A stretch of DNA of 64,000 nt from Oceanimonas sp. GK1 (lineage in GTDB: Bacteria > Pseudomonadota > Gammaproteobacteria > Enterobacterales > Aeromonadaceae), in assembly GCF_000243075.1 (NCBI RefSeq), contig NC_016745.1:1567001-1631000 (forward strand), read 5' to 3'. A model generated the notes under the pieces. The model had not been told where the DNA came from. It saw only the letters and a list, made by a program, of their open reading frames with translations, and searched no databases. Shown here piece after piece: positions 1 to 64,000 of the stretch. The position numbers and the translations under genes were made by a program. Position 1 is the first letter of the stretch. Each line of letters opens with the position of its first letter.

Positions 1-539
1 TGCTCGGCCTGCAGTTGCTTGCGTTCGTTGCTCAGCTGGCGCCAGTGCTGATAATGCTGGCTGGTTTGGCCCAGCAACTGGTGGTGGCCGGCATAGGCAT
101 CGAGCAGGGCGCGCTGGTGATCGGGTTTTTGCAGCTCCTGGTGGGCATGCTGGCCATGAATGTTGACCAGCAGCGCCCCCAGGGCCTTGAGTTGCGACAG
201 GGGAACCGGGGTGCCGTTAATGTAGCCCCGTGAGCGGCCTTCCCGGCTCAGGGTACGGCGCAGTATGCATTCATCCTGCTCGTCCAGCTCCTGCTCGCAC
301 AGCCAGGCCTTGACCCTGGGCAGTTTGTCGATGCGAAAGCGGGCGCTGATGTCGGCCTTGTCGGCACCGGGGCGCACCGAGTCGGCATCGGCTCGTTCGC
401 CCAGGGCCAGTGCCAGGGCATCAATGGCGATGGATTTGCCGGCGCCGGTTTCGCCGGTAATGCTGGTCATGCCCCGGCGCAGGTCCAGCTCAAGAAAGGA
501 AACGATGGCAAAATTGCTGATGGTGAGCTGAAGCAACAT
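1..539 (-). CDS. recN: DNA repair protein RecN, N-terminal part (cut by window edge)
   Basis: SMC-like ATPase that acts early in recombinational repair of double-strand breaks. The first 179 residues are visible, reading leftward from an ATG at 537-539; the rest lies outside the window. The protein opens with [13 protein letters not shown] and has a Walker A motif GETGAGKS at residues 29-36, followed by [13 protein letters not shown], typical of RecN. Two LexA-like boxes lie directly upstream, as expected for an SOS gene. It follows nadK in the same direction, the order usual in gammaproteobacteria. Identification is secure; only the extent is incomplete. Confidence 0.95.
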
Positions 540-564
540 GGTGATTCCCCGCAACAAAAAACAA

Positions 565-607
565 TGCTGTATGGGAATACAGTATACTGTTGTTTTATAC
601 AGTGCAA
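565..607 (-). promoter_or_regulatory. SOS promoter of recN with two LexA boxes
   Basis: Two 16-bp CTG-N10-CAG palindromes lie at 567-582 (CTGTATGGGAATACAG) and 587-602 (CTGTTGTTTTATACAG), both close to the LexA consensus. On the minus strand a TTGCAC at 607-602 could be the -35 and TACTGT at 584-579 the -10 with 17-bp spacing, so both boxes would cover the promoter. E. coli recN is likewise controlled by multiple LexA sites. The sites are read directly; regulation is inferred. Confidence 0.85.
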
Positions 608-614
608 GATGGGC

Positions 615-691
615 GTGAGAGGAAAGACGTAAGACGTAAGAGGTGAGGTGTAAGGAGTGAGGGGGCCTCACATTCAGCACCTCACTCCTCA
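615..691. repeat. Heptamer repeat array (GTGAGGN-type) with an inverted arm
   Basis: From 615 to 663 the sequence divides into seven consecutive 7-mers of the form G-T/A-R-A-G-R-N (for example GTAAGAC twice, then GTAAGAG, GTGAGGT, GTAAGGA). At about 677-691 two 7-mers occur in the opposite sense (ACCTCAC, TCCTCAC), so the block can fold back on itself. It lies in the recN-nadK gap. The same heptamer family recurs after pnp at 31748-31789. Confidence 0.7.
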
Positions 692-696
692 CGGGG

Positions 697-1581
697 TTAA
701 AACAGTTTGCTGCCCCAGCCGAGCTTGCTGCGCAACACTTCAAAGTAGCTATGGCCGCGGGGGTGGAGCAGTTTCAGCCGGTGCGGGCTCTTGTTGATGT
801 GGATCTCGTCGCCCGGCTGTACCGCCAGCGACACATGGCCATCACAGCTGACCAGCATGTGCTCGCTCTTGTTGGCAGGGGACAGCACCATTTTTACCTG
901 GGCGTCGGCGTCGATCACGATGGGCCGGCAGCTCAGGGTATGGGGGAACATGGGCACCAGGGTAATGGCATTGAGATTGGGGGTGAGGATGGGGCCGCCG
1001 GCAGAGAGAGAATAGGCGGTGGAGCCGGTGGGGGTGGCCACTATCATGCCGTCGGCACGCTGGCTGTACATGAAGTGGCCGTTGATGTAGACCTCGAATT
1101 CGATCATGTGGGCGATTTTGCCCGGATGCAGCACCGCCTCGTTCATGGCAGTGTTGCTGGCCTTGAGCTGGCCGTGGCGGTGTACCTGGGCTTCCAGTAA
1201 AAAACGGTGCTCGGTCTGGTAGTCGCCGCTCAGCAGCCGTTCTAGCGGTTGCTCAAAGCTGTCGGGGGAGAGATCGGTCAGAAAACCCAGGTTGCCCCGG
1301 TTTACGCCCACCACCGCCACATCAAAGCGGGACAGTACGCGGGCCGAGCCCAGCATGTTGCCGTCGCCACCCACCACAATGGCCAGATCGGCGCGCTCGC
1401 CCAGCTCCACCATTTCCAGCAGCTCGGCCTGTGCCAGCCCCAGCTGTTCGCCCACCCGGTGTTCGATCACCACGTTCAGACCCAGTCCGGAGAGGTAACG
1501 GTACAGCGCCACCAGGGTCTGGTTGGCCCCCTGGTGATCCGGTTTGCCGATAAGGGCGATGGTCTTGAAGTCGGTTTCCAT
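697..1581 (-). CDS. nadK: NAD kinase
   Basis: Phosphorylates NAD+ to NADP+ in the cytosol. The protein is 294 residues from the chosen ATG at 1579-1581 ([12 protein letters not shown]), close to the E. coli length; the frame is open 28 codons further upstream, but that extension does not resemble the family. The catalytic GGDGN motif is at residues 71-75 and the NAD-binding [14 protein letters not shown] motif follows in the C-terminal half. It lies divergently from grpE and upstream of recN, a conserved arrangement. Confidence 0.95.
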
Positions 1582-1703
1582 AAATAGCTGTCCGGGGGCT
1601 GGCAAGGCGGCCTGCATTGCGTGGTGTGAGTCAGTAATCGCCATTCTAATCAGAGTGTTGCCCAAGCGCTACCGGAGTGAATGCAAGTCTGTGAGCTTGT
1701 GCT

Positions 1704-1732
1704 CTTGAAAAGAGGGTGACTGCCCCCATATA
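1704..1732 (+). promoter_or_regulatory. Sigma-32 heat-shock promoter of grpE
   Basis: CTTGAAA at 1704-1710, a 13-bp spacer and CCCCATATA at 1724-1732 match the sigma-32 consensus (CTTGAAA, 13-15 bp, CCCCATNTA) almost perfectly. It lies about 35 bp before the grpE ATG. Confidence 0.9.
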
Positions 1733-1766
1733 GGCTCCAAGTTGATTGATACACACGGGAGACACC

Positions 1767-2378
1767 ATGAGCAGCAAGCACAATCAGGTTGAGACGGAGC
1801 AGTCCGAAGCGCTTGAGCAGGAGCAAGGGGCCGTCACTGACGCGGGCCAGTCCGAGCAGCAGGAAACCGTGCAGCCCGATGCGGCTTATGTCGCCGAGCT
1901 GGAGCAAAAGCTGGCCGCTGCCGAAAACAGCGCCAAAATGGAAAAAGACAGTGCCCTGCGGGCCGTGGCCGAGATGGAAAACATTCGTCGTCGCGCCGCC
2001 CAGGACGTGGAAAAGGCACAGAAGTTTGCCCTGGAAAAATTCGTGGGCGAACTGCTGCCGGTGATCGACAGCCTGGAGCGGGCCATCGAACATACCAGTG
2101 ATGAAAGTGACGCCTTCAAGGCGGTGCACGAAGGGGTGGAACTGACCCTGAAATCGCTGCTGAGCGCGGTTGAAAAGTTCGGCGTCGAGCAAATCGACCC
2201 CAAGGGCCAGCCTTTTGATCCCAATAAACACCAGGCCATGAGCATGGTGGAAAGTGACGAAGTGGCGCCCAATGCGGTGCTGGCGGTCATGATGAAAGGC
2301 TATGAACTCAACGGCCGGGTGCTGCGTCCTGCCATGGTCATGGTGGCCAAGGGGCCGGCCATCGACACTCAGGCCTGA
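1767..2378 (+). CDS. grpE: Nucleotide exchange factor GrpE
   Basis: Co-chaperone that releases ADP from DnaK and acts as a thermosensor. The protein is 203 residues from the ATG at 1767, chosen because a purine-rich site (CGGGAGA, 1756-1762) precedes it; an in-frame TTG at 1746 has no such site. An acidic N-terminal tail is followed by a long coiled coil (about residues 45-95) and the C-terminal beta domain ending near [12 protein letters not shown]. It is followed after 122 bp by dnaK, which has its own promoter. Confidence 0.97.
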
Positions 2379-2409
2379 GCCGCACTTCATAAAAAAATGT
2401 GACCGTCGT

Positions 2410-2439
2410 CTTGAAAGCCCAAACCGACAGCCACATATA
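2410..2439 (+). promoter_or_regulatory. Sigma-32 heat-shock promoter of dnaKJ
   Basis: CTTGAAA at 2410-2416, a 14-bp spacer and CCACATATA at 2431-2439 form a second clear sigma-32 promoter. It sits between grpE and dnaK, 62 bp before the dnaK ATG, so dnaK can be induced independently of grpE read-through. Confidence 0.88.
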
Positions 2440-2500
2440 GACGTTAACGCGAAATATCAAAACGCTTGTTACCGAATTAGCACTATCAAGAGAGGATTCT

Positions 2501-4426
2501 ATGGGTAAAATCATCGGCATCGATCTGGGTACCACCAACTCCTGCGTTGCGATCCTGGACGGGGATACTCCACGGGTCATTGAAAACGCCGAGGGTGCCC
2601 GCACCACTCCCTCCATCATCGCCTACACCGACGATGGCGAAACCCTGGTAGGTCAGCCGGCCAAGCGCCAGGCGGTGACCAACCCCAAAAACACCCTGTT
2701 CGCCATCAAACGCCTGATCGGCCGTCGCTTTGAAGACGAAGAAGTACAGCGCGACATCAAGATCATGCCGTTCAGCATCGTCAAGGCCGACAACGGTGAT
2801 GCCTGGGTAGAAGCCAAAGACAAGAAAATGGCACCGCCGCAGATCTCCGCTGAAGTGCTGAAGAAGATGAAGAAAACCGCCGAAGACTACCTCGGCGAGC
2901 CGGTGACCGAAGCCGTTATTACCGTGCCGGCCTATTTCAACGACGCCCAGCGTCAGGCCACCAAGGATGCCGGCCGCATTGCCGGTCTGGACGTCAAGCG
3001 CATCATCAACGAGCCTACCGCCGCGGCCTTTGCCTATGGCGTGAACAAGGCTCAGGGGGATCGCAAGGTGGCGGTCTACGATCTGGGTGGCGGTACCTTT
3101 GATATCTCCATCATCGAAATCGATGACATGGACGGCGAAAAGACCTTTGAAGTGCTGGCCACCAACGGCGACACCCACCTGGGTGGGGAAGACTTCGACA
3201 ACCGTCTGATCACCTACCTGGTGGAAGAATTCAAGCGTGAGCAGGGCTTTGATCTGCGCAATGACATGCTGGCCCTGCAGCGCCTGAAGGAAGCCGCCGA
3301 AAAAGCCAAGTGCGAGCTGTCTTCTGCCCAGCAGACCGAAGTGAACCTGCCCTACATCACCGCCGATGCGTCCGGTCCCAAGCACCTGAACATCAAGGTC
3401 ACCCGGGCCAAGCTGGAATCCCTGGTGGAGGACATGGTCAAGAAGTCTCTGGATCCGGTGCGCACCGCGCTCAAGGATGCCGGCCTGTCCGTGTCCGACA
3501 TCGACGACGTGATTTTGGTGGGCGGTCAGACCCGCATGCCGCTGGTGCAGAAGGCCGTGAGCGACTTCTTCGGCAAGGAGCCGCGCAAGGACGTGAACCC
3601 CGATGAAGCCGTGGCCGTGGGTGCCGCCATTCAGGGCGCCGTGCTGTCCGGTGACAAGAAGGACGTGCTGCTGCTCGACGTGACCCCGCTGTCTCTGGGT
3701 ATCGAGACCATGGGCGGCGTGATGACGGCGCTGATCGAAAAGAACACCACCATTCCGACCAAGAAGTCCCAGGTGTTCTCCACCGCCGAAGACAACCAGT
3801 CTGCCGTGACCATTCACGTCATTCAGGGTGAACGCAAGCGGGCCGCCGACAACAAGTCCCTGGGCCAGTTCAACCTGGAAGGCATTCGTCCGGCGCCGCG
3901 CGGCCTGCCGCAAGTCGAAGTGACCTTTGACATCGACGCCGACGGCATTCTGCACGTGTCTGCCAAGGACAAGGACACCGGCAAGGAGCAGAAGATCACC
4001 ATTCAGGCCTCTTCCGGTCTGAGTGAGGAAGAGATCGACGCCATGGTGCGGGCCGCCGAAGCCAACGCCGCCGAAGACAAGAAGTTCGAGGAGCTGGTGG
4101 CGGCGCGCAACCAGGCCGATGGTCTGGCTCACGCCACCCGCAAGCAGCTGGAAGAAGCCGGTGACGCCCTGGCCGCCGATGACAAGAGCGCCATCGAATC
4201 TGCCCTGAGCGCCCTGGAAACCGCCGTGCGCGGCGAAGATAAGGCCGAGATCGAGGCCAAGCAGCAGGCGCTGCTGGAAGCGTCCCAGAAGCTGATGGAA
4301 GCCGCCCAGGCCAAGGCGCAGTCCCAGGCCCAGGATGCGGGTGCCCAGGACGCCGGCAGCAAGCAGAAAGCCGATGACGACGTGGTGGATGCCGAGTTTG
4401 AAGAAGTCAAAGACGACAAGAAGTAA
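2501..4426 (+). CDS. dnaK: Molecular chaperone DnaK (Hsp70)
   Basis: ATP-driven chaperone that binds exposed hydrophobic segments and works with DnaJ and GrpE. The protein is 641 residues. The actin-like ATPase domain opens with [13 protein letters not shown] (residues 5-17) and contains [11 protein letters not shown]. The linker [13 protein letters not shown] joins the substrate-binding domain, followed by a helical lid and an acidic tail ending [18 protein letters not shown] strong AGAGAGGA ribosome site precedes the ATG. The full length and all landmarks are intact. Confidence 0.99.
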
Positions 4427-4455
4427 GGCCACCCCGGCGCACAGACGCTGACAGT

Positions 4456-4481
4456 GCGGGCGTTGGGCTACCAACGCCCGC
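4456..4481 (+). terminator. Hairpin between dnaK and dnaJ
   Basis: An 11-bp perfect stem (4456-4466 with 4471-4481) with a GCTA loop is followed by a weak T-rich stretch (CTTTGTGTT). It probably attenuates or processes the dnaKJ transcript, giving less DnaJ than DnaK, rather than ending it fully. Confidence 0.6.
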
Positions 4482-4514
4482 CTTTGTGTTAATCAGCAGG
4501 TAAACACGCAAGCT

Positions 4515-5645
4515 ATGTCGAAACGAGATTATTATGAAGTGCTTGGCGTCTCCAAGGGAGCCGACGAGCGCGAAATCAAGAAAGCCTACAAGCGCATGGC
4601 GATGAAGTATCATCCCGATCGCAACAAGGACGATGCCGACGCGGCCGACAAGTTCAAGGAAGCCACCGAGGCCTACGAGGTGCTCACCGACGCTCAGAAG
4701 CGGGCCGCCTACGATCAGTTTGGCCATGATGCGGTCAACGGTCAGCAGGGCCATGGGGGCTTTGGCGGCGGTGCCGACTTCAGTGATATTTTCGGTGACG
4801 TCTTCGGCGACATCTTCGGCGGTGGCCGGGGCCGGCAGCAACGCGCCGCCCGGGGCTCGGATCTGCGCTACAACATGGAGCTGACCCTGGAAGAGGCGGT
4901 CAGGGGCGTGACCAAAGAGATCAAGGTGCCTACCCTGGCCAGTTGCGACGTCTGCGATGGCAGCGGCGCCAAGCCCGGCACTCAGGCCAAGACCTGCCCC
5001 ACCTGTCATGGCCACGGTCAGGTACAGATGCGCCAGGGCTTTTTCACCGTGCAGCAGCCCTGTCCCCATTGCCGGGGCAAGGGCAAAATCGTCAGTGATC
5101 CCTGCACCAAATGCCATGGTGAAGGCCGCTACCAGAAAACCAAAACCCTGTCGGTCAAGATTCCGGCGGGCGTGGACACCGGCGATCGCATTCGCTTGGC
5201 CGGTGAGGGTGAAGCGGGCGAGTCCGGGGCGCCGGCCGGTGACCTCTATGTACAGATGCACGTGCGTGAGCACGACATCTTTGTACGCGATGGTAACAAC
5301 CTCTACTGCGAGGTGCCCATCAGCTTTACCTCGGCCGCCCTGGGTGGCGAGGTGGAAGTGCCGACCCTGGACGGCCGGGTCAAGCTGAAAATTCCGGCCG
5401 AAACCCAGACCGGCCGCATGTTCCGGCTCAAGGGCAAGGGCGTGCGTTCGGCCCGCAACGGTCAGCTCGGGGATCTGGTATGCAAGGTCTATATTGAGAC
5501 CCCGGTTAACCTGACCGAGGAGCAGAAAGAGCTGCTGCGCCAGCTCGAAGTCTCCTGTGGCGGCTCCGCGGCCAAGAAGCACAGGCCCAAGTCGGAAGGC
5601 TTCTTTGAAGGGGTGAAGCGGTTTTTTGACGATTTGACCCGCTGA
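4515..5645 (+). CDS. dnaJ: Co-chaperone DnaJ (Hsp40)
   Basis: Delivers substrates to DnaK and stimulates its ATPase. The protein is 376 residues. The J domain (1-70) carries HPD at 33-35. A Gly/Phe-rich linker (about 75-115) follows, then four zinc-binding CXXCXGXG repeats ([32 protein letters not shown]) and the two beta-sandwich substrate domains. This is the standard type I architecture, downstream of dnaK. Confidence 0.99.
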
Positions 5646-5734
5646 GCCCGCTGTATTAGGCTGAGTCGGTGATTAAACCGGCGTTCGGCGGCACCTTGCA
5701 GTCGCATTGAGCCACTTAAATACCCAAACGATTT

Positions 5735-5766
5735 GAGCCCTGTTCCGGCAGGGCTCTTGTTATTTT
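5735..5766 (+). terminator. Rho-independent terminator after dnaJ
   Basis: GAGCCCTG (5735-5742) pairs with CAGGGCTC (5749-5756), followed by TTGTTATTTT. It ends the dnaKJ unit and lies only 26 bp before greA. Confidence 0.85.
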
Positions 5767-5791
5767 GTTGTTCGAAAGGAACCGGGTTTCC

Positions 5792-6271
5792 ATGATGAAT
5801 CAAACACCGATGACCATACGCGGCGCGCAAAAGCTGCGTGAAGAGCTGGACCATCTCAAGTCCGTGCGCCGTCCCCAGATTATTGAAGCCATTGCCGAAG
5901 CCCGTGAGCACGGCGATCTGAAAGAAAATGCCGAATACCATGCGGCCCGTGAGCAGCAGGGTTTTTGTGAAGGGCGCATCCAGGAAATTGAAGCCAAGCT
6001 GTCCAACGCTCAGATCATCGACATTACCCGCATGCCGAACAACGGCAAGGTGATTTTCGGTGCCACCGTGACCCTGTTCCGGGTCAATGACGAGCAGGAA
6101 ATCACCTACCGCATCGTGGGAGACGACGAGTCCGACATCAAGGCCAACCTGATTTCGGTCAACTCGCCCATTGCCCGTGGCCTTATCGGCAAGGAAGAAG
6201 ACGACGTGGCCGTGGTCAAGACCCCGGCCGGTGAAGTGGAATACGAGATCATCAAGGTCGAGTATCTGTAA
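5792..6271 (+). CDS. greA: Transcription elongation factor GreA
   Basis: Binds the RNA polymerase secondary channel and stimulates cleavage of backtracked RNA. The protein is 159 residues from ATG 5792; a second ATG follows at once at 5795. An AAAGGA site at about 5775-5780 precedes both. The N-terminal coiled coil carries the acidic tip sequence [19 protein letters not shown], and the C-terminal FKBP-like domain ends EIIKVEYL, both near identical to E. coli GreA. carAB, often between dnaJ and greA in related bacteria, is absent here. Confidence 0.97.
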
Positions 6272-6278
6272 GTGATTG

Positions 6279-6302
6279 GGAGCGGCCGTTCAGGGCCGCT
6301 CC
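6279..6302. terminator. Hairpin between convergent greA and the PilZ gene
   Basis: GGAGCGGCC (6279-6287) pairs with GGCCGCTCC (6294-6302). It overlaps the end of the PilZ gene and has no long T-run, so it may act as a shared or factor-assisted terminator. Confidence 0.55.
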
Positions 6303-6889
6303 TGCTCCACATTTTCCAGAAAACCGCGAAACACGAACTCCGACAGCGTCAGCCGGTCGGCCATGCCCAGCTCGAACTGCACCGTCGTTACCCATACCCG
6401 CTCTCCATGTCGCTCCTTGACCCGTTTCAGGGTCAGCGGCAGTTGTTGATCGTCATCCAGCTTTAGCAAGACCGGTTTTGTTGTTTGCTCCTCAAACAGG
6501 GAAGAGTCCGAAACCAGGCGCATGCCGTTGATGGACAGATCCCGAATGTTGGCGGGCAAAGGCCGGCCGTCCGGGGTCAGCAGTTGCAGCCCTCTGGGTC
6601 TGGGCAGGCGCCAGGCGCGGCGGCCAGTCTTACCGGCCAAATCGATAATGCGGGGGGCGGTGATGGTTGCTTCTTCCCCGGCAGGGCGGGACGGGTTCAG
6701 GCTGATCGGAAAGGTCAACTCGGTACCGTTCAGCTCCAGTTTCAGCTCCAGGCCCGTGGCGCCGGACAGCAATGCAAACAGTGCCTCGTCCATGGTAATG
6801 GACAGGGTCTGGCGGTCGCTGGTGTGCTCTTCGCGAAACAGCTCGCTGAGCATCGCCAGCTCTTCATCGTCAAGGTATCGTTGAGGCAT
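6290..6889 (-). CDS. PilZ-domain protein (probable cyclic-di-GMP receptor)
   Basis: About 199 residues from ATG 6889 (MPQRYLDDEELAML); a GTG two codons upstream is also possible. The C-terminal half looks like a PilZ domain: an arginine cluster with RxxxR spacing (RRAWR) ahead of RLPRPRGLQLL, then DLSINGMRL, which fits the D/N-x-S-x-x-G second half of the c-di-GMP motif. The N-terminal part resembles a YcgR-like beta domain but is not assignable. A role in c-di-GMP signalling is inferred from the motif; the output is unknown. It is convergent with greA. Confidence 0.7.
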   Translation of the reverse strand: MPQRYLDDEELAMLSELFREEHTSDRQTLSITMDEALFALLSGATGLELKLELNGTELTFPISLNPSRPAGEEATITAPRIIDLAGKTGRRAWRLPRPRGLQLLTPDGRPLPANIRDLSINGMRLVSDSSLFEEQTTKPVLLKLDDDQQLPLTLKRVKERHGERVWVTTVQFELGMADRLTLSEFVFRGFLENVEQERP

Positions 6890-6982
6890 AGGCACCGACG
6901 CCGAAAGTGATTCTTTTAAGATTAGGCGTTGGGGGGCGGGCGTGAGTAAAAAGTAATAAGGGGAAGGTCGCGGAAGGCAGAC

Positions 6983-7008
6983 CCGCGAAGCCCGCAGGGA
7001 CTTCGCGG
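6983..7008. repeat. Hairpin in the yhbY-PilZ gap
   Basis: CCGCGAAG (6983-6990) pairs with CTTCGCGG (7001-7008) around a 10-nt loop. It lies just downstream of yhbY and could be its terminator, though it lacks a T-run. No gene is visible in 6896-7023. Confidence 0.4.
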
Positions 7009-7023
7009 CGAAGGGAGGAGCAC

Positions 7024-7320
7024 TCAGCCCCTGGGCAGGGCGATTTTTTTCTGCTCGCTCTGGCGGTAAATGGTCAGAATGTGACCAATGGTCTGTACCT
7101 TGACCGCGCCGGTTTCTCGCACGATGGCGTCCATGACAAGCTTCTTGACGTCCCTGTCTTCGGCGGCGACCTTCACCTTGATCAGTTCGTGGTGGTTCAG
7201 GGCCAGATCGATCTCTGCCAGCACGCCTTCGGTCAGGCCATGCTGACCAAGCAATACCACCGGCTTCAGGCTGTGGGCCAGTCCTTTCAGGTATTGTCTT
7301 TGCTTATTATTCAGGGTCAT
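7024..7320 (-). CDS. yhbY: Ribosome assembly RNA-binding protein YhbY
   Basis: A 98-residue CRM-domain protein associated with the pre-50S particle. It contains LKGLAHSLKPVVLLGQHGLT near the N-terminus, including the conserved GxxG region (LGQHG), and HHELIKVKV in the second strand. It is divergent from rlmE with 85 bp between the starts, the conserved arrangement in gammaproteobacteria. Confidence 0.95.
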   Translation of the reverse strand: MTLNNKQRQYLKGLAHSLKPVVLLGQHGLTEGVLAEIDLALNHHELIKVKVAAEDRDVKKLVMDAIVRETGAVKVQTIGHILTIYRQSEQKKIALPRG

Positions 7321-7405
7321 TGCAAAATGCTTCGGTTAATCAGGTTGAAAGGGGACCATTGTACCCCCATCTAGGCACTAATGGTAATAGCAGAGCGATA
7401 AATTA

Positions 7406-8035
7406 ATGGGCAAAAAGAAACGCTCGGCCAGCTCCACCCGCTGGCTGAAAGAGCATTTTGATGACAAATATGTACAACAGGCGCAAAAAAAGGGCCTGCG
7501 CTCGCGTGCCGTGTTCAAGCTGGAAGAGCTGCAGGGGCGTGACAAGCTGCTGCGCCCTGGCATGACGGTGGTGGATCTCGGCGCCGCCCCGGGCGGCTGG
7601 AGCCAGTACGCCACCGAACAGGTGGGCCAGGGCGGCAAGGTTATCGCCTGTGACATTCTGCCCATGGACCCCATTGCCGGGGTCGACTTTCTGCAGGGGG
7701 ATTTTCGGGAAGAAGCGGTGCTGAATGCGCTGCTCGAGCGGGTAGGGGACGACAAGGTCGATGTGCTGCTGTCGGACATGGCGCCCAACATGAGTGGTAC
7801 CCCCGAGGTGGACCAGCCCAGGGCCATGTATCTGGTGGAACTGGCGCTGGACATGTGCCGGCAAGTATTGGCACCCAGGGGCAGTTTTGTGGTCAAAGTG
7901 TTTCAGGGGGCCGGATTTGATGAATTTCTCGGCGAAGTACGCCGGTCTTTTGCTACGGTCAAGGTAAGAAAACCAGACTCTTCGCGGCCCAGATCCCGTG
8001 AAGTCTACATTGTGGCTACAGGTTTTAAACTGTAG
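7406..8035 (+). CDS. rlmE: 23S rRNA 2'-O-ribose U2552 methyltransferase RlmE (FtsJ/RrmJ)
   Basis: A 209-residue SAM-dependent methyltransferase acting on the 50S A-loop at a late assembly stage. The SAM motif [15 protein letters not shown], the SDMAPNMSG motif carrying the catalytic Asp, and FVVKVFQG with the catalytic Lys are all present; the C-terminus [17 protein letters not shown] is typical. It lies upstream of ftsH as in E. coli. Confidence 0.98.
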
Positions 8036-8079
8036 TACCCTGTTTCAGTCATAAACTGTCAGCCGGTGAGGTTAGTAAT

Positions 8080-10026
<1,947 letters not shown>

Positions 10027-10044
10027 TTTTTTGTGATAAATTAA

Positions 10045-10073
10045 GCCCCGGCCATGCTTGCCGGGGCTTTTCA
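10045..10073 (+). terminator. Rho-independent terminator after ftsH
   Basis: GCCCCGGC (10045-10052) pairs with GCCGGGGC (10060-10067), loop CATGCTT, followed by TTTTCACTTTTT. Confidence 0.88.
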
Positions 10074-10102
10074 CTTTTTAGGTTTTAGGATTAGGTCATT
10101 TC

Positions 10103-10945
10103 ATGTTGTTATCTTCCGCATCCAGAACGCTGGATCTCTCCACGCCCCAGGTGATGGGCATACTCAATATCACTCCCGACTCTTTTTCCGATGGCGGTCG
10201 TTATCACAGCCAGGATGCGGCCCTGCGTCATGCCCTGCAAATGGTCGCCGACGGTGCCACCATGATTGACGTGGGCGGCGAGTCGACCCGCCCCGGTGCC
10301 GATGAGGTGGTGGAGCAGGAAGAGCTGGACCGGGTGGTGCCGGTGGTGGAGCGGCTCAGAGCCGAACTGGACTGCTGGATTTCCGTGGATACCAGCAAGG
10401 CAGTGGTGATGCGCGAAACGGTCAGGGCCGGCGCCGATTTGATTAACGACATTCGTGCCCTGCGCGAGCCCGGCACGCTGGAAGTGGCCGCTGCCAGCGG
10501 GGCCGCCGTGTGCCTGATGCACATGCAGGGGCAGCCCCGTACCATGCAGCAGGCGCCGGACTATGACGATGTGGCCGCCGAGGTGGCTGATTTTCTCGTA
10601 CAGCGGCTGGCGGTCTGCGAGGCGGCGGGCATTCCCCGCGAACGCGTTTGCCTGGATCCGGGGTATGGCTTTGGCAAGTCGCTGGAGCACAACTATGAAC
10701 TGCTGGGCCGACTCGGTGAGCTGCACCGGCTCGGACTGCCGCTGCTGGTGGGCATGTCCCGCAAATCGATGCTGGGCCAGCTGCTCAATCGCGAGGTCAA
10801 CGAACGCCTGGCCGGCACCCTGGCCGCGCATCTGTTTGCGGTGGCCCAGGGAGCCCAGATAGTCCGGGTTCATGATGTTAAGGACATGGTTGATGCCCTT
10901 CGTGTATGGCGAAAGGCGGCACAGTATCAGGAACAAAGTGCATGA
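10103..10945 (+). CDS. folP: Dihydropteroate synthase
   Basis: Condenses p-aminobenzoate with the pterin pyrophosphate in folate synthesis; the sulfonamide target. The protein is 280 residues, a TIM barrel. Visible signatures are [27 protein letters not shown] and, near the C-terminus, [11 protein letters not shown]. It overlaps glmM by 4 nt (ATGA), so the two genes are translationally coupled. Confidence 0.98.
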
Positions 10946-12270
10946 GCAGAAAATATTTTGGAACCGACGGTGTACGTGGCCGGGTCGGTGAGTACCCCAT
11001 CACTCCGGAATTCGTGATGAAACTGGGCTGGGCCGCGGGTAAGGTGTTGGCGCAGACCGGCACCAAAAAGGTGCTGATTGGCAAGGACACCCGTATTTCC
11101 GGTTATATGCTGGAGTCGGCGCTGGAAGCGGGGCTGTCCGCGGCTGGTCTGCAGGCGGCGCTGCTCGGCCCCATGCCGACCCCGGCCATTGCCTACCTCA
11201 CCCGCACCTTTCGGGCCGAGGCGGGCATTGTGATCAGCGCGTCCCACAATCCCTATTATGACAACGGCATCAAGTTTTTCTCTCACGACGGCACCAAGCT
11301 GCCCGACGAAGTGGAGCTGGCCATCGAGGCGCTGCTCGATCAGCCCATGGACTGTGTCTCCTCGGATCAGCTGGGCAAGGCCAGCCGTATAAACGATGCC
11401 GCCGGTCGCTATATCGAGTTCTGCAAAAGCACCTTTCCCTCGGACTTGCACCTCGACGGCCTTAGCATCGTGCTGGACTGTGCCCACGGCGCCACCTACC
11501 ACATCGCCCCGGCGGTGTTTGAGGAGCTGGGTGCCCGCGTTATTCGTACCGGGGTGCAGCCCAATGGTCTCAACATCAACGACCGGGTCGGCTCTACCGC
11601 GCCGGCGGCGCTGCAGGCCGCGGTGGTGGAGCATGGGGCGGATCTGGGGATTGCCTTTGACGGTGACGGCGACCGCCTGGCCATGGTGGATCACACCGGC
11701 GCCCTGGTGGATGGCGACGAAATTTTGTATATCATTGCCCGCCACGCCCAGCGCCAGGGCACCCTCAATGGCGGTGTGATCGGCACCCTGATGAGCAACA
11801 TGGCGCTGGAGCTGGCCCTGGCACGGCTCGATATTCCCTTCAGGCGGGCCAAAGTCGGGGACCGCTACGTCATGGAGCTGCTCAAGGAGCATGGCTGGAA
11901 GCTGGGCGGTGAAAACTCCGGTCATATCATCAGCCTGGATCACAATACCACTGGTGACGGCATCGTGGCGGCGTTGCAGGTGCTGCGGGCCCTGGTCACC
12001 GAGGGCGGCAGCCTGGCCGAACTGCGGGCGGGGCTGACCCTGTTCCCTCAGGTGCTGGTGAACGTGCGTTTTGCCGCCGGTACCGATCCGCTGATTGATG
12101 AGGAAGTACAGCGACGGGTGGCCGCCGCCGAGGCCGAGCTCGCCGGCAATGGCCGGGTGTTGCTGAGAAAGTCGGGCACCGAGCCGTTGATCCGGGTGAT
12201 GGTGGAAGGGGCCGACAAGGTGCAGGTGCGTCGTCTGGCCGAGCATATTGCCGAAGCGATCCCGGCCTGA
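10942..12270 (+). CDS. glmM: Phosphoglucosamine mutase
   Basis: Converts glucosamine-6-phosphate to glucosamine-1-phosphate for UDP-GlcNAc and cell-wall synthesis. The protein is 442 residues from ATG 10942, which overlaps the folP stop. It opens [13 protein letters not shown]. The phospho-serine loop is ISASHNP with the catalytic Ser near residue 101, the metal loop is DGDGDR, and the C-terminal phosphate-binding loop is [12 protein letters not shown]. The ftsH-folP-glmM-secG order is conserved. Confidence 0.98.
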
Positions 12271-12275
12271 GCTTG

Positions 12276-12321
12276 GTGAGGAGAGAAGGGGGAGAGGGGC
12301 AATGCTCTCTTCTCTCCTCAC
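12276..12321. repeat. Long perfect hairpin after glmM
   Basis: A 13-bp perfect inverted repeat (12276-12288 GTGAGGAGAGAAG with 12309-12321) encloses a 20-nt purine-rich loop. It begins with the GTGAGGA heptamer seen in the arrays at 615 and 31748. It could be a terminator but has no T-run. Confidence 0.6.
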
Positions 12322-12399
12322 AGCCCACGACAAAAACGGTTGTTGAATCATCGCTTTGCCGGCTTTTTATGCACTTGGATAATTTTTTTAAAATTGCGC

Positions 12400-12428
12400 T
12401 TGTATCCCGCAGGGGCTGTCGCTAGTAT
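12400..12428 (+). promoter_or_regulatory. Probable sigma-70 promoter of secG
   Basis: TTGTAT at 12400-12405 and TAGTAT at 12423-12428 are separated by 17 bp, about 60 bp before the secG start. The match is moderate. Confidence 0.5.
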
Positions 12429-12488
12429 TAGCCCCGCTCCCAAGGGCAGACCGCCCCGGGACGCAAGCGCCAACCAAAGGTAGCGAAA

Positions 12489-12824
12489 ATGTACGAGATT
12501 CTTTTGGTGGTGTACCTGCTTATCGCGCTGGCCCTGATTGGCCTGGTGCTGATACAGCAAGGAAAAGGCGCTGACATGGGCGCCTCCTTTGGAGCGGGTG
12601 CATCCAATACGGTATTTGGATCCAGCGGGTCGGGCAACTTCCTGACCAGAACGACCACACTGTTGGCCGCCGGATTCTTTGTAGTAAGCCTGGTGCTGGG
12701 TAATCTTTCTACCCACAGCACCAAGCAGAGCAGCGAGTGGGAAGACCTTTCGGTTCCCGAAGTGGTTGAAGCTCCTGTTCAGGGTGACGTGCCGGTGACC
12801 AACGGCAGCGACGTACCCAATTAA
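12489..12824 (+). CDS. secG: Protein-export membrane protein SecG
   Basis: Small accessory subunit of the SecYEG translocon. The protein is 111 residues with two membrane segments (about 3-23 and 54-74) joined by the conserved loop GKGADMGASFGAGASNTVFG. The hydrophilic C-terminal tail is acidic. It is followed directly by tRNA-Leu(GAG), as in E. coli. Confidence 0.97.
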   Translation: MYEILLVVYLLIALALIGLVLIQQGKGADMGASFGAGASNTVFGSSGSGNFLTRTTTLLAAGFFVVSLVLGNLSTHSTKQSSEWEDLSVPEVVEAPVQGDVPVTNGSDVPN

Positions 12825-12830
12825 AGTTTT

Positions 12831-12917
12831 GCCGAGGTGGTGGAATTGGTAGACACGCTATCTTGAGGGGGTAGTGCCCGTATGGGCGTGCGGGTTCAAG
12901 TCCCGCTCTCGGCACCA
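12831..12917 (+). tRNA. leuU: tRNA-Leu(GAG)
   Basis: An 87-nt class II tRNA with an encoded CCA end. The acceptor arm GCCGAGG pairs with CTCGGC near the 3' end, the anticodon loop reads CTTGAGG with anticodon GAG, the long variable arm is TGCCCGTATGGGCG and the T-loop is GGTTCAAGTCC. It is close to E. coli leuU and lies in the same place, after secG. Confidence 0.97.
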
Positions 12918-12930
12918 ATTTATAGACAGG

Positions 12931-12959
12931 TTGAGAATTGAACTCAATTTGACTATAAT
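12931..12959 (+). promoter_or_regulatory. Sigma-70 promoter of metY and the nusA-infB operon
   Basis: TTGAGA (12931-12936), a 17-bp spacer and a perfect TATAAT (12954-12959) lie 16 bp before the tRNA-Met start. Confidence 0.85.
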
Positions 12960-12975
12960 CTCGCACGATTTCGGA

Positions 12976-13052
<77 letters not shown>

Positions 13053-13119
13053 ATTTCACGTTCATCGTCTGCTCACGATGAATGGTCGCTGCGAGGCGAC
13101 AATCAGGGTCCAGGTGAAT

Positions 13120-13149
13120 AGCCCCGATTTGAACATCGGGGCTTTTTGT
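13120..13149 (+). terminator. Terminator 1 in the metY-rimP leader
   Basis: AGCCCCGAT (13120-13128) pairs with ATCGGGGCT (13135-13143), followed by TTTTTGTT. Confidence 0.88.
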
Positions 13150-13191
13150 TATCTGAACTTTGGCACCGGCATGGCCGATGCAACTATTACT

Positions 13192-13217
13192 GGGCTGCGA
13201 GCCCTTTTTTTGTTTTT
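13192..13217 (+). terminator. Terminator 2 or attenuator in the metY-rimP leader
   Basis: GGGCT (13192-13196) pairs with AGCCC (13200-13204) and is followed directly by seven T residues. It is the second terminator between metY and rimP, so transcription of the operon must read through both. Confidence 0.75.
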
Positions 13218-13231
13218 GAAGGGGGGTAGCT

Positions 13232-13690
13232 TTGGCTACATTGGAACAACGATTGACCGAAATGCTCAGTGAGCCGGTAGCGGCACTGGGCTTTGAACTG
13301 CTGGGGCTCGAGTTTGTTCGCGCCGGCCGGCACTCGACCCTGCGCCTGTACATCGATCATGAAAACGGCATCGATGTGAATGACTGCGCGGAAGTCAGCC
13401 GGCAGGTCAGTGCCGTGCTGGATGTGGAAGATCCCATTTCCACCGAGTATGATCTGGAAGTCTCATCCCCGGGGCTCGCACGACCTCTGTTCAAACCGGC
13501 CCACTACCAGGCCATCATCGGTCAGGAAGCCGAGCTGGCGCTGCGCATGGCTGTGAACAACCGCCGCAAACTCAAGGGCATTGTGGTGTCGGCCGATGAC
13601 ACCATGGTCCGGCTGGAGGTGAATGGCCAGGAATTTCCTGTGGCCTACGCCAACATTCAAAAAGCAAATCTGGTTCCGAACTTTGACTGA
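13232..13690 (+). CDS. rimP: Ribosome maturation factor RimP
   Basis: Needed for maturation of the 30S subunit. The protein is 152 residues from a TTG start at 13232, chosen because a strong AGGGGGGT site (about 13220-13227) precedes it and the family usually begins MATLEQRL. The [12 protein letters not shown] motif at the end of the first domain is diagnostic; the C-terminal Sm-like domain follows. It is the first protein of the nusA operon. Confidence 0.96.
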
Positions 13691-13704
13691 CGAGGCCATC
13701 GGAC

Positions 13705-15207
13705 ATGAATAAAGAAATATTGCTGGTTGTAGACGCCGTTTCCAACGAAAAGGCGGTGCCTCGCGAAAAAATCTTTGAGGCGCTGGAAACCGCGCTGGCC
13801 ACCGCCACCAAGAAAAAATACGACGGCGACATCGAGGTACGGGTAGCCATCGACCGCAAAAGCGGCGATTTCGATACCTTCCGTCGCTGGCAGGTGGTGG
13901 CGGATCAGGAATCCCTGACCAACCCCTACCGGGAAATCACCCTGGAAGCGGCCCAGATCGACGAACCCGAGATTGAAGTCGGCGATTATGTCGAGGATCA
14001 AATCGAATCCATTACCTTTGACCGCATCACCACCCAGACCGCCAAGCAGGTGATCGTGCAGAAGGTGCGCGAAGCCGAGCGCATGCAGGTGGTGGAGCAG
14101 TTCCAGGATCAGGAAGGCGAGATCATCACCGGTGTGGTGAAAAAGGCCACCCGCGACAACGTGATCCTGGATCTGGGCAACAACGCCGAGGCGGTGATCT
14201 TCCGCGAAGATCTGCTGCCGCGCGAGTCGTTCCGCTCCGGTGACCGGGTGCGCGGTCTGCTCTATGCAGTCCGTCCCGAAGCCCGTGGCGCCCAGCTGTT
14301 CGTCAGCCGCTCCAATCCCGAGTTCCTGAAAGAGCTGTTCCGCATTGAAGTGCCGGAAATCGGCGAGGAAATCATTGAAATCATGGCCGCCGCCCGGGAT
14401 CCGGGCAGCCGGGCCAAGATTGCGGTCAAGACCAACGACCGCCGCATCGATCCCATCGGTGCCTGTGTGGGCATGCGTGGCGCCCGGGTGCAGGCGGTGT
14501 CCGGCGAGCTCGGTGGCGAGCGGGTGGACATCGTGCTGTGGGACGACAACCCGGCCCAGTTCGTGATCAATGCCATGGCCCCGGCGGATGTGGCGTCCAT
14601 TATCGTGGACGAAGATGCCCACTCCATGGACATCGCGGTGGAAGCCGGCAACCTGGCCCAGGCCATCGGTCGCAATGGTCAGAACGTGCGTCTGGCGTCC
14701 CAGCTCACCGGCTGGGAGCTGAACGTGATGACGGTGGAAGACCTGCAGCAGAAGCACCAGGCCGAGAATGACAAGATCATCACCCTGTTCGTGGACAACC
14801 TGGACATCGACGATGACTTTGCTGCTCTGCTGGTGGGTGAAGGCTTCTCCACCCTGGAAGAAATCGCCTACGTACCGGTTAGCGAACTGCTGAGTGTGGA
14901 AGGCCTGGACGAAGACACCGTCGAGGAATTGCGCAGCCGGGCCAAGGATGCGCTGACCACCAAGGCGCTGGCCCAGGAAGAGTCTTTTGAAGGGGTAGAG
15001 CCGGCAGAGGATCTGCTGGGGCTGTCCGGCATGACCCGCGAGCTGGCCTATCAGCTGGCCGCCCGCGGTGTTTCGAATCTGGAAGAGCTGGCAGAACAGG
15101 GCATTGACGACCTGGACGGTATTGACGGTCTGGATGAGGCCCAGGCGGGCGAACTCATCATGGCTGCCCGTAACATCTGCTGGTTCGGAGAGCAGAACGA
15201 AGATTAA
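13705..15207 (+). CDS. nusA: Transcription termination/antitermination factor NusA
   Basis: RNA polymerase-binding factor controlling pausing, termination and rRNA antitermination. The protein is 500 residues. The N-terminal domain opens [16 protein letters not shown], an S1 domain follows ([21 protein letters not shown]), then two KH domains ([33 protein letters not shown]) and two acidic repeats at the C-terminus. Length and domain order match E. coli. Confidence 0.98.
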
Positions 15208-15226
15208 GATCATCGGAGGTAAATGA

Positions 15227-17938
15227 ATGGCAGAAGTATCATTGACGCAACTTGCCAGTGACATCGACACGCCGGTTGATCGTCTGATCCAGCAGTTTCG
15301 TGAAGCGGGCATGGAGAAATCCGGCAACGACACCGTTTCCGAAACTGAAAAGGCCGCCCTGCTTGCTTATCTCAAAAAGCAGCATGGCGCCAATGACGAT
15401 AATGAACCCAAACGGATGACCCTGCAGCGCAAGACCATCAGCACCCTGAGTGTTCAGGGGGCCGGCGGCAAGAACAAGGCAGTGCAGGTTGAAGTGCGCA
15501 AAAAGCGCACTTACGTAAGACGTGACGCGCTGGAAGAACAGCAGCGGGAAGCAGAAGAAAAGGCGCGCCAGGAAGCCGAGGCTCAGGCGCGCCGCGAGGC
15601 CGAAGAACAGGCCCAACGAGAAGCAGCAGAACAAGCCAAGCGTGAGGCGGAAGAAAAAGCCAAGCGCGAAGCGGAAGAAAAAGCCAAGCGTGAAGCGGAA
15701 CACCAAGCCCGTCAGGCTCAGCTGCAAGCTCAGAAAAACACCGAGCAGGGGGCAGCCAAGCCCCAGAGCAAAGAGCAGAAAAAGGCGGACGAAATGGCCA
15801 AGCGCGAAGCGGAAAACCTGAAGAAACAGCGCGAAGAGGAAGCTCTGCGCAAAGCCGAGCTGGAAGCCCAGCAAAAGGCGGAAGAAGTACGCCGGCTGGC
15901 AGAAGAAAACGAGAAGCGCTGGGCCGAAGAAGCGGCCAAAAAGCCGGAAGACGCCGATTATCACGTCACCACCAACCAGCACGCTCGTGCCGCGGAAGAC
16001 GAAGCCGACCAGAGCGAGGAGCAAAAAGCCCGTCGCACCGGTGGCAAGAAGCGCAAGGGTGGCAAGTCGAAGGAAGACCGTGAAGATCGGGAAAGCCGTG
16101 CCGAGCGTCAGCGCAAGGGCAAGCGTGCCAAGGTGATGACGCCCAAGTCCATGAAGCACGGCTTCCAGAAGCCGGCCCAGCCGGTGAGCCGCGACGTGGA
16201 AATCGGTGAAACCATCACCGTGGCCGAGCTGGCCAACCGTATGGCGGTCAAGGGCACTGAAGTCATCAAGGCGATGATGAAGATGGGCGCCATGGTCACC
16301 ATCAACCAGGTGATCGACCAGGAAACCGCCCAGCTGGTGGCCGAGGAAATGGGTCACAAGGTAGTGCTGCGCCGGGAAAACGAACTGGAAGAGCGGGTGC
16401 TGTCCGACCGTGACACCGACGCCGAACGCAAGTCCCGCGCCCCGGTGGTGACCATCATGGGTCACGTTGACCACGGCAAGACCTCGACCCTCGACTACAT
16501 CCGTCGTACCAAGGTGGCCTCCGGCGAAGCGGGTGGCATTACCCAGCATATCGGTGCCTACCATGTAGAAACCGACAACGGCATGATCACCTTCCTGGAT
16601 ACGCCGGGACACGCGGCCTTTACCTCCATGCGGGCCCGCGGTGCCAAGGCCACCGACATCGTGGTACTGGTGGTGGCGGCCGATGACGGCGTCATGCCGC
16701 AAACCATTGAAGCCATTCAGCACGCCAAGGCGGCGGAAGTCCCGCTGATCGTGGCGGTGAACAAGATGGACAAGCCGGAAGCGGATCCGGATCGGGTCAA
16801 GAGCGAACTGTCCCAGCACGGCGTGATGTCGGAAGAGTGGGGCGGCGAGAACATCTTCGTTCATATCTCCGCCAAGACTGGTGACGGCATCGACGAGCTG
16901 CTGGAAGCCATTCTGCTGCAGGCCGAGGTACTGGAACTGACCGCGGTATACGATGCCATGGCTTCCGGCGTGGTGATCGAATCCCGTCTCGACAAGGGCC
17001 GTGGCCCGGTAGCCACCGTGCTGGTTCAGGACGGCACCCTGCATCAGGGCGACATCGTACTGTGCGGTCTGGAATACGGCCGGGTCCGCGCTATGAAGGA
17101 CGAACTGGGCCGCGAAGTAAAATCCGCCGGTCCGTCCATTCCGGTAGAGATTCTGGGTCTGTCCGGCGTGCCGACCGCCGGTGACGAAGCCACCGTGGTA
17201 CGGGACGAGAAAAAGGCCCGGGAAGTGGCGCTGTACCGCCAGGGCAAGTTCCGCGAAGTCAAGCTGGCCCGCCAGCAGAAGGCCAAGCTGGAGAACATGT
17301 TTGCCAACATGAGCGAAGGCGAGGTGGCCGAGGTCAACCTGGTGCTGAAGGCGGACGTACAGGGCTCCATCGAGGCGATCTCCGACTCGCTGATGAAGCT
17401 GTCCACCGACGAAGTGAAGGTGAAGATCGTGGGCTCCGGCGTGGGTGGCATTACTGAGACCGACGCCAGCCTGGCAGCGGCCTCCAACGCCATCATTCTG
17501 GGCTTCAACGTGCGTGCCGATGCTTCTGCCCGCAAGATGATCGAAGCGGAAGACATCGATCTGCGCTACTACAGTGTGATCTATGAACTGCTGGACGAAG
17601 TGAAGCAGGCCATGACCGGCATGCTGGCTCCCGAGTTCAAGCAGGAGATCATTGGTCTGGCCCAGGTGCGTGACGTGTTCCGCTCGCCCAAATTTGGCGC
17701 CATCGCCGGCTGTATGGTCACCGAGGGCGTGGTCAAGCGCAGCAACCCGATCCGCGTACTGCGCGACAACGTGGTGATTTACGAAGGCGAGCTGGAATCC
17801 CTGCGTCGCTTCAAGGATGACGTTCAGGAAGTGCGTAACGGCATGGAATGCGGCATCGGCGTGAAGAACTACAACGACGTACGTGTGGGCGACCAGATCG
17901 AGGTATACCAGATTGTGGAAGTACAGCGCACCCTGTAA
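15227..17938 (+). CDS. infB: Translation initiation factor IF-2
   Basis: GTPase that brings fMet-tRNA to the 30S subunit and promotes subunit joining. The protein is 903 residues. A short N-terminal helical domain is followed by a long charged coiled region (about 95-270) with many KREAEEKA-type repeats. The G domain has [17 protein letters not shown] and NKMDKPEA. Domains II-IV follow, ending at QIVEVQRTL. The charged repeat region makes replication slippage likely and length variation between strains is expected there. Confidence 0.98.
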
Positions 17939-17974
17939 GGCCGCCGTGAACCACGTCTGAACACAGTAATCAAC

Positions 17975-17999
17975 GGGGGCCTCTGGGGCCCCCTTTGTC
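17975..17999 (+). terminator. Hairpin between infB and rbfA
   Basis: GGGGGCC (17975-17981) pairs with GGCCCCC (17987-17993) before a weak TTTGTCTT. It may be a partial terminator or a processing site within the operon. Confidence 0.55.
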
Positions 18000-18011
18000 T
18001 TGGAAAAAGCA

Positions 18012-18416
18012 ATGGCCAGAGAATTCAGCCGTACCCGCCGGGTAGGTCAGGAACTGCAAAAAGAAGTCGCGGTGATCCTGCAGCGGGAAATCAAAGACGA
18101 ACGCCTGGGCATGGTCACCGTGTCCGGGGTGGAAGTGTCCCGGGACCTCAACTATGCCAAGGTCTTTGTGACCTTTCTCGACAACGACGCCGAGCGGGTG
18201 GAGCAGGGCATGGAAGCCCTGAAGGACGCCAGCGGTTATATCCGCAGTCTGGTGGCCAAGGCCATGCGCCTGCGGGTGACCCCCGAGCTGCGCTTTGTGT
18301 ACGACCAGAGTCTGGTGGAAGGCATGCGCATCTCCACCCTGGTGTCGAGCACGGTGGAAGAAGACAAGCGCCGCAGCGCCGGCCGTCATGACGAAGACGA
18401 GAAGGAGCAGGACTGA
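18012..18416 (+). CDS. rbfA: 30S ribosome-binding factor RbfA
   Basis: KH-fold protein needed for 16S rRNA 5' end processing and cold adaptation. The protein is 134 residues from ATG 18012 ([19 protein letters not shown]). The conserved [20 protein letters not shown] segment is present, and the acidic, charged C-terminus is usual. The truB ATG follows with a one-base gap. Confidence 0.97.
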
Positions 18417-18417
18417 G

Positions 18418-19353
18418 ATGGGCCGTCAGCGACGTTTTCGCGGCCGTGAGGTAGACGGCATTCTGCTGCTCGACAAGCCGGCGGGCATCACCTCCAACGA
18501 TGCGCTGCAGCAGGTCAAGCGCATCTATGCCGCCGCCAAGGCCGGCCACACCGGCGCCCTGGATCCCCTGGCCACCGGTATGCTGCCGATCTGCCTGGGT
18601 GAGGCCACCAAGTTCTCCCAGTTCCTGCTCGATGCCGATAAACGCTACCGGGTGATCGCCAAGCTGGGCGAGCGCACCGACACCAGCGACGCCGATGGCG
18701 AAGTGGTGGAAACCCGGCCGGTGAAGGTATCTGCCGGCGAGCTGATTGACGCCCTGGATCATTTCCGCGGCGACATCATGCAGATCCCGTCCATGTACTC
18801 GGCGCTCAAGTACCAGGGCAAGCCCCTGTACCAGTACGCCCGGGAAGGCATTGACGTGCCCCGGGAAGCCCGGCCGATCACGGTGTTTGAGCTCACGCTC
18901 ATTCGCTTTGAAGGGGACGAGGTGGAGTTGGAAATCCACTGTAGCAAGGGCACCTACATTCGCACCATTGTCGACGACCTGGGTGAACGGCTGGGCTGCG
19001 GTGCCCACGTCACCATGCTGCGCCGGCTGGCGGTGGCCGGTTACCCGGCGGAGCGCATGCTGACCCTGGAGCAGTTGCAGTGCATTCTCGACAACTGCAA
19101 GGCTAACGACATTTCTCCCCGACTGGAGCTGGATCCACTGCTGCTGCCGATGGACACCGCGGTGCAGAGCCTGCCCGAGGTGAACCTGTCGGAGCTGGTG
19201 GCCGGCTACCTGCTGCACGGCCAGGCGGTACAGGTAGCGGGTGCGCCCCTCGAGGGCTTTGTGCGCATGACGGTAGGGGAAGACCACCGCTTTGTCGGCG
19301 TCGGTGAAATCGACGACGACGGCAAGGTGGCGCCGCGCCGGCTGGTGCGCTGA
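18418..19353 (+). CDS. truB: tRNA pseudouridine(55) synthase TruB
   Basis: Makes the universal pseudouridine 55 in the tRNA T-loop and helps tRNA folding. The protein is 311 residues from ATG 18418 ([20 protein letters not shown]). The catalytic motif [16 protein letters not shown] has its Asp at residue 49. The frame is open for 41 codons upstream, but that stretch is the rbfA gene in another frame. Confidence 0.97.
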
Positions 19354-19371
19354 CACGGGCGCATTTTCAGG

Positions 19372-19399
19372 TTGCCAAGTGCGGCGTTGCTGGTAGAAT
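19372..19399 (+). promoter_or_regulatory. Probable rpsO promoter
   Basis: TTGCCA (19372-19377) and TAGAAT (19394-19399) are spaced 16 bp apart in the truB-rpsO gap, where E. coli also has the strong rpsO promoter. Confidence 0.65.
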
Positions 19400-19466
19400 G
19401 CCGTGCTTCCTTCCGGCTGAATTAGTGATCGGCTGGAATTCATTCATGTTATTTGGAGTAGACACA

Positions 19467-19736
19467 ATGTCACTAAATGCTGAAACCAAAGCCCAGATCG
19501 TTGCCGAATTCGCCCGTGGCGAAGGCGACACCGGCTCTCCCGAAGTGCAGGTAGCTCTGCTGAGCGCCCAGATCAACCACCTGCAGGGCCATTTCAAGCA
19601 GCACATCCATGATCACCACAGCCGTCGCGGCCTGCTGCGCATGGTATCCCAGCGTCGCAGCCTGCTGGACTACCTGAAGCGCAAGGACGTAGAGCGCTAT
19701 CGTGCCCTGATCGAAAAGCTGGGCCTGCGTCGTTAA
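19467..19736 (+). CDS. rpsO: 30S ribosomal protein S15
   Basis: An 89-residue 16S rRNA-binding primary assembly protein. ATG 19467 is preceded by TTGGAG; the open frame 23 codons upstream is not used by the family. The conserved [20 protein letters not shown] and [15 protein letters not shown] segments are present. In most gammaproteobacteria pnp follows within a few hundred bases; here about 9.8 kb intervene. Confidence 0.98.
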
Positions 19737-19755
19737 TCGACTCCAAAGCCTTGTT

Positions 19756-19783
19756 AAAAAGGGAGCTTCGGCTCCCTTTTTGT
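19756..19783 (+). terminator. Rho-independent terminator after rpsO
   Basis: AAAAAGGGAGC (19756-19766) pairs with GCTCCCTTTTT (19771-19781) around a TTCG tetraloop. It is a strong bidirectional-type terminator. The accessory insertion begins about 45 bp after it. Confidence 0.93.
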
Positions 19784-19826
19784 TTGCCTGTTCTGTAGGC
19801 CGGGGGTTATGCGCGGCAAATGCGAC

Positions 19827-19858
19827 CGAAATGTTGGGACTTGTCCCAACCTACCAAC
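19827..19858. repeat. 32-bp direct repeat, left copy, flanking the Wadjet operon
   Basis: Identical over 32 bases to 26682-26713. It contains a perfect 8-bp inverted repeat, GTTGGGAC (19833-19840) and GTCCCAAC (19843-19850), separated by TT. The rest of the segment to the jetA start (19859-20009) has no gene and no promoter that I can name with confidence. Confidence 0.9.
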
Positions 19859-20009
19859 TGTAAGTCAAGCAAGGCGGACTGTAGTAGCCAAGGCTGGGAG
19901 GAACAGCGCGAATCCCAGAATATTGAGCGCCCTTCACTGATTCACCTGCTGGATACCCCTGGCGACATGGAGTAGCCTGAAGCCACCTTACTGAGAGGCA
20001 GGGCTTTCC

Positions 20010-21509
20010 ATGGATGAAACGGCATTACAACGCACTCAGAAATATGTGTCTGCCCGCAGGCAAAATCCGGCCTGGGTGTTGCTGGCTTCGCGTCGAGCAC
20101 CGCTTATCCTGGGGTGTTTGAGTAGTCTGTTTGAACAGGCTGATGATGGTATCGCTGAAGAAGACGCTCTGCAGGCGCTTTCAAGCATGCTGGCTGAATA
20201 TGCAGTCCAGGATGAATATGAAATCGAACCGGATAATACCCGCCTGCAAGCCGGACGGGATCTGCGCGAATGGATTAAGCGTGGCCTGGTGATTGAACGT
20301 GCTCAACGCCTGTATGCAACAGATGCGCTGGGTGCTGCCATCCGCTTTATTGATTCACTCGATAACCGCATCATGACTTCCACTGCTTCGCGCCTTTCTG
20401 TGGTGCAGCGTGAAATTGAAAATCTTGAAATGGGTTTGAACCCAAACCCCGCCAGTCGTATTGCCTCCCTTGAATCCCGTATTCAGCAGTTGCAGCAAGA
20501 GCTGAAGGCCGCGCAATCCGGTGATATTCCTGTACTGAGTGAGGCGGAAGCCGTGGAGCGTATTCGTGAAGTGTATGGCCTGGCCACGGCGTTGCGCACC
20601 GATTTTCGCCGTGTCGAGGACTCCTGGCGCGAGGCGGACCGTAACTTGCGCCAGTCGATTATGTCGGAACAACTGCATCGTGGTGAGATTGTCGATCACC
20701 TTCTGGATGGTCAGGAGGCGCTGCTTCATACCGCCGAGGGCCGGGTGTTCGACAGTTTTCAGCAGCAGCTACGCCAAAGCAGTGAACTGGATCGAATGCG
20801 TGATCGCTTACGCCTGATCTTAAGCCACCCTTCAGCGAATAAAGCGCTTGAACCGAACCAAAGCAAAAACCTTCGCTGGTTGCCGTCTCGTTTGGTCAAA
20901 GAGAGTCAGGCTGTGCTCCAGGCGCGGGCGCGCAGTGAGCGGGATGTGAAAGGCTTCCTCAAAACCGGCCTGGCGGCAGAACATCACAGGGTTGGCCAGC
21001 TCTTGAATGAGATTATGAATCAGGCGCTGGAGCTGGACTGGCAGCCTCGCGCCAACCGCCGTGAGCCTGTACCTTTGCCACCTGTGGGCGTGGCGCTGGC
21101 GAAAACGCCATTGCCGGAGCGACTGCGTTTTAAAGCGATTGAAAATATCGATCAGCAAGCCCTGGATCTTTCTCGACATCGGGCTGATTTGAGTGATCTT
21201 GATGCGGAGTTCTGGGATGCGCTCAATGGCCTTGATCGTGAAACCCTGATCCGGGAGACGCTCCAGCTTCTTGCTGAGCAGGGTAAGCCTTTGACGCTGG
21301 TGGAAATTGCTCAACACCTGCCACCAGAACATGATCTGGAAACCTTCGCGCTCTGGTTGGGTATGGCCAGAGAAGCTGGTGTTGAGATAGATCTGAGTCA
21401 GCCGCAGGAGTTTGAAGTTTTGGATGAAGACCAGCGTCGCTGGCTGTTTTCATTGCCGTATCTGACGTTGAGTTCGCAGGACGTCAGCGATATCGACTGG
21501 GAGTTTTGA
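20010..21509 (+). CDS. jetA: Wadjet protein JetA (DUF3375; kleisin-type MksF)
   Basis: A 499-residue member of the DUF3375 family, the kleisin-like subunit of the Wadjet (JetABCD/MksBEFG) condensin-type system that restricts plasmids. It opens MDETALQRTQKYVSARRQNPAW. A winged-helix-like N-terminal region comes first, a coiled coil with Q/E-rich heptads covers about residues 125-185, and a second helical domain ends ...DVSDIDWEF. It is the first gene of a tight four-gene operon. GC is lower than in neighbouring housekeeping genes. The identification rests on family features and operon order. Confidence 0.88.
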   Translation: MDETALQRTQKYVSARRQNPAWVLLASRRAPLILGCLSSLFEQADDGIAEEDALQALSSMLAEYAVQDEYEIEPDNTRLQAGRDLREWIKRGLVIERAQRLYATDALGAAIRFIDSLDNRIMTSTASRLSVVQREIENLEMGLNPNPASRIASLESRIQQLQQELKAAQSGDIPVLSEAEAVERIREVYGLATALRTDFRRVEDSWREADRNLRQSIMSEQLHRGEIVDHLLDGQEALLHTAEGRVFDSFQQQLRQSSELDRMRDRLRLILSHPSANKALEPNQSKNLRWLPSRLVKESQAVLQARARSERDVKGFLKTGLAAEHHRVGQLLNEIMNQALELDWQPRANRREPVPLPPVGVALAKTPLPERLRFKAIENIDQQALDLSRHRADLSDLDAEFWDALNGLDRETLIRETLQLLAEQGKPLTLVEIAQHLPPEHDLETFALWLGMAREAGVEIDLSQPQEFEVLDEDQRRWLFSLPYLTLSSQDVSDIDWEF

Positions 21510-21511
21510 CC

Positions 21512-22237
21512 ATGAATGGAGTTTTTGACCGCATTACCCAGGCATTCGCTGACGAAGAACCTCAGGTCACGCCAGATGTTGAAGCGGCGGGTGAAAATGA
21601 ACTGCCAGACCAGCATCAAGAGTCAGAACGCACGCCTGCCCGGTTACGCGAAGTGTCTCAGGATCTGCTGCGCTTTGGCCTGCTCGAAGAGCGCCAGAAG
21701 CCGAATTTTTACAAGGTTGCTGTACGTGAACTGGATGAGCTGAACCGAATCCTTGAACCGCTGGATCTGTTTGCCGCTGTTGATGATGTTCGTGGTCTGG
21801 TGTTTCTTAAAGTGCTTAAGGCTGATGAGAACGCGGATGTTGAAGAGGAGTGGTCGCATCCCCTTGTGCGCAAGCAGCGTCTGAATCTGGAGCAATCGCT
21901 GTTGCTGGCCATTTTGCGCCAGTACTTTGTTGCCCATGAGCAGGAAGCGGGCACGGGTGCCACTCAGGCGTTGGTCGCGGTCGACGAGCTGATTCCGCAG
22001 ATGCAGGTTTATCTGGGTGATCAGGGCAGTGAATCACAGGAACGAAGCCGCATTTTAGAACTGCTCAACCAGCTTAAAGAACATGGTGTGGTGACGGCAC
22101 CAGATAAAGATGAACGGGTGATGATACGCCCGGTGATTGCGCATCTGGCAAACCCGGAAAACCTCACCGCTCTGCTGCACTGGCTGCGCGAGCGTGCTCA
22201 GAATGAGTGTGATACCCACAAGGAGCGGGAGCAATGA
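21512..22237 (+). CDS. jetB: Wadjet protein JetB (DUF4194; KITE-type MksE)
   Basis: A 241-residue DUF4194-family protein, the KITE subunit with tandem winged helices that bridges the JetA kleisin and DNA. The ATG at 21512 lies 2 nt after the jetA stop; a TTG at 21506 would overlap it. The N-terminus is acidic and probably disordered (about 1-45). A winged-helix core follows, with RLREVSQDLLRFGLLEERQKPNFY. The stop overlaps the jetC ATG (ATGA). Confidence 0.87.
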   Translation: MNGVFDRITQAFADEEPQVTPDVEAAGENELPDQHQESERTPARLREVSQDLLRFGLLEERQKPNFYKVAVRELDELNRILEPLDLFAAVDDVRGLVFLKVLKADENADVEEEWSHPLVRKQRLNLEQSLLLAILRQYFVAHEQEAGTGATQALVAVDELIPQMQVYLGDQGSESQERSRILELLNQLKEHGVVTAPDKDERVMIRPVIAHLANPENLTALLHWLRERAQNECDTHKEREQ

Positions 22238-25200
22238 ATCAGGCCGGACTCTGGCAGCAGGATGCCAGCTATAAACTGCAGACCCTTGAGCTGTTTAACT
22301 GGGGTGGTTTCGGTGGTCATCATACCGCCGATATTCATACTGAAGGCACTGCTGTGATAGGGCCGACCGGCAGTGGCAAAACCACCCTGGTGGATGCCCT
22401 GATGACGCTGTTGTGTACCAACCCCAGATACAATCTGGCCTCAACCGGTGGTCATGAGAGTGACCGGGATCTGGTCTCCTATGTGCGCGGTGTGTCTGGC
22501 CCCGGCGATGGCAGTGGTACCCAGTCGCATATCGCCCGCCCGGGCAAAACCGTCACGGGTATCGCAGCCAGTTTAAGCAACGGTGATGAACTGGTTCGCA
22601 TTGGCTTGTTGCTCTGGTTTGATGACACCAGCTCTGCCGTAGGAGATATGAAACGCCTGTTTTTCTTTGCCACCTCACCGGCACAAACACTTGAACACTG
22701 GCTGACGGTCCAGCATGAAGGCGGTATGCGGGCTCTGCGCCAGCTTGAGAAAACGCAAGCCGGACTTTGGAGTTATCAGACCAAAAAGGATTATCTGGTC
22801 CGGGTGCGCAGCTTCTTTGATGTGCGTGATAATGCCTTCAACCTGCTTAACCGCGCCGCTGGCTTGAAGCAGCTCAATAGTATTGATGAGATCTTTCGTG
22901 AGCTGGTGCTGGATGATACCTCGGCATTTGACCGTGCCCGTGAAGTTGCCGACAGTTTTGATGATCTCAGCGCTATTCATGAAGAGCTGGAAGTTGCCCG
23001 CCGCCAGCAGATCTCGCTTGAGCCGGTGAAAACTAACTGGCTTAAATATCAGGCCAATGCCGAAAAACTGACCGAGCAGCAGACATTGAGCCGGATTTTG
23101 CCTGTCTGGTTTGGTCTGCAGGCTGAACACCTTTGGCAGCAGGAGTGCCAGCGCCTGGCTCAGGACTGTGAAGCAGCAGAGTGCGCTAAAAACGAAGCGC
23201 AGCGCCAGCATGATCAGCAGGTGGAGCTTTGTGATGGTTTGAAAGAGCAATATCTGCAGCTGGGCGGTTCGGATATTGAGAGCCTGGAGAAATTAGTTAA
23301 AGCGACGCAAAAAGAGCTCGCGAATTGTGAGCGTGATGCCGGTGATTATCAGCGTTTAGCGCAGCAACTGGGTTTGTCTGATTCACTGGATAAAACCTCA
23401 TTTACACATAATCAGGCTCAACTGGCTGAGCAGCAGAAGATGCTTGGGGCTGAGGCTGAAAGTGCAGAGCAGGCTGTTTATACAGCAGGCGTCCAACATA
23501 TGCAGGCGTGTAACACTCTGCAGTCGCTGGAGCAGGAGCTAACCGAAGCAAGGCAGCGCCCCGGCTCCAATATTCGCAGTGAGTATCAGGTTTTTCGGGC
23601 AGCTCTGGCCGAAGAGCTGGATCTGGAGCCGGATCAGCTGCCTTTTGTGGCAGAGCTGGTGCAGGTAAAAGAGAGTGAACAGGCCTGGCGCGGGGCGATC
23701 GAGCGGGCAATTGGTGCCCACCGCCTGCGTATTCTGGTACCCCCGCACGCCATTAAACAGGCACTGCGCTGGGTGAATGCGCGTAATAACCGCCTGCATG
23801 TGCGCTTGCTCGAAGTGAAAGCGCCGGATGCGCCGATCCGTTTCTTTGATGATGGTTACACCCGCAAACTGGAGTATAAAAATCACCCCTACCGGGAAAC
23901 GGTTAAAGCCCTGCTGGCACGTCTGGACCGGCATTGCGTCGATGCCCCGGAGCAGCTGCGGCACACTGAGCACGCCATGACGCAACAGGGCTTGATGTCA
24001 TCCAAAGCGCGGGTGTTTGATAAGCAGGATCAAAAGCGCCTGCAGGATGACTGGCAGACCGGTTTTGATAACCGGGACCGCCTGGCGGCACTGGAGGCGC
24101 AGATTACTGAAGCCCGCCAGCAGCTTGGCCAGCTCCAGGCTCAACTTGAAAAGGCCAAAGCCGAGGCCCAGCAGCTCAATACCCGCCAACAGCTGATTAC
24201 ACAGCTGCAAACACTTAGCTTTGAGCAGATCGATCTTGGTCAGGTTCAGCATGATTTGGCGCAGCATCAGGCTAAACTGCAGCGGCTAACGTCACCCGAT
24301 TCCGATCTGGCCGCCGCTAAACAGGCACTGGATGCTGCCCAGCAAAGCCTGGCTGATCTGGCCGGGCAGGTGCAAACACTTACCGAAAACTACTTCAAGC
24401 TCAAACCACAACTCGATGCTGCAAAACGCGAACATGCCAGCGCCCAGCAAAGGGCTGCACAAGGCCTCAATGATGAACAGCGCCAAATCGCTGCGGCCCG
24501 TTTACCAACACTCGAGGCCAGTCAGCGGAATGAGCTGGATGAGATGGAACGCCGGGCCGCTCTGGCAGTGCAGCAAGCGTTGGATGCATATAAAGAGAAG
24601 CAAAGCCGGTTGGTGCAGGAGTTAGTGCGCTGCATGGCCAAAGCCAAACAGGAAGACCGGGGTGCACTGTCTGATGTGGGTACCGACCTGGACGATACCC
24701 GGCAGTACCTTGAACGCCTGCAGATCCTGGTGGAAGAAGCCCTGCCTGAGAAACGCCAGCGTTTTAAAGAGTATCTCAATCGCTCTTCTGATGAAGGCGT
24801 CACCCAGCTGCTCAGTCATATCGACAATGAAGTCGCCATGATTGAAGAGCGCCTTGAAGATGTAAATGCCACGCTGCGGCGCACTGATTTCCAGGCCGGT
24901 TGTTATCTGCAACTCGTTGCGTCCAAAGTGGTGCATGAAAGCCTGCGCAGCCTGAATACAGCCCAGAAACGCCTGGCCTCGGCGCGTTTTCAGGATGATG
25001 ACGGTGAAAGTCAGTACAAGGCTTTGCAAGCGATTGTTGAGCAGCTGCGCGATGCTTGTGAACGCCACCGTACTCAAGCCGCACGTGCGCTGCTTGATCC
25101 GCGTTTCCGCATTGAATTTCATGTTTCTGTCATCAAGCGCGCCACAGGCAAGACGCAGAGCACCTTTAAAGGTTCGCAAAGTGGCAGTGGCGGTGAGAAG

Positions 25201-25539
25201 GAGATTATCGCTTCCTATGTGCTGACCGCATCCCTGAGTTATGCACTGTGCCCGGATGGTGCCAGCCAGCCTCTGTTTGGCACCATAGTGCTGGATGAAG
25301 CCTTTTCGCGCAGCTCGCATACCGTGGCCGGGCGAATTATTGCCGCGCTCAAGGAGTTTGGGCTGCATGCGCTCTTCATTACACCAAACAAGGAGATGCG
25401 CCTGCTGCGTAACCATACCCGCTCTGCGATTGTGGTGCACAGGCGTGGCCTGGCTTCCAGCCTGATCACGCTGAGCTGGCAAGAGCTGGATGCGAAAAAG
25501 CCGCAGCGCACAGGTGCAACAGATGAAGTTACCCACTGA
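22234..25539 (+). CDS. jetC: Wadjet SMC-like ATPase JetC (MksB type)
   Basis: A 1101-residue SMC-like ATPase that drives DNA loop extrusion in the Wadjet complex. Walker A GPTGSGKT is at residues 43-50. The two halves of the ATPase head are separated by long coiled coils (about 280-440 and 600-830) around a hinge-like centre (about 450-590). The C-terminal head has a signature-like SGSGGEKEIIASY and Walker B TIVLDEAFSRSS, followed by LFITPNKEM. The gene overlaps jetB by 4 nt and jetD by 17 nt. It is intact, with no frameshift. Confidence 0.9.
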   Translation: MNQAGLWQQDASYKLQTLELFNWGGFGGHHTADIHTEGTAVIGPTGSGKTTLVDALMTLLCTNPRYNLASTGGHESDRDLVSYVRGVSGPGDGSGTQSHIARPGKTVTGIAASLSNGDELVRIGLLLWFDDTSSAVGDMKRLFFFATSPAQTLEHWLTVQHEGGMRALRQLEKTQAGLWSYQTKKDYLVRVRSFFDVRDNAFNLLNRAAGLKQLNSIDEIFRELVLDDTSAFDRAREVADSFDDLSAIHEELEVARRQQISLEPVKTNWLKYQANAEKLTEQQTLSRILPVWFGLQAEHLWQQECQRLAQDCEAAECAKNEAQRQHDQQVELCDGLKEQYLQLGGSDIESLEKLVKATQKELANCERDAGDYQRLAQQLGLSDSLDKTSFTHNQAQLAEQQKMLGAEAESAEQAVYTAGVQHMQACNTLQSLEQELTEARQRPGSNIRSEYQVFRAALAEELDLEPDQLPFVAELVQVKESEQAWRGAIERAIGAHRLRILVPPHAIKQALRWVNARNNRLHVRLLEVKAPDAPIRFFDDGYTRKLEYKNHPYRETVKALLARLDRHCVDAPEQLRHTEHAMTQQGLMSSKARVFDKQDQKRLQDDWQTGFDNRDRLAALEAQITEARQQLGQLQAQLEKAKAEAQQLNTRQQLITQLQTLSFEQIDLGQVQHDLAQHQAKLQRLTSPDSDLAAAKQALDAAQQSLADLAGQVQTLTENYFKLKPQLDAAKREHASAQQRAAQGLNDEQRQIAAARLPTLEASQRNELDEMERRAALAVQQALDAYKEKQSRLVQELVRCMAKAKQEDRGALSDVGTDLDDTRQYLERLQILVEEALPEKRQRFKEYLNRSSDEGVTQLLSHIDNEVAMIEERLEDVNATLRRTDFQAGCYLQLVASKVVHESLRSLNTAQKRLASARFQDDDGESQYKALQAIVEQLRDACERHRTQAARALLDPRFRIEFHVSVIKRATGKTQSTFKGSQSGSGGEKEIIASYVLTASLSYALCPDGASQPLFGTIVLDEAFSRSSHTVAGRIIAALKEFGLHALFITPNKEMRLLRNHTRSAIVVHRRGLASSLITLSWQELDAKKPQRTGATDEVTH

Positions 25540-26674
25540 TATTGCAGCACGGTTAGTCAAGCAGTGGCACCAAACCAGCCTTCGGCGTGAACGCTTGCTC
25601 TCAGCCGAGGCCTGGCCAATTGAGTTTGCGATCGGCAAGCCCTCAGCCAACATGTTTAGCGAGCAGCCGGGTAAGGTTCGTCGCCATCTTGAACATTGGC
25701 AGGCGGTGAATATCGGTGATGTTGAATGGCAGCCGGTCAAATATCGTAGTGCTGCAGAGCCGGTAGAGATGCCGGTTAGATGGCTGCTGCGTAATCCATC
25801 CCAATGGATAGCTGCCGCCGCTGATAAGGTGGTCGAGGGCGAATTTAAAACCCTCGAAAATTTAGTTGTACAGGTCAATCCACTTTATCGTGAGTTGCTG
25901 ATTACTGAACGCGGTTTATGGCGCAATAAGCCCACAGATGAGGTGATAGCAGCTGCCCAGTTGGCCGATTCTCTCGCACCTGGTTGCGCGCAGGGGCGTC
26001 CATTACGATTAATGGCGGGTCTGGCGGTGGATACCAAATTTATGGAGCGCCATGCTCGCCTGGTGATGCGCTTACTGGATATGCGCTATGCAGGTGAGGC
26101 CAGCGAGCAGGGACTGGAAAACTTTCTGGGTGCATCAAATGATAAAGAACACTGGCTGCTGGTGCTGGATCTCGACGGAAAACTACTGCCATTCAGGCGG
26201 ATGCGGTTAACAAGTCGTCAGCTGGCGAGTGCTGTTTTACCAGGCTCATGTTTGTTGGTTGTTGAAAATGAACAATGCGAGCATTTGTTACCACCAGTAC
26301 CTGATACCCTTGCCGTGCTGGGGGCAGGGCTGGATCTTGATTGGCTGGCGAACCCTGCTTTTCAGCACAAAAAATTGGCTTATTGGGGAGATCTGGACTC
26401 CTGGGGCTTACTGATGCTCTCGAATGCGCGCAAGTGCGCGCCGCACCTTGTGCCTTTGCTGATGAATGAGGAAATATTTAATCAGTTAGCAGAGGGCAGT
26501 GCCGTGGTTGAGCCGGTGAGCGCACAGCCGGTAACGCCTGCAGCCCTGAACAGTGAAGAAGCCCGTTTATATGAGACTTTGATCAAGGCTCCCAGAGGCC
26601 GACTGGAGCAGGAATATCTGCCCGCTGAGATGGTAGAGCGGGCGGTACACCATTGGGCCTGTTTGTTTGGTTGA
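25523..26674 (+). CDS. jetD: Wadjet nuclease JetD (DUF3322/DUF2220, Toprim type; MksG)
   Basis: A 383-residue nuclease subunit that cuts plasmid DNA trapped by JetABC. The N-terminal arm is DUF3322-like. The C-terminal DUF2220 part is a Toprim fold related to topoisomerase VI A: VVENEQC gives Glu248, and YWGDLDSWG gives Asp290 and Asp292, the expected metal-binding set. All three are present, so it looks catalytically competent. The ATG at 25523 overlaps jetC by 17 nt. The 32-bp repeat starts 8 bp after the stop. Confidence 0.9.
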   Translation: MKLPTDIAARLVKQWHQTSLRRERLLSAEAWPIEFAIGKPSANMFSEQPGKVRRHLEHWQAVNIGDVEWQPVKYRSAAEPVEMPVRWLLRNPSQWIAAAADKVVEGEFKTLENLVVQVNPLYRELLITERGLWRNKPTDEVIAAAQLADSLAPGCAQGRPLRLMAGLAVDTKFMERHARLVMRLLDMRYAGEASEQGLENFLGASNDKEHWLLVLDLDGKLLPFRRMRLTSRQLASAVLPGSCLLVVENEQCEHLLPPVPDTLAVLGAGLDLDWLANPAFQHKKLAYWGDLDSWGLLMLSNARKCAPHLVPLLMNEEIFNQLAEGSAVVEPVSAQPVTPAALNSEEARLYETLIKAPRGRLEQEYLPAEMVERAVHHWACLFG

Positions 26675-26681
26675 TAATGGT

Positions 26682-26713
26682 CGAAATGTTGGGACTTGTC
26701 CCAACCTACCAAC
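26682..26713. repeat. 32-bp direct repeat, right copy, flanking the Wadjet operon
   Basis: Identical to 19827-19858 and in the same orientation, with the same internal palindrome (26688-26695 and 26698-26705). Together the copies bracket exactly jetABCD and its leader. Confidence 0.9.
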
Positions 26714-26746
26714 CTTGTCTTCATATCATGTTACGCAGAAGTATCA

Positions 26747-26793
26747 CGAAGCAGCAGTGGGGATTGCCGGAGCCGACCATAAAATGCCATGGA
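26747..26793. repeat. ERIC-like palindromic repeat, left half (interrupted by IS110)
   Basis: Matches the left half of the intact repeat at 45606-45720 (GAAGCAGCAGTGGGGATT, then the start of the central palindrome AAAATGCCATGGA). The matching right half is at 29360-29430, on the far side of the insertion sequence. Confidence 0.85.
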
Positions 26794-26879
26794 TGATGAG
26801 ATGGACACCTCTTGGGTAAGCGGCGTCGTAATGCGCCATATTTGGGTTGAAGCTCAAATAACCACAAAAGGTGTCCACT

Positions 26880-27389
26880 ATGAACATTACGCTCATTGGT
26901 CTCGATTTGGCAAAGAATGTGATTCAGATTTGTGGTGTTAATCAAGCTGGCAAGGCGGTATTCAATCGCAGCGTGACCCGTCACAAGGTACTGGAGCTGC
27001 TTAGTCAGTACCCTCAGGTGCCCATTGCGATGGAAGCCTGCAGCGGCTCCAATTACTGGGGCAGAGCCCTGCAGCAGCGGGGACATCAGGTGATGTTGCT
27101 GCCGCCCCAGCATGTGAAACCCTTCGTCAAGGGGAACAAGAACGACCGTAATGATGCCTTTGCTATCTGTGAGGCGGCACGGCGCCCCAACATGACGTTT
27201 GTACCGCCGCGCACGCTGGAGCAGACCGACATCAGCCTGGTACACCGGCTGCGAGAGCGCCGCATCGGCGAGCGAACCCGGTTGATTAATCAGTTACGGG
27301 GCTTGCTCAATGAGTACGGCATCGTTCTGGCTGGCGGTAAAGAGACGTTAAAGCAAGCCATGCCCTTGCTGTTGGAGGATGCTAAATAA
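26880..27389 (+). pseudogene. IS110-family transposase, N-terminal part
   Basis: The first about 169 residues (MNITLIGLDLAKN...MPLLLEDA) carry the RuvC-like DEDD residues: Asp9, Glu52, Asp89 and Asp92 (NKNDRND). The frame then runs into the inserted IS630 and stops. The start is ATG 26880; a GTG three codons upstream is in frame. Without its C-terminal domain this fragment is unlikely to transpose the element. Confidence 0.9.
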
Positions 27390-28509
27390 CTGATCCTAAT
27401 AGTGCTACATTTTGGCGATTCTATAACCACTGCCGGGAAAGGGTGAAAACGTGTCCATAAAGTGCCTGACTCGTTTCAGTAGTGACACCATGCTGTGGCA
27501 CTGGTGATTACGGGTCACCGTTTCATGCAGCTTGTGCCACAGCAGCTCTATCTTGTTTATCCAGGGTGAGTAAACCGGCTGGAAGATAAGGATGAACTTG
27601 GGGTTGTCTGCCAGCCAGCTTTGAACCAGCCGACTCTTGTGGATCACGTAGTTATCCAGGATCAGCGTGATGTTCCGGGCTCGTCGGTAGCGCCGCCGTA
27701 GCGTTTCTAGCAGCGAAATGAACAGGACCGAGTTCTTCTTATAGCCTGCAACGTACGTCACCTGACCCGTTGTCGCATGCAGGGCTCCGGCCAGGTAGTG
27801 CTTTTCATTGATACCCGGTGTCACGACTTTCTTTTGCTGGCCTCGACGCGTCCAGTCCGCTCCCAGCTTGGGGTTAAGATCGATATCAACCTCGTCGGCG
27901 TAAAGCACAGGATTATCCTGGCAGCAGTCTGCAAGTGCCTGTTTTACTTGCTCAACCTTGACGTCATAGTCCGGGTCCTTGATGCGCAAGGTAGGTACAA
28001 CACGACGCCAGACAATACCTTCACGCGGCAGCCAACGGCGAAGTGTAGAGGCTGCCATGTTGAGGCTCAACAAGCGATTGACCTCGATGGCAAATAACTC
28101 AGTAGACCAGCGGCTGCGCTGGTAACCCAGGTCTTGCGGTGAAAACTGAATCAGCACCTGAAGAACTCGAATAATATGTCGAATCGGCAAAGAAGGTGGC
28201 CGTCCTGGTCGCTGCGTACGTAACGCCTCAAGCCCGCCTTCGTGATACCAGTTGAGCCAACGGCCCAGTGTTGAGCGGGCGGCGCCGGTCAGCCGGTGAA
28301 TTTTCTTGAGCGTGCAGCCTTCGTAACGCAGCAGAATGGCCATGACTCGACGGGCATGCTGCTTGTCGCGCGTGGTCTGAATAATCTTGTGCATTCGGCG
28401 TCGCTCTGAGCGAGGCAGGGATGGTAAGATCGGCATGAACTCAGTCCTTTGGGTGTCGTTTTTGGTTTTGTTTGGCGACTGATCAGATCGCACAAACTGG
28501 ACTGAGTTC
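27387..28509 (-). mobile_element. IS630-family element inserted in the IS110 transposase (approximate ends)
   Basis: Placed by the transposase gene and by the points where the IS110 protein resumes. The two ends share an imperfect inverted repeat (inward ACTGATCC...GTGC on the left, ACTCAGTCC...GTGC on the right). A TA target duplication, usual for this family, is not evident on the right, so the ends are good only to a few bases. Confidence 0.7.
27405..28436 (-). CDS. IS630-family transposase
   Basis: A 343-residue intact DDE transposase from ATG 28436, preceded by AAAGGA. An N-terminal helix-turn-helix region (RVMAILLRYEGCTLKKIHRLTG) is followed by a catalytic domain with YADEVDIDLNP (first Asp), LILDNYVIHKS (second Asp) and SPWINKIELLWHKLH (Glu). 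No internal stop or frameshift is seen, so it may still be active. Confidence 0.92.
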   Translation of the reverse strand: MPILPSLPRSERRRMHKIIQTTRDKQHARRVMAILLRYEGCTLKKIHRLTGAARSTLGRWLNWYHEGGLEALRTQRPGRPPSLPIRHIIRVLQVLIQFSPQDLGYQRSRWSTELFAIEVNRLLSLNMAASTLRRWLPREGIVWRRVVPTLRIKDPDYDVKVEQVKQALADCCQDNPVLYADEVDIDLNPKLGADWTRRGQQKKVVTPGINEKHYLAGALHATTGQVTYVAGYKKNSVLFISLLETLRRRYRRARNITLILDNYVIHKSRLVQSWLADNPKFILIFQPVYSPWINKIELLWHKLHETVTRNHQCHSMVSLLKRVRHFMDTFSPFPGSGYRIAKM

Positions 28510-29056
28510 CCTTCCTTCAGTGATCTACTATTCGGAACAGCTATTTAGTAACGAACTGACGCCACGGGCTCGGACCTATTGTTGTGACATCCTGGAAGAA
28601 TGGCAGCAACTGGATGAGGCTATTCGGTGCCTGGATAAAGACATCGAACAGCAATGTCGCGATAACGAGGCCTGCGCCCGACTCACTGACATTCGAGGTG
28701 TAGGCGCGGTGACCGCGACCGCCATGGTCGCCTTTGTCGGCAACGGCAGTCAGTACCGCAATGCCCGGCACTTTTCTGCCAACCTGGGGCTGGTACCGAA
28801 AGAGCATTCCAGTGGCGGCAAACAAAAGCTGGGCAGTATCACCAAGCGTGGTAATGGGTACTTGCGCAAGCTGTTGATACAAGGTGCCTGGTCGATTATC
28901 CGGCACCTGAACAAGGCCACCGACCGGTTATCGCTGTGGGTCAAACAGCTGGCCGAGCGCAGAGGCAAGCAACGCGCTGCGGTGGCCACGGCCAACAAGC
29001 TGGCACGGATTATCTGGGTCATGCTGTTCAGGCAGGAGCACTATCGGGCAGCCTGA
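28505..29056 (+). pseudogene. IS110-family transposase, C-terminal part
   Basis: Continues the split transposase from SSLPSVIYYSEQLF to the stop at 29056. A coiled segment is followed by the Transposase_20-type domain (IRGVGAVTATAMVAFVG) and the HSSGGKQKLGSITKRGN motif with the catalytic Ser region. It has no start of its own. Confidence 0.88.
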
Positions 29057-29359
29057 GCTGACCTAAAGAAACTGAATTAAACCCCGTTTAACAGGAAGGA
29101 AAACAAGAGGTTATCACCCCGACGAAACGCGATGTGGAAAACGTGAATGAGGCAACAGGTTAAACCGGCCCTTGCAAACGCCGAGAAAATGTCAGGAGTC
29201 TGAACTCCGTAAGGACGATAGGCAGCAAGGGCGCGGTTCTCATTAGGGCCAGAGTGAGCCAATGACTCACTCATCAACACAGGCCGAATATACGGATGCA
29301 GTTAATCCTGGCTGCCAAAACACGGAAACCCCACTGGCGAAAAGCGAGGTGTCCATATA
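29057..29359 (+). ncRNA. Right non-coding end of the IS1111-type element; candidate bridge RNA
   Basis: 303 bp without a plausible gene between the transposase stop and the element end. IS110-family elements encode a structured bridge RNA, and in the IS1111 group it lies in the right end. Folding potential is visible: GAGTGAG (29252-29258) pairs with CTCACTC (29266-29272), and GGAG/CTCC around TCTGAA near 29195-29210. I could not identify the guide loops by eye, so this is a placement, not a proof. Confidence 0.45.
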
Positions 29360-29430
29360 TGGCATTTTCGAGCGTTACATGGAGGTACTTGAAGCGTGCC
29401 GGTGGAGTGCAACCGCACTGTTGCTTCGCA
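29360..29430. repeat. ERIC-like palindromic repeat, right half
   Basis: Matches the right half of the copy at 45606-45720 at nearly every position (TTTCGAGCGTTACATGGAGG, then TACTTGAAGCGTG and a terminal GCTTCG). With 26747-26793 it makes an element of about 118 bp. Confidence 0.85.
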
Positions 29431-29493
29431 TGACGATCGTGCGGCTTCCGGCCTGTTTTTTCCCGTCATTCTATCCTTTAAACCGGAATCAAG

Positions 29494-29499
29494 TATACT
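29494..29499 (+). promoter_or_regulatory. Possible -10 box of a pnp-proximal promoter
   Basis: TATACT lies 44 bp before the pnp start in the short stretch of native leader left between the insertion and pnp. No good -35 is visible. It is the best candidate for a promoter that still serves pnp after its separation from rpsO. Confidence 0.4.
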
Positions 29500-29543
29500 G
29501 TGCCGGCGTATTAAAGAATCAAACAGTTAAAGGAATCTACCAC

Positions 29544-31691
29544 GTGAATCCTATCGTTAAGACCTTCCAGTACGGTCAGCATACCGTTACCCTTGAAACC
29601 GGCGTGATTGCCCGTCAGGCCACTGCCGCCGTGATGGCCAGCATCGACGACACTTCCGTGCTGGTGAGTGTGGTCGGCAAGCGCGAAGCGGACGAAAGCC
29701 GCGACTTCTTTCCGCTGACCGTCAACTACCAGGAGCGTACCTACGCCGCCGGCCGTATTCCCGGCAGCTTCTTCAAGCGTGAAGGCCGCCCTACCGAAGG
29801 CGAAACACTGACCGCGCGTCTGATTGACCGTCCCATTCGTCCGCTGTTTCCCGATGGATTCAAAAACGAAGTGCAGGTGATTGCCACCGTCATGTCCGCC
29901 AATCCGGAAATTGCCCCGGACATCATTTCCATGCTGGGCACCTCTGCCGCCCTGGCCATCTCCGGCATTCCCTTTGCCGGCCCCATCGGCGCCGCCCGGG
30001 TGGGTTACATGAACGGTGAATACGTGCTGAACCCCAGCATCAGCGAGCTGAAAGACAGCCAGCTGGACCTGGTGGTGGCCGGTACCGCCGGTGCCGTATT
30101 GATGGTGGAATCCGAAGCCTCGGTACTGCCGGAAGAGGTCATGCTGGGCGCCGTCATGTATGGTCACGAGCAGCTGCAGACCGCTGTGAATGCCATCAAT
30201 GAATTTGCCGCCGAAGTGGGTACCCAGCCCTGGGACTGGCAGCCCAAGGCCGAAAACGAAGCCCTGAAAGCCAAGGTAGCCGAGCTGGCCTCTGCCGAGC
30301 TGGGCGAAGCCTACCGCATTACCGACAAGACCGCCCGCCGCGACGCCATCAGCGACATCAAGGCCAAGGTTCAGGCTGCCGTGCTGGAGCAGTCGCCGGA
30401 AGCGGAAATCAAGGAAATTCAGGAACTGCTGGGCAAGCTGGAAAAAACCATCGTCCGTGGCCGCGTGGTACGCGGTGAACCGCGCATCGACGGCCGTGAG
30501 CCCGACATGATCCGCGCCCTGAACGTGGCCACCGGCCTGCTGCCCCGTGCCCACGGCTCCGCCCTGTTCACCCGCGGCGAAACCCAGGCCCTGGTGGCCG
30601 CCACCCTGGGCACCGAGCGTGATGCTCAGCTGATTGACGAGCTGACCGGTGAGCGCGCCAACCGCTTTATGCTGCACTACAACTTCCCTCCCTACTGTGT
30701 GGGTGAGACCGGCATGGTCGGCAGCCCCAAGCGCCGGGAAATCGGTCACGGCCGTCTGGCCAAGCGCGGCGTGGCAGCGGTGATGCCGAGCCAGGAAGAA
30801 TTCCCGTACACCGTACGGGTGGTGTCCGAAATCACCGAGTCCAACGGCTCTTCCTCAATGGCCTCCGTGTGCGGCACTTCGCTGGCACTGATGGACGCCG
30901 GTGTGCCGATCAAGGCCTCTGTGGCCGGTATCGCCATGGGTCTGGTGAAGGAAGCAGAAGGCTTTGTGGTGCTGTCCGACATTCTGGGTGACGAAGATCA
31001 CCTGGGCGACATGGACTTCAAGGTGGCCGGTACCAGTGAGGGCGTGACCGCCCTGCAGATGGACATCAAGATCGAAGGCATCACCAAAGAAATCATGGAA
31101 GTGGCCCTGAAGCAGGCCCGCAACGCCCGTCTGCACATTCTGAAGGTGATGGACGAAGCCCTGCAGGCGCCCCGTGCCGACATTTCCGATTTCGCGCCGC
31201 GCATTCACACCATCAAGATCAACCCCGAGAAGATCCGTGATGTCATTGGCAAGGGCGGCGCCACCATTCGCGCCCTGACCGAAGAAACCGGCACCACCAT
31301 CGAGCTGGACGACGACGGCACCGTGAAAATCGCCGCCGTGGACGGTGAAGCCGCCAAACTGGCTATTCGTCGCATCGAGCAGCTGACCGCGGAAGTGGAA
31401 AGCGGCACCATTTATGAAGGTCAGGTGGTGCGTCTGGCCGACTTCGGCGCCTTCGTCAACATTCTGCCCGGCAAGGACGGTCTGGTGCACATCTCCCAGA
31501 TCACCGAAGAGCGGGTGAAGAATGTGTCCGATCACCTGAAAGTGGGTGACACCGTCAAGGTCAAGGTACTGGAAGTGGACCGTCAGGGCCGCATTCGCCT
31601 GTCCATCAAGGAAGCCAACAAGCCGGAAGAGGCCGAAGCCGCTCCTGCCGCCGAGGCGACCGAAGAAGCCAAGGCCGACAGCGCCGAATAA
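29544..31691 (+). CDS. pnp: Polyribonucleotide nucleotidyltransferase (PNPase)
   Basis: 3'-5' phosphorolytic exoribonuclease of the degradosome. The protein is 715 residues from a GTG at 29544, preceded by AAGGA at 29530-29534 with correct spacing. The frame stays open upstream to 29262, but that part crosses the insertion sequence and the repeat and is not homologous. Two RNase PH domains, a KH domain ([11 protein letters not shown]) and an S1 domain ([15 protein letters not shown]) are present. The acidic Ala/Glu tail is typical. Confidence 0.97.
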
Positions 31692-31708
31692 GCCAGTCGC
31701 GTGATGCC

Positions 31709-31740
31709 AAAAGCCGGAGCATGTTCTCCGGCTTTTTTTA
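31709..31740 (+). terminator. Rho-independent terminator after pnp
   Basis: AGCCGGAG (31712-31719) pairs with CTCCGGCT (31726-31733), flanked by AAA and a run of seven T. Confidence 0.9.
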
Positions 31741-31747
31741 TTTTAAC

Positions 31748-31789
31748 TCCTCACTCCTCACTCCTCACTCCTCACACCTCACGTCTCAC
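31748..31789. repeat. Heptamer tandem repeat (TCCTCAC x4, then ACCTCAC, GTCTCAC)
   Basis: Six 7-bp units directly after the pnp terminator. The unit is the reverse complement of the GTGAGGN units at 615-663. The array is in perfect register for four copies, so copy number may vary between strains. Confidence 0.85.
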
Positions 31790-31859
31790 CAACAACACTT
31801 GCCAAGCCAGGCCCGGCTTTGCACAATGAAGCCACTTTCAGCTAAAGGAACCCACACTC

Positions 31860-32495
31860 ATGGAGCTGGCGGATTACCGACGGGAATACCTGCAGGGTGG
31901 CCTGCGCCGCAACGACCTGCCCAACGATCCATTGTCCTTGTTTGAAACCTGGATGCAGCAGGCCATTGCCGCCAGTCTGCCTGACCCCACCGCCATGGTG
32001 GTGGCCACGGTGGATGAGCAGGGCCAGCCTTATCAGCGCATTGTGCTGCTCAAGCAGGTGGATGAGCGGGGTTTTGTGTTTTACACCAACATGGGCAGCC
32101 GCAAGGCCGCACACCTCAACCAGAATCCTCGGGTCAGTCTGCTGTTTCCCTGGCATCCGCTGGAGCGTCAGGTACATGTGACCGGTCAGGTGGAAAAACT
32201 GTCTGCCACCGAGGTGATGAAGTATTTCGCCAGTCGTCCAAAGGACAGCCAGATCGGCGCCTGGGTGTCGAAGCAGTCTTCGCGCATTTCGGCCCGTGGC
32301 CTGCTGGAAGCCAAGTTTCTGGAAATGAAACAGAAGTTCGCCAGTGGCGAAGTGCCCCTGCCCAGCTTCTGGGGTGGATTCCGCGTCAGGGTCGACTCGG
32401 TGGAATTCTGGCAGGGCGGCGCCAACCGGCTGCACGACCGTTTTCTTTATCAGCGCGAGAATGATGGCTGGAGCATTTCCCGCCTGGCGCCCTGA
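31860..32495 (+). CDS. pdxH: Pyridoxamine/pyridoxine 5'-phosphate oxidase
   Basis: FMN-dependent oxidase making pyridoxal 5'-phosphate, the last step of vitamin B6 synthesis and salvage. The protein is 211 residues, close to E. coli. It opens [20 protein letters not shown]; the FMN-binding [19 protein letters not shown] and the C-terminal [17 protein letters not shown] segments are diagnostic. Confidence 0.98.
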
Positions 32496-32520
32496 GTGCA
32501 ACGCGAGCCGGGAGGCCAGC

Positions 32521-33015
32521 ATGCTGATTTGCAGAACCGAACGTCCCGGTGACGGCGACGACATCGACGAGGTGGTGTTTGCCGCCTTTAACCGGCCCGA
32601 CGAGGCGGATCTGGTGCTGGCCCTGCGGGAGCAGGGGGCCATCAGCGTTAGTCAGGTGGCGGAGTATGAGGGGGCCATTATCGGCCACCTGGCCATGAGC
32701 CCGGTGCTGATCAACGGTGAAGACATCGGCTGGCTGGGGCTGGCGCCGGTGAGTGTGTGGCCCGACTGCCAGAATCAGGGGGTGGGCTCGGAGATGATCC
32801 GCGAGGCCATTCAGGCCGCTCATGACTTTGACTGGGCCGGCATCGTCGTGCTGGGCAATCCGGCCTATTACCGGCGCTTTGGGTTTCGCCCGGCCCGTGA
32901 GCTGGAGCTGACCTGCCCCTATCCCGAGGCCGGCGATGCCTTCATGGCGCTGGCGCTGAAACAGCCGGCGCCTGCCGGCCTGGTGACTTACCACAGCGCT
33001 TTTGACGAGCTCTGA
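32521..33015 (+). CDS. GNAT-family N-acetyltransferase (YhbS-like)
   Basis: A 164-residue acetyltransferase of unknown substrate. ATG 32521 follows a GGGAGG site. The acetyl-CoA loop is QNQGVGSEMIREAI, preceded by the strand IGWLGLAPVSVWPD, and the C-terminal part has VVLGNPAYYRRFGF, typical of the YhbS/COG3153 group. It may be co-transcribed with pdxH, 25 bp upstream. No reaction can be assigned. Confidence 0.82.
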   Translation: MLICRTERPGDGDDIDEVVFAAFNRPDEADLVLALREQGAISVSQVAEYEGAIIGHLAMSPVLINGEDIGWLGLAPVSVWPDCQNQGVGSEMIREAIQAAHDFDWAGIVVLGNPAYYRRFGFRPARELELTCPYPEAGDAFMALALKQPAPAGLVTYHSAFDEL

Positions 33016-33064
33016 ACCGGTTTTTACCTGTCTTTATACCGCTATGCAGGCAGCTTATTCCTGT

Positions 33065-33091
33065 CATTATGCCTGCTACGCAGGCATAATG
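33065..33091. repeat. Perfect 12-bp hairpin after the acetyltransferase gene
   Basis: CATTATGCCTGC (33065-33076) pairs with GCAGGCATAATG (33080-33091) around TAC. Part of it (CATTATGCC) recurs at 33110. It has no T-run. It lies in the short gap before roxA and could be an mRNA-processing hairpin or a small repeat. Confidence 0.6.
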
Positions 33092-33135
33092 AGCCGCTAT
33101 TCTTGAAGCATTATGCCCCTGTTGCGAGTTTCCCC

Positions 33136-34278
33136 ATGCACAGCCCTCTTAAACTGGATATCGACCATTTTCTGGCTCACGACTGGCAGCGCCGGCCGCG
33201 TTTGTTCAAGGCGGCCCTGCCAGACTTTGACGATCCCTTAAGTCCCGACGAGCTGGCCGGCCTGGCCCTGGAAGCCCACATCGAATCGCGCCGAGTGTGG
33301 CGGGAGCAGGGGCACTGGCAGGCGGAAACCGGACCGTTTGAGTCTTACGATCACCTGGGTGAGTCCGACTGGACCCTGCTGGTGCAGGCAGTCAACCAGT
33401 GGCATCCGGGGGTGCAGGACCTGGCCGATCTGTTCCGCTTTATTCCCGGCTGGCGTTTTGACGACGTCATGGTGAGCTTTTCCACTCCGGGGGGCGGTGT
33501 CGGCCCTCATATCGATCAGTACGGGGTCTTTATCATTCAGGGCGCCGGCAGCCGCCGCTGGCGGGTAGGGGAGCGCCAAAGCCTGCGCGAATTCGCCGCC
33601 CACGGCGCCCTGCGCCACTGCGACGATTTCGAGGCGGTGATTGACGAGGTATTGCAGCCCGGCGACATGATCTACATTCCTCCCGGTTGCCCCCACGAAG
33701 GCTACGCCGAGACGCCGGCACTGAATTATTCCATCGGCTTTCGCGCTCCCGATGCCAAGGACTTGTTCTCCAGCTTTGCCGATCACCTGCTGGCCCACGT
33801 CGACCGCACCCGTCGGTTTGACGATGCCGGCATGGCCGCCACCCAGGCCCATGGACGACTCGATGACAGCGTGATGAGCCAGGTGAAAACCCTGATGCGT
33901 GAGCTGCTGGACGACGACGCCCGGCTGAACGACTGGTTTGGCGAAATGATCTCGGAAGCCAAACACGATCTCGACCTGGAAGCCGCCGAGCCCGCCTACA
34001 GCCTGGAAGAGCTGGTGTTGCGCCTGGATCACGGCGACCATCTCTACCGCCTGGGCGGTGTGCGCTGTTTTTACCACCAGGGCAGCGAGGAGGTGTTTTA
34101 TCTGGATGGCGATCGCCATCAGCTGGCCGAGCCCGATGCCGACGCCATCGCCCTGCTGTGCGATCAGGCCCGTATCTGCGGCCCGGAAGTGGCCTGCCTG
34201 AAAGAGCCCCGCAACCTGCTCGACTGCCTGCTGCCCCTGGTGAATCAGGGCTACTGGTACTTTGAGGAAGACGAGTAA
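33136..34278 (+). CDS. roxA: 50S ribosomal protein L16 arginine hydroxylase RoxA (YcfD)
   Basis: JmjC-type Fe(II)/2-oxoglutarate oxygenase that hydroxylates an Arg of ribosomal protein L16. The protein is 380 residues from ATG 33136 (MHSPLKLDIDHF). The metal triad is clear: His125 and Asp127 in GPHIDQYG and His187 in PPGCPHEGY, the same numbering as the E. coli enzyme. A C-terminal winged-helix part follows. The frame is open 11 codons upstream but ATG 33136 matches the family. Confidence 0.94.
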   Translation: MHSPLKLDIDHFLAHDWQRRPRLFKAALPDFDDPLSPDELAGLALEAHIESRRVWREQGHWQAETGPFESYDHLGESDWTLLVQAVNQWHPGVQDLADLFRFIPGWRFDDVMVSFSTPGGGVGPHIDQYGVFIIQGAGSRRWRVGERQSLREFAAHGALRHCDDFEAVIDEVLQPGDMIYIPPGCPHEGYAETPALNYSIGFRAPDAKDLFSSFADHLLAHVDRTRRFDDAGMAATQAHGRLDDSVMSQVKTLMRELLDDDARLNDWFGEMISEAKHDLDLEAAEPAYSLEELVLRLDHGDHLYRLGGVRCFYHQGSEEVFYLDGDRHQLAEPDADAIALLCDQARICGPEVACLKEPRNLLDCLLPLVNQGYWYFEEDE

Positions 34279-34281
34279 GTG

Positions 34282-34974
34282 ATGGCGCTGTATTTCGTAC
34301 TGGAATCCCCGGCTCGCCCGGAAAACGTCGGCGCCGCCGCCCGCGCCATGAAAACCATGGGCTTTGAACACCTGCGGCTGATCAACAGCAAAGTGCATGA
34401 GCAGGAGCAGGCCCGGTGGGTGGCCCACGGCGCTCAGGAAATACTGGCCCAGGCCGAATATTTTCCCACCCTGGCCGAGGGCCTGGCCGACATGGATCTG
34501 GTGATCGCCACCACAGCTCGGCGGCGGGGGCGCTACCAGCACTACCTGACGCCCCGGGAAGCGGTGGTCCAGATAAACAACAAGGCGGTGCAACGGGTGG
34601 CGGTGCTGTTTGGTTGCGAGGAGTCGGGCCTGAGCAACGAGCACCTGGCTCAAGCGGATATCATCAGCTATCTGCCGCTCAAGGTGAGCTATCCGTCCCT
34701 GAACCTGGGCCAGGCCATCATGCTTTATGCCTGGGAGCTCAGCCAGGGACTGGCGCCGGAAAGCGAACAAAAAAACGACGTTCGGCAGGGAAATGCCCAA
34801 CTCCGTGTGTTGCAGCAAAAAACAGAACAACTGCTGGGATCGATTGGAGTTTCGCAGCAGGAAAAACTGGCAGAGTGGGTAAAGGACCGGCTGCCTGTGC
34901 TGGAACAGCGGGATCTGAACCTGCTGCACCTGCTTTGCAAGGACCTTGAGCGGGCGCTCAAATCCCGGGAGTGA
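34282..34974 (+). CDS. lasT: SpoU-family RNA 2'-O-methyltransferase LasT/YjtD
   Basis: A 230-residue SPOUT-class (TrmH/TrmJ-like) RNA methyltransferase. Motif 1 is ARPENVGAAARAMKTMGF, motif 2 is VLFGCEESGLSNE and motif 3 is LNLGQAIMLYAWEL, forming the SAM-binding knot. The C-terminal extension is helical. It is next to the threonine operon exactly as yjtD/lasT is in E. coli. The RNA target is not established here. ATG 34282 lies one codon after an in-frame GTG. Confidence 0.88.
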   Translation: MALYFVLESPARPENVGAAARAMKTMGFEHLRLINSKVHEQEQARWVAHGAQEILAQAEYFPTLAEGLADMDLVIATTARRRGRYQHYLTPREAVVQINNKAVQRVAVLFGCEESGLSNEHLAQADIISYLPLKVSYPSLNLGQAIMLYAWELSQGLAPESEQKNDVRQGNAQLRVLQQKTEQLLGSIGVSQQEKLAEWVKDRLPVLEQRDLNLLHLLCKDLERALKSRE

Positions 34975-34976
34975 AG

Positions 34977-35005
34977 TTGACAAGCCAGCGGCCCCGGGTT
35001 ATTGC
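34977..35005 (+). promoter_or_regulatory. Probable thrLABC promoter
   Basis: A perfect TTGACA (34977-34982) is followed after 17 bp by TATTGC (35000-35005), a poor -10. Its position 30 bp before the leader peptide fits. Confidence 0.55.
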
Positions 35006-35035
35006 TATGCCATTCGTTGTTACAGGTTGTACGTC

Positions 35036-35107
35036 ATGCTGCTGTTTACCCGCACCACCACCATTATTATTACCGGCACCACCATGGGTGGCACCGGGGC
35101 GGGCTGA
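35036..35107 (+). CDS. thrL: thr operon leader peptide
   Basis: A 23-residue ORF too short for standard gene finding: MLLFTRTTTIII, then TGTTMGGTGAG. It has eight threonine and three isoleucine codons, mostly in runs, as required for ribosome-mediated attenuation by threonyl- and isoleucyl-tRNA levels. It lies between the promoter and a strong attenuator before thrA. Confidence 0.92.
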   Translation: MLLFTRTTTIIITGTTMGGTGAG

Positions 35108-35136
35108 TGCGCTGACGACAAACAGAATTTGAATCG

Positions 35137-35177
35137 AAAAGCCCGTGTCCCAAGCCGATACGGGCTTTTTTTGTTTT
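35137..35177 (+). terminator. thr operon attenuator
   Basis: AAAAGCCCGT (35137-35146) pairs with ACGGGCTTTT (35160-35169) around a 13-nt loop and is followed by TTTGTTTT. Stalling of ribosomes at the Thr/Ile codons of thrL would prevent its formation and allow thrABC expression. Confidence 0.9.
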
Positions 35178-35193
35178 ACACAGGGAGTAATGA

Positions 35194-37650
35194 ATGCGAG
35201 TCCTGAAATTTGGCGGTACGTCGCTGGCCAACGCCGAGCGCTTTGATACCGTGGCCGACATCGTGGTCAACAACCAGCGCCAGTCCCAGGTGGCCCTGGT
35301 GCTGTCGGCCCCGGCGCGGGTTACCAATCATCTGGTGGCGGTGGTGGAGCAGACCATTCGTGGCCTGGAAGCGGCGCCGGTGCTGAAGGAGATCGAGCAG
35401 ATCTTTCACGGCATTATCGACGGACTCAAGGGCAAATATGCCGGGCTCGACGAGGCGGCTCTTAAGGTCACGGTGGAGCGGGAGCTGAACCAGCTGACCC
35501 GGCTGCTGCAGGGCGTGAGCCTGCTGCAACAGTGCCCCGACAACATTCAGGCCCGTATTCTGAGCCGGGGTGAGGCGCTGTCCATCGCCACCATGGCCGA
35601 GCTGCTGCGTGCCCGGGGCGAGCAGGTGGAAGTGATCTCTCCCCAGGAAATGCTGCTGGGCGAGGGCAGTGTGCTGGAAGCCCAGGTGAATATTGAGGTG
35701 TCCCGCCAGCGCTTTGCCGACAAGGGCCTGCGTGACGACTGCGTCTATCTGATGCCCGGCTTTACCGCCGGCAACGAGCAGGGCGAAACCGTCATTCTCG
35801 GCCGCAACGGCTCCGACTATTCCGCCGCCGTACTGGCCGCCTGTGTGGGCGCCGAGTGCTGCGAGATCTGGACCGACGTGGACGGCGTGTACAACTGTGA
35901 CCCGCGCCTGGTGCCCGATGCCAAGCTGCTGCGCCAGCTGTCCTACAAGGAGGCCATGGAGCTGTCCTATTTCGGTGCCAAGGTACTGCACCCGAAAACC
36001 ATCGCGCCCATCGCCCAGTTCCATATTCCCTGTCTGATCAAAAACACCGGCAATCCCCAGGGGGAAGGATCGCTCATCGGCCCCGAGTGCAGCGACGACG
36101 ATCTGCAGGTGAAGGGCATCTCCGATCTGGCCGGCATGACCATGATCAACATCTCGGGCCCGGGCATGAAGGGCATGGTGGGCATGGCCGGCCGGCTGTT
36201 CTCCTGCATTTCCCGCGCCGGTGCCAGCATCGTGCTGATCACCCAAAGCTCGTCGGAATACAGCGTCAGCTTCTGTATTCACACCTTTGATAAACAAAAG
36301 GTGCAGAAGGCCATCGCCAGCGAATTTGCCCTGGAATTCAAGAACAACCTGCTGGAGCCGCTGGAGCTTATCGACGATCTGGCCATCATCTCCCTGGTGG
36401 GGGATCGCATGCGCACCGCCCGAGGCGTGTCGGCTCGCTTCTTCAACTCCTTGGCGGAAGCCTCCATCAATATCGTGGCCATCGCTCAAGGGTCCAGCGA
36501 GCGCTCCATCTCGGCGGTGATCCGCAAGGAAAAGGTGACCGAGGCGATCAAGGCCTGTCACCAGAACTTCTTCTCCAGCCGCCAGTTCATCGACGTGTTC
36601 CTGGTGGGCTGTGGCGGTGTGGGGGGAGCCCTGCTGGAGCAGATCCGCCGTCAGCAGCCGGTGCTGGAAGCTCAGGACATCGGCATTCGCGTGGTGGGTA
36701 TCGCCAACTCCCGCAAAATGCTGCTGGATAAAAACGGTATCAACCTCACTGACTGGCGCGACCACCTGGCCCAGGCTCAGGAAAGCTTCAGCCTGGAGCG
36801 GGTGACCCGCCTGGTGGAGGACAGCCACCTGATCAACCCCGTACTGGTGGACTGCACCACCAGCGAGCAGATTGCCGATCAGTACGCCGACTTTCTGGCC
36901 GCTGGTTTCCATGTGGTCACCCCCAACAAGAAGGCCAACACCGCCAGCCTGGATTACTATCGCGAGCTGCGCCGCTCGGCCCGCTCCACTCGCCGCAAGT
37001 TTTTGTATGAAACCAACGTGGGTGCCGGTTTGCCGGTGATCGAGAACCTGCAGAACCTCATTCGTGCCGGCGATCAGCTCAAGGCCTTTGGCGGCATTCT
37101 GTCCGGCTCCCTGTCTTACATCTTTGGCAAGCTGGACGAGGGCATGAGCTTTGCCGAGGCCACCCGCATTGCCCGGGAAAACGGCTTTACCGAGCCGGAT
37201 CCCCGGGACGATCTCAACGGTATGGACGTGGCCCGCAAGCTGCTGATCCTGGCCCGGGAGGCGGGCATGGAGCTGAACCTCGACGACATTGAGGTGGAGC
37301 AGGCGCTGCCGCCGGGGTTTGACGCCAGCGGCGACATCGAATCCTTTATGGCCCGCCTGCCACAAGCGGACGCCTGGTTTGCCCAGAAGGCCGCCGAGGC
37401 GGGCGAGGGCCGCGTGCTGCGTTATGTGGGCGCCATCGAAAATGGCCAATGCAAGGTTGCCATTCGGGCCGTTGACGGGGATGATCCCCTGTTCAAGGTC
37501 AAGGACGGCGAAAACGCCCTGGCGTTTTACACCCAGTATTACCAGCCCATTCCGCTGGTGCTGCGCGGCTACGGTGCTGGTGCCGATGTGACCGCCGCCG
37601 GTGTGTTTGCCGACCTGTTGCGCACCCATAACTGGAAGCAGGAGATTTAA
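35194..37650 (+). CDS. thrA: Bifunctional aspartokinase I / homoserine dehydrogenase I
   Basis: Catalyses the first and third steps from aspartate to threonine. The protein is 818 residues. The N-terminal kinase domain begins [17 protein letters not shown]; two ACT regulatory domains lie at about 315-460; the NAD(P)-binding homoserine dehydrogenase half begins about residue 465 with [15 protein letters not shown], and contains [12 protein letters not shown] and [12 protein letters not shown]. The fused arrangement is that of E. coli ThrA and is usually feedback-inhibited by threonine. CAGGGAG precedes the ATG. Confidence 0.98.
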
Positions 37651-38607
37651 ATGAGTGTTGTAGCCTATGCGCCGGCCTCTACCGCCAACGTCAGTGTTGG
37701 GTTTGATGTGCTGGGGGCTGCGCTGGCCCCCCTCGACGGCTCCCTGCTGGGTGATCGGGTGCTGGTGGAGAATGCCAGCGGTGAGTTCAGCCTGACCAAC
37801 GCCGGCCCCTATGCCCACAAGCTGCCGGCCGACCATACCCAGAACATCGTTTACGACTGCTGGCTGGCCTATGAACGGGCCCTGGAGAAAAAGGGCCTGG
37901 CGCGCAAGCCGCTGGCCATGACCCTGGAGAAAAACCTGCCGGTGGGCTCGGGGCTGGGCTCCAGCGCTACCAGCATCGTCGCCGCCTTTGTGGCGCTGAA
38001 TGCCTTTTATGACAACGCCATGAGCGAGCATGAGCTGATGCTGCTGATGGGCGAGCTGGAAGGCCAAATCTCCGGCTCCATCCACTACGACAACGTGGCG
38101 CCTTGCCATCTGGGCGGCATGCAGCTGGTACTGGATGAAGCCGGCGTGGTCAGCCAGACCCTGCCGTCCTTCGATGAATGGTACTGGGTGGTGTGCTACC
38201 CGGGCATTGCGGTGTCTACCTCCGCCGCCCGGGAAATTCTGCCGGCCCAGTACCGCCGCCAGGACTGCCTGGAATACGGCCGCCGGCTGGCGGGCTTCGT
38301 GCATGCCAGCCACACCGGCCAGGAAAAACTGGCCGCCGCCATGCTGAAAGACGTGATTGCCGAGCCCTACCGCGCCCAGCTCATTCCCGGCTTCAAGGAA
38401 GTGCGCGAGCACGCCGCCGCCATGGGCGCATTGGCCACCGGCATTTCCGGCAGCGGCCCCACCGTGTTCACGGTGATGAAGGACTTGCATCAGGCGGAAA
38501 AGCTCAAGGCCTGGCTGGCCGACCACTTTATTCAGAATCAGGATGGCTTTTGCCACATTTGCAAACTCGACGCCGAAGGCGCGCGAGTCACAGGAACCAA
38601 GCTATGA
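37651..38607 (+). CDS. thrB: Homoserine kinase
   Basis: GHMP-family kinase that phosphorylates homoserine. The protein is 318 residues, with ATG immediately after the thrA stop. The ATP loop [17 protein letters not shown] and the N-terminal [14 protein letters not shown] are diagnostic; the C-terminal [11 protein letters not shown] loop is present. It overlaps thrC by 4 nt. Confidence 0.98.
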
Positions 38608-39878
38608 AGTTGTACAATATCAAGGATAACGCCGAGACCATCAATTTTGCCGGGGCCGTCAAGCAGGGCCTGGGCCGCGGCCAGGGCCTGTTCTTTCCGG
38701 AGCAGTTAAGCCCGCTGGCCAATGTGGATGCCCTGCTGGAGCTGCCGCTGGTGCCGCGCTCCGTGGCCATTCTGCAGCACCTGATCGGGGATGAAATTCC
38801 TGCCGATACCCTCACCGCCATGGTGGAGCACGCCTTTACCTTCCCGGCGCCGCTGGTGAAGGTGGACGAGCACACCTATGCCCTGGAGCTGTTCCACGGC
38901 CCGACCCTGGCGTTCAAGGACTTCGGCGGCCGCTTCATGGCCCAGTGCCTGGCCACCCTGCGCAGCGACGGCAAGATCACCATTCTCACCGCCACCTCCG
39001 GCGACACCGGTGCCGCCGTGGCCCACGCCTTCTACGGCCTGCCCAATATCGACGTGGTGATCCTGTATCCGGAAGGCAAAATCAGCCCGCTGCAGGAAAA
39101 GCTGTTTACCACCCTGGGCGGCAATATTCGCACCTTTGCAGTAAAGGGCGACTTCGATGCCTGTCAGGCCCTGGTCAAGCAGGCCTTTGACGACGAAGAG
39201 CTGAAGGCCACCGTGGGCCTGAACTCCGCCAACTCCATCAACATCAGCCGGCTGCTGGCCCAGGTGTGTTATTACTTTGAAGCCGTGGCCGAGCTGCCCG
39301 CCGAGCAGCGCCACAAGGCGGTGATCAGCGTGCCGTCCGGCAACTTCGGCAACCTCACCGCGGGCCTGATTGCCAAGGCCATCGGCCTGCCGGTGAAGCG
39401 CTTTGTGGCCGCCACCAACGCCAACGACACCGTGCCGCGTTACCTGGACAGCGGCAACTGGGCCCCCAACGAGACGGTTGCTACCCTGTCCAACGCCATG
39501 GACGTGAGCCGGCCCAACAACTGGCCGCGGGTGGAAGAGCTGTGCCGGGTCAAGGGCTGGAGCCTGTCCGACATCGCCTCCGGTGCGCTTAACGACGAGC
39601 AGACTAAAGACGCGCTCAAGCGGCTGTTTGCCAAGGGCTACCTGTGCGAGCCCCACGGCGCCATCGCCTGGGATCTGCTCAACAAAGAGCGGGGCAAGGA
39701 TGAGGTGGGCATTTTCCTGTGCACCGCCCATCCGGCCAAGTTCAAGGAAAGTGTGGATGCCATTCTCGAGCAGGACATTGCACTGCCGGGGCCGCTGGCC
39801 AAGCACGGCGCCATGGCGTCTCTGTCCGAGACCATTCCCGCCGACTTCGCCGTGCTCAAGGCGAAAATGATGGACTGA
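38604..39878 (+). CDS. thrC: Threonine synthase
   Basis: PLP enzyme converting O-phosphohomoserine to threonine. The protein is 424 residues from ATG 38604 ([19 protein letters not shown]), overlapping the thrB stop. The frame is open for 142 codons upstream inside thrB, but that part is a shadow. The PLP lysine is in [15 protein letters not shown], and [15 protein letters not shown] is the phosphate loop. Confidence 0.98.
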
Positions 39879-39901
39879 GGCGATCGCCTTTTCCCTTGAC
39901 G

Positions 39902-39928
39902 ATGCCGGGCTTGTCCCGGCATTTTTTT
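39902..39928 (+). terminator. Rho-independent terminator of the thr operon
   Basis: ATGCCGGG (39902-39909) pairs with CCCGGCAT (39915-39922), followed by a T-run. Confidence 0.9.
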
Positions 39929-39966
39929 GCCATTCCTCACTTCCCGTCTCAATTCCCCCTGTTCTT

Positions 39967-39984
39967 TGTAAGCGATCTCTCAAG
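39967..39984 (+). promoter_or_regulatory. Possible UvrY/GacA binding site upstream of csrB
   Basis: TGTAAG-N6-CTCAAG resembles the TGTAAG-N6-CTTACA consensus in its first half. It lies about 175 bp upstream of the predicted csrB start, a distance like that in E. coli. The second half-site is weak. Confidence 0.4.
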
Positions 39985-40108
39985 CCGCGCGTGGAAAAGG
40001 CGCTTTTACTCTGTGGTTTTTAGGTCAGCTTTTTTGCAAGTGCATGAATATAAATAGCTTAATCTATTTGTTCAAAACCTGACCAGGACAGATTGCTTTG
40101 ATCCTGCG

Positions 40109-40136
40109 TTGTTCCGTTCAGGGGGAAAGGTATAGT
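40109..40136 (+). promoter_or_regulatory. Predicted csrB promoter
   Basis: TTGTTC (40109-40114), a 16-bp spacer and TATAGT (40131-40136) place the start near 40143, which gives an RNA of about 360 nt. Confidence 0.5.
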
Positions 40137-40142
40137 TAACCC

Positions 40143-40502
40143 CAACAGCAAGGCAGGCTGGCTTGCCAGGAAGGCAAGCAGCAGGAAGGCTGACAGGATG
40201 CCCGGCAGTGACGCCGGAACAGGGACAGGAAAGACAGTGCGGGCATGAATGCCGGCAGCCAGGAACGGCAAGGACCCGGTCGGGAAGACCAAGCGGAAAG
40301 GCTCAGGAAGGCCAAGGGATACCTTCAGGAAGAAGCGATTGGCAGCAGGAAGGCGGCCATTCACGGATGATGCAGGGATGACCCCGAGGAAAGCGGGAAG
40401 GGGAAGACTCGGTTTGAGTCGAGTCAGGGAATGCAGGGAGCAATCTGGTTCAGGAACGAGCCGACGACATCAAAAGGGGCAGCCAGTGGCTGCCCCTTTT
40501 CT
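40143..40502 (+). ncRNA. csrB: CsrB-family regulatory RNA
   Basis: About 360 nt without a credible gene, carrying roughly 22 GGA motifs (many AGGA or GGGA, often in short hairpin loops such as GCCAGGAAGGC) and ending in a strong terminator at 40472-40500. CsrB/CsrC/RsmZ RNAs bind many copies of CsrA/RsmA through such motifs and relieve its repression. Length and motif number are those of E. coli CsrB. The 5' end is predicted from the promoter. CsrB and CsrC cannot be told apart by sequence alone. Confidence 0.88.
40472..40502 (+). terminator. Terminator of the CsrB RNA
   Basis: AAAAGGGGCAGCCA (40472-40485) pairs with TGGCTGCCCCTTTT (40487-40500). The symmetric A- and T-runs make it bidirectional, also serving the convergent AstE-like gene. 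Confidence 0.9.
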
Positions 40503-40509
40503 ATTGCGG

Positions 40510-41529
40510 TTACATGGCCGGTGGCTGCACATCCAGCTCGTCGACAAACCGCTCCACGCTGAGCTCTGCCTGCTTGATCTCGTCAAACAGGGCAATATGG
40601 CAGATGGCATCGCCTTCGTTCACCAAGGGCATGGTCAGGCTGCCGATCACGATGCCGCTGCGGGGCGCGATGATGTCGCGGACTTCCGCGCCCAGGGGGG
40701 CGCTGATGGTGCCCAGGCAATCGCCCTTGCGAATGCGCTCCCCGAGCCGCACCTGCAAGTGCAGAAGGCCGTCGTGCTCGGCCCGAATCCAGGTGCTGGT
40801 ACGGGCGATAATGGGCTCGGCCACGGATTTTGTACTGCCGGCCTTGAGCATGCCGAGGCAGCGCATGACCCTGAGCACACCGCGCACGCCGGCCTTGATC
40901 GGCAGGGCGTCAAAGCGCAATGCCTCGCCGGCTTCGTACAGGATCACCGGCACCCCCTGGGCCTCGGCCACCGCCCTGAGCGAGCCGTCGCGAATGCTGG
41001 CATCGAGAATGATGGGAGCGCCAAAGCTTTCCGCCATTTGCCGGGTAACCGGGCAGTCGAGCTGGGCCCGGATCTGGGGCAGGTTGGCCCTGTGAATAGC
41101 ACCGGTATGCAGGTCGATAATGTGGCTGCATTTGCTGACAATTTCATTGACGAAAAAATGGGCCACCCGGGCCCCCAGCGAGCCTTTTTCCGAGCCGGGA
41201 AAGCAGCGGTTGAGATCGCGCCGGTCCGGCAAATAACGGGACTTGTGAATAAAACCGAACACGTTCACCACCGGCACCGCCACCAGGGTGCCTTTCAGCC
41301 GGGCCGGATTGATCCTGCTGAGCACCTGGTTGACCACCTCAATGCCGTTGAGTTCGTCGCCATGAATGGCGGCGCACAACAGCAATACCGGTCCCGGGTG
41401 CTTGCCGTGCACCACTTCCACCGGCACCGTCAGCGGTGACTGGGTATACAGCTGGGCCAGGGCCAGTTGCATGATCTGGCGCCGGCCGGGCGGCACCCGC
41501 TGGCCGGCGAGCTCAAAGGGGGCCCTCAT
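40510..41529 (-). CDS. AstE/aspartoacylase-family zinc deacylase next to rimK
   Basis: A 339-residue member of the succinylglutamate desuccinylase/aspartoacylase (M14-like) family. The zinc site is His56 and Glu59 in IHGDE, with a second His in DLHTG about residue 140; the substrate loop DLNRCFPGS is present. A C-terminal beta domain resembling a biotinyl/barrel-sandwich hybrid follows. Its start codon touches the rimK stop, so the two are co-translated. An action on glutamyl conjugates made by RimK is inference from this link only. Confidence 0.82.
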   Translation of the reverse strand: MRAPFELAGQRVPPGRRQIMQLALAQLYTQSPLTVPVEVVHGKHPGPVLLLCAAIHGDELNGIEVVNQVLSRINPARLKGTLVAVPVVNVFGFIHKSRYLPDRRDLNRCFPGSEKGSLGARVAHFFVNEIVSKCSHIIDLHTGAIHRANLPQIRAQLDCPVTRQMAESFGAPIILDASIRDGSLRAVAEAQGVPVILYEAGEALRFDALPIKAGVRGVLRVMRCLGMLKAGSTKSVAEPIIARTSTWIRAEHDGLLHLQVRLGERIRKGDCLGTISAPLGAEVRDIIAPRSGIVIGSLTMPLVNEGDAICHIALFDEIKQAELSVERFVDELDVQPPAM

Positions 41530-42431
41530 CAGCCGCGCTCCCGGTGGCGGGGTTTACGATGGGCGTGTTTTTCAATGTGCGCAATGATGAGATCCGCCAC
41601 GTCCTTGTCGGTGGCCTTTTCGATGCCTTCCAGCCCGGGGGACGAGTTGACCTCCATCACCAGTGGGCCGCGTTTGGAGCGCAGCAGGTCCACGCCGGCT
41701 ACCTGCAGCCCCATGGCTTTGGCCGAGGCAATGGCGGTTCTGCGCTCCTCGGGGGTAATGCGGACCAGCCTGGCTTCACCGCCCCGGTGCAGGTTGGAGC
41801 GAAACTCACCCTCCTGGGCCTGGCGCTTCATGGCGGCGATCACCCTATCCCCCAGCACAAAGCAGCGAATGTCGGCGCCGCCGGCTTCTTCGATGAATTC
41901 CTGCACCATGATATTGGCCTTGAGTCCCATAAAGGCCTCCAGCACGCTTTCCGCCGCCTTGCGGGTTTCCGCCAGCACCACGCCAATCCCCTGGGTCCCT
42001 TCCAGCAGCTTGATCACCAGGGGGGCGCCACCCACCATGCGAATAAGATCGGGCACGTCGTCGGGCTTGTTGGCAAAACCGGTGATCGGCATGCCCACGC
42101 CGTGGCCCGACAGCACCTGCAGCGAGCGCAGCTTGTCCCGGGAGCGACTGATGGCGGCGGAATGGTTGAGGGTGTAGCAGCCCATCATTTCGAACTGGCG
42201 CAGCACGGCGGTGCCGTAAAAGGTCACGGAGGCACCGATGCGGGGAATAATGGCGTCGAAGTGCTCCAGATCCTGACCTTTATAATGAATGGACGGCTTG
42301 TTGTCGTTGATGTTCATGTAACAACGCAGGGCGTCGATAATGCTGACCTCGTGGCCCCGGGCCTCGGCGGCTTCGCGCAGACGGCGGGTGGAGTACAATG
42401 AGGGATTACGGGAAAGAATGGCAATTTTCAT
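41529..42431 (-). CDS. rimK: Ribosomal protein S6--L-glutamate ligase RimK
   Basis: ATP-grasp ligase that adds glutamates to the C-terminus of ribosomal protein S6. The protein is 300 residues, the E. coli length. It has the N-terminal [18 protein letters not shown], the ATP-grasp core ([36 protein letters not shown]) and the metal-binding [14 protein letters not shown]. It is upstream of the AstE-like gene in one operon. Confidence 0.96.
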
Positions 42432-42685
42432 GGGGACTGGCGGTTCTCTTCGGTTGCTGGGCTCGGGGCCAAATTCGGCCCACTATCTACGCGATTATGA
42501 CCACCGGCGCCAGCGAGAAAAACCGCGGCTGGCCTGAAAATATTTTTCGTTGACCGGTCGCCGGACACCACGCGCACCGGCGTTTTTTGCCCGGACTCAA
42601 ACCATGAACCATAATGTAGTCCCAATTTGTTGATATCCCAAACAATCTAATCCGGGTGCCCACCCGGGAAACACGAGGAGGAGCC
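42432..42685. other. Intergenic region between divergent rimK and acnA
   Basis: 254 bp with no gene visible. It must hold both promoters. I see no promoter that I would defend on either strand, only the strong ribosome site GAGGAGGAG just before acnA. Confidence 0.5.
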
Positions 42686-45391
<2,706 letters not shown>

Positions 45392-45460
45392 AACTCAGCA
45401 GCTTGAAGCTCGGAGCGGTACTGCTTGGTTGGCCAGTGCACTAGCGTCGGTCAAAGCGCA

Positions 45461-45539
45461 CTGCTTCTCCGGCACGCCGTGAATACTTCCATGTAGGCTC
45501 CGCTGCGCCATCCATGGCGCAGAGGGCACGGCGAAGCAG
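45461..45539. repeat. Short ERIC-like palindromic repeat
   Basis: Outer arms CTGCTT...CCG and CGG...GAAGCAG enclose a central perfect palindrome CTGCGCCAT-CC-ATGGCGCAG (45503-45522). It is about 79 bp, shorter than the neighbouring copy, and reads in the opposite sense. It is one of two repeats in the acnA-modE gap, which holds no gene. Confidence 0.7.
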
Positions 45540-45605
45540 ACACCCTTTGCCCTCCTTTGGACACTCGCTGCTGACTGACCACATTCAGACAGCGTCGAGG
45601 TTGGG

Positions 45606-45720
45606 CGAAGCAGCAGTGGGGATTGTGAAGCCGACCATAAAGTGCCATGGATGGCACTTTCGAGCGTTACATGGAGGTACTTGAAGCGTGTCGGCGGAGT
45701 GTAACCGCACTGATGCTTCG
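45606..45720. repeat. ERIC-like palindromic repeat, intact copy
   Basis: 115 bp with ends CGAAGCA and TGCTTCG in inverted orientation and a central palindrome AAAGTGCCAT-GG-ATGGCACTTT. The right half includes CGAGCGTTACATGGAGGTAC and TTGAAGCGTG, resembling the ERIC core. It serves as the reference for the interrupted copy near 26.7/29.4 kb. Confidence 0.85.
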
Positions 45721-45744
45721 CATTGCTTGCCTCCCGCTTTCAGT

Positions 45745-46524
45745 TCAGGTTTCCAGCGTGGCCAGGATGACTTGATCCGGCGCAAAGCAGGCCAGGGCCC
45801 GCTCGCCGCAGGCGGGGACCGGCTCGTGCACCGGGCGCAGGGCGCAAATGTCGCCGCCCTGATCCAGCGCCAGGGTGACTTCGTTAAACTGGTTGCCGGT
45901 CACGACTCCGGAGACGGTACCGGCCAGGCCATTGCACGAAGCCTGCTCCATGGTGACAGGCACAACGGTGACCCAGGGCGCCTTGATCAGCGTCAGCACC
46001 TCTTTGCCCGGCGCCAGCCCCAGCCGCCGGCAGCTGCGTTCGGTAATGTCTGCCACAATGGATGCTCCTCCCTCCAGCACCAGGCTGACCTGATGACTGA
46101 GATCGTGTGCGCTCAGCTGCTGCACATGAGCAAAAAACTGGTTGCGGGCACTGGTTTGCAGGCCAAAGCGGGAGACCACCGCCAGCAGGCTGTCGAGGGA
46201 TGCCGACTCGTCCTGCAGGGCGTCCACTGCCATGCGTTCAATGCGGCCCAGCAGGCCATAGATTTTCAGTATGCGTTCTCCATAACCGGTCAGGCGGGCA
46301 CCGCCGCCGCCCTTGCCACCGGTTTCGCTGGTCACCAGGGGCTGGCCGGCCAGCTCGTTCATGTCCTTGACCGCGTCCCAGGCCGACTTGTAGCTGATGC
46401 CCGCCGCCTGAGCGCCCCGGCTGATGGAGCCCTGGGCGTGAATGCATTCCAGCAGACGTACGCGCTTGGGGGAAATAAACAGGCGGCCCTGTTGTTGCAG
46501 GCTCAGCAGTATGTCCAGTTCCAC
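45745..46524 (-). CDS. modE: Molybdate-responsive transcriptional regulator ModE
   Basis: Represses molybdate transport when molybdate is bound. The protein is 259 residues from a GTG at 46524, chosen because GCGAGGA precedes it; an open frame extends further but covers the operator. The N-terminal winged helix (SISRGAQAAGISYKSAWDAV) binds DNA, and two C-terminal MOP domains (QFFAHVQQL; TSARNQF) bind molybdate. It is divergent from modABC. Confidence 0.95.
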   Translation of the reverse strand: MELDILLSLQQQGRLFISPKRVRLLECIHAQGSISRGAQAAGISYKSAWDAVKDMNELAGQPLVTSETGGKGGGGARLTGYGERILKIYGLLGRIERMAVDALQDESASLDSLLAVVSRFGLQTSARNQFFAHVQQLSAHDLSHQVSLVLEGGASIVADITERSCRRLGLAPGKEVLTLIKAPWVTVVPVTMEQASCNGLAGTVSGVVTGNQFNEVTLALDQGGDICALRPVHEPVPACGERALACFAPDQVILATLET

Positions 46525-46589
46525 GTTGGTCCTCGCAGGGTTAGCAGGGCTGAGCGAGCATGATACGTCAATTTCGTTGTATGTTTTAT

Positions 46590-46633
46590 TATATAGCGAT
46601 ACATTTATCGCTATATACATGACTATACAACCA
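46590..46633. promoter_or_regulatory. ModE operator region
   Basis: TATATAGCGAT (46590-46600) and ATCGCTATATA (46607-46617) are a perfect 11-bp inverted repeat with a 6-bp spacer; both half-sites equal the ModE half-site. The right one is followed after CATGAC by TATACAACC, giving the usual inward ATCGCTATATA-N6-TATA arrangement for modABC. The left one may belong to a second operator for modE. Confidence 0.8.
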
Positions 46634-46646
46634 AGGGGAATGCGTG

Positions 46647-47402
46647 ATGTCCAAGTGTTACCGTGCCGCTTTACTGTTGTGTGCCCTGGGCGTGACCACG
46701 CCTACCCTTGCCGATGAGGTCAAGGTGGCGGTGGCCGCCAACTTTCTCGATGTGATCACCACTCTGGCCGGGCAGTTTGAGCAGCAAACCGGCCATACTG
46801 TGCTGGTGTCTTCCGGCTCCACCGGCAAGCTGTACGCCCAGATAAAAAACGGCGCCCCCTTTGATGTGTTTTTTGCCGCCGACGACCAGCGCCCCGAACT
46901 GCTGGAGCAGCAAGAGGCCATCGTGCCCGGCAGCCGCTTTACCTACGCCCTGGGTACCCTGGTGCTGTGGAGTCCCGATAAACAGTTGATTGATGACGAG
47001 CTGACCGTACTGAAAAACGGCGACTTCCGTTTTCTGGCCATCGCCAATCCGGCCACTGCCCCTTATGGCCGTGCCGCTCAGGAGGTGCTCACCGGCATGG
47101 GGCTGTGGCAGGGCGTTGACCGGAAAATGGTGCGGGGAGAAAACATCGGCCAGACCTACCAGTACGTATACAGCCGCAATGCCGAGCTGGGGTTTGTTGC
47201 CAAGTCCCAGGTGTTCAGCCAGGGGGAATACGCTCCTGGCTCCTGGTGGGAAGTGCCTGCCGAGCAGTATGCGCCCATTGTGCAGCAGGCGGTGCAACTG
47301 AAGGAGGCGCCGGCGGCGAAGGCATTGCTGGAATATGTACGTTCGCCCGAGGGCCTGGCGGTGATCCGCGCCTACGGCTACGGCATCGAACAGGCGCAAT
47401 AA
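46647..47402 (+). CDS. modA: Molybdate ABC transporter substrate-binding protein ModA
   Basis: Periplasmic molybdate-binding protein. The protein is 251 residues from ATG 46647 (a GTG lies one codon before). The signal peptide ends TLA-DEV near residue 23. Binding loops VAANF, SSGSTGKLYAQI and NPATAPYGRAA are present. It is the first gene of modABC, and the modB ATG follows the stop directly. Confidence 0.97.
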   Translation: MSKCYRAALLLCALGVTTPTLADEVKVAVAANFLDVITTLAGQFEQQTGHTVLVSSGSTGKLYAQIKNGAPFDVFFAADDQRPELLEQQEAIVPGSRFTYALGTLVLWSPDKQLIDDELTVLKNGDFRFLAIANPATAPYGRAAQEVLTGMGLWQGVDRKMVRGENIGQTYQYVYSRNAELGFVAKSQVFSQGEYAPGSWWEVPAEQYAPIVQQAVQLKEAPAAKALLEYVRSPEGLAVIRAYGYGIEQAQ

Positions 47403-48083
47403 ATGCTGGCGTCCGAGGATATCACTGCCCTTGGCCTGACCCTGCGGCTGGCGGGGGTCACCGTGCTGGTGCTGCTGGCAGTGGGCACTCCCCTTGCCTG
47501 GTGGCTGAGCCAGACTCAGAGCCGTTGCAAGACCATGGTGGAAGCGGTGGTGGCCCTGCCGCTGGTGCTGCCGCCCACGGTGCTGGGGTTTTACCTGCTG
47601 CTGGCGCTGGGCCCGCATGGCGTTATCGGCGGCCTGTCCCGGGCCCTGGGCGGCGAGAGTCTCGCCTTTACCTTTACCGGCCTGGTGATCGGCTCGGCGT
47701 TTTATTCGCTGCCCTTTGTGGTACAGCCGCTACAAGGTGCCTTTGAGGCCATGGGGCGGCGTCCACTGGAGGTGGCGGCCACCCTGGGCGCCTCGCCCCT
47801 GAACCGGTTTGTTACCGTGGCGGTGCCCCTGGCCCGGCGGGGTTTTCTCACTGCCATCGTACTTGGCTTTGCCCATACCCTGGGGGAGTTTGGCGTGGTG
47901 CTGATGCTGGGGGGCAATATTCCCGGTGCCACCCAGGTGATCTCCATCGCCATTTATGACCATGTGGAAATGCTGCAATACGGCCAGGCACACATGCTGT
48001 CGGCACTGCTGCTGGTGCTGTCGTTCAGCATTCTGCTGGCGGTGTACCTGCTTAACCGGCGATTTTCGGTGGTGCACCCATGA
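47403..48083 (+). CDS. modB: Molybdate ABC transporter permease ModB
   Basis: A 226-residue inner-membrane permease with about five hydrophobic helices. The EAA loop, which contacts ModC, reads EAMGRRPLEVAATLGASPLNRF. It overlaps modC by 4 nt. Confidence 0.97.
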   Translation: MLASEDITALGLTLRLAGVTVLVLLAVGTPLAWWLSQTQSRCKTMVEAVVALPLVLPPTVLGFYLLLALGPHGVIGGLSRALGGESLAFTFTGLVIGSAFYSLPFVVQPLQGAFEAMGRRPLEVAATLGASPLNRFVTVAVPLARRGFLTAIVLGFAHTLGEFGVVLMLGGNIPGATQVISIAIYDHVEMLQYGQAHMLSALLLVLSFSILLAVYLLNRRFSVVHP

Positions 48084-49129
48084 TAAAGGCCCGTTTTCAG
48101 CTGGAACGACCGGGATTTCGCCTTGATGCCGCCTTTGAGCAGCCCGCTCATGGCGTGACCGCTCTGTTTGGCCGCTCGGGCTGCGGCAAAACCACCCTGC
48201 TGCGCTGTCTGGCGGGGCTGGAGCGGGCCGAGGGGGAACTGTGGCTGGGTGAGCACAACCTGCACGGGCTGCCGGTACACCGGCGCCGTTTTGGCTATGT
48301 ATTTCAGGAAGCCAGCCTGTTCCCCCATCTGTCGGTGCGCGACAACCTGCGTTATGGCTGGCGCAGATTGCCCAAGGGGCAGAAAAGGCCGGACTTTCAT
48401 GAAATCGTGGGTTGGCTGGGGCTGGAGCCGCTGCTGGCGCAAAGTGCAATATCCTTGTCCGGCGGACAGCGTCAGCGGGTGGCCATCGGCCGGGCGCTGC
48501 TGGCGGCGCCACGGCTGCTGCTGCTCGACGAGCCGCTGTCGGCCCTCGACACTCAGGCCAAGCGCGAGATCCTGCCCTGGATTGAAGGGCTGGCGGCCCG
48601 GGCGGAGGTGCCGGTGTTTTACGTGACCCACGCGCCGGAGGAGGTGGAGCGGCTGGCGGATCGGGTGATCTTTATGACCCAGGGCCGCACCACCCGCATG
48701 GAAGCCCTGCAGCAGGCCATGGCCCGGCCCGATTCGCCGTTGTTCGTGGAGCAGGGGGCGGCCAGCATGCTGGAAGGGGAGCTGGGCGCCGAGCTCGCCG
48801 ATGGCCGCACGCCTTTTACCTTCAACGAGCAGATCCTGTGGCTGGTGCATGCCCGCCGGCCGGGCGGCGAACGGGTGCGGGTGCGCATACAGGCCTCGGA
48901 CGTGAGCCTGGCGCTGGCGCCGGTGAAGGGGGTATCGATTCTGAACCAGCTGCCGATGCGGCTGACGGCGCTCCATGCAGAGGAGGAAGGCCGGGTGCTG
49001 GTGGCCGGTGAGCTCAAGGGTGGTCAGCGGCTGCTGGCGGAGGTGTCCGCCTGGTCGGCGGAGCAGCTCGGGTTGCATCAGGGCATGGTGTGTTATGCCC
49101 TGATCAAGGCGGTAGCGTTGGTGAATTGA
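48080..49129 (+). CDS. modC: Molybdate ABC transporter ATP-binding protein ModC
   Basis: A 349-residue ATPase of the molybdate importer. Walker A is GRSGCGKTT, the Q-loop is FGYVFQEASLFPH, the ABC signature is LSGGQRQRVAIGRALL, and Walker B is LLLLDEPLSALD. A C-terminal MOP/TOBE domain (VRVRIQASDVSLAL) can bind molybdate. It ends two bases before the convergent rpiA gene ends. Confidence 0.97.
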   Translation: MIKARFQLERPGFRLDAAFEQPAHGVTALFGRSGCGKTTLLRCLAGLERAEGELWLGEHNLHGLPVHRRRFGYVFQEASLFPHLSVRDNLRYGWRRLPKGQKRPDFHEIVGWLGLEPLLAQSAISLSGGQRQRVAIGRALLAAPRLLLLDEPLSALDTQAKREILPWIEGLAARAEVPVFYVTHAPEEVERLADRVIFMTQGRTTRMEALQQAMARPDSPLFVEQGAASMLEGELGAELADGRTPFTFNEQILWLVHARRPGGERVRVRIQASDVSLALAPVKGVSILNQLPMRLTALHAEEEGRVLVAGELKGGQRLLAEVSAWSAEQLGLHQGMVCYALIKAVALVN

Positions 49130-49131
49130 GG

Positions 49132-49791
49132 TTAAACGCCCTTGCGCACCACGCCCTCGGGGGTGCCGATCAGCAGCACATCGGCACCGCGGTTGGCAAA
49201 GAGGCCGTTGGTCACTACGCCCACAATGGCGTTGATGCGGGCTTCCAAGGCTTTGGGCTCGGTGATGCTCAGGCCATGCACATCCAGAATGTGGTTGCCG
49301 TTGTCGGTGACCACAGCTTCCCGGTAGACCGGCTGGCCGCCGAGCTTGGTCAGCTCCCGGGCCACGTATTCCCGGGCCATGGGGATCACTTCCACCGGCA
49401 GCGGGAAGGCGCCCAGCACCTCCACGGTTTTGCTGCCATCGACGATGCACACGAACTTGTCGGCCACGGCGGCGACGATCTTTTCCCGGGTGAGGGCCGC
49501 GCCGCCGCCCTTGATCATGGCCATGGCGCCGTCGATTTCATCGGCGCCATCCACATAGACGTTGAGTTCGCTGATGTCGTTGAGATCAAACACCGGAATA
49601 CCCAATTCCTTCAGGCGGGCGGTGGAGGCCTCGGAACTGGATACGGCCCCCTTGATCTGGTCCTTGATGGAGCCAAGGGCGTCGATAAAGTGATTGACGG
49701 TGGATCCGGTGCCCACGCCAACAATGCTGCCCGGGGTCACGAACTCCAGCGCCGCCCAGCCGGCGGCCTTTTTCATTTCGTCTTGTGTCAT
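49132..49791 (-). CDS. rpiA: Ribose-5-phosphate isomerase A
   Basis: Interconverts ribose-5-phosphate and ribulose-5-phosphate in the pentose phosphate pathway. The protein is 219 residues, the E. coli length, from ATG 49791 ([17 protein letters not shown]). The phosphate loop [19 protein letters not shown], the catalytic DGADEID and [11 protein letters not shown] are all present. The gap after its start contains an ERIC-like repeat. Confidence 0.97.
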
Positions 49792-49848
49792 GGCTGTGCT
49801 GTTCTCCTGCAAAAGTGCGGCGCATTATAGCAAAGCCGGCCCCTGAGA

Positions 49849-49960
49849 ACACCGCAGCCGGGTTACCTCCTTCGACACGCTTCAAGCACATCCATGTGTC
49901 GCTCGGCAAATGCCATCCATGGCATTTGACGGTCGAATACGGTAATCCCGCCTGCGGTGT
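49849..49960. repeat. ERIC-like palindromic repeat, third locus
   Basis: 112 bp with terminal inverted repeats ACACCGCAG and CTGCGGTGT, and a central palindrome AAATGCCAT-CC-ATGGCATTT (49908-49927). It is inverted relative to the copy at 45606, with the same core (CACGCTTCAAGCACATCCAT). It fills most of the gap between rpiA and fau. Confidence 0.82.
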
Positions 49961-49983
49961 CTTGGTTAAGGAGGCCTAGAGCC

Positions 49984-50562
49984 TCACCAGCGCCAGTGCC
50001 GCCCCGGCGTCAGTAACTCGGGCAGGGGCACGTCCCAGTGGTCGGTGGGGATCTCGGGCAGTTGCTGGCAATCGTGGGCCAGCCCCACCGGCCGCGGGCC
50101 TGAGCCCCGGTGCCAGCCGGCCAGGGTACGGTCATAAAAGCCGCCGCCCATGCCGATGCGGTTGCCGGTGGCATCAAAGGCCACCAGGGGCGTGTAGATC
50201 ACCTCCAGCTCCTGTTTGGGCAGCAGCAGGCGAATGTCGAGGCGGGGCTCGGGAATGCCAAAGCGGTTGGCAATGAGGCGTGAGTCGGGATCATAGCGCA
50301 AAAACATCAGGTGCCCGGGGCTGAAATGATGCAACACCGGCAGGTAGACCTGGGCACCCCGGGACCAGTACCAGTCGATCAGCGGGTGCGGATCCAGCTC
50401 GCCGTCATTGGCAAGGTACAGGGCCACCTTGCTGGCCTGGGCCAGGTGGGGGGTGTCGGCCACCCGGGTGGCAATGGCGTGGGCGGCGGCCTGCTGCTCG
50501 GCGAGCGTCAGCCGGCGGCGGGCTTCTCTTATCTGCTGGCGAATGCGGTGTCGTTCGGTCAT
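49984..50562 (-). CDS. fau: 5-formyltetrahydrofolate cyclo-ligase
   Basis: Converts 5-formyl-THF to 5,10-methenyl-THF (YgfA/Fau). The protein is 192 residues. The N-terminal basic region RQQIREARRRLT is usual, and the C-terminal GNRIGMGGGFYDRTL motif binds nucleotide and substrate. It is downstream of 6S RNA as in E. coli, but a DUF2132 gene lies between them. Confidence 0.95.
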   Translation of the reverse strand: MTERHRIRQQIREARRRLTLAEQQAAAHAIATRVADTPHLAQASKVALYLANDGELDPHPLIDWYWSRGAQVYLPVLHHFSPGHLMFLRYDPDSRLIANRFGIPEPRLDIRLLLPKQELEVIYTPLVAFDATGNRIGMGGGFYDRTLAGWHRGSGPRPVGLAHDCQQLPEIPTDHWDVPLPELLTPGRHWRW

Positions 50563-50625
50563 GGTTCATTCCGTTGAAAGCGAGCATGCGCCGAGCTTAT
50601 GTCCAATGCCGGGGCCTGCCAAGGG

Positions 50626-50859
50626 TCAGCGGTGCCAGGGTCCGTTTTTGAGACGCAGGTACAGCGCTTCCACCTGGGTGCGGGCCCAGGGCGTGCGGCG
50701 CAGGAATTTCAGGCTCGACTTGATGCTGGGATCGTTTTTGAAACAGTTGATGTTGACCCGGCGGGCCAGCTCTTCCCAGCCGTATTGCTTCACCAGCTCG
50801 GTAAGCAGGGCTTCAAGGGTGATGCCGTGCAGGGGATTGTTGGGTTGCTGCTGGGTCAT
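50626..50859 (-). CDS. VF530/DUF2132-family DNA-binding-like protein
   Basis: A 77-residue protein from ATG 50859 ([19 protein letters not shown]), in the DUF2132/VF530 family of small helical proteins of unknown function. Conserved residues include [19 protein letters not shown], then [20 protein letters not shown]. The upstream part of the frame overlaps the 6S RNA and is not counted. It sits between ssrS and fau. Confidence 0.85.
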
Positions 50860-50883
50860 GAAAGTGCCCGAAGAAGGAATGGG

Positions 50884-51057
50884 TCCCCAGGGTGCCGTTG
50901 CGAGTGTTAGTCCTTGAACCCGTCGGTTCAAGGCGGAAGCCCGGTACCCACCGCAGGCGTCTCGGTCGAGGCCGAGCATGCTCAATAGCGAGCAACGCGG
51001 GATTCCTGTGCTGTTGATATCGGCTCAGGGACGCCACTCACGGACGAACACCCCAGG
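50884..51057 (-). ncRNA. ssrS: 6S RNA
   Basis: On the minus strand the sequence has the 6S hallmarks: a closing stem of CCCTGGGGTGTTCG with GCACCCTGGGG, the conserved GTCCCTGAGCCGATAT, the central GAGCATGCTCGG, and GCCTTGAACCGACGGGTTCA with AAGGACT after it. It mimics an open promoter and sequesters sigma-70 RNA polymerase in stationary phase. It lies between zapA and fau, its conserved place. The ends are good to a few bases. Confidence 0.95.
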
Positions 51058-51077
51058 GAAAAACAAATTGTGCGGAC

Positions 51078-51377
51078 TTAGCCGACCTTGCTGGCCAGCG
51101 CGTCTTCAATGGTATGCTGAAGCATCTTGATGCGCTTGTCCATGGCGTCAGCATATTGATGATTCTTGTCCTTTTCAAGCTCCAGCTCATGGCAGACATT
51201 CAGCGCCAGCATAATGGCGATTTGCTCATTGGAGGCGGAGCGGCCGCTGTCCTTGAACTTGCGAATACGTTCGTTGAGCATATCGGCTGCCCGGTGCAAA
51301 GACTCTTCCTGCCCGGCAGGACAGGCCACCTTGTAGGGGCGCCCGAGAATAACGATGTCGATTGCCGCTGTGGTCAT
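51078..51377 (-). CDS. zapA: Cell division protein ZapA
   Basis: A 99-residue Z-ring-associated protein that cross-links FtsZ filaments. ATG 51377 follows GAGGA; the frame extends upstream but is not homologous. The N-terminal IDIVILGRPYKVACPAGQE is typical and the C-terminal half is a coiled coil. It is divergent from ygfB. Confidence 0.95.
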   Translation of the reverse strand: MTTAAIDIVILGRPYKVACPAGQEESLHRAADMLNERIRKFKDSGRSASNEQIAIMLALNVCHELELEKDKNHQYADAMDKRIKMLQHTIEDALASKVG

Positions 51378-51517
51378 GTGGTCCTCAGGTGGCTTGCAAT
51401 GAGCAATGAAAGTCCCGCGAATATATAGTGGGCCATCAGAACTTTCAAGGGGTTGCTGGTCTGCATCAAGGGACGGTGCTAGGATCGGCGGTAATTTCAG
51501 TGCCACCTGTCGAGTAA

Positions 51518-52087
51518 ATGATGAACGATAACGCCCGTCTCAACTTTGATGCCTTTACCACCCTGCTGGAGCAGCACAACATGGTGGTGACCGCCGCCGA
51601 AGTGCACGGGGTGATTTGCGGCCTTATCTGTGGCGGTATGGCCCGGGACGACGCCCGCTGGCAGCAGCATTTCAACGAGCTGCTCAACGACGGTTTCGGC
51701 CTGCCCGCCGAGCTGAAAAAGGCGGTCAACCTGCTGTTTAACCGGGTGTATGAGGACTTGATTGAACAAAGCCGTTTCGAGCTGCTGCTGCCGGCAGACG
51801 AAGAGCCCCTCGACGACCGGCTGGATGCCATGATGGAATGGGCCGGCGCCTTTCTCGCCGGCTTTGGCGTGGTGCAGCAGGAGCTGAACAAGGCGTCGCC
51901 CGAACTGCAGGAAATGATCCAGGACATCAGCAGCATCACCCAGGTGTCCGGCGAGTTCGAGCAGGAAGACGAAGAAAGTGAAGCGGCCTTCGTGGTGCTT
52001 TACGAGCACCTCAAGCTTGGCGCCACCCTGGCCTTTGAGGAGTTCGGCAAGGGCCGCCCGACGCCGGCCCGACCCACCCTGCACTGA
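51518..52087 (+). CDS. ygfB: UPF0149 family protein YgfB
   Basis: A 189-residue all-helical protein of the UPF0149 (YgfB/YecA) family; its function here is not established. Typical segments are VHGVICGLICGG and EWAGAFLAGFG. A second ATG follows at 51521. In E. coli ygfB-pepP-ubiH-ubiI form a cluster; pepP is missing here. Confidence 0.92.
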   Translation: MMNDNARLNFDAFTTLLEQHNMVVTAAEVHGVICGLICGGMARDDARWQQHFNELLNDGFGLPAELKKAVNLLFNRVYEDLIEQSRFELLLPADEEPLDDRLDAMMEWAGAFLAGFGVVQQELNKASPELQEMIQDISSITQVSGEFEQEDEESEAAFVVLYEHLKLGATLAFEEFGKGRPTPARPTLH

Positions 52088-52126
52088 TCCTTTCGGCAAC
52101 TTTATTTCGGCAACAACAGCACATCC

Positions 52127-53317
52127 ATGACCCATTACGACCTGGTAATCAACGGTGCCGGCATGGCCGGGGCCGTGCTGGCCTTGGGGCTGTCCGGGCT
52201 GCGCCGGCCCGATGGCAGCCCGCTTCGCATCGCCCTGATCGAGGCACTCCCCCCCGGACCGGATCTGCACCCGGGCTTTGATGCCCGCAGCATTGCCCTG
52301 GCCTGGCACAGTCAGACCCTGCTGGAGCAACTCGGCATCTGGCCGGCACTGGCACCATTGGCCACGCCCATTACCCAGATTCAGGTGTCCGATCAGGGCC
52401 ACTTTGGCCGAGTGGAAATGCACGCGGCCGAATACGGTGTGCCGGCCCTGGGCCAGGTGGTGGAATTATACCCAGCCGGGCTCGAGCTGCACCGGCGGCT
52501 GGCGGCGTGCCCGGCCATTACCCTGTATTGCCCCGACCGTATTGCCGGTTTCGAACAGCATCGACAACACGTAACGGTGGAGCTGGAGTCCGGTACGGCC
52601 TTTTCTGCCAGCCTGCTGGTGGCCGCCGACGGCAACCGCTCGCTGATTGGCCAGCGGCTCGGCGTAGCGCGCCGCCAGCTGGATTACGGCCAGAGTGCCA
52701 TTATCGCCAACATTGCCACCGCCGAGCCCCACCGCGGCCGGGCCTTTGAACGCTTTACCTCCCAGGGCCCGCTGGCCCTGCTGCCCATGAGCGAGGGGCG
52801 CAGCTCCCTGGTGTGGTGTGTGGCCCCCGAGCGGGCGGCGCAACTGATGGCGATGGGCGACGAACCATTTCTTGCCGCCCTGCAACGGGAGTTTGGTTAC
52901 CGGCTGGGGCGGCTTCTGCGTACCGGCGAACGTCACTGTTACCCTCTGATGCTGGATGAAGCGCTCCGGCCCTGGCATCACAGAGTGGTGCTGCTGGGCA
53001 ACGCCGCCCACCTGTTGCATCCCATTGCCGGCCAGGGCTTCAACCTGGGGCTGAGGGACGTGGCCACCCTGACCGAGCACCTGGGCCGGGCCCTGGATAC
53101 CGGGCAGGACATCGGCAGCCACGGCGTGCTCAGTGGCTATGGCCGGGCACGGCTGCCCGATCAGGCCGGCATGGTGAAGCTCACCACGGCACTGGCGCTG
53201 CTGTTTTCCAACGATGATCCGGTGCTCGCCGCCGGGCGTAATCTGGGGCTGTCGGCCATGGCGGCCTGCGCCCCGCTAAAGAGTCAACTGGCCTGGCGGG
53301 CCATGGGCAAGAGGTAA
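52127..53317 (+). CDS. ubiH: 2-octaprenyl-6-methoxyphenol hydroxylase UbiH
   Basis: FAD-dependent monooxygenase of ubiquinone synthesis. The protein is 396 residues. The N-terminal dinucleotide fold is INGAGMAGAVLAL, and the second FAD motif is LLGNAAHLLHPIAGQGFNLGLRD. It is paired with ubiI, 3 bp downstream. Assignment as UbiH rather than a paralogue rests on position and similarity to the YgfB-linked gene. Confidence 0.93.
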   Translation: MTHYDLVINGAGMAGAVLALGLSGLRRPDGSPLRIALIEALPPGPDLHPGFDARSIALAWHSQTLLEQLGIWPALAPLATPITQIQVSDQGHFGRVEMHAAEYGVPALGQVVELYPAGLELHRRLAACPAITLYCPDRIAGFEQHRQHVTVELESGTAFSASLLVAADGNRSLIGQRLGVARRQLDYGQSAIIANIATAEPHRGRAFERFTSQGPLALLPMSEGRSSLVWCVAPERAAQLMAMGDEPFLAALQREFGYRLGRLLRTGERHCYPLMLDEALRPWHHRVVLLGNAAHLLHPIAGQGFNLGLRDVATLTEHLGRALDTGQDIGSHGVLSGYGRARLPDQAGMVKLTTALALLFSNDDPVLAAGRNLGLSAMAACAPLKSQLAWRAMGKR

Positions 53318-53320
53318 GCG

Positions 53321-54535
53321 ATGCAAGCGGCAGACATCATTATTATCGGCGGTGGCATGGTGGGGCTTTCCCTGGCGCTGGCCCTGGCCCCCAGCGGCAT
53401 GAAGGTGGCGGTAGTAGAAGGGCAAAAGCCGGATCCGCATTTTGGCCCGGTGGCCGACAACCGGGTCAGCGCCATTAACCTGGCGTCACAAACCCTGCTG
53501 GAAAACCTGGGCGCCTGGCCCGCCCACAGTAACCGTCTGGGCCCCTATACCGAAATGGAAGTGTGGGAGGCCAACAGCTCGGCGCGCATCGGTTTTTCCG
53601 CCGCGCTGATGCATCAGCCCCATCTTGGCCATATTGTGGAAAACCGCCTGCTGCAATACCACCTGCTGGAGCAGGCCCGGCTTAGTCCGCACATCAGCCT
53701 GCACCTGCCGGCCCGGGCCGCTACGGTGTCGGCCAGCGAAGCCGGTGCCTTTGTGCTGCTGGATGACGGCACCCCCATCACCGGCCGGCTGCTGGTAGGG
53801 GCCGACGGGGCCCGTTCCTGGCTGCGCCAGCAAATGCAGCCGGGCATGACCGAATGGGATTACGATCATCACGCCCTGGTGGCGACCATTGAAACCGATG
53901 CGCCCCACGGCCAGTGCGCCCGGCAGATTTTCAACGGCAACGACATCATCGCCTTTTTGCCGCTGGCGAACCCTCACCAGTGCTCGCTGGTGTGGTCCTG
54001 TGCGCCGGAGCGGGCCGAGGCGCTGCTGGCGCTTTCCGACACCGAATTCAACAAGCAGCTGGCCACCGCCTTTGATCTGCGCCTGGGGCTGTGCCGGGTA
54101 TTGGGGCCACGCATGGCCATTCCCCTCAAGGCCCGCTACAGCCAGCAGTTCTGCGGTCAGCGCTGGGCGCTGATCGGCGATGCCGCCCACACCATACATC
54201 CATTGGCGGGGCAGGGGGTCAACCTGGGTCTGCAGGATGCCGCGGCCCTGGCAGAAACCCTGCTGGCGCGCCACGCCGAGGGCAGGGACATCGGCGAGCT
54301 GGCCGGTCTGCGCGCCTTTGAACGCTGGCGCAAGGCCGAAGCCGCCACCATGCTGGCGGGCATGGAAGGGCTGAAGCGACTGTTCGGCGCCGAGCTGGGG
54401 CCCATCAAGGGCCTGCGCACCCTGGGCTTGAGCCTTACCGACCGACTGACACCGCTGAAACGGCGGCTGGCGGCCCATGCTCTGGGAGTGGGGGGGCTGC
54501 AACCGGCGCTCTCCCGCTTTAATGAAAATGCTTGA
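53321..54535 (+). CDS. ubiI: 2-octaprenylphenol hydroxylase UbiI (VisC)
   Basis: FAD monooxygenase adding the C5 hydroxyl in ubiquinone synthesis. The protein is 404 residues. It has IIGGGMVGLSLALAL at the N-terminus, the middle motif VGADGARSWLRQ, and IGDAAHTIHPLAGQGVNLGLQD. It follows ubiH in the conserved order. Confidence 0.93.
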   Translation: MQAADIIIIGGGMVGLSLALALAPSGMKVAVVEGQKPDPHFGPVADNRVSAINLASQTLLENLGAWPAHSNRLGPYTEMEVWEANSSARIGFSAALMHQPHLGHIVENRLLQYHLLEQARLSPHISLHLPARAATVSASEAGAFVLLDDGTPITGRLLVGADGARSWLRQQMQPGMTEWDYDHHALVATIETDAPHGQCARQIFNGNDIIAFLPLANPHQCSLVWSCAPERAEALLALSDTEFNKQLATAFDLRLGLCRVLGPRMAIPLKARYSQQFCGQRWALIGDAAHTIHPLAGQGVNLGLQDAAALAETLLARHAEGRDIGELAGLRAFERWRKAEAATMLAGMEGLKRLFGAELGPIKGLRTLGLSLTDRLTPLKRRLAAHALGVGGLQPALSRFNENA

Positions 54536-54574
54536 GAAAAACTAATCCGAACCTGGTTGTTGATTAGTTTTTCT
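54535..54574 (+). terminator. Hairpin terminator after ubiI
   Basis: A 13-bp perfect stem, AGAAAAACTAATC (54535-54547) with GATTAGTTTTTCT (54562-54574). Its 3' arm is T-rich, so it probably terminates the ubi operon. Confidence 0.7.
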
Positions 54575-54594
54575 AGGGCTTGGTCAGGCGAGTT

Positions 54595-54640
54595 CACAAG
54601 CGCAAATTTTGCGCTTGTGCTTATTTAGGGGCTTTTTTAT
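54595..54640. repeat. Second palindrome in the AT-rich ubiI-gcvT gap
   Basis: CACAAGCGCAAA (54595-54606) pairs with TTTGCGCTTGTG (54608-54619), and a T-rich stretch with GGGGCTTTTTT follows. It may be a further terminator. From here to 54800 the sequence is strikingly AT-rich with long T-runs and no gene. Confidence 0.55.
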
Positions 54641-54803
54641 ATATCAAGTTTTAATTTTTTGTTAATTTTTGGTTTTTTTAGCCGGTTTTGTTGCACTCTT
54701 CACGTTAAAGCGGCTGTGTTGGTGTCGTTTATATTTTGTTCTTTTAACTTGATTGATTAGTTTTTTTTGACTTCCTTGCCGTGTTATCCCGAGTCCGCTT
54801 GAG

Positions 54804-54809
54804 TATAAT
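54804..54809 (+). promoter_or_regulatory. -10 box of the gcvT promoter
   Basis: A perfect TATAAT lies 58 bp before the gcvT ATG. No good -35 sits at the right distance, suggesting an activator (GcvA or Lrp in relatives). The leader does not show a glycine riboswitch. Confidence 0.6.
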
Positions 54810-54866
54810 CAGTGGGCCATACCGGATTATTGCTCGCTGGCCGGGCTCGGAATAGAAGGAAGCGTC

Positions 54867-55970
54867 ATGACTCAGCAAACAGTTTTGCATCCTCAGCACC
54901 TGGAAGCCGGTGCCAAGATGGTGGATTTTCACGGTTGGGAAATGCCCATCAACTACGGCTCCCAGCTTGAGGAGCACCATGCCGTCCGCCAGGACGCCGG
55001 CATGTTCGACGTCTCTCACATGACCATCGTCGATGTGCAGGGCGCCCAGGCCAAGGCCTTTTTGCAGCGCCTGCTGGCCAACGACATCGGCCGGGTCACT
55101 CAGCCGGGCAAGGCCATCTACAGCGGCATGCTCAACGAGCAGGGCGGGGTCATCGACGATCTCATCACCTATTACTTCGCCGAAGACGACTACCGCATGA
55201 TCGTCAACTCCGCCACCCGCGACAAGGATCTCGCCTGGATGGCGAAGCAATCCGAGGGCTTTGAGGTCACCCTCACCGAACGGCCTGAGCTGGCCATGAT
55301 CGCGGTGCAGGGCCCCAACGCCAAAGCCAAGGCCGCCACCGTGTTCAGCGCCGAGCAGAACGCTGCCGTGGCAGGCATGAGCCCCTTCTTTGGGGTGCAG
55401 GCCGGCGAGCTCTTTATTGCCACCACCGGCTACACCGGTGAAGACGGTTATGAAATCGTGGTGCCCGCCGAGCAGGCCGGCGCCCTGTGGAATGCCCTGA
55501 AGGACGCCGGTGTTCGCCCCTGTGGCCTGGGTGCCCGTGACACCCTGCGCCTGGAAGCCGGCATGAACCTGTACGGCCAGGACATGGACGAGTCGGTTTC
55601 TCCGCTCGCCGCCAACATGGCCTGGACCATCGCCTGGGAGCCGGCCGAGCGTGACTTTATCGGCCGGGCCGCCCTTGAAGCCCAGCGCCAAGCCGGCGAT
55701 CAGCCCAAGCTGGTGGGGCTGGTAATGAAGGAAAAAGGCGTGCTGCGCGCCGGTACCGCCGTGCGCTTTACCGATGCAGACGGTAACGAGCAGCAGGGTG
55801 TGATCACATCCGGCACCTTCTCGCCTACACTGGGTTTCAGCGTTGCACTGGCGCGGGTTCCGCGCTCCATTGGTGACAACGCGGAAGTGGAACTGCGCAA
55901 AAAATGGATGCCGGTGTCCGTGGTAAAACCGACTTTTGTACGTTTCGGCAAAGCGGTCGCCGAGTTTTAA
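54867..55970 (+). CDS. gcvT: Glycine cleavage system aminomethyltransferase (T-protein)
   Basis: Transfers the methylene carbon of glycine to tetrahydrofolate and releases ammonia. The protein is 367 residues. It contains [20 protein letters not shown], the DVSHM motif and the C-terminal [26 protein letters not shown] precedes the ATG. It is the first gene of gcvTHP. Confidence 0.97.
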
Positions 55971-55989
55971 GAACCAAGAGGAACAACTG

Positions 55990-56379
55990 ATGAGCAATAT
56001 CCCCAGTGAACTGAAGTATGCCCGCTCCCACGAATGGGTACGGGTTGAAGGAAACGGTGAAGCGGTGATCGGCATTACCGAACATGCGCAGGAGCTGTTG
56101 GGTGATATGGTGTTTGTTGAGCTGCCCGAAGTGGGCCGCACCGTGGACGCGAGCGAAGACTGCTGCGTGGCCGAGTCCGTGAAGGCAGCGTCCGACATCT
56201 ATGCCCCGGTCAGCGGTGAAATCATTGCCGTGAACGAGGCACTGGAAGACAGCCCCGAGCTGGTGAACTCCGACCCCTACGGTGACGGCTGGCTGTTCCG
56301 CATCAAGCTGGCTGACGAGTCCGATCTGGACGAGCTGCTGGACGCCGAAGGCTACGAAAACAGCATCGACGAAGACTAA
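55990..56379 (+). CDS. gcvH: Glycine cleavage system H protein
   Basis: Lipoylated carrier shuttling the aminomethyl group between P, T and L proteins. The protein is 129 residues from ATG 55990, preceded by AAGAGGAA. The lipoyl lysine is Lys65 in [12 protein letters not shown]. The acidic C-terminus ENSIDED is usual. Confidence 0.98.
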
Positions 56380-56386
56380 GTTCGCC

Positions 56387-56410
56387 AAAGCCCCCGTAAT
56401 GGGGGCTTTG
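56387..56410 (+). terminator. Hairpin between gcvH and gcvP
   Basis: AAAGCCCCC (56387-56395) pairs with GGGGGCTTT (56401-56409), followed by only GTTG. It is probably a partial terminator that lowers gcvP expression. About 140 bp without a gene, including a second palindrome CAGCAGCCGCGGCTGCTG, separate it from gcvP. Confidence 0.65.
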
Positions 56411-56548
56411 TTGATGTTGCCTTTCAAAGCCAGCAGCCGCGGCTGCTGAGGTGCCATTTCACTGTCAGGCGCTTGCCGGCCACGTACCCCCCAAAACGCC
56501 GGTCGCCTGCCTACCCTCGGGCGGGGCCCGAAAAGGAAGTAAGGAAAA

Positions 56549-59431
56549 ATGACCCAGTCTTTGTTTGAACTTGAGCAGAATAACGCCTTCATCGGCCGTC
56601 ATATTGGTCCTTCCGAGCAGGAAGTGGCCGAGATGCTGGCGGTGGTGGGCGCCGACAGCCTGGACGATCTGATTAAGCAGACGGTGCCGGCGAGCATCCT
56701 CATCGATCAGCCCCTTGGCATTGGCGCGGCCCGCACCGAGCAGGAAGCCCTGAGCTACCTGAAGTCACTGGCCAGCCAGAACAAGGTGTACAAGAGCTAT
56801 ATCGGCATGGGCTATCACGATACCCATGTGCCCCTGGTCATTCAGCGCAACGTGCTGGAAAACCCGGGCTGGTATACCGCCTATACCCCGTACCAGCCGG
56901 AGATCGCCCAGGGCCGTCTTGAAGCCCTGCTCAACTTCCAGCAAATGACCCAGGATCTGACCGGCCTGCCGCTGGCCAGTGCATCGCTGCTGGACGAAGC
57001 CACCGCCGCTGCCGAAGCCATGGCCCTGGCCCGCCGGGTCAGCAAGAACAAGAAAGCCAACATCTTCTTTATTGCCGATGACGTGCACCCCCAGACCATT
57101 GACGTGGTCCGTGAGCGGGCCGAGCACTATGGTTTCGACATTCAGGTGGCTCCCGCCGAGGCAGTGGTGGAGCACGATGTGTTTGGTGCCCTGTTCCAGT
57201 ACCCGTCCACCACCGGCCAAATTCGCGACCTCAAGGGCCTGATCGCCCAGGTGCAAAGCGGCAAGGGCATTGCCTGTGTGGCCGCCGATATTCTTTCCCT
57301 GGTGCTGCTCAAGGCCCCGGGCGAGCTGGGCGCCGACGTGGTCCTGGGCAACGCCCAGCGCTTTGGTGTGCCTATGGGCTACGGTGGCCCCCACGCCGCC
57401 TTCTTCGCCACCCGCGACGAGCACAAGCGCTCCCTGCCGGGCCGCATTATCGGCGTGTCCAAGGACACCCGCGGCAAGCCGGCCCTGCGCATGGCCATGC
57501 AGACCCGCGAGCAGCACATTCGCCGTGAAAAGGCCAATTCCAACATCTGTACCGCCCAGGTGCTGCTGGCCAACATGTCCAGCTTCTACGCCGTGTATCA
57601 CGGCCCGGAAGGCCTGAAGCGTATCGCCGACCGGGTGCACCGCCTGACCGATATTCTGGCCCTGGGCCTGCAAAGCAAGGGTGTGGCACTCAAGCACGAT
57701 ACCTGGTTCGACACGCTCACCATTGAGACCGCCGACAAGGACGCCATCATTGCCCGCGCCCTGGCCAAAGGCGCCAACCTGCGCACCGATCTCGACGGCG
57801 CTCTTGGGGTGTCCCTGTCCGAAACCACCACCCGGGGTGACGTGGCCGAGCTGTTCGACATCTTCCTCGGAGACGGCCATGGCCTGACCGTGGATGCGCT
57901 GGATGCCAAGGCTGCCGCCGGTACCGATTCCATTCCTGCCAGCCTGCTGCGCGACAGCGCCATCCTCAGCCACGAGGTGTTCAACAGCTATCACTCGGAA
58001 ACCGAGATGCTGCGCTACATCCACAAGCTGGAAATGAAGGATCTGGCCCTGAACTACGGCATGATTTCGCTGGGCTCCTGCACCATGAAGCTGAACGCCA
58101 CCGCCGAAATGGTGCCCATCAGCTGGCCCGAGTTCGCGCAAATCCACCCCTTTGCGCCGCTGGACCAGACTCAAGGGTACCAGACCATGATCGGCGAGTT
58201 GGAAAACTGGCTGGTGAAGGTCACCGGTTACGATGCCATCTGCATTCAGCCCAACTCCGGTGCTCAGGGCGAATACGCCGGCCTGCTGGCCATCAAGAAA
58301 TACCACGAGTCCCGGGGTGAAGGTCATCGCGACATCTGTCTGATCCCGAGCTCCGCTCACGGCACCAACCCGGCCTCGGCCCAGATGGCCAACATGAAGG
58401 TGGTGGTGGTGGCCTGCGACAAGCAGGGCAACATCGACATGGTCGACCTCAAGGCCAAGGCCGAGGAAGCGGGCGAGAATCTGTCCTGCATCATGGCGAC
58501 CTATCCGTCCACCCACGGCGTGTATGAAGAAAACATTCGTGAAGTGTGCGAGATTGTTCACGCCTACGGCGGTCAGGTGTATATGGACGGCGCCAACATG
58601 AACGCCCAGGTGGGCATTACCTCACCGGGTTTCATCGGCTCCGACGTGTCCCACCTCAACCTGCACAAGACCTTCGCCATTCCTCACGGCGGCGGCGGTC
58701 CGGGCATGGGCCCCATTGGCGTAAAAGCCCACCTGGCGCCCTTCGTGGCCGGCCACGCCGTGGTGAAAACCGACAAGGAAAGCCGTAACAACGGCGCCGT
58801 GTCGGCCGCTCCGTTCGGCTCTGCCAGCATTCTGCCCATCAGCTGGATGTACATTGCCATGCTGGGTGACGAAGGCCTCAAGCGCTCCACCCAGCTGGCC
58901 ATTCTCAACGCCAACTACCTGATGCGCAGCCTGGCCGAGGATTACCCCATCCTCTACACCGGCCGTAACGACCGCGTGGCCCATGAGTGCATCGTGGACA
59001 TTCGCCCGCTGAAAGAGTCCAGCGGCATCAGCGAAATGGACGTGGCCAAGCGCCTGAACGACTTTGGCTTCCACGCCCCGACCATGAGCTTCCCGGTGGC
59101 GGGCACCCTGATGATCGAGCCGACTGAGTCTGAGTCCAAGGCCGAGATCGACCGCTTCATTCACGCCATGAAGCAGATCCGCGCCGAAATGCGCAAGGTG
59201 GAAAGCGGCGAGTGGACCCTGGAGGACAATCCCCTGGTACATGCGCCGCACACTCAGGACGACATCATGGACGCCGAGTGGAACCGCGCCTACAGCCGCG
59301 AGCTGGCGGTGTTCCCCTCCGACGACGTGCGCCGCAGCAAGTTCTGGCCCACCGTTAACCGCATCGACGATGTGTACGGCGACCGCAACCTGTTCTGCAG
59401 CTGCCTGCCCACCGAAGCTTACGGTGAGTGA
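56549..59431 (+). CDS. gcvP: Glycine dehydrogenase (decarboxylating), P-protein
   Basis: PLP enzyme decarboxylating glycine and loading the H protein. The protein is 960 residues as a single chain (both halves fused, E. coli type). The N-terminal half has [17 protein letters not shown]; the catalytic half has [13 protein letters not shown] and the PLP Lys in [26 protein letters not shown] site precedes the ATG. Confidence 0.98.
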
Positions 59432-59460
59432 TAACTTGCTTTAGTATGGTGAGTTAGTGA

Positions 59461-59490
59461 AAAGCCCCGCTGAAAGCGGGGCTTTTTGTT
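59461..59490 (+). terminator. Rho-independent terminator after gcvP
   Basis: AAAGCCCCGC (59461-59470) pairs with GCGGGGCTTT (59476-59485), followed by TTGTT. Confidence 0.9.
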
Positions 59491-59599
59491 ATGAGCCGGA
59501 CACCTCAGTGGCATCCCATGCAATCTGGCAGGAATCAGCAATACTTAAGACGCTCAATGCATCCCGAACTGTTCCAACAATCGAAGAAAGAGGTGTGAT

Positions 59600-60007
59600 A
59601 TGCCAATGCCAGATTGGATCGTGGTTGCCGATGCCGCCAAGGCGGTTGTGTACCGGCAGGACTGGGTTGAAAACGTGGGAGAGGAGGTGATGGATCTGGT
59701 CCACCCGCAAGCGCGCCTGAAAACGAGCGAACTGACCACCGATGTGTCGAGCATACCGGAGAAAACCGATCCCAGTCATACCGAGAATCAGCGTTTTGCC
59801 CGGGAAATCATCACTCGGGTGAGGCACGCGCTGGATCACAACGAAATCGGGGGGTTTTACCTGGCGGCGCCTCCCCAATTTCTGGGCCTGCTGCGCGAGG
59901 CCATGGACGATCGACTGCGCAAGGCGCTGCACAAGGATCTGGACAAAAACCTGAGTGGCGCGTCCCACCGCGAAGTGCTGGCCGCCTTTAAAAACAACGG
60001 CAAATAA
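59600..60007 (+). CDS. Host-attachment (baeRF-like) family protein
   Basis: A 135-residue protein of the Host_attach family (PF10116), related to archaeal release-factor-like baeRF folds. It opens with WIVVADAAKAVVYRQ and has FAREIITRVRHALDHNEIGG and YLAAPPQFLGLLR. Named for plant-attachment proteins in Agrobacterium; the function here is unknown. It stands alone between gcvP and the YceI gene. Confidence 0.82.
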   Translation: MPMPDWIVVADAAKAVVYRQDWVENVGEEVMDLVHPQARLKTSELTTDVSSIPEKTDPSHTENQRFAREIITRVRHALDHNEIGGFYLAAPPQFLGLLREAMDDRLRKALHKDLDKNLSGASHREVLAAFKNNGK

Positions 60008-60118
60008 GCCTTACCTCAGCCATGGGGACGGCCGCTGGCTTCAGCAGGCCGTCCTCACTCGAACAGCTCCTTCAGTCCGTTTCTGCCGTTGCTGCATGTG
60101 GCACGGATGAATGCCGGC

Positions 60119-60691
60119 TTATTGCTTGTCCAGGCTCAGTACAAAGTTCACCGGCACGGCACGGGTAATGGAAGGCAGGCCGGCCAGCTCCTGCAGTTTG
60201 TTGATGCCCTCGGTGAGGGAAAAGTCTTGCTGATGCACGATCACCGGATCCCAGCTTGAGACTACCAGGTCGCCATTGCCCTTGTGGCTCACCAGCACGG
60301 TCACCGGCATGACTTTTTGCTGTCCGTGCAGGCTGAGGGTGGCGTCGGTGGTGATGACCTGGTCTTCACCGCCGGTCAGGGCATTAAGCTCGCTGGCAAG
60401 ATCGGCCCTTAGCGTCAGGCTGGGAAACCGGCCGGTTTCAAACAGGAATTCACCAAAGCGCTCGTTGCGAATGGGAATGCCGGTTTCGACGCTGGCCAGA
60501 TCAATGCTCAGTTCAAATTGACCGGCATCGCTCAGCCGGCCCGATAGTCGCTGAAAATGGTTGGGTTCGCCTACGCTTTCCTTTTTGACGGTCACAAAGC
60601 TGACCCGGCTCAAGTCGTTATTCAGTTGCCAGTCGGCCAACGCCGGGGCACTGGCCAAACACAGAGAGACAAGCAGGATGTGGTTCAACAT
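60119..60691 (-). CDS. YceI-family periplasmic lipid-binding protein
   Basis: A 190-residue YceI-like lipocalin-fold protein. ATG 60691 follows AAAGGA. The signal peptide (MLNHILLVSLCLASAPALA) is cut before DWQ. Core motifs are SRVSFVTVKKESVGEPNHF and GRFPSLTLRADL. YceI proteins bind isoprenoid lipids in the periplasm; the ligand here is unknown. The same frame stays open far upstream across other genes, which should not be counted. Confidence 0.9.
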   Translation of the reverse strand: MLNHILLVSLCLASAPALADWQLNNDLSRVSFVTVKKESVGEPNHFQRLSGRLSDAGQFELSIDLASVETGIPIRNERFGEFLFETGRFPSLTLRADLASELNALTGGEDQVITTDATLSLHGQQKVMPVTVLVSHKGNGDLVVSSWDPVIVHQQDFSLTEGINKLQELAGLPSITRAVPVNFVLSLDKQ

Positions 60692-60913
60692 GATGTTTTC
60701 CTTTAAACGGTGATGCTGAGTCGAGTATAGGGCAGGGAGGGGGAAGGCATGTGTTTTCAAGGCCGCTGGCGGTGATGGCTGCGACGGTCTCGATCGCATC
60801 CTTAACCAAAATGTGTGTTTGGGCTGGCGAAGCACCACGTCAGGCCATATGGTGTATGAGAAGTATCTGGTTTTCATCGAGAGTGTTGGCTGAAATACAA
60901 CCAAGGAGGCAAT

Positions 60914-61228
60914 ATGGCCGGTAAATACGAGGCGGAACGCGCCGCATTGATGAGTGACGTCAAACAGCTGCTGAAAGACGCAGAAGCCCTTTACCAGGCG
61001 GCGGCCGATGACGGCACCAAGGAAGGCAAGGCGCTGAAGGAAAAGCTTAAGGCCCAGCTCGACCGGGCCCAGCAGCAATATGCCGACATGGAAGACTCGG
61101 TTATCGAGCGCACCCGCCAGGCGGCGCACCAGACCAATGATCTGGTGCACAGCAAACCCTATCACGCCATGGGCATAGCGGCGCTGGTGGGGCTGTTGCT
61201 GGGTGCGCTGCTGTGCCGGGGTCGCTAA
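60914..61228 (+). CDS. DUF883/ElaB-YqjD-like ribosome-associated membrane protein
   Basis: A 104-residue protein with an amphipathic helical body (residues 1-75) and one C-terminal membrane helix (AMGIAALVGLLLGALLC). E. coli YqjD and ElaB, of the same design, bind stationary-phase ribosomes to the inner membrane. CAAGGAGG precedes the ATG. It is the first of three genes resembling yqjD-yqjE-yqjK. Confidence 0.88.
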   Translation: MAGKYEAERAALMSDVKQLLKDAEALYQAAADDGTKEGKALKEKLKAQLDRAQQQYADMEDSVIERTRQAAHQTNDLVHSKPYHAMGIAALVGLLLGALLCRGR

Positions 61229-61232
61229 CGGC

Positions 61233-61625
61233 ATGGCGGGCAGAACGCCACTGCGGGATGTGCTCGACACCGTGATCGAGCTGCTCTTTGTGCGCTTTCG
61301 CATGGCGCGCATTGAGTTTATCGCCCAGAAAGAGCGGATGGTACGCCTGGGCGTGCTGGCGCTGAGTGCGGTGGCACTGTTTTTTATGGCCTTTATCAGC
61401 CTGCTGTTCGGCCTGAGCGAGGTGCTGTCGCCGGCGGCCCGGGTGTGGGTGTTCTTTGGCCTGGCGGCAGGGCTGCTGCTGGGCATGCTCTGGGCCTGCC
61501 TGGCCATGATACGCAACCTGGCCGGCCAGCGGCGCTTTCTGGAGCAGACGCTGAAGGACGTACAGGAAGACGTCGCCTACCTGCGAGGCCAGCGCGATAT
61601 GAGCGACTGGTCAATGAAAGACTGA
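61233..61625 (+). CDS. YqjE-family (phage holin-like) membrane protein
   Basis: A 130-residue protein from ATG 61233 (MAGRTPLRDVLDTV), 4 bp after the preceding gene. It has two strong membrane helices (about 40-63 and 72-95) between charged ends, matching the YqjE/Phage_holin_3_6 family. The function is unknown. It is always found with YqjD-type genes. Confidence 0.85.
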   Translation: MAGRTPLRDVLDTVIELLFVRFRMARIEFIAQKERMVRLGVLALSAVALFFMAFISLLFGLSEVLSPAARVWVFFGLAAGLLLGMLWACLAMIRNLAGQRRFLEQTLKDVQEDVAYLRGQRDMSDWSMKD

Positions 61626-61634
61626 GGGGGTGAC

Positions 61635-61874
61635 ATGCACAGAGACCTGCAGGAAGAACAACAGCTGCTGCAACTCAAGGCGGAAGCACTGCGCCTGAAG
61701 CTGCTGACCCAGCAGGCCCGGCGGCGCGAGCAAACAGAGGTTGACTGGCTGGCGCTAGCCGAGCAACTGCCGAAAGTGGGGCTGGCCTGGCGGCTGGCCC
61801 GTCTGCCCCGGCGAATGAGTAACAAGCTGTTGCTGGGGGCGGGGCTGCTGGCGCTGATTTGGTGGCGGCGGTAG
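61635..61874 (+). CDS. Small YqjK-like membrane-anchored protein
   Basis: A 79-residue protein with a charged helical start (MHRDLQEEQQLLQLKAEALR) and a short C-terminal hydrophobic segment (LLLGAGLLALIWW). Position after the yqjE-like gene and layout suggest a YqjK analogue; sequence similarity is too low to be sure. GAGGGGGTG precedes the ATG. Confidence 0.7.
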   Translation: MHRDLQEEQQLLQLKAEALRLKLLTQQARRREQTEVDWLALAEQLPKVGLAWRLARLPRRMSNKLLLGAGLLALIWWRR

Positions 61875-61888
61875 GCCGCCATAAGGCT

Positions 61889-62740
61889 TCAACTGCGGTA
61901 GTCGCCAATGTCCGGGCGGCGGCTGGGGCCGCGCAGGGCGATGTCCACCGGATGAAAGGCCTTGATGGCTTCAAAGCAGAAATCTCCGACCGCCCGGTGC
62001 AGCGACTGGGGATCGTGGTTGCTGATGATGATAATGCTCTTTGACAGGTTGCGCCGGCGGCGCAGCAGGTGGCCGAGAAAGCTGGACTGGCTTTCCGCCA
62101 GCCGGCTGCGGTTGGCGGCCACTTCATCGAGCACCAGCAGATCCACTTCTTCCAGGGCACGGCGATACTGGTTGCGGCTTTCCTGATCTTCAATGACCCC
62201 AAAGAACAACCGGTCCACTACCGAGGCCCACTGCTGAAAGATCACCGACTTCTGGTGCTGCTGGATCAATTCGTGGGCAATGGCCCCGGCCAGGGTAGAC
62301 TTGCCGGTGCCAAAATCGCCGTAGATCAGAATGCCGGTGCCGCCCTTTTTTTCCCAGTGATCAAAGGCATTGATAAAGTGGTGGGCGGTCTCAATATGGT
62401 GTGACAGGGCCGGATCGTTGCGGTCCATGTTGGCGAAGGTCCAGTCGGTGTTCAAATCCGCCTGGGCCAGCAGGCGCTCGGTGCGGTGCATTCGGGCTTC
62501 CTGCTGCAGCCGTTTTACGTCGGCGTTGGCCTGTTGCTCATACTGCAGGCGCAGGGCGTCGTAGTCATACTGCGGCAGGTTGCCGCCGGCGCGAAGCCGC
62601 TGCAGGTGCTGGAGCACCCCCTGAACCTCGCCCCTGGCGGCGGCAGGGGTGGTGTCTTTTTGCGGGCGCTGCTGCTGACGGCGACGCCGGGCAATCTCGG
62701 CCATGTCGGCGGCCATTTCTTCAGGTGTCTTTTTCATCAT
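61889..62740 (-). CDS. dnaC: DnaC-like helicase loader (AAA+ ATPase)
   Basis: Loads the DnaB helicase at restart or origin. The protein is 283 residues, with ATG 62740 after a clear GGAGAG site. The N-terminal charged region probably contacts DnaB. The AAA+ core has Walker A YGDFGTGKST, Walker B LLVLDEV and sensor 1 IIISNHD. The reading frame overlaps the end of dnaT by 20 nt, so the two are co-translated. A DnaC rather than DnaI identity is inferred from the DnaT partner. Confidence 0.87.
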   Translation of the reverse strand: MMKKTPEEMAADMAEIARRRRQQQRPQKDTTPAAARGEVQGVLQHLQRLRAGGNLPQYDYDALRLQYEQQANADVKRLQQEARMHRTERLLAQADLNTDWTFANMDRNDPALSHHIETAHHFINAFDHWEKKGGTGILIYGDFGTGKSTLAGAIAHELIQQHQKSVIFQQWASVVDRLFFGVIEDQESRNQYRRALEEVDLLVLDEVAANRSRLAESQSSFLGHLLRRRRNLSKSIIIISNHDPQSLHRAVGDFCFEAIKAFHPVDIALRGPSRRPDIGDYRS

Positions 62741-63437
62741 GGCTCTCCTGGTGCTCGTCGCTCAGACGCCGGGCTTCTTCCATCATCTCCCGGGCCCGTT
62801 TGCTCGGGCCGGTCTCGGTTTCTGCCGGTGCGGCCGCTTGCTGGTAGCCGGTAGGGGGCTCAAGGCCCGGTGGACGCCGCAGGGCACGGCGGCTTTTCAG
62901 CTGGCGTACAAAACGCAGCATCCACTGATGCTGGTTTTCAAATACTTCCGGGCGGCCCAGCCAGTAGGCGATGAATTCGCCCAGCTCCACGTCATCAAAA
63001 CGGCTGTCGAGCAGGCCGCACAGCCGCGCCAGCCCGTCGAGCTGCTCATCGGGCCGCCATTCAGGATACATGGCAAACTGGCGGGCGGGCAGGGGCGTGA
63101 GGCCTTGCAGGTTTTTCAGGGCCAGCCGAAAGCGGGCGCCGTGATAATGCTGGGGATGGGCACGCTCTTCCAGGGCCAACAGGCCGGCCTGCTGCAATTC
63201 GTCCACCAGGGCGGTGAGATCCCCGGGGGTTACCCGGTAGCGGTAGTCTCCCTCGCCCTGCACCGCCAGCGCCCGGCCCAGACTCGGGTAGTCGAGGGGC
63301 AGGGTCACATCGCCCCGGGCCTGGTGCCTGAGGTAAAGCAGGTAAAGGCTGCGGGCGGGGTGAGAAAGCCGGGGGGAGGTCAGTGCCTGATATTCTGCGG
63401 GAGTCATAGCGCCTGGGTACTCGAATGATGCGGCCAT
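62721..63437 (-). CDS. dnaT: DnaT-like primosomal protein
   Basis: A 238-residue protein. The central part (FAMYPEWRPDEQLDGLARLC and ELGEFIAYWLGRPEVFENQ) matches the C-terminal domain of DnaT, which binds ssDNA and hands over DnaBC at PriA-dependent restart. The N-terminal domain looks like a winged helix (ALVDELQQAGLLALEERA). ATG 63437 has no good ribosome site; ATG 63407 is an alternative. Confidence 0.82.
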   Translation of the reverse strand: MAASFEYPGAMTPAEYQALTSPRLSHPARSLYLLYLRHQARGDVTLPLDYPSLGRALAVQGEGDYRYRVTPGDLTALVDELQQAGLLALEERAHPQHYHGARFRLALKNLQGLTPLPARQFAMYPEWRPDEQLDGLARLCGLLDSRFDDVELGEFIAYWLGRPEVFENQHQWMLRFVRQLKSRRALRRPPGLEPPTGYQQAAAPAETETGPSKRAREMMEEARRLSDEHQESHDEKDT

Positions 63438-63534
63438 TATCCAATAAAGCGTCGCCGGAATACAGCCGGGACTGCACTATGGGTGAAATCGGCTAGGCTG
63501 AATTTAGGTATCATTTTCATTCGCGGATTACGTC

Positions 63535-64000
63535 ATGTTCATGCGAAACCCATGCATATTGTTGCTGGATGACGACGCCCTGTTCCGGCGCCAGATGCTG
63601 GCCTACCTGGAGTTGTGGGGCGCCCGGGTGCTGGAAGCCGATACCCTGGAGCAGGGGGTGCAGCTGGCCGCGAGGTGGTGGCCCGATCTGGTGCTGGGCA
63701 ACCTCGGATTACCCGTCAACGGGCAGGCGTCGTTGCTGACCGAATTTCGCCGGCATCATGTCCTGGCCCCCTTCGTTGCCATCTCCAGTGAGGGAAAAAT
63801 GGCCGAAGTGGCGGCGGCACTGCAGGCCGGCGCCGTTGATTATCTGGTCAAGCCGGTACAGGACTGGAGCTCGGTCAAGCGGCGGCTGGCGGCCTGTCTG
63901 TTGCCGGTCAGTCAGCAGGCGCAACGAGAGCTGGCGGAGTTTGAGTCCCATCTGGCGTTTTATCGCCGCCAGGACATGGCCGCGTCACGGCTGTTGCGGG
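63535..64000 (+). CDS. RssB-like response regulator with an atypical receiver (cut by window edge)
   Basis: The first 155 residues are visible. The receiver has the acidic pair in ILLLDDDALF (Asp12-14), Ser84 and Lys106 of the usual active site, but the phospho-acceptor position reads LVLGNLGLP, with Asn56 (63700-63702) instead of Asp. The line from PFVAISSEGKMAEV to AACLLP closely follows E. coli RssB, the adaptor that sends RpoS to ClpXP. It may work without phosphorylation. The C-terminal part is outside the window. Confidence 0.8.
   Translation, partial: MFMRNPCILLLDDDALFRRQMLAYLELWGARVLEADTLEQGVQLAARWWPDLVLGNLGLPVNGQASLLTEFRRHHVLAPFVAISSEGKMAEVAAALQAGAVDYLVKPVQDWSSVKRRLAACLLPVSQQAQRELAEFESHLAFYRRQDMAASRLLR

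What the first reader, a model, noticed from the sequence alone, without database searches (positions are those of the whole stretch)
19827..26713. Complete type I Wadjet (JetABCD) operon inserted between rpsO and pnp
Four overlapping genes match JetA (DUF3375), JetB (DUF4194), JetC (SMC-like ATPase) and JetD (Toprim nuclease). Both Walker motifs of JetC and the Glu248/Asp290/Asp292 set of JetD are intact. They split two genes that are adjacent in nearly all gammaproteobacteria. A 60-base sample of jetC is 50% G+C against 72% in a sample of ftsH. The operon probably blocks plasmid uptake in this strain. Wadjet is known; this location is the less usual part.
Basis: partly seen in the sequence, partly recalled or inferred. 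Interest (0 to 1): 0.75.

Follow-up and report, generated by a model that had tools for sequence, protein, structure and literature searches.

The report
Acquired Wadjet operon beside small plasmids
A complete anti-plasmid defence operon of a known kind sits between two housekeeping genes of a bacterium where its relatives have none, framed by two identical 32-base repeats, yet the same genome assembly also holds two small plasmid-like DNAs of the size this defence is reported to destroy.

Summary
jetABCD (20010-26674) is an intact type I Wadjet operon by profile and by close solved relatives of JetC and JetD. It is foreign: the rpsO-pnp gap is too short for it (153-1222 nt) in 22 of 22 congeners, its G+C is host-unlike, and its nearest full-length JetC is in Marinobacterium (68%), while the four other congeners with a JetC match are 25-26% identical. 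(2) A split IS110 with an IS630 inside lies between jetD and pnp. (3) The assembly has two more contigs, 8,462 and 4,245 nt, with plasmid genes. So 'probably blocks plasmid uptake in this strain' is not supported: the operon may be silent or the plasmids may tolerate it. Similar coexistence is already in print for 'F. caldus'.

The parts
19470..19736 (+). rpsO (ribosomal protein S15), left flank
   Evidence: Pfam Ribosomal_S15 3.4e-38; S15 leader RF00114 at 19409-19523
19827..19858 (+). left copy of the 32-nt direct repeat; on the - strand GTAG followed by GTTGGGAC-AA-GTCCCAAC (REP-like)
   Evidence: perfect pair with 26682-26713; hairpin as single-stranded DNA, z -2.7
20010..21509 (+). jetA (DUF3375), 499 aa
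   Evidence: PDLC00452 JetA1 5e-252; PF11855 5.2e-119
21512..22237 (+). jetB (DUF4194, MukE-like)
   Evidence: PDLC00480 JetB1 3.1e-102 (translated from the TTG at 21506); PF13835; ATG at 21512
22234..25539 (+). jetC (SMC-like ATPase), 1101 aa
   Evidence: PDLC00511 JetC1 E=0; solved JetC 8dk2, 8as8 E=0; Walker A at residue 43, Walker B at 1018
25523..26674 (+). jetD (DUF3322 + JetD_C, Toprim nuclease), 383 aa, E248/D290/D292
   Evidence: PDLC00532 JetD1 7.2e-175 (translated from 25490); 7til 7.2e-129 and 8q72 5.8e-128; start codon
26682..26713 (+). right copy of the 32-nt direct repeat, 7 nt after the jetD stop
   Evidence: hairpin, z -2.6
26744..26795 (+). dispersed-repeat segment next to the IS110; a like segment lies in the rpsO-pnp gap of congener G007
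   Evidence: score 65 against a shuffle maximum of 22 for G007; not above shuffles in the six other gaps tested; core at 22 places in G000 with up to 2 mismatches
26871..27389 (+). IS110 transposase, N-terminal part (DEDD_Tnp_IS110)
   Evidence: PF01548 7.7e-23
27405..28493 (-). IS630-family transposase inside the IS110
   Evidence: PF13358 DDE_3 1.4e-24; 71% DNA identity to the ten listed plasmid places, annotated ISAhy2
28472..29056 (+). IS110 transposase, C-terminal part (Transposase_20)
   Evidence: PF02371 2.8e-24
29458..29543 (+). conserved pnp upstream region (contains TATACTG), retained
   Evidence: aligned with congener gaps
29544..31691 (+). pnp, right flank (GTG start)
   Evidence: RNase_PH, PNPase, KH, S1; up to 97% identical to congeners

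Best explanation
A complete, protein-intact type I Wadjet operon was acquired horizontally and inserted just downstream of rpsO in one lineage of a genus that I infer to be Oceanisphaera. Shown: gene content, order and key residues; a gap too short for it in congeners; foreign base composition; nearest full-length JetC in another family; identical 32-nt REP-like repeats at its two edges; retained pnp upstream region. Inferred from published work on homologues: JetABC motors extrude a circular DNA until it is fully reeled in, then JetD cuts it, so that circles below roughly 50-100 kb are lost. Inferred and unproved: entry used the REP-like sequence, by recombination between a REP on an incoming circle and one at the site, or by REP transposase (RAYT) action. 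An IS110, itself entered by an IS630, lies beside it. Because two small plasmid-like contigs share the genome, the operon's activity in this strain is open; I think weak expression or plasmid tolerance the likeliest reasons.
For: Profiles; solved relatives; active residues. rpsO-pnp gap of 153-1222 nt in 22 of 22 congeners. JetC matches in 5 of 23 genus members, the four others only 25-26% identical. Window JetC groups with Marinobacterium litorale (68% identity, support 100/99), apart from the genus Wadjets. GC3 53-58% in jetA-D against 70-76% in rpsO, infB and pnp. Perfect 32-nt repeat, its only two exact copies in the genome. Left end of the insert confined to 19798-19827 by seven congener gaps; right end to 26713-26744 by one. 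Mechanism passages in PMC10586767.
Against: On the repeats' role: no integrase or RAYT found within the bracketed 6.9 kb; no REP seen in the gap of any of 22 congeners by the patterns used; the one Y1 transposase of the genome has no GTAG hairpin close by under my criteria, and two congeners that have the hairpin, G007 and G009, have no Y1 match at all; none of 57 related jet loci has the palindrome; identical REP pairs of 26, 35 and 32 nt occur in G013, G015 and G006. The right-hand boundary rests on one congener and on a dispersed repeat. On activity: no sigma-70-like promoter at 19700-20050; two small plasmid-like contigs coexist.
Confidence: 0.9

Rival explanations
1. The operon is a working Wadjet and the two small plasmids evade or tolerate it, through a plasmid-encoded factor, topology or copy number.
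For: Intact genes and active residues. C2 has Replicase, ParA, a TacA-like antitoxin with a GNAT protein and an integrase; C3 has MobV, a ParE/RelE-type toxin and a 227-aa protein without a Pfam match that matches 3 of 72,556 plasmid records, one annotated DUF6338. In 'F. caldus', type I Wadjet was detected in all strains and plasmids under 10 kb in over 50% of strains (PMC12375680, sections 19 and 20), so coexistence can be stable. In Bacillota it is rare: 2 of about 1,442 jetD-bearing strains, both judged doubtful (PMC12287153, section 17 and passages).
Against: I know of no anti-Wadjet gene to match; circularity of C2 and C3 not proved (no terminal overlap); no expression data.
Confidence: 0.3
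2. The operon is silent or nearly so: it arrived without a good promoter, behind what reads as the rpsO terminator, so the plasmids persist.
For: No sigma-70-like site at 19700-20050, best informal score 8 of 12; a hairpin followed by T's stands between rpsO and jetA at about 19756-19781 (read by eye); small plasmid-like contigs present.
Against: The consensus scan is insensitive: it also found none before pnp and did not list that hairpin as a terminator. All four reading frames are intact.
Confidence: 0.35
3. The two 32-nt repeats are unrelated to the insertion: ordinary REP elements behind two genes that happen to be identical.
For: REP-like elements of this form occur 1-10 times in 10 of 23 genus members, this genome included; identical pairs of 26-35 nt occur in three congeners (four genomes compared, this one included); REPs often lie just behind genes (PMC3733652 passages); 5 of 51 related jet loci have some flanking repeat, each a different sequence. 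My odds rose from 0.35.
Against: The only two exact copies in 3.5 Mb stand at the two edges of one foreign segment, in the same orientation.
Confidence: 0.45
4. The small contigs are not resident plasmids of this strain (contamination or mis-assembly).
For: No shared sequence with the chromosomal stretches tested (window and 17 other own loci); G+C 54-55%; C2's replicase is in none of the other 22 genus members.
Against: C3's relaxase is 71% identical to one on a 4,072-nt contig of a congener whose first 500 bases equal those of an annotated circular plasmid of Oceanisphaera sp. IT1-181; the genome's contamination value is 0.04.
Confidence: 0.12

Closest known systems
Type I Wadjet JetABCD (solved: PDB 8q72, 8as8, 8dk2, 7til; source strains E. 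coli GF4-3 and P. aeruginosa PA14, recalled in part)
   Same: Gene order A-B-C-D, four families, full-length matches, catalytic E248 and Walker motifs
   Different: Location between rpsO and pnp, bracketed by a 32-nt REP-like repeat, with two small plasmid-like contigs in the same genome
Wadjet of Marinobacterium litorale (L013)
   Same: Nearest full-length JetC found, 68% identity; jetA 77%. A 324-residue piece from an uncultured Oceanobacter (L067) is 72% identical and was left out of the tree
   Different: Other surroundings, no flanking direct repeat found
GTAG-tagged REP elements (PMC3733652, passages read)
   Same: GTAG next to a palindrome, located behind genes
   Different: Two exact copies in this genome rather than many; no cognate transposase shown next to them
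Other Wadjets of the genus (G004, G006, G010, G011)
   Same: JetC and JetD relatives present
   Different: JetC only 25-26% identical; elsewhere in those genomes; JetD_C of G004 matched in two overlapping pieces
'F. caldus' type I Wadjet with small plasmids (PMC12375680, sections 19 and 20 read)
   Same: Type I Wadjet in all strains and plasmids under 10 kb in over half of them
   Different: Wadjet there lies in or between ICE-like elements; no sequence comparison made here

Membership tests
Wadjet type I | JetA (DUF3375), JetB (DUF4194), JetC (SMC-like), JetD (DUF3322/JetD_C) in this order | tested here: met
Wadjet type I | Best profiles are subtype 1 for all four proteins | tested here: met
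   JetA1, JetB1, JetC1, JetD1 lead every list
Wadjet type I | Walker A and B in JetC; Toprim acidic residues in JetD | tested here: met
Wadjet type I | Cleaves small circular DNA and lowers plasmid transformation | not testable with these tools
   needs expression; coexisting small plasmid-like contigs caution against assuming it in this strain
GTAG-type REP element | GTAG tag beside a GC-rich palindrome of 20-40 nt, intergenic | tested here: met
GTAG-type REP element | Dispersed family in the genome | tested here: inconclusive
   2 exact copies, 3 by the loose pattern in this genome; 1-10 in 10 of 23 genus members, this one included
GTAG-type REP element | Associated REP tyrosine transposase | tested here: inconclusive
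   one Y1_Tnp gene in G000 at 2520082; no GTAG hairpin beside it by my criteria; G007 and G009 have the hairpin but no Y1 match
Integrase-borne genomic island | Integrase within the repeats | tested here: not met
   the long frames are jetA-D; seven antisense frames of 97-418 aa gave no Pfam match; shorter and other overlapping frames were not profiled

The most novel reading that the evidence does not exclude
The chromosome carries an active type I Wadjet, and the 8.5-kb and 4.2-kb plasmids of the same strain persist because they carry a means of escaping loop-extrusion-triggered cleavage; candidates are the small proteins without a family match on C2 and C3. Beside this, REP pairs could act as the ends of a movable defence cassette.
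Probability: 0.2. Interest if true: 0.72.

Novelty: new member of a known kind. Interest (0 to 1): 0.36.

Why it matters
Wadjet is reported to measure DNA circles and destroy the small ones. In surveyed Bacillota complete jetABCD and small plasmids almost never meet (PMC12287153), whereas in 'F. caldus' type I Wadjet and plasmids under 10 kb are both common (PMC12375680). A genome with an intact operon and two small plasmid-like DNAs, in a genus where a related small plasmid lives without Wadjet, is a tractable case in which 'silent defence' and 'plasmid evasion' can be told apart. The repeats at the insert edges give a lead, not yet more, on how a defence operon without its own integrase can enter an intergenic site.

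Tried and rejected
Repeat as the att site of an integrase: no integrase found within the repeats. Repeat as a high-copy element: two exact copies, and in 394 order genomes the exact hairpin is in 4, all of this genus. Repeat in viral contigs: 0 matches in one scan. A shared mobilisation repeat around Wadjets: 5 of 51 loci with both jetA and jetD have flanking repeats (L063 inverted), all different; the 6 of 57 loci without both genes were not tested. rpsO-pnp as a defence hotspot: the 11 larger gaps hold other genes by inspection of ORF lists only (not profile-searched); in the genus, gaps of 0.8-1.2 kb occur in 5 of 22, and two of them show a dioxygenase-like ORF by eye. RAYT next to its REP: not seen.

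Tree: one search contained four rows translated from the wrong strand and is not used for them; one search repeats it with 31 rows, 27 of the 54 valid rows (chosen by hand for spread) plus the four corrected ones. One search dropped four of 57 loci (L048, L051, L053, L067: short or with a stop).

Print: searches for Wadjet with Alcanivorax, with Oceanisphaera and with 'repetitive extragenic palindromic' gave 0 papers each; a search on rpsO/pnp with insertion terms gave nothing fitting in its listing. Searches on small plasmids and evasion gave 2 papers and 13, ten listed. Of these I saw passages and one section of PMC12287153, passages of PMC12904381, passages and two sections of PMC12375680, and the listing only of the rest. 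No claim that coexistence is new to print is made.

Full report
What is there. The region 20010-26674 encodes four proteins in order whose best PADLOC profiles are JetA1, JetB1, JetC1 and JetD1, matched over nearly their whole length with E-values of 3.1e-102 or better, and whose Pfam domains are those of Wadjet. JetC and JetD are close to the solved type I proteins: JetC to 8dk2 and 8as8 at E=0, JetD to 7til and 8q72 at about 1e-128. Numbered from the ATG at 25523, JetD has E248, D290 and D292, and E248 aligns with the residue mutated in 8q72; JetC has its Walker A and B motifs. The four reading frames are unbroken.

It is an insertion. The pnp search of the genus covered this genome and 22 congeners; all 22 have rpsO before pnp with gaps of 153-1222 nt. 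In an order sample of 119 genomes, 117 gave both genes: 88 lie within 1 kb, 11 others have same-strand gaps of 2.2-11.3 kb, this genome has 9.8 kb, 2 are far apart, and 15 are on different contigs or strands. The 11 larger gaps show other genes by inspection of ORF lists. No rpsO or pnp match lies in any of 57 related jet loci, with up to 10 kb of flank where the contig allowed. Of 61 relatives searched with JetC, this genome included, 8 match, one only marginally (E 6.5e-4); the four congeners among them are 25-26% identical. JetD_C is found in 6 of 23 genus members, weakly in G002. The window's JetC groups with that of Marinobacterium litorale at 68% identity; a 324-residue piece from an uncultured Oceanobacter is 72% identical but too short for the tree. 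GC3 is 53-58% in jetA-D against 70-76% in rpsO, infB and pnp. Together this is a horizontal acquisition, and rpsO-jet-pnp is not ancestral in the order.

The edges. On the - strand each copy is GTAG followed by an 8-nt palindrome arm, two loop bases and the second arm, the form of a REP element (PMC3733652, passages only). With up to two mismatches in the core, G000 has these two places and one further palindrome elsewhere. A looser REP pattern finds 3 in this genome and 1-10 in 10 of 23 genus members; the exact hairpin class occurs in 4 of 394 order genomes, all of this genus. Alignment to seven congener gaps ends homology on the rpsO side at or before 19798. On the right, one of the seven (G007) resumes it at 26744, in a segment that is itself a dispersed repeat; the other six gave nothing above shuffles there. 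So the insert's ends lie within about 30 nt of the repeats, on the right by one congener only. Against reading much into this, identical REP pairs also occur in G013 (26 nt), G015 (35 nt) and G006 (32 nt), and the two congeners G007 and G009 carry the hairpin without any Y1 transposase match. That the repeats took part in the insertion is an inference that I hold at about even odds.

What else lies there. Between the right repeat and pnp lie an IS110 and, inside it, an IS630 on the opposite strand. The IS110 is next to a dispersed repeat with 22 places in the genome, which the congener G007 also has in this gap. The order of these insertions relative to jet is not known. The pnp upstream region with its TATACTG is retained, which may explain why the split is tolerated (inference).

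Does it work here? Review passages state that JetABCD cleaves circular DNA, that circles above about 100 kb and linear DNA escape, and that Wadjet operons do coexist with circular plasmids of variable size in certain genomes (PMC10586767). This assembly has, besides the 3,514,537-nt chromosome, contigs of 8,462 and 4,245 nt. C2 carries a Replicase/PriCT protein, a ParA partition ATPase, a TacA-like antitoxin with a GNAT protein, and an integrase; C3 carries a MobV relaxase and a ParE/RelE-type toxin. C3 aligns at 71-86% in three pieces, about half of its length, with the annotated circular 4,072-nt plasmid pC of Oceanisphaera sp. IT1-181. Congener G014 has a 4,072-nt contig whose first 500 bases equal pC, and G014 has no JetC or JetD match. 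This places the window's genus as Oceanisphaera or its near kin (inference). The C2 replicase was found in none of the other 22 genus members. Circularity is not shown: no terminal overlap was found.

How unusual is that? A survey of about 1,442 Bacillota strains with jetD orthologues found two with all four jet genes and plasmids under 16 kb, both judged doubtful by its authors (PMC12287153, section 17 and passages). But in 'F. caldus' type I Wadjet was detected in all strains and plasmids under 10 kb in over 50% of strains (PMC12375680, sections 19 and 20), so such coexistence is already in print for another lineage. The present case is a second kind of example and a clean one to test, not a first.

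Verdict. Known system, new member, unusual address; one coexistence worth a test. Main weaknesses: no expression data, circularity of the plasmid contigs unproved, a promoter scan so insensitive that it also found none before pnp, and an insertion mechanism that rests on position alone.

Noticed in passing
26871-29056: IS110-family transposase split by an IS630-family transposase on the opposite strand, beside a dispersed repeat of the genome.
   Followed up: partly
L176 and L177 (G000 contigs 2 and 3): Two plasmid-like contigs, 8,462 and 4,245 nt, in the assembly of a Wadjet bearer.
   Followed up: partly
L017, 4745-5083 and 12091-12389: jet operon of Alcanivorax sp. S71-1-4 is flanked by a direct repeat of 342 alignment columns, 76% identical.
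   Followed up: no
L020, 427-467 and 7757-7797: jet operon of Pseudomonas sp. A-1 is flanked by a 41-nt repeat, 95% identical, that reads like a tRNA end by eye.
   Followed up: no
G004:C1:1940622-1941154: JetD_C of a congener is matched in two overlapping pieces, as if the frame were broken.
   Followed up: no
L078-L081, L083: rpsO-pnp gaps of 0.8-1.2 kb in five congeners; an ORF resembling a LigB-type dioxygenase (by eye) in L079 and L080.
   Followed up: no
G015:C30:494-523 and 34228-34257: Two identical REP-like elements in opposite orientation about 34 kb apart on one contig of a congener.
   Followed up: no
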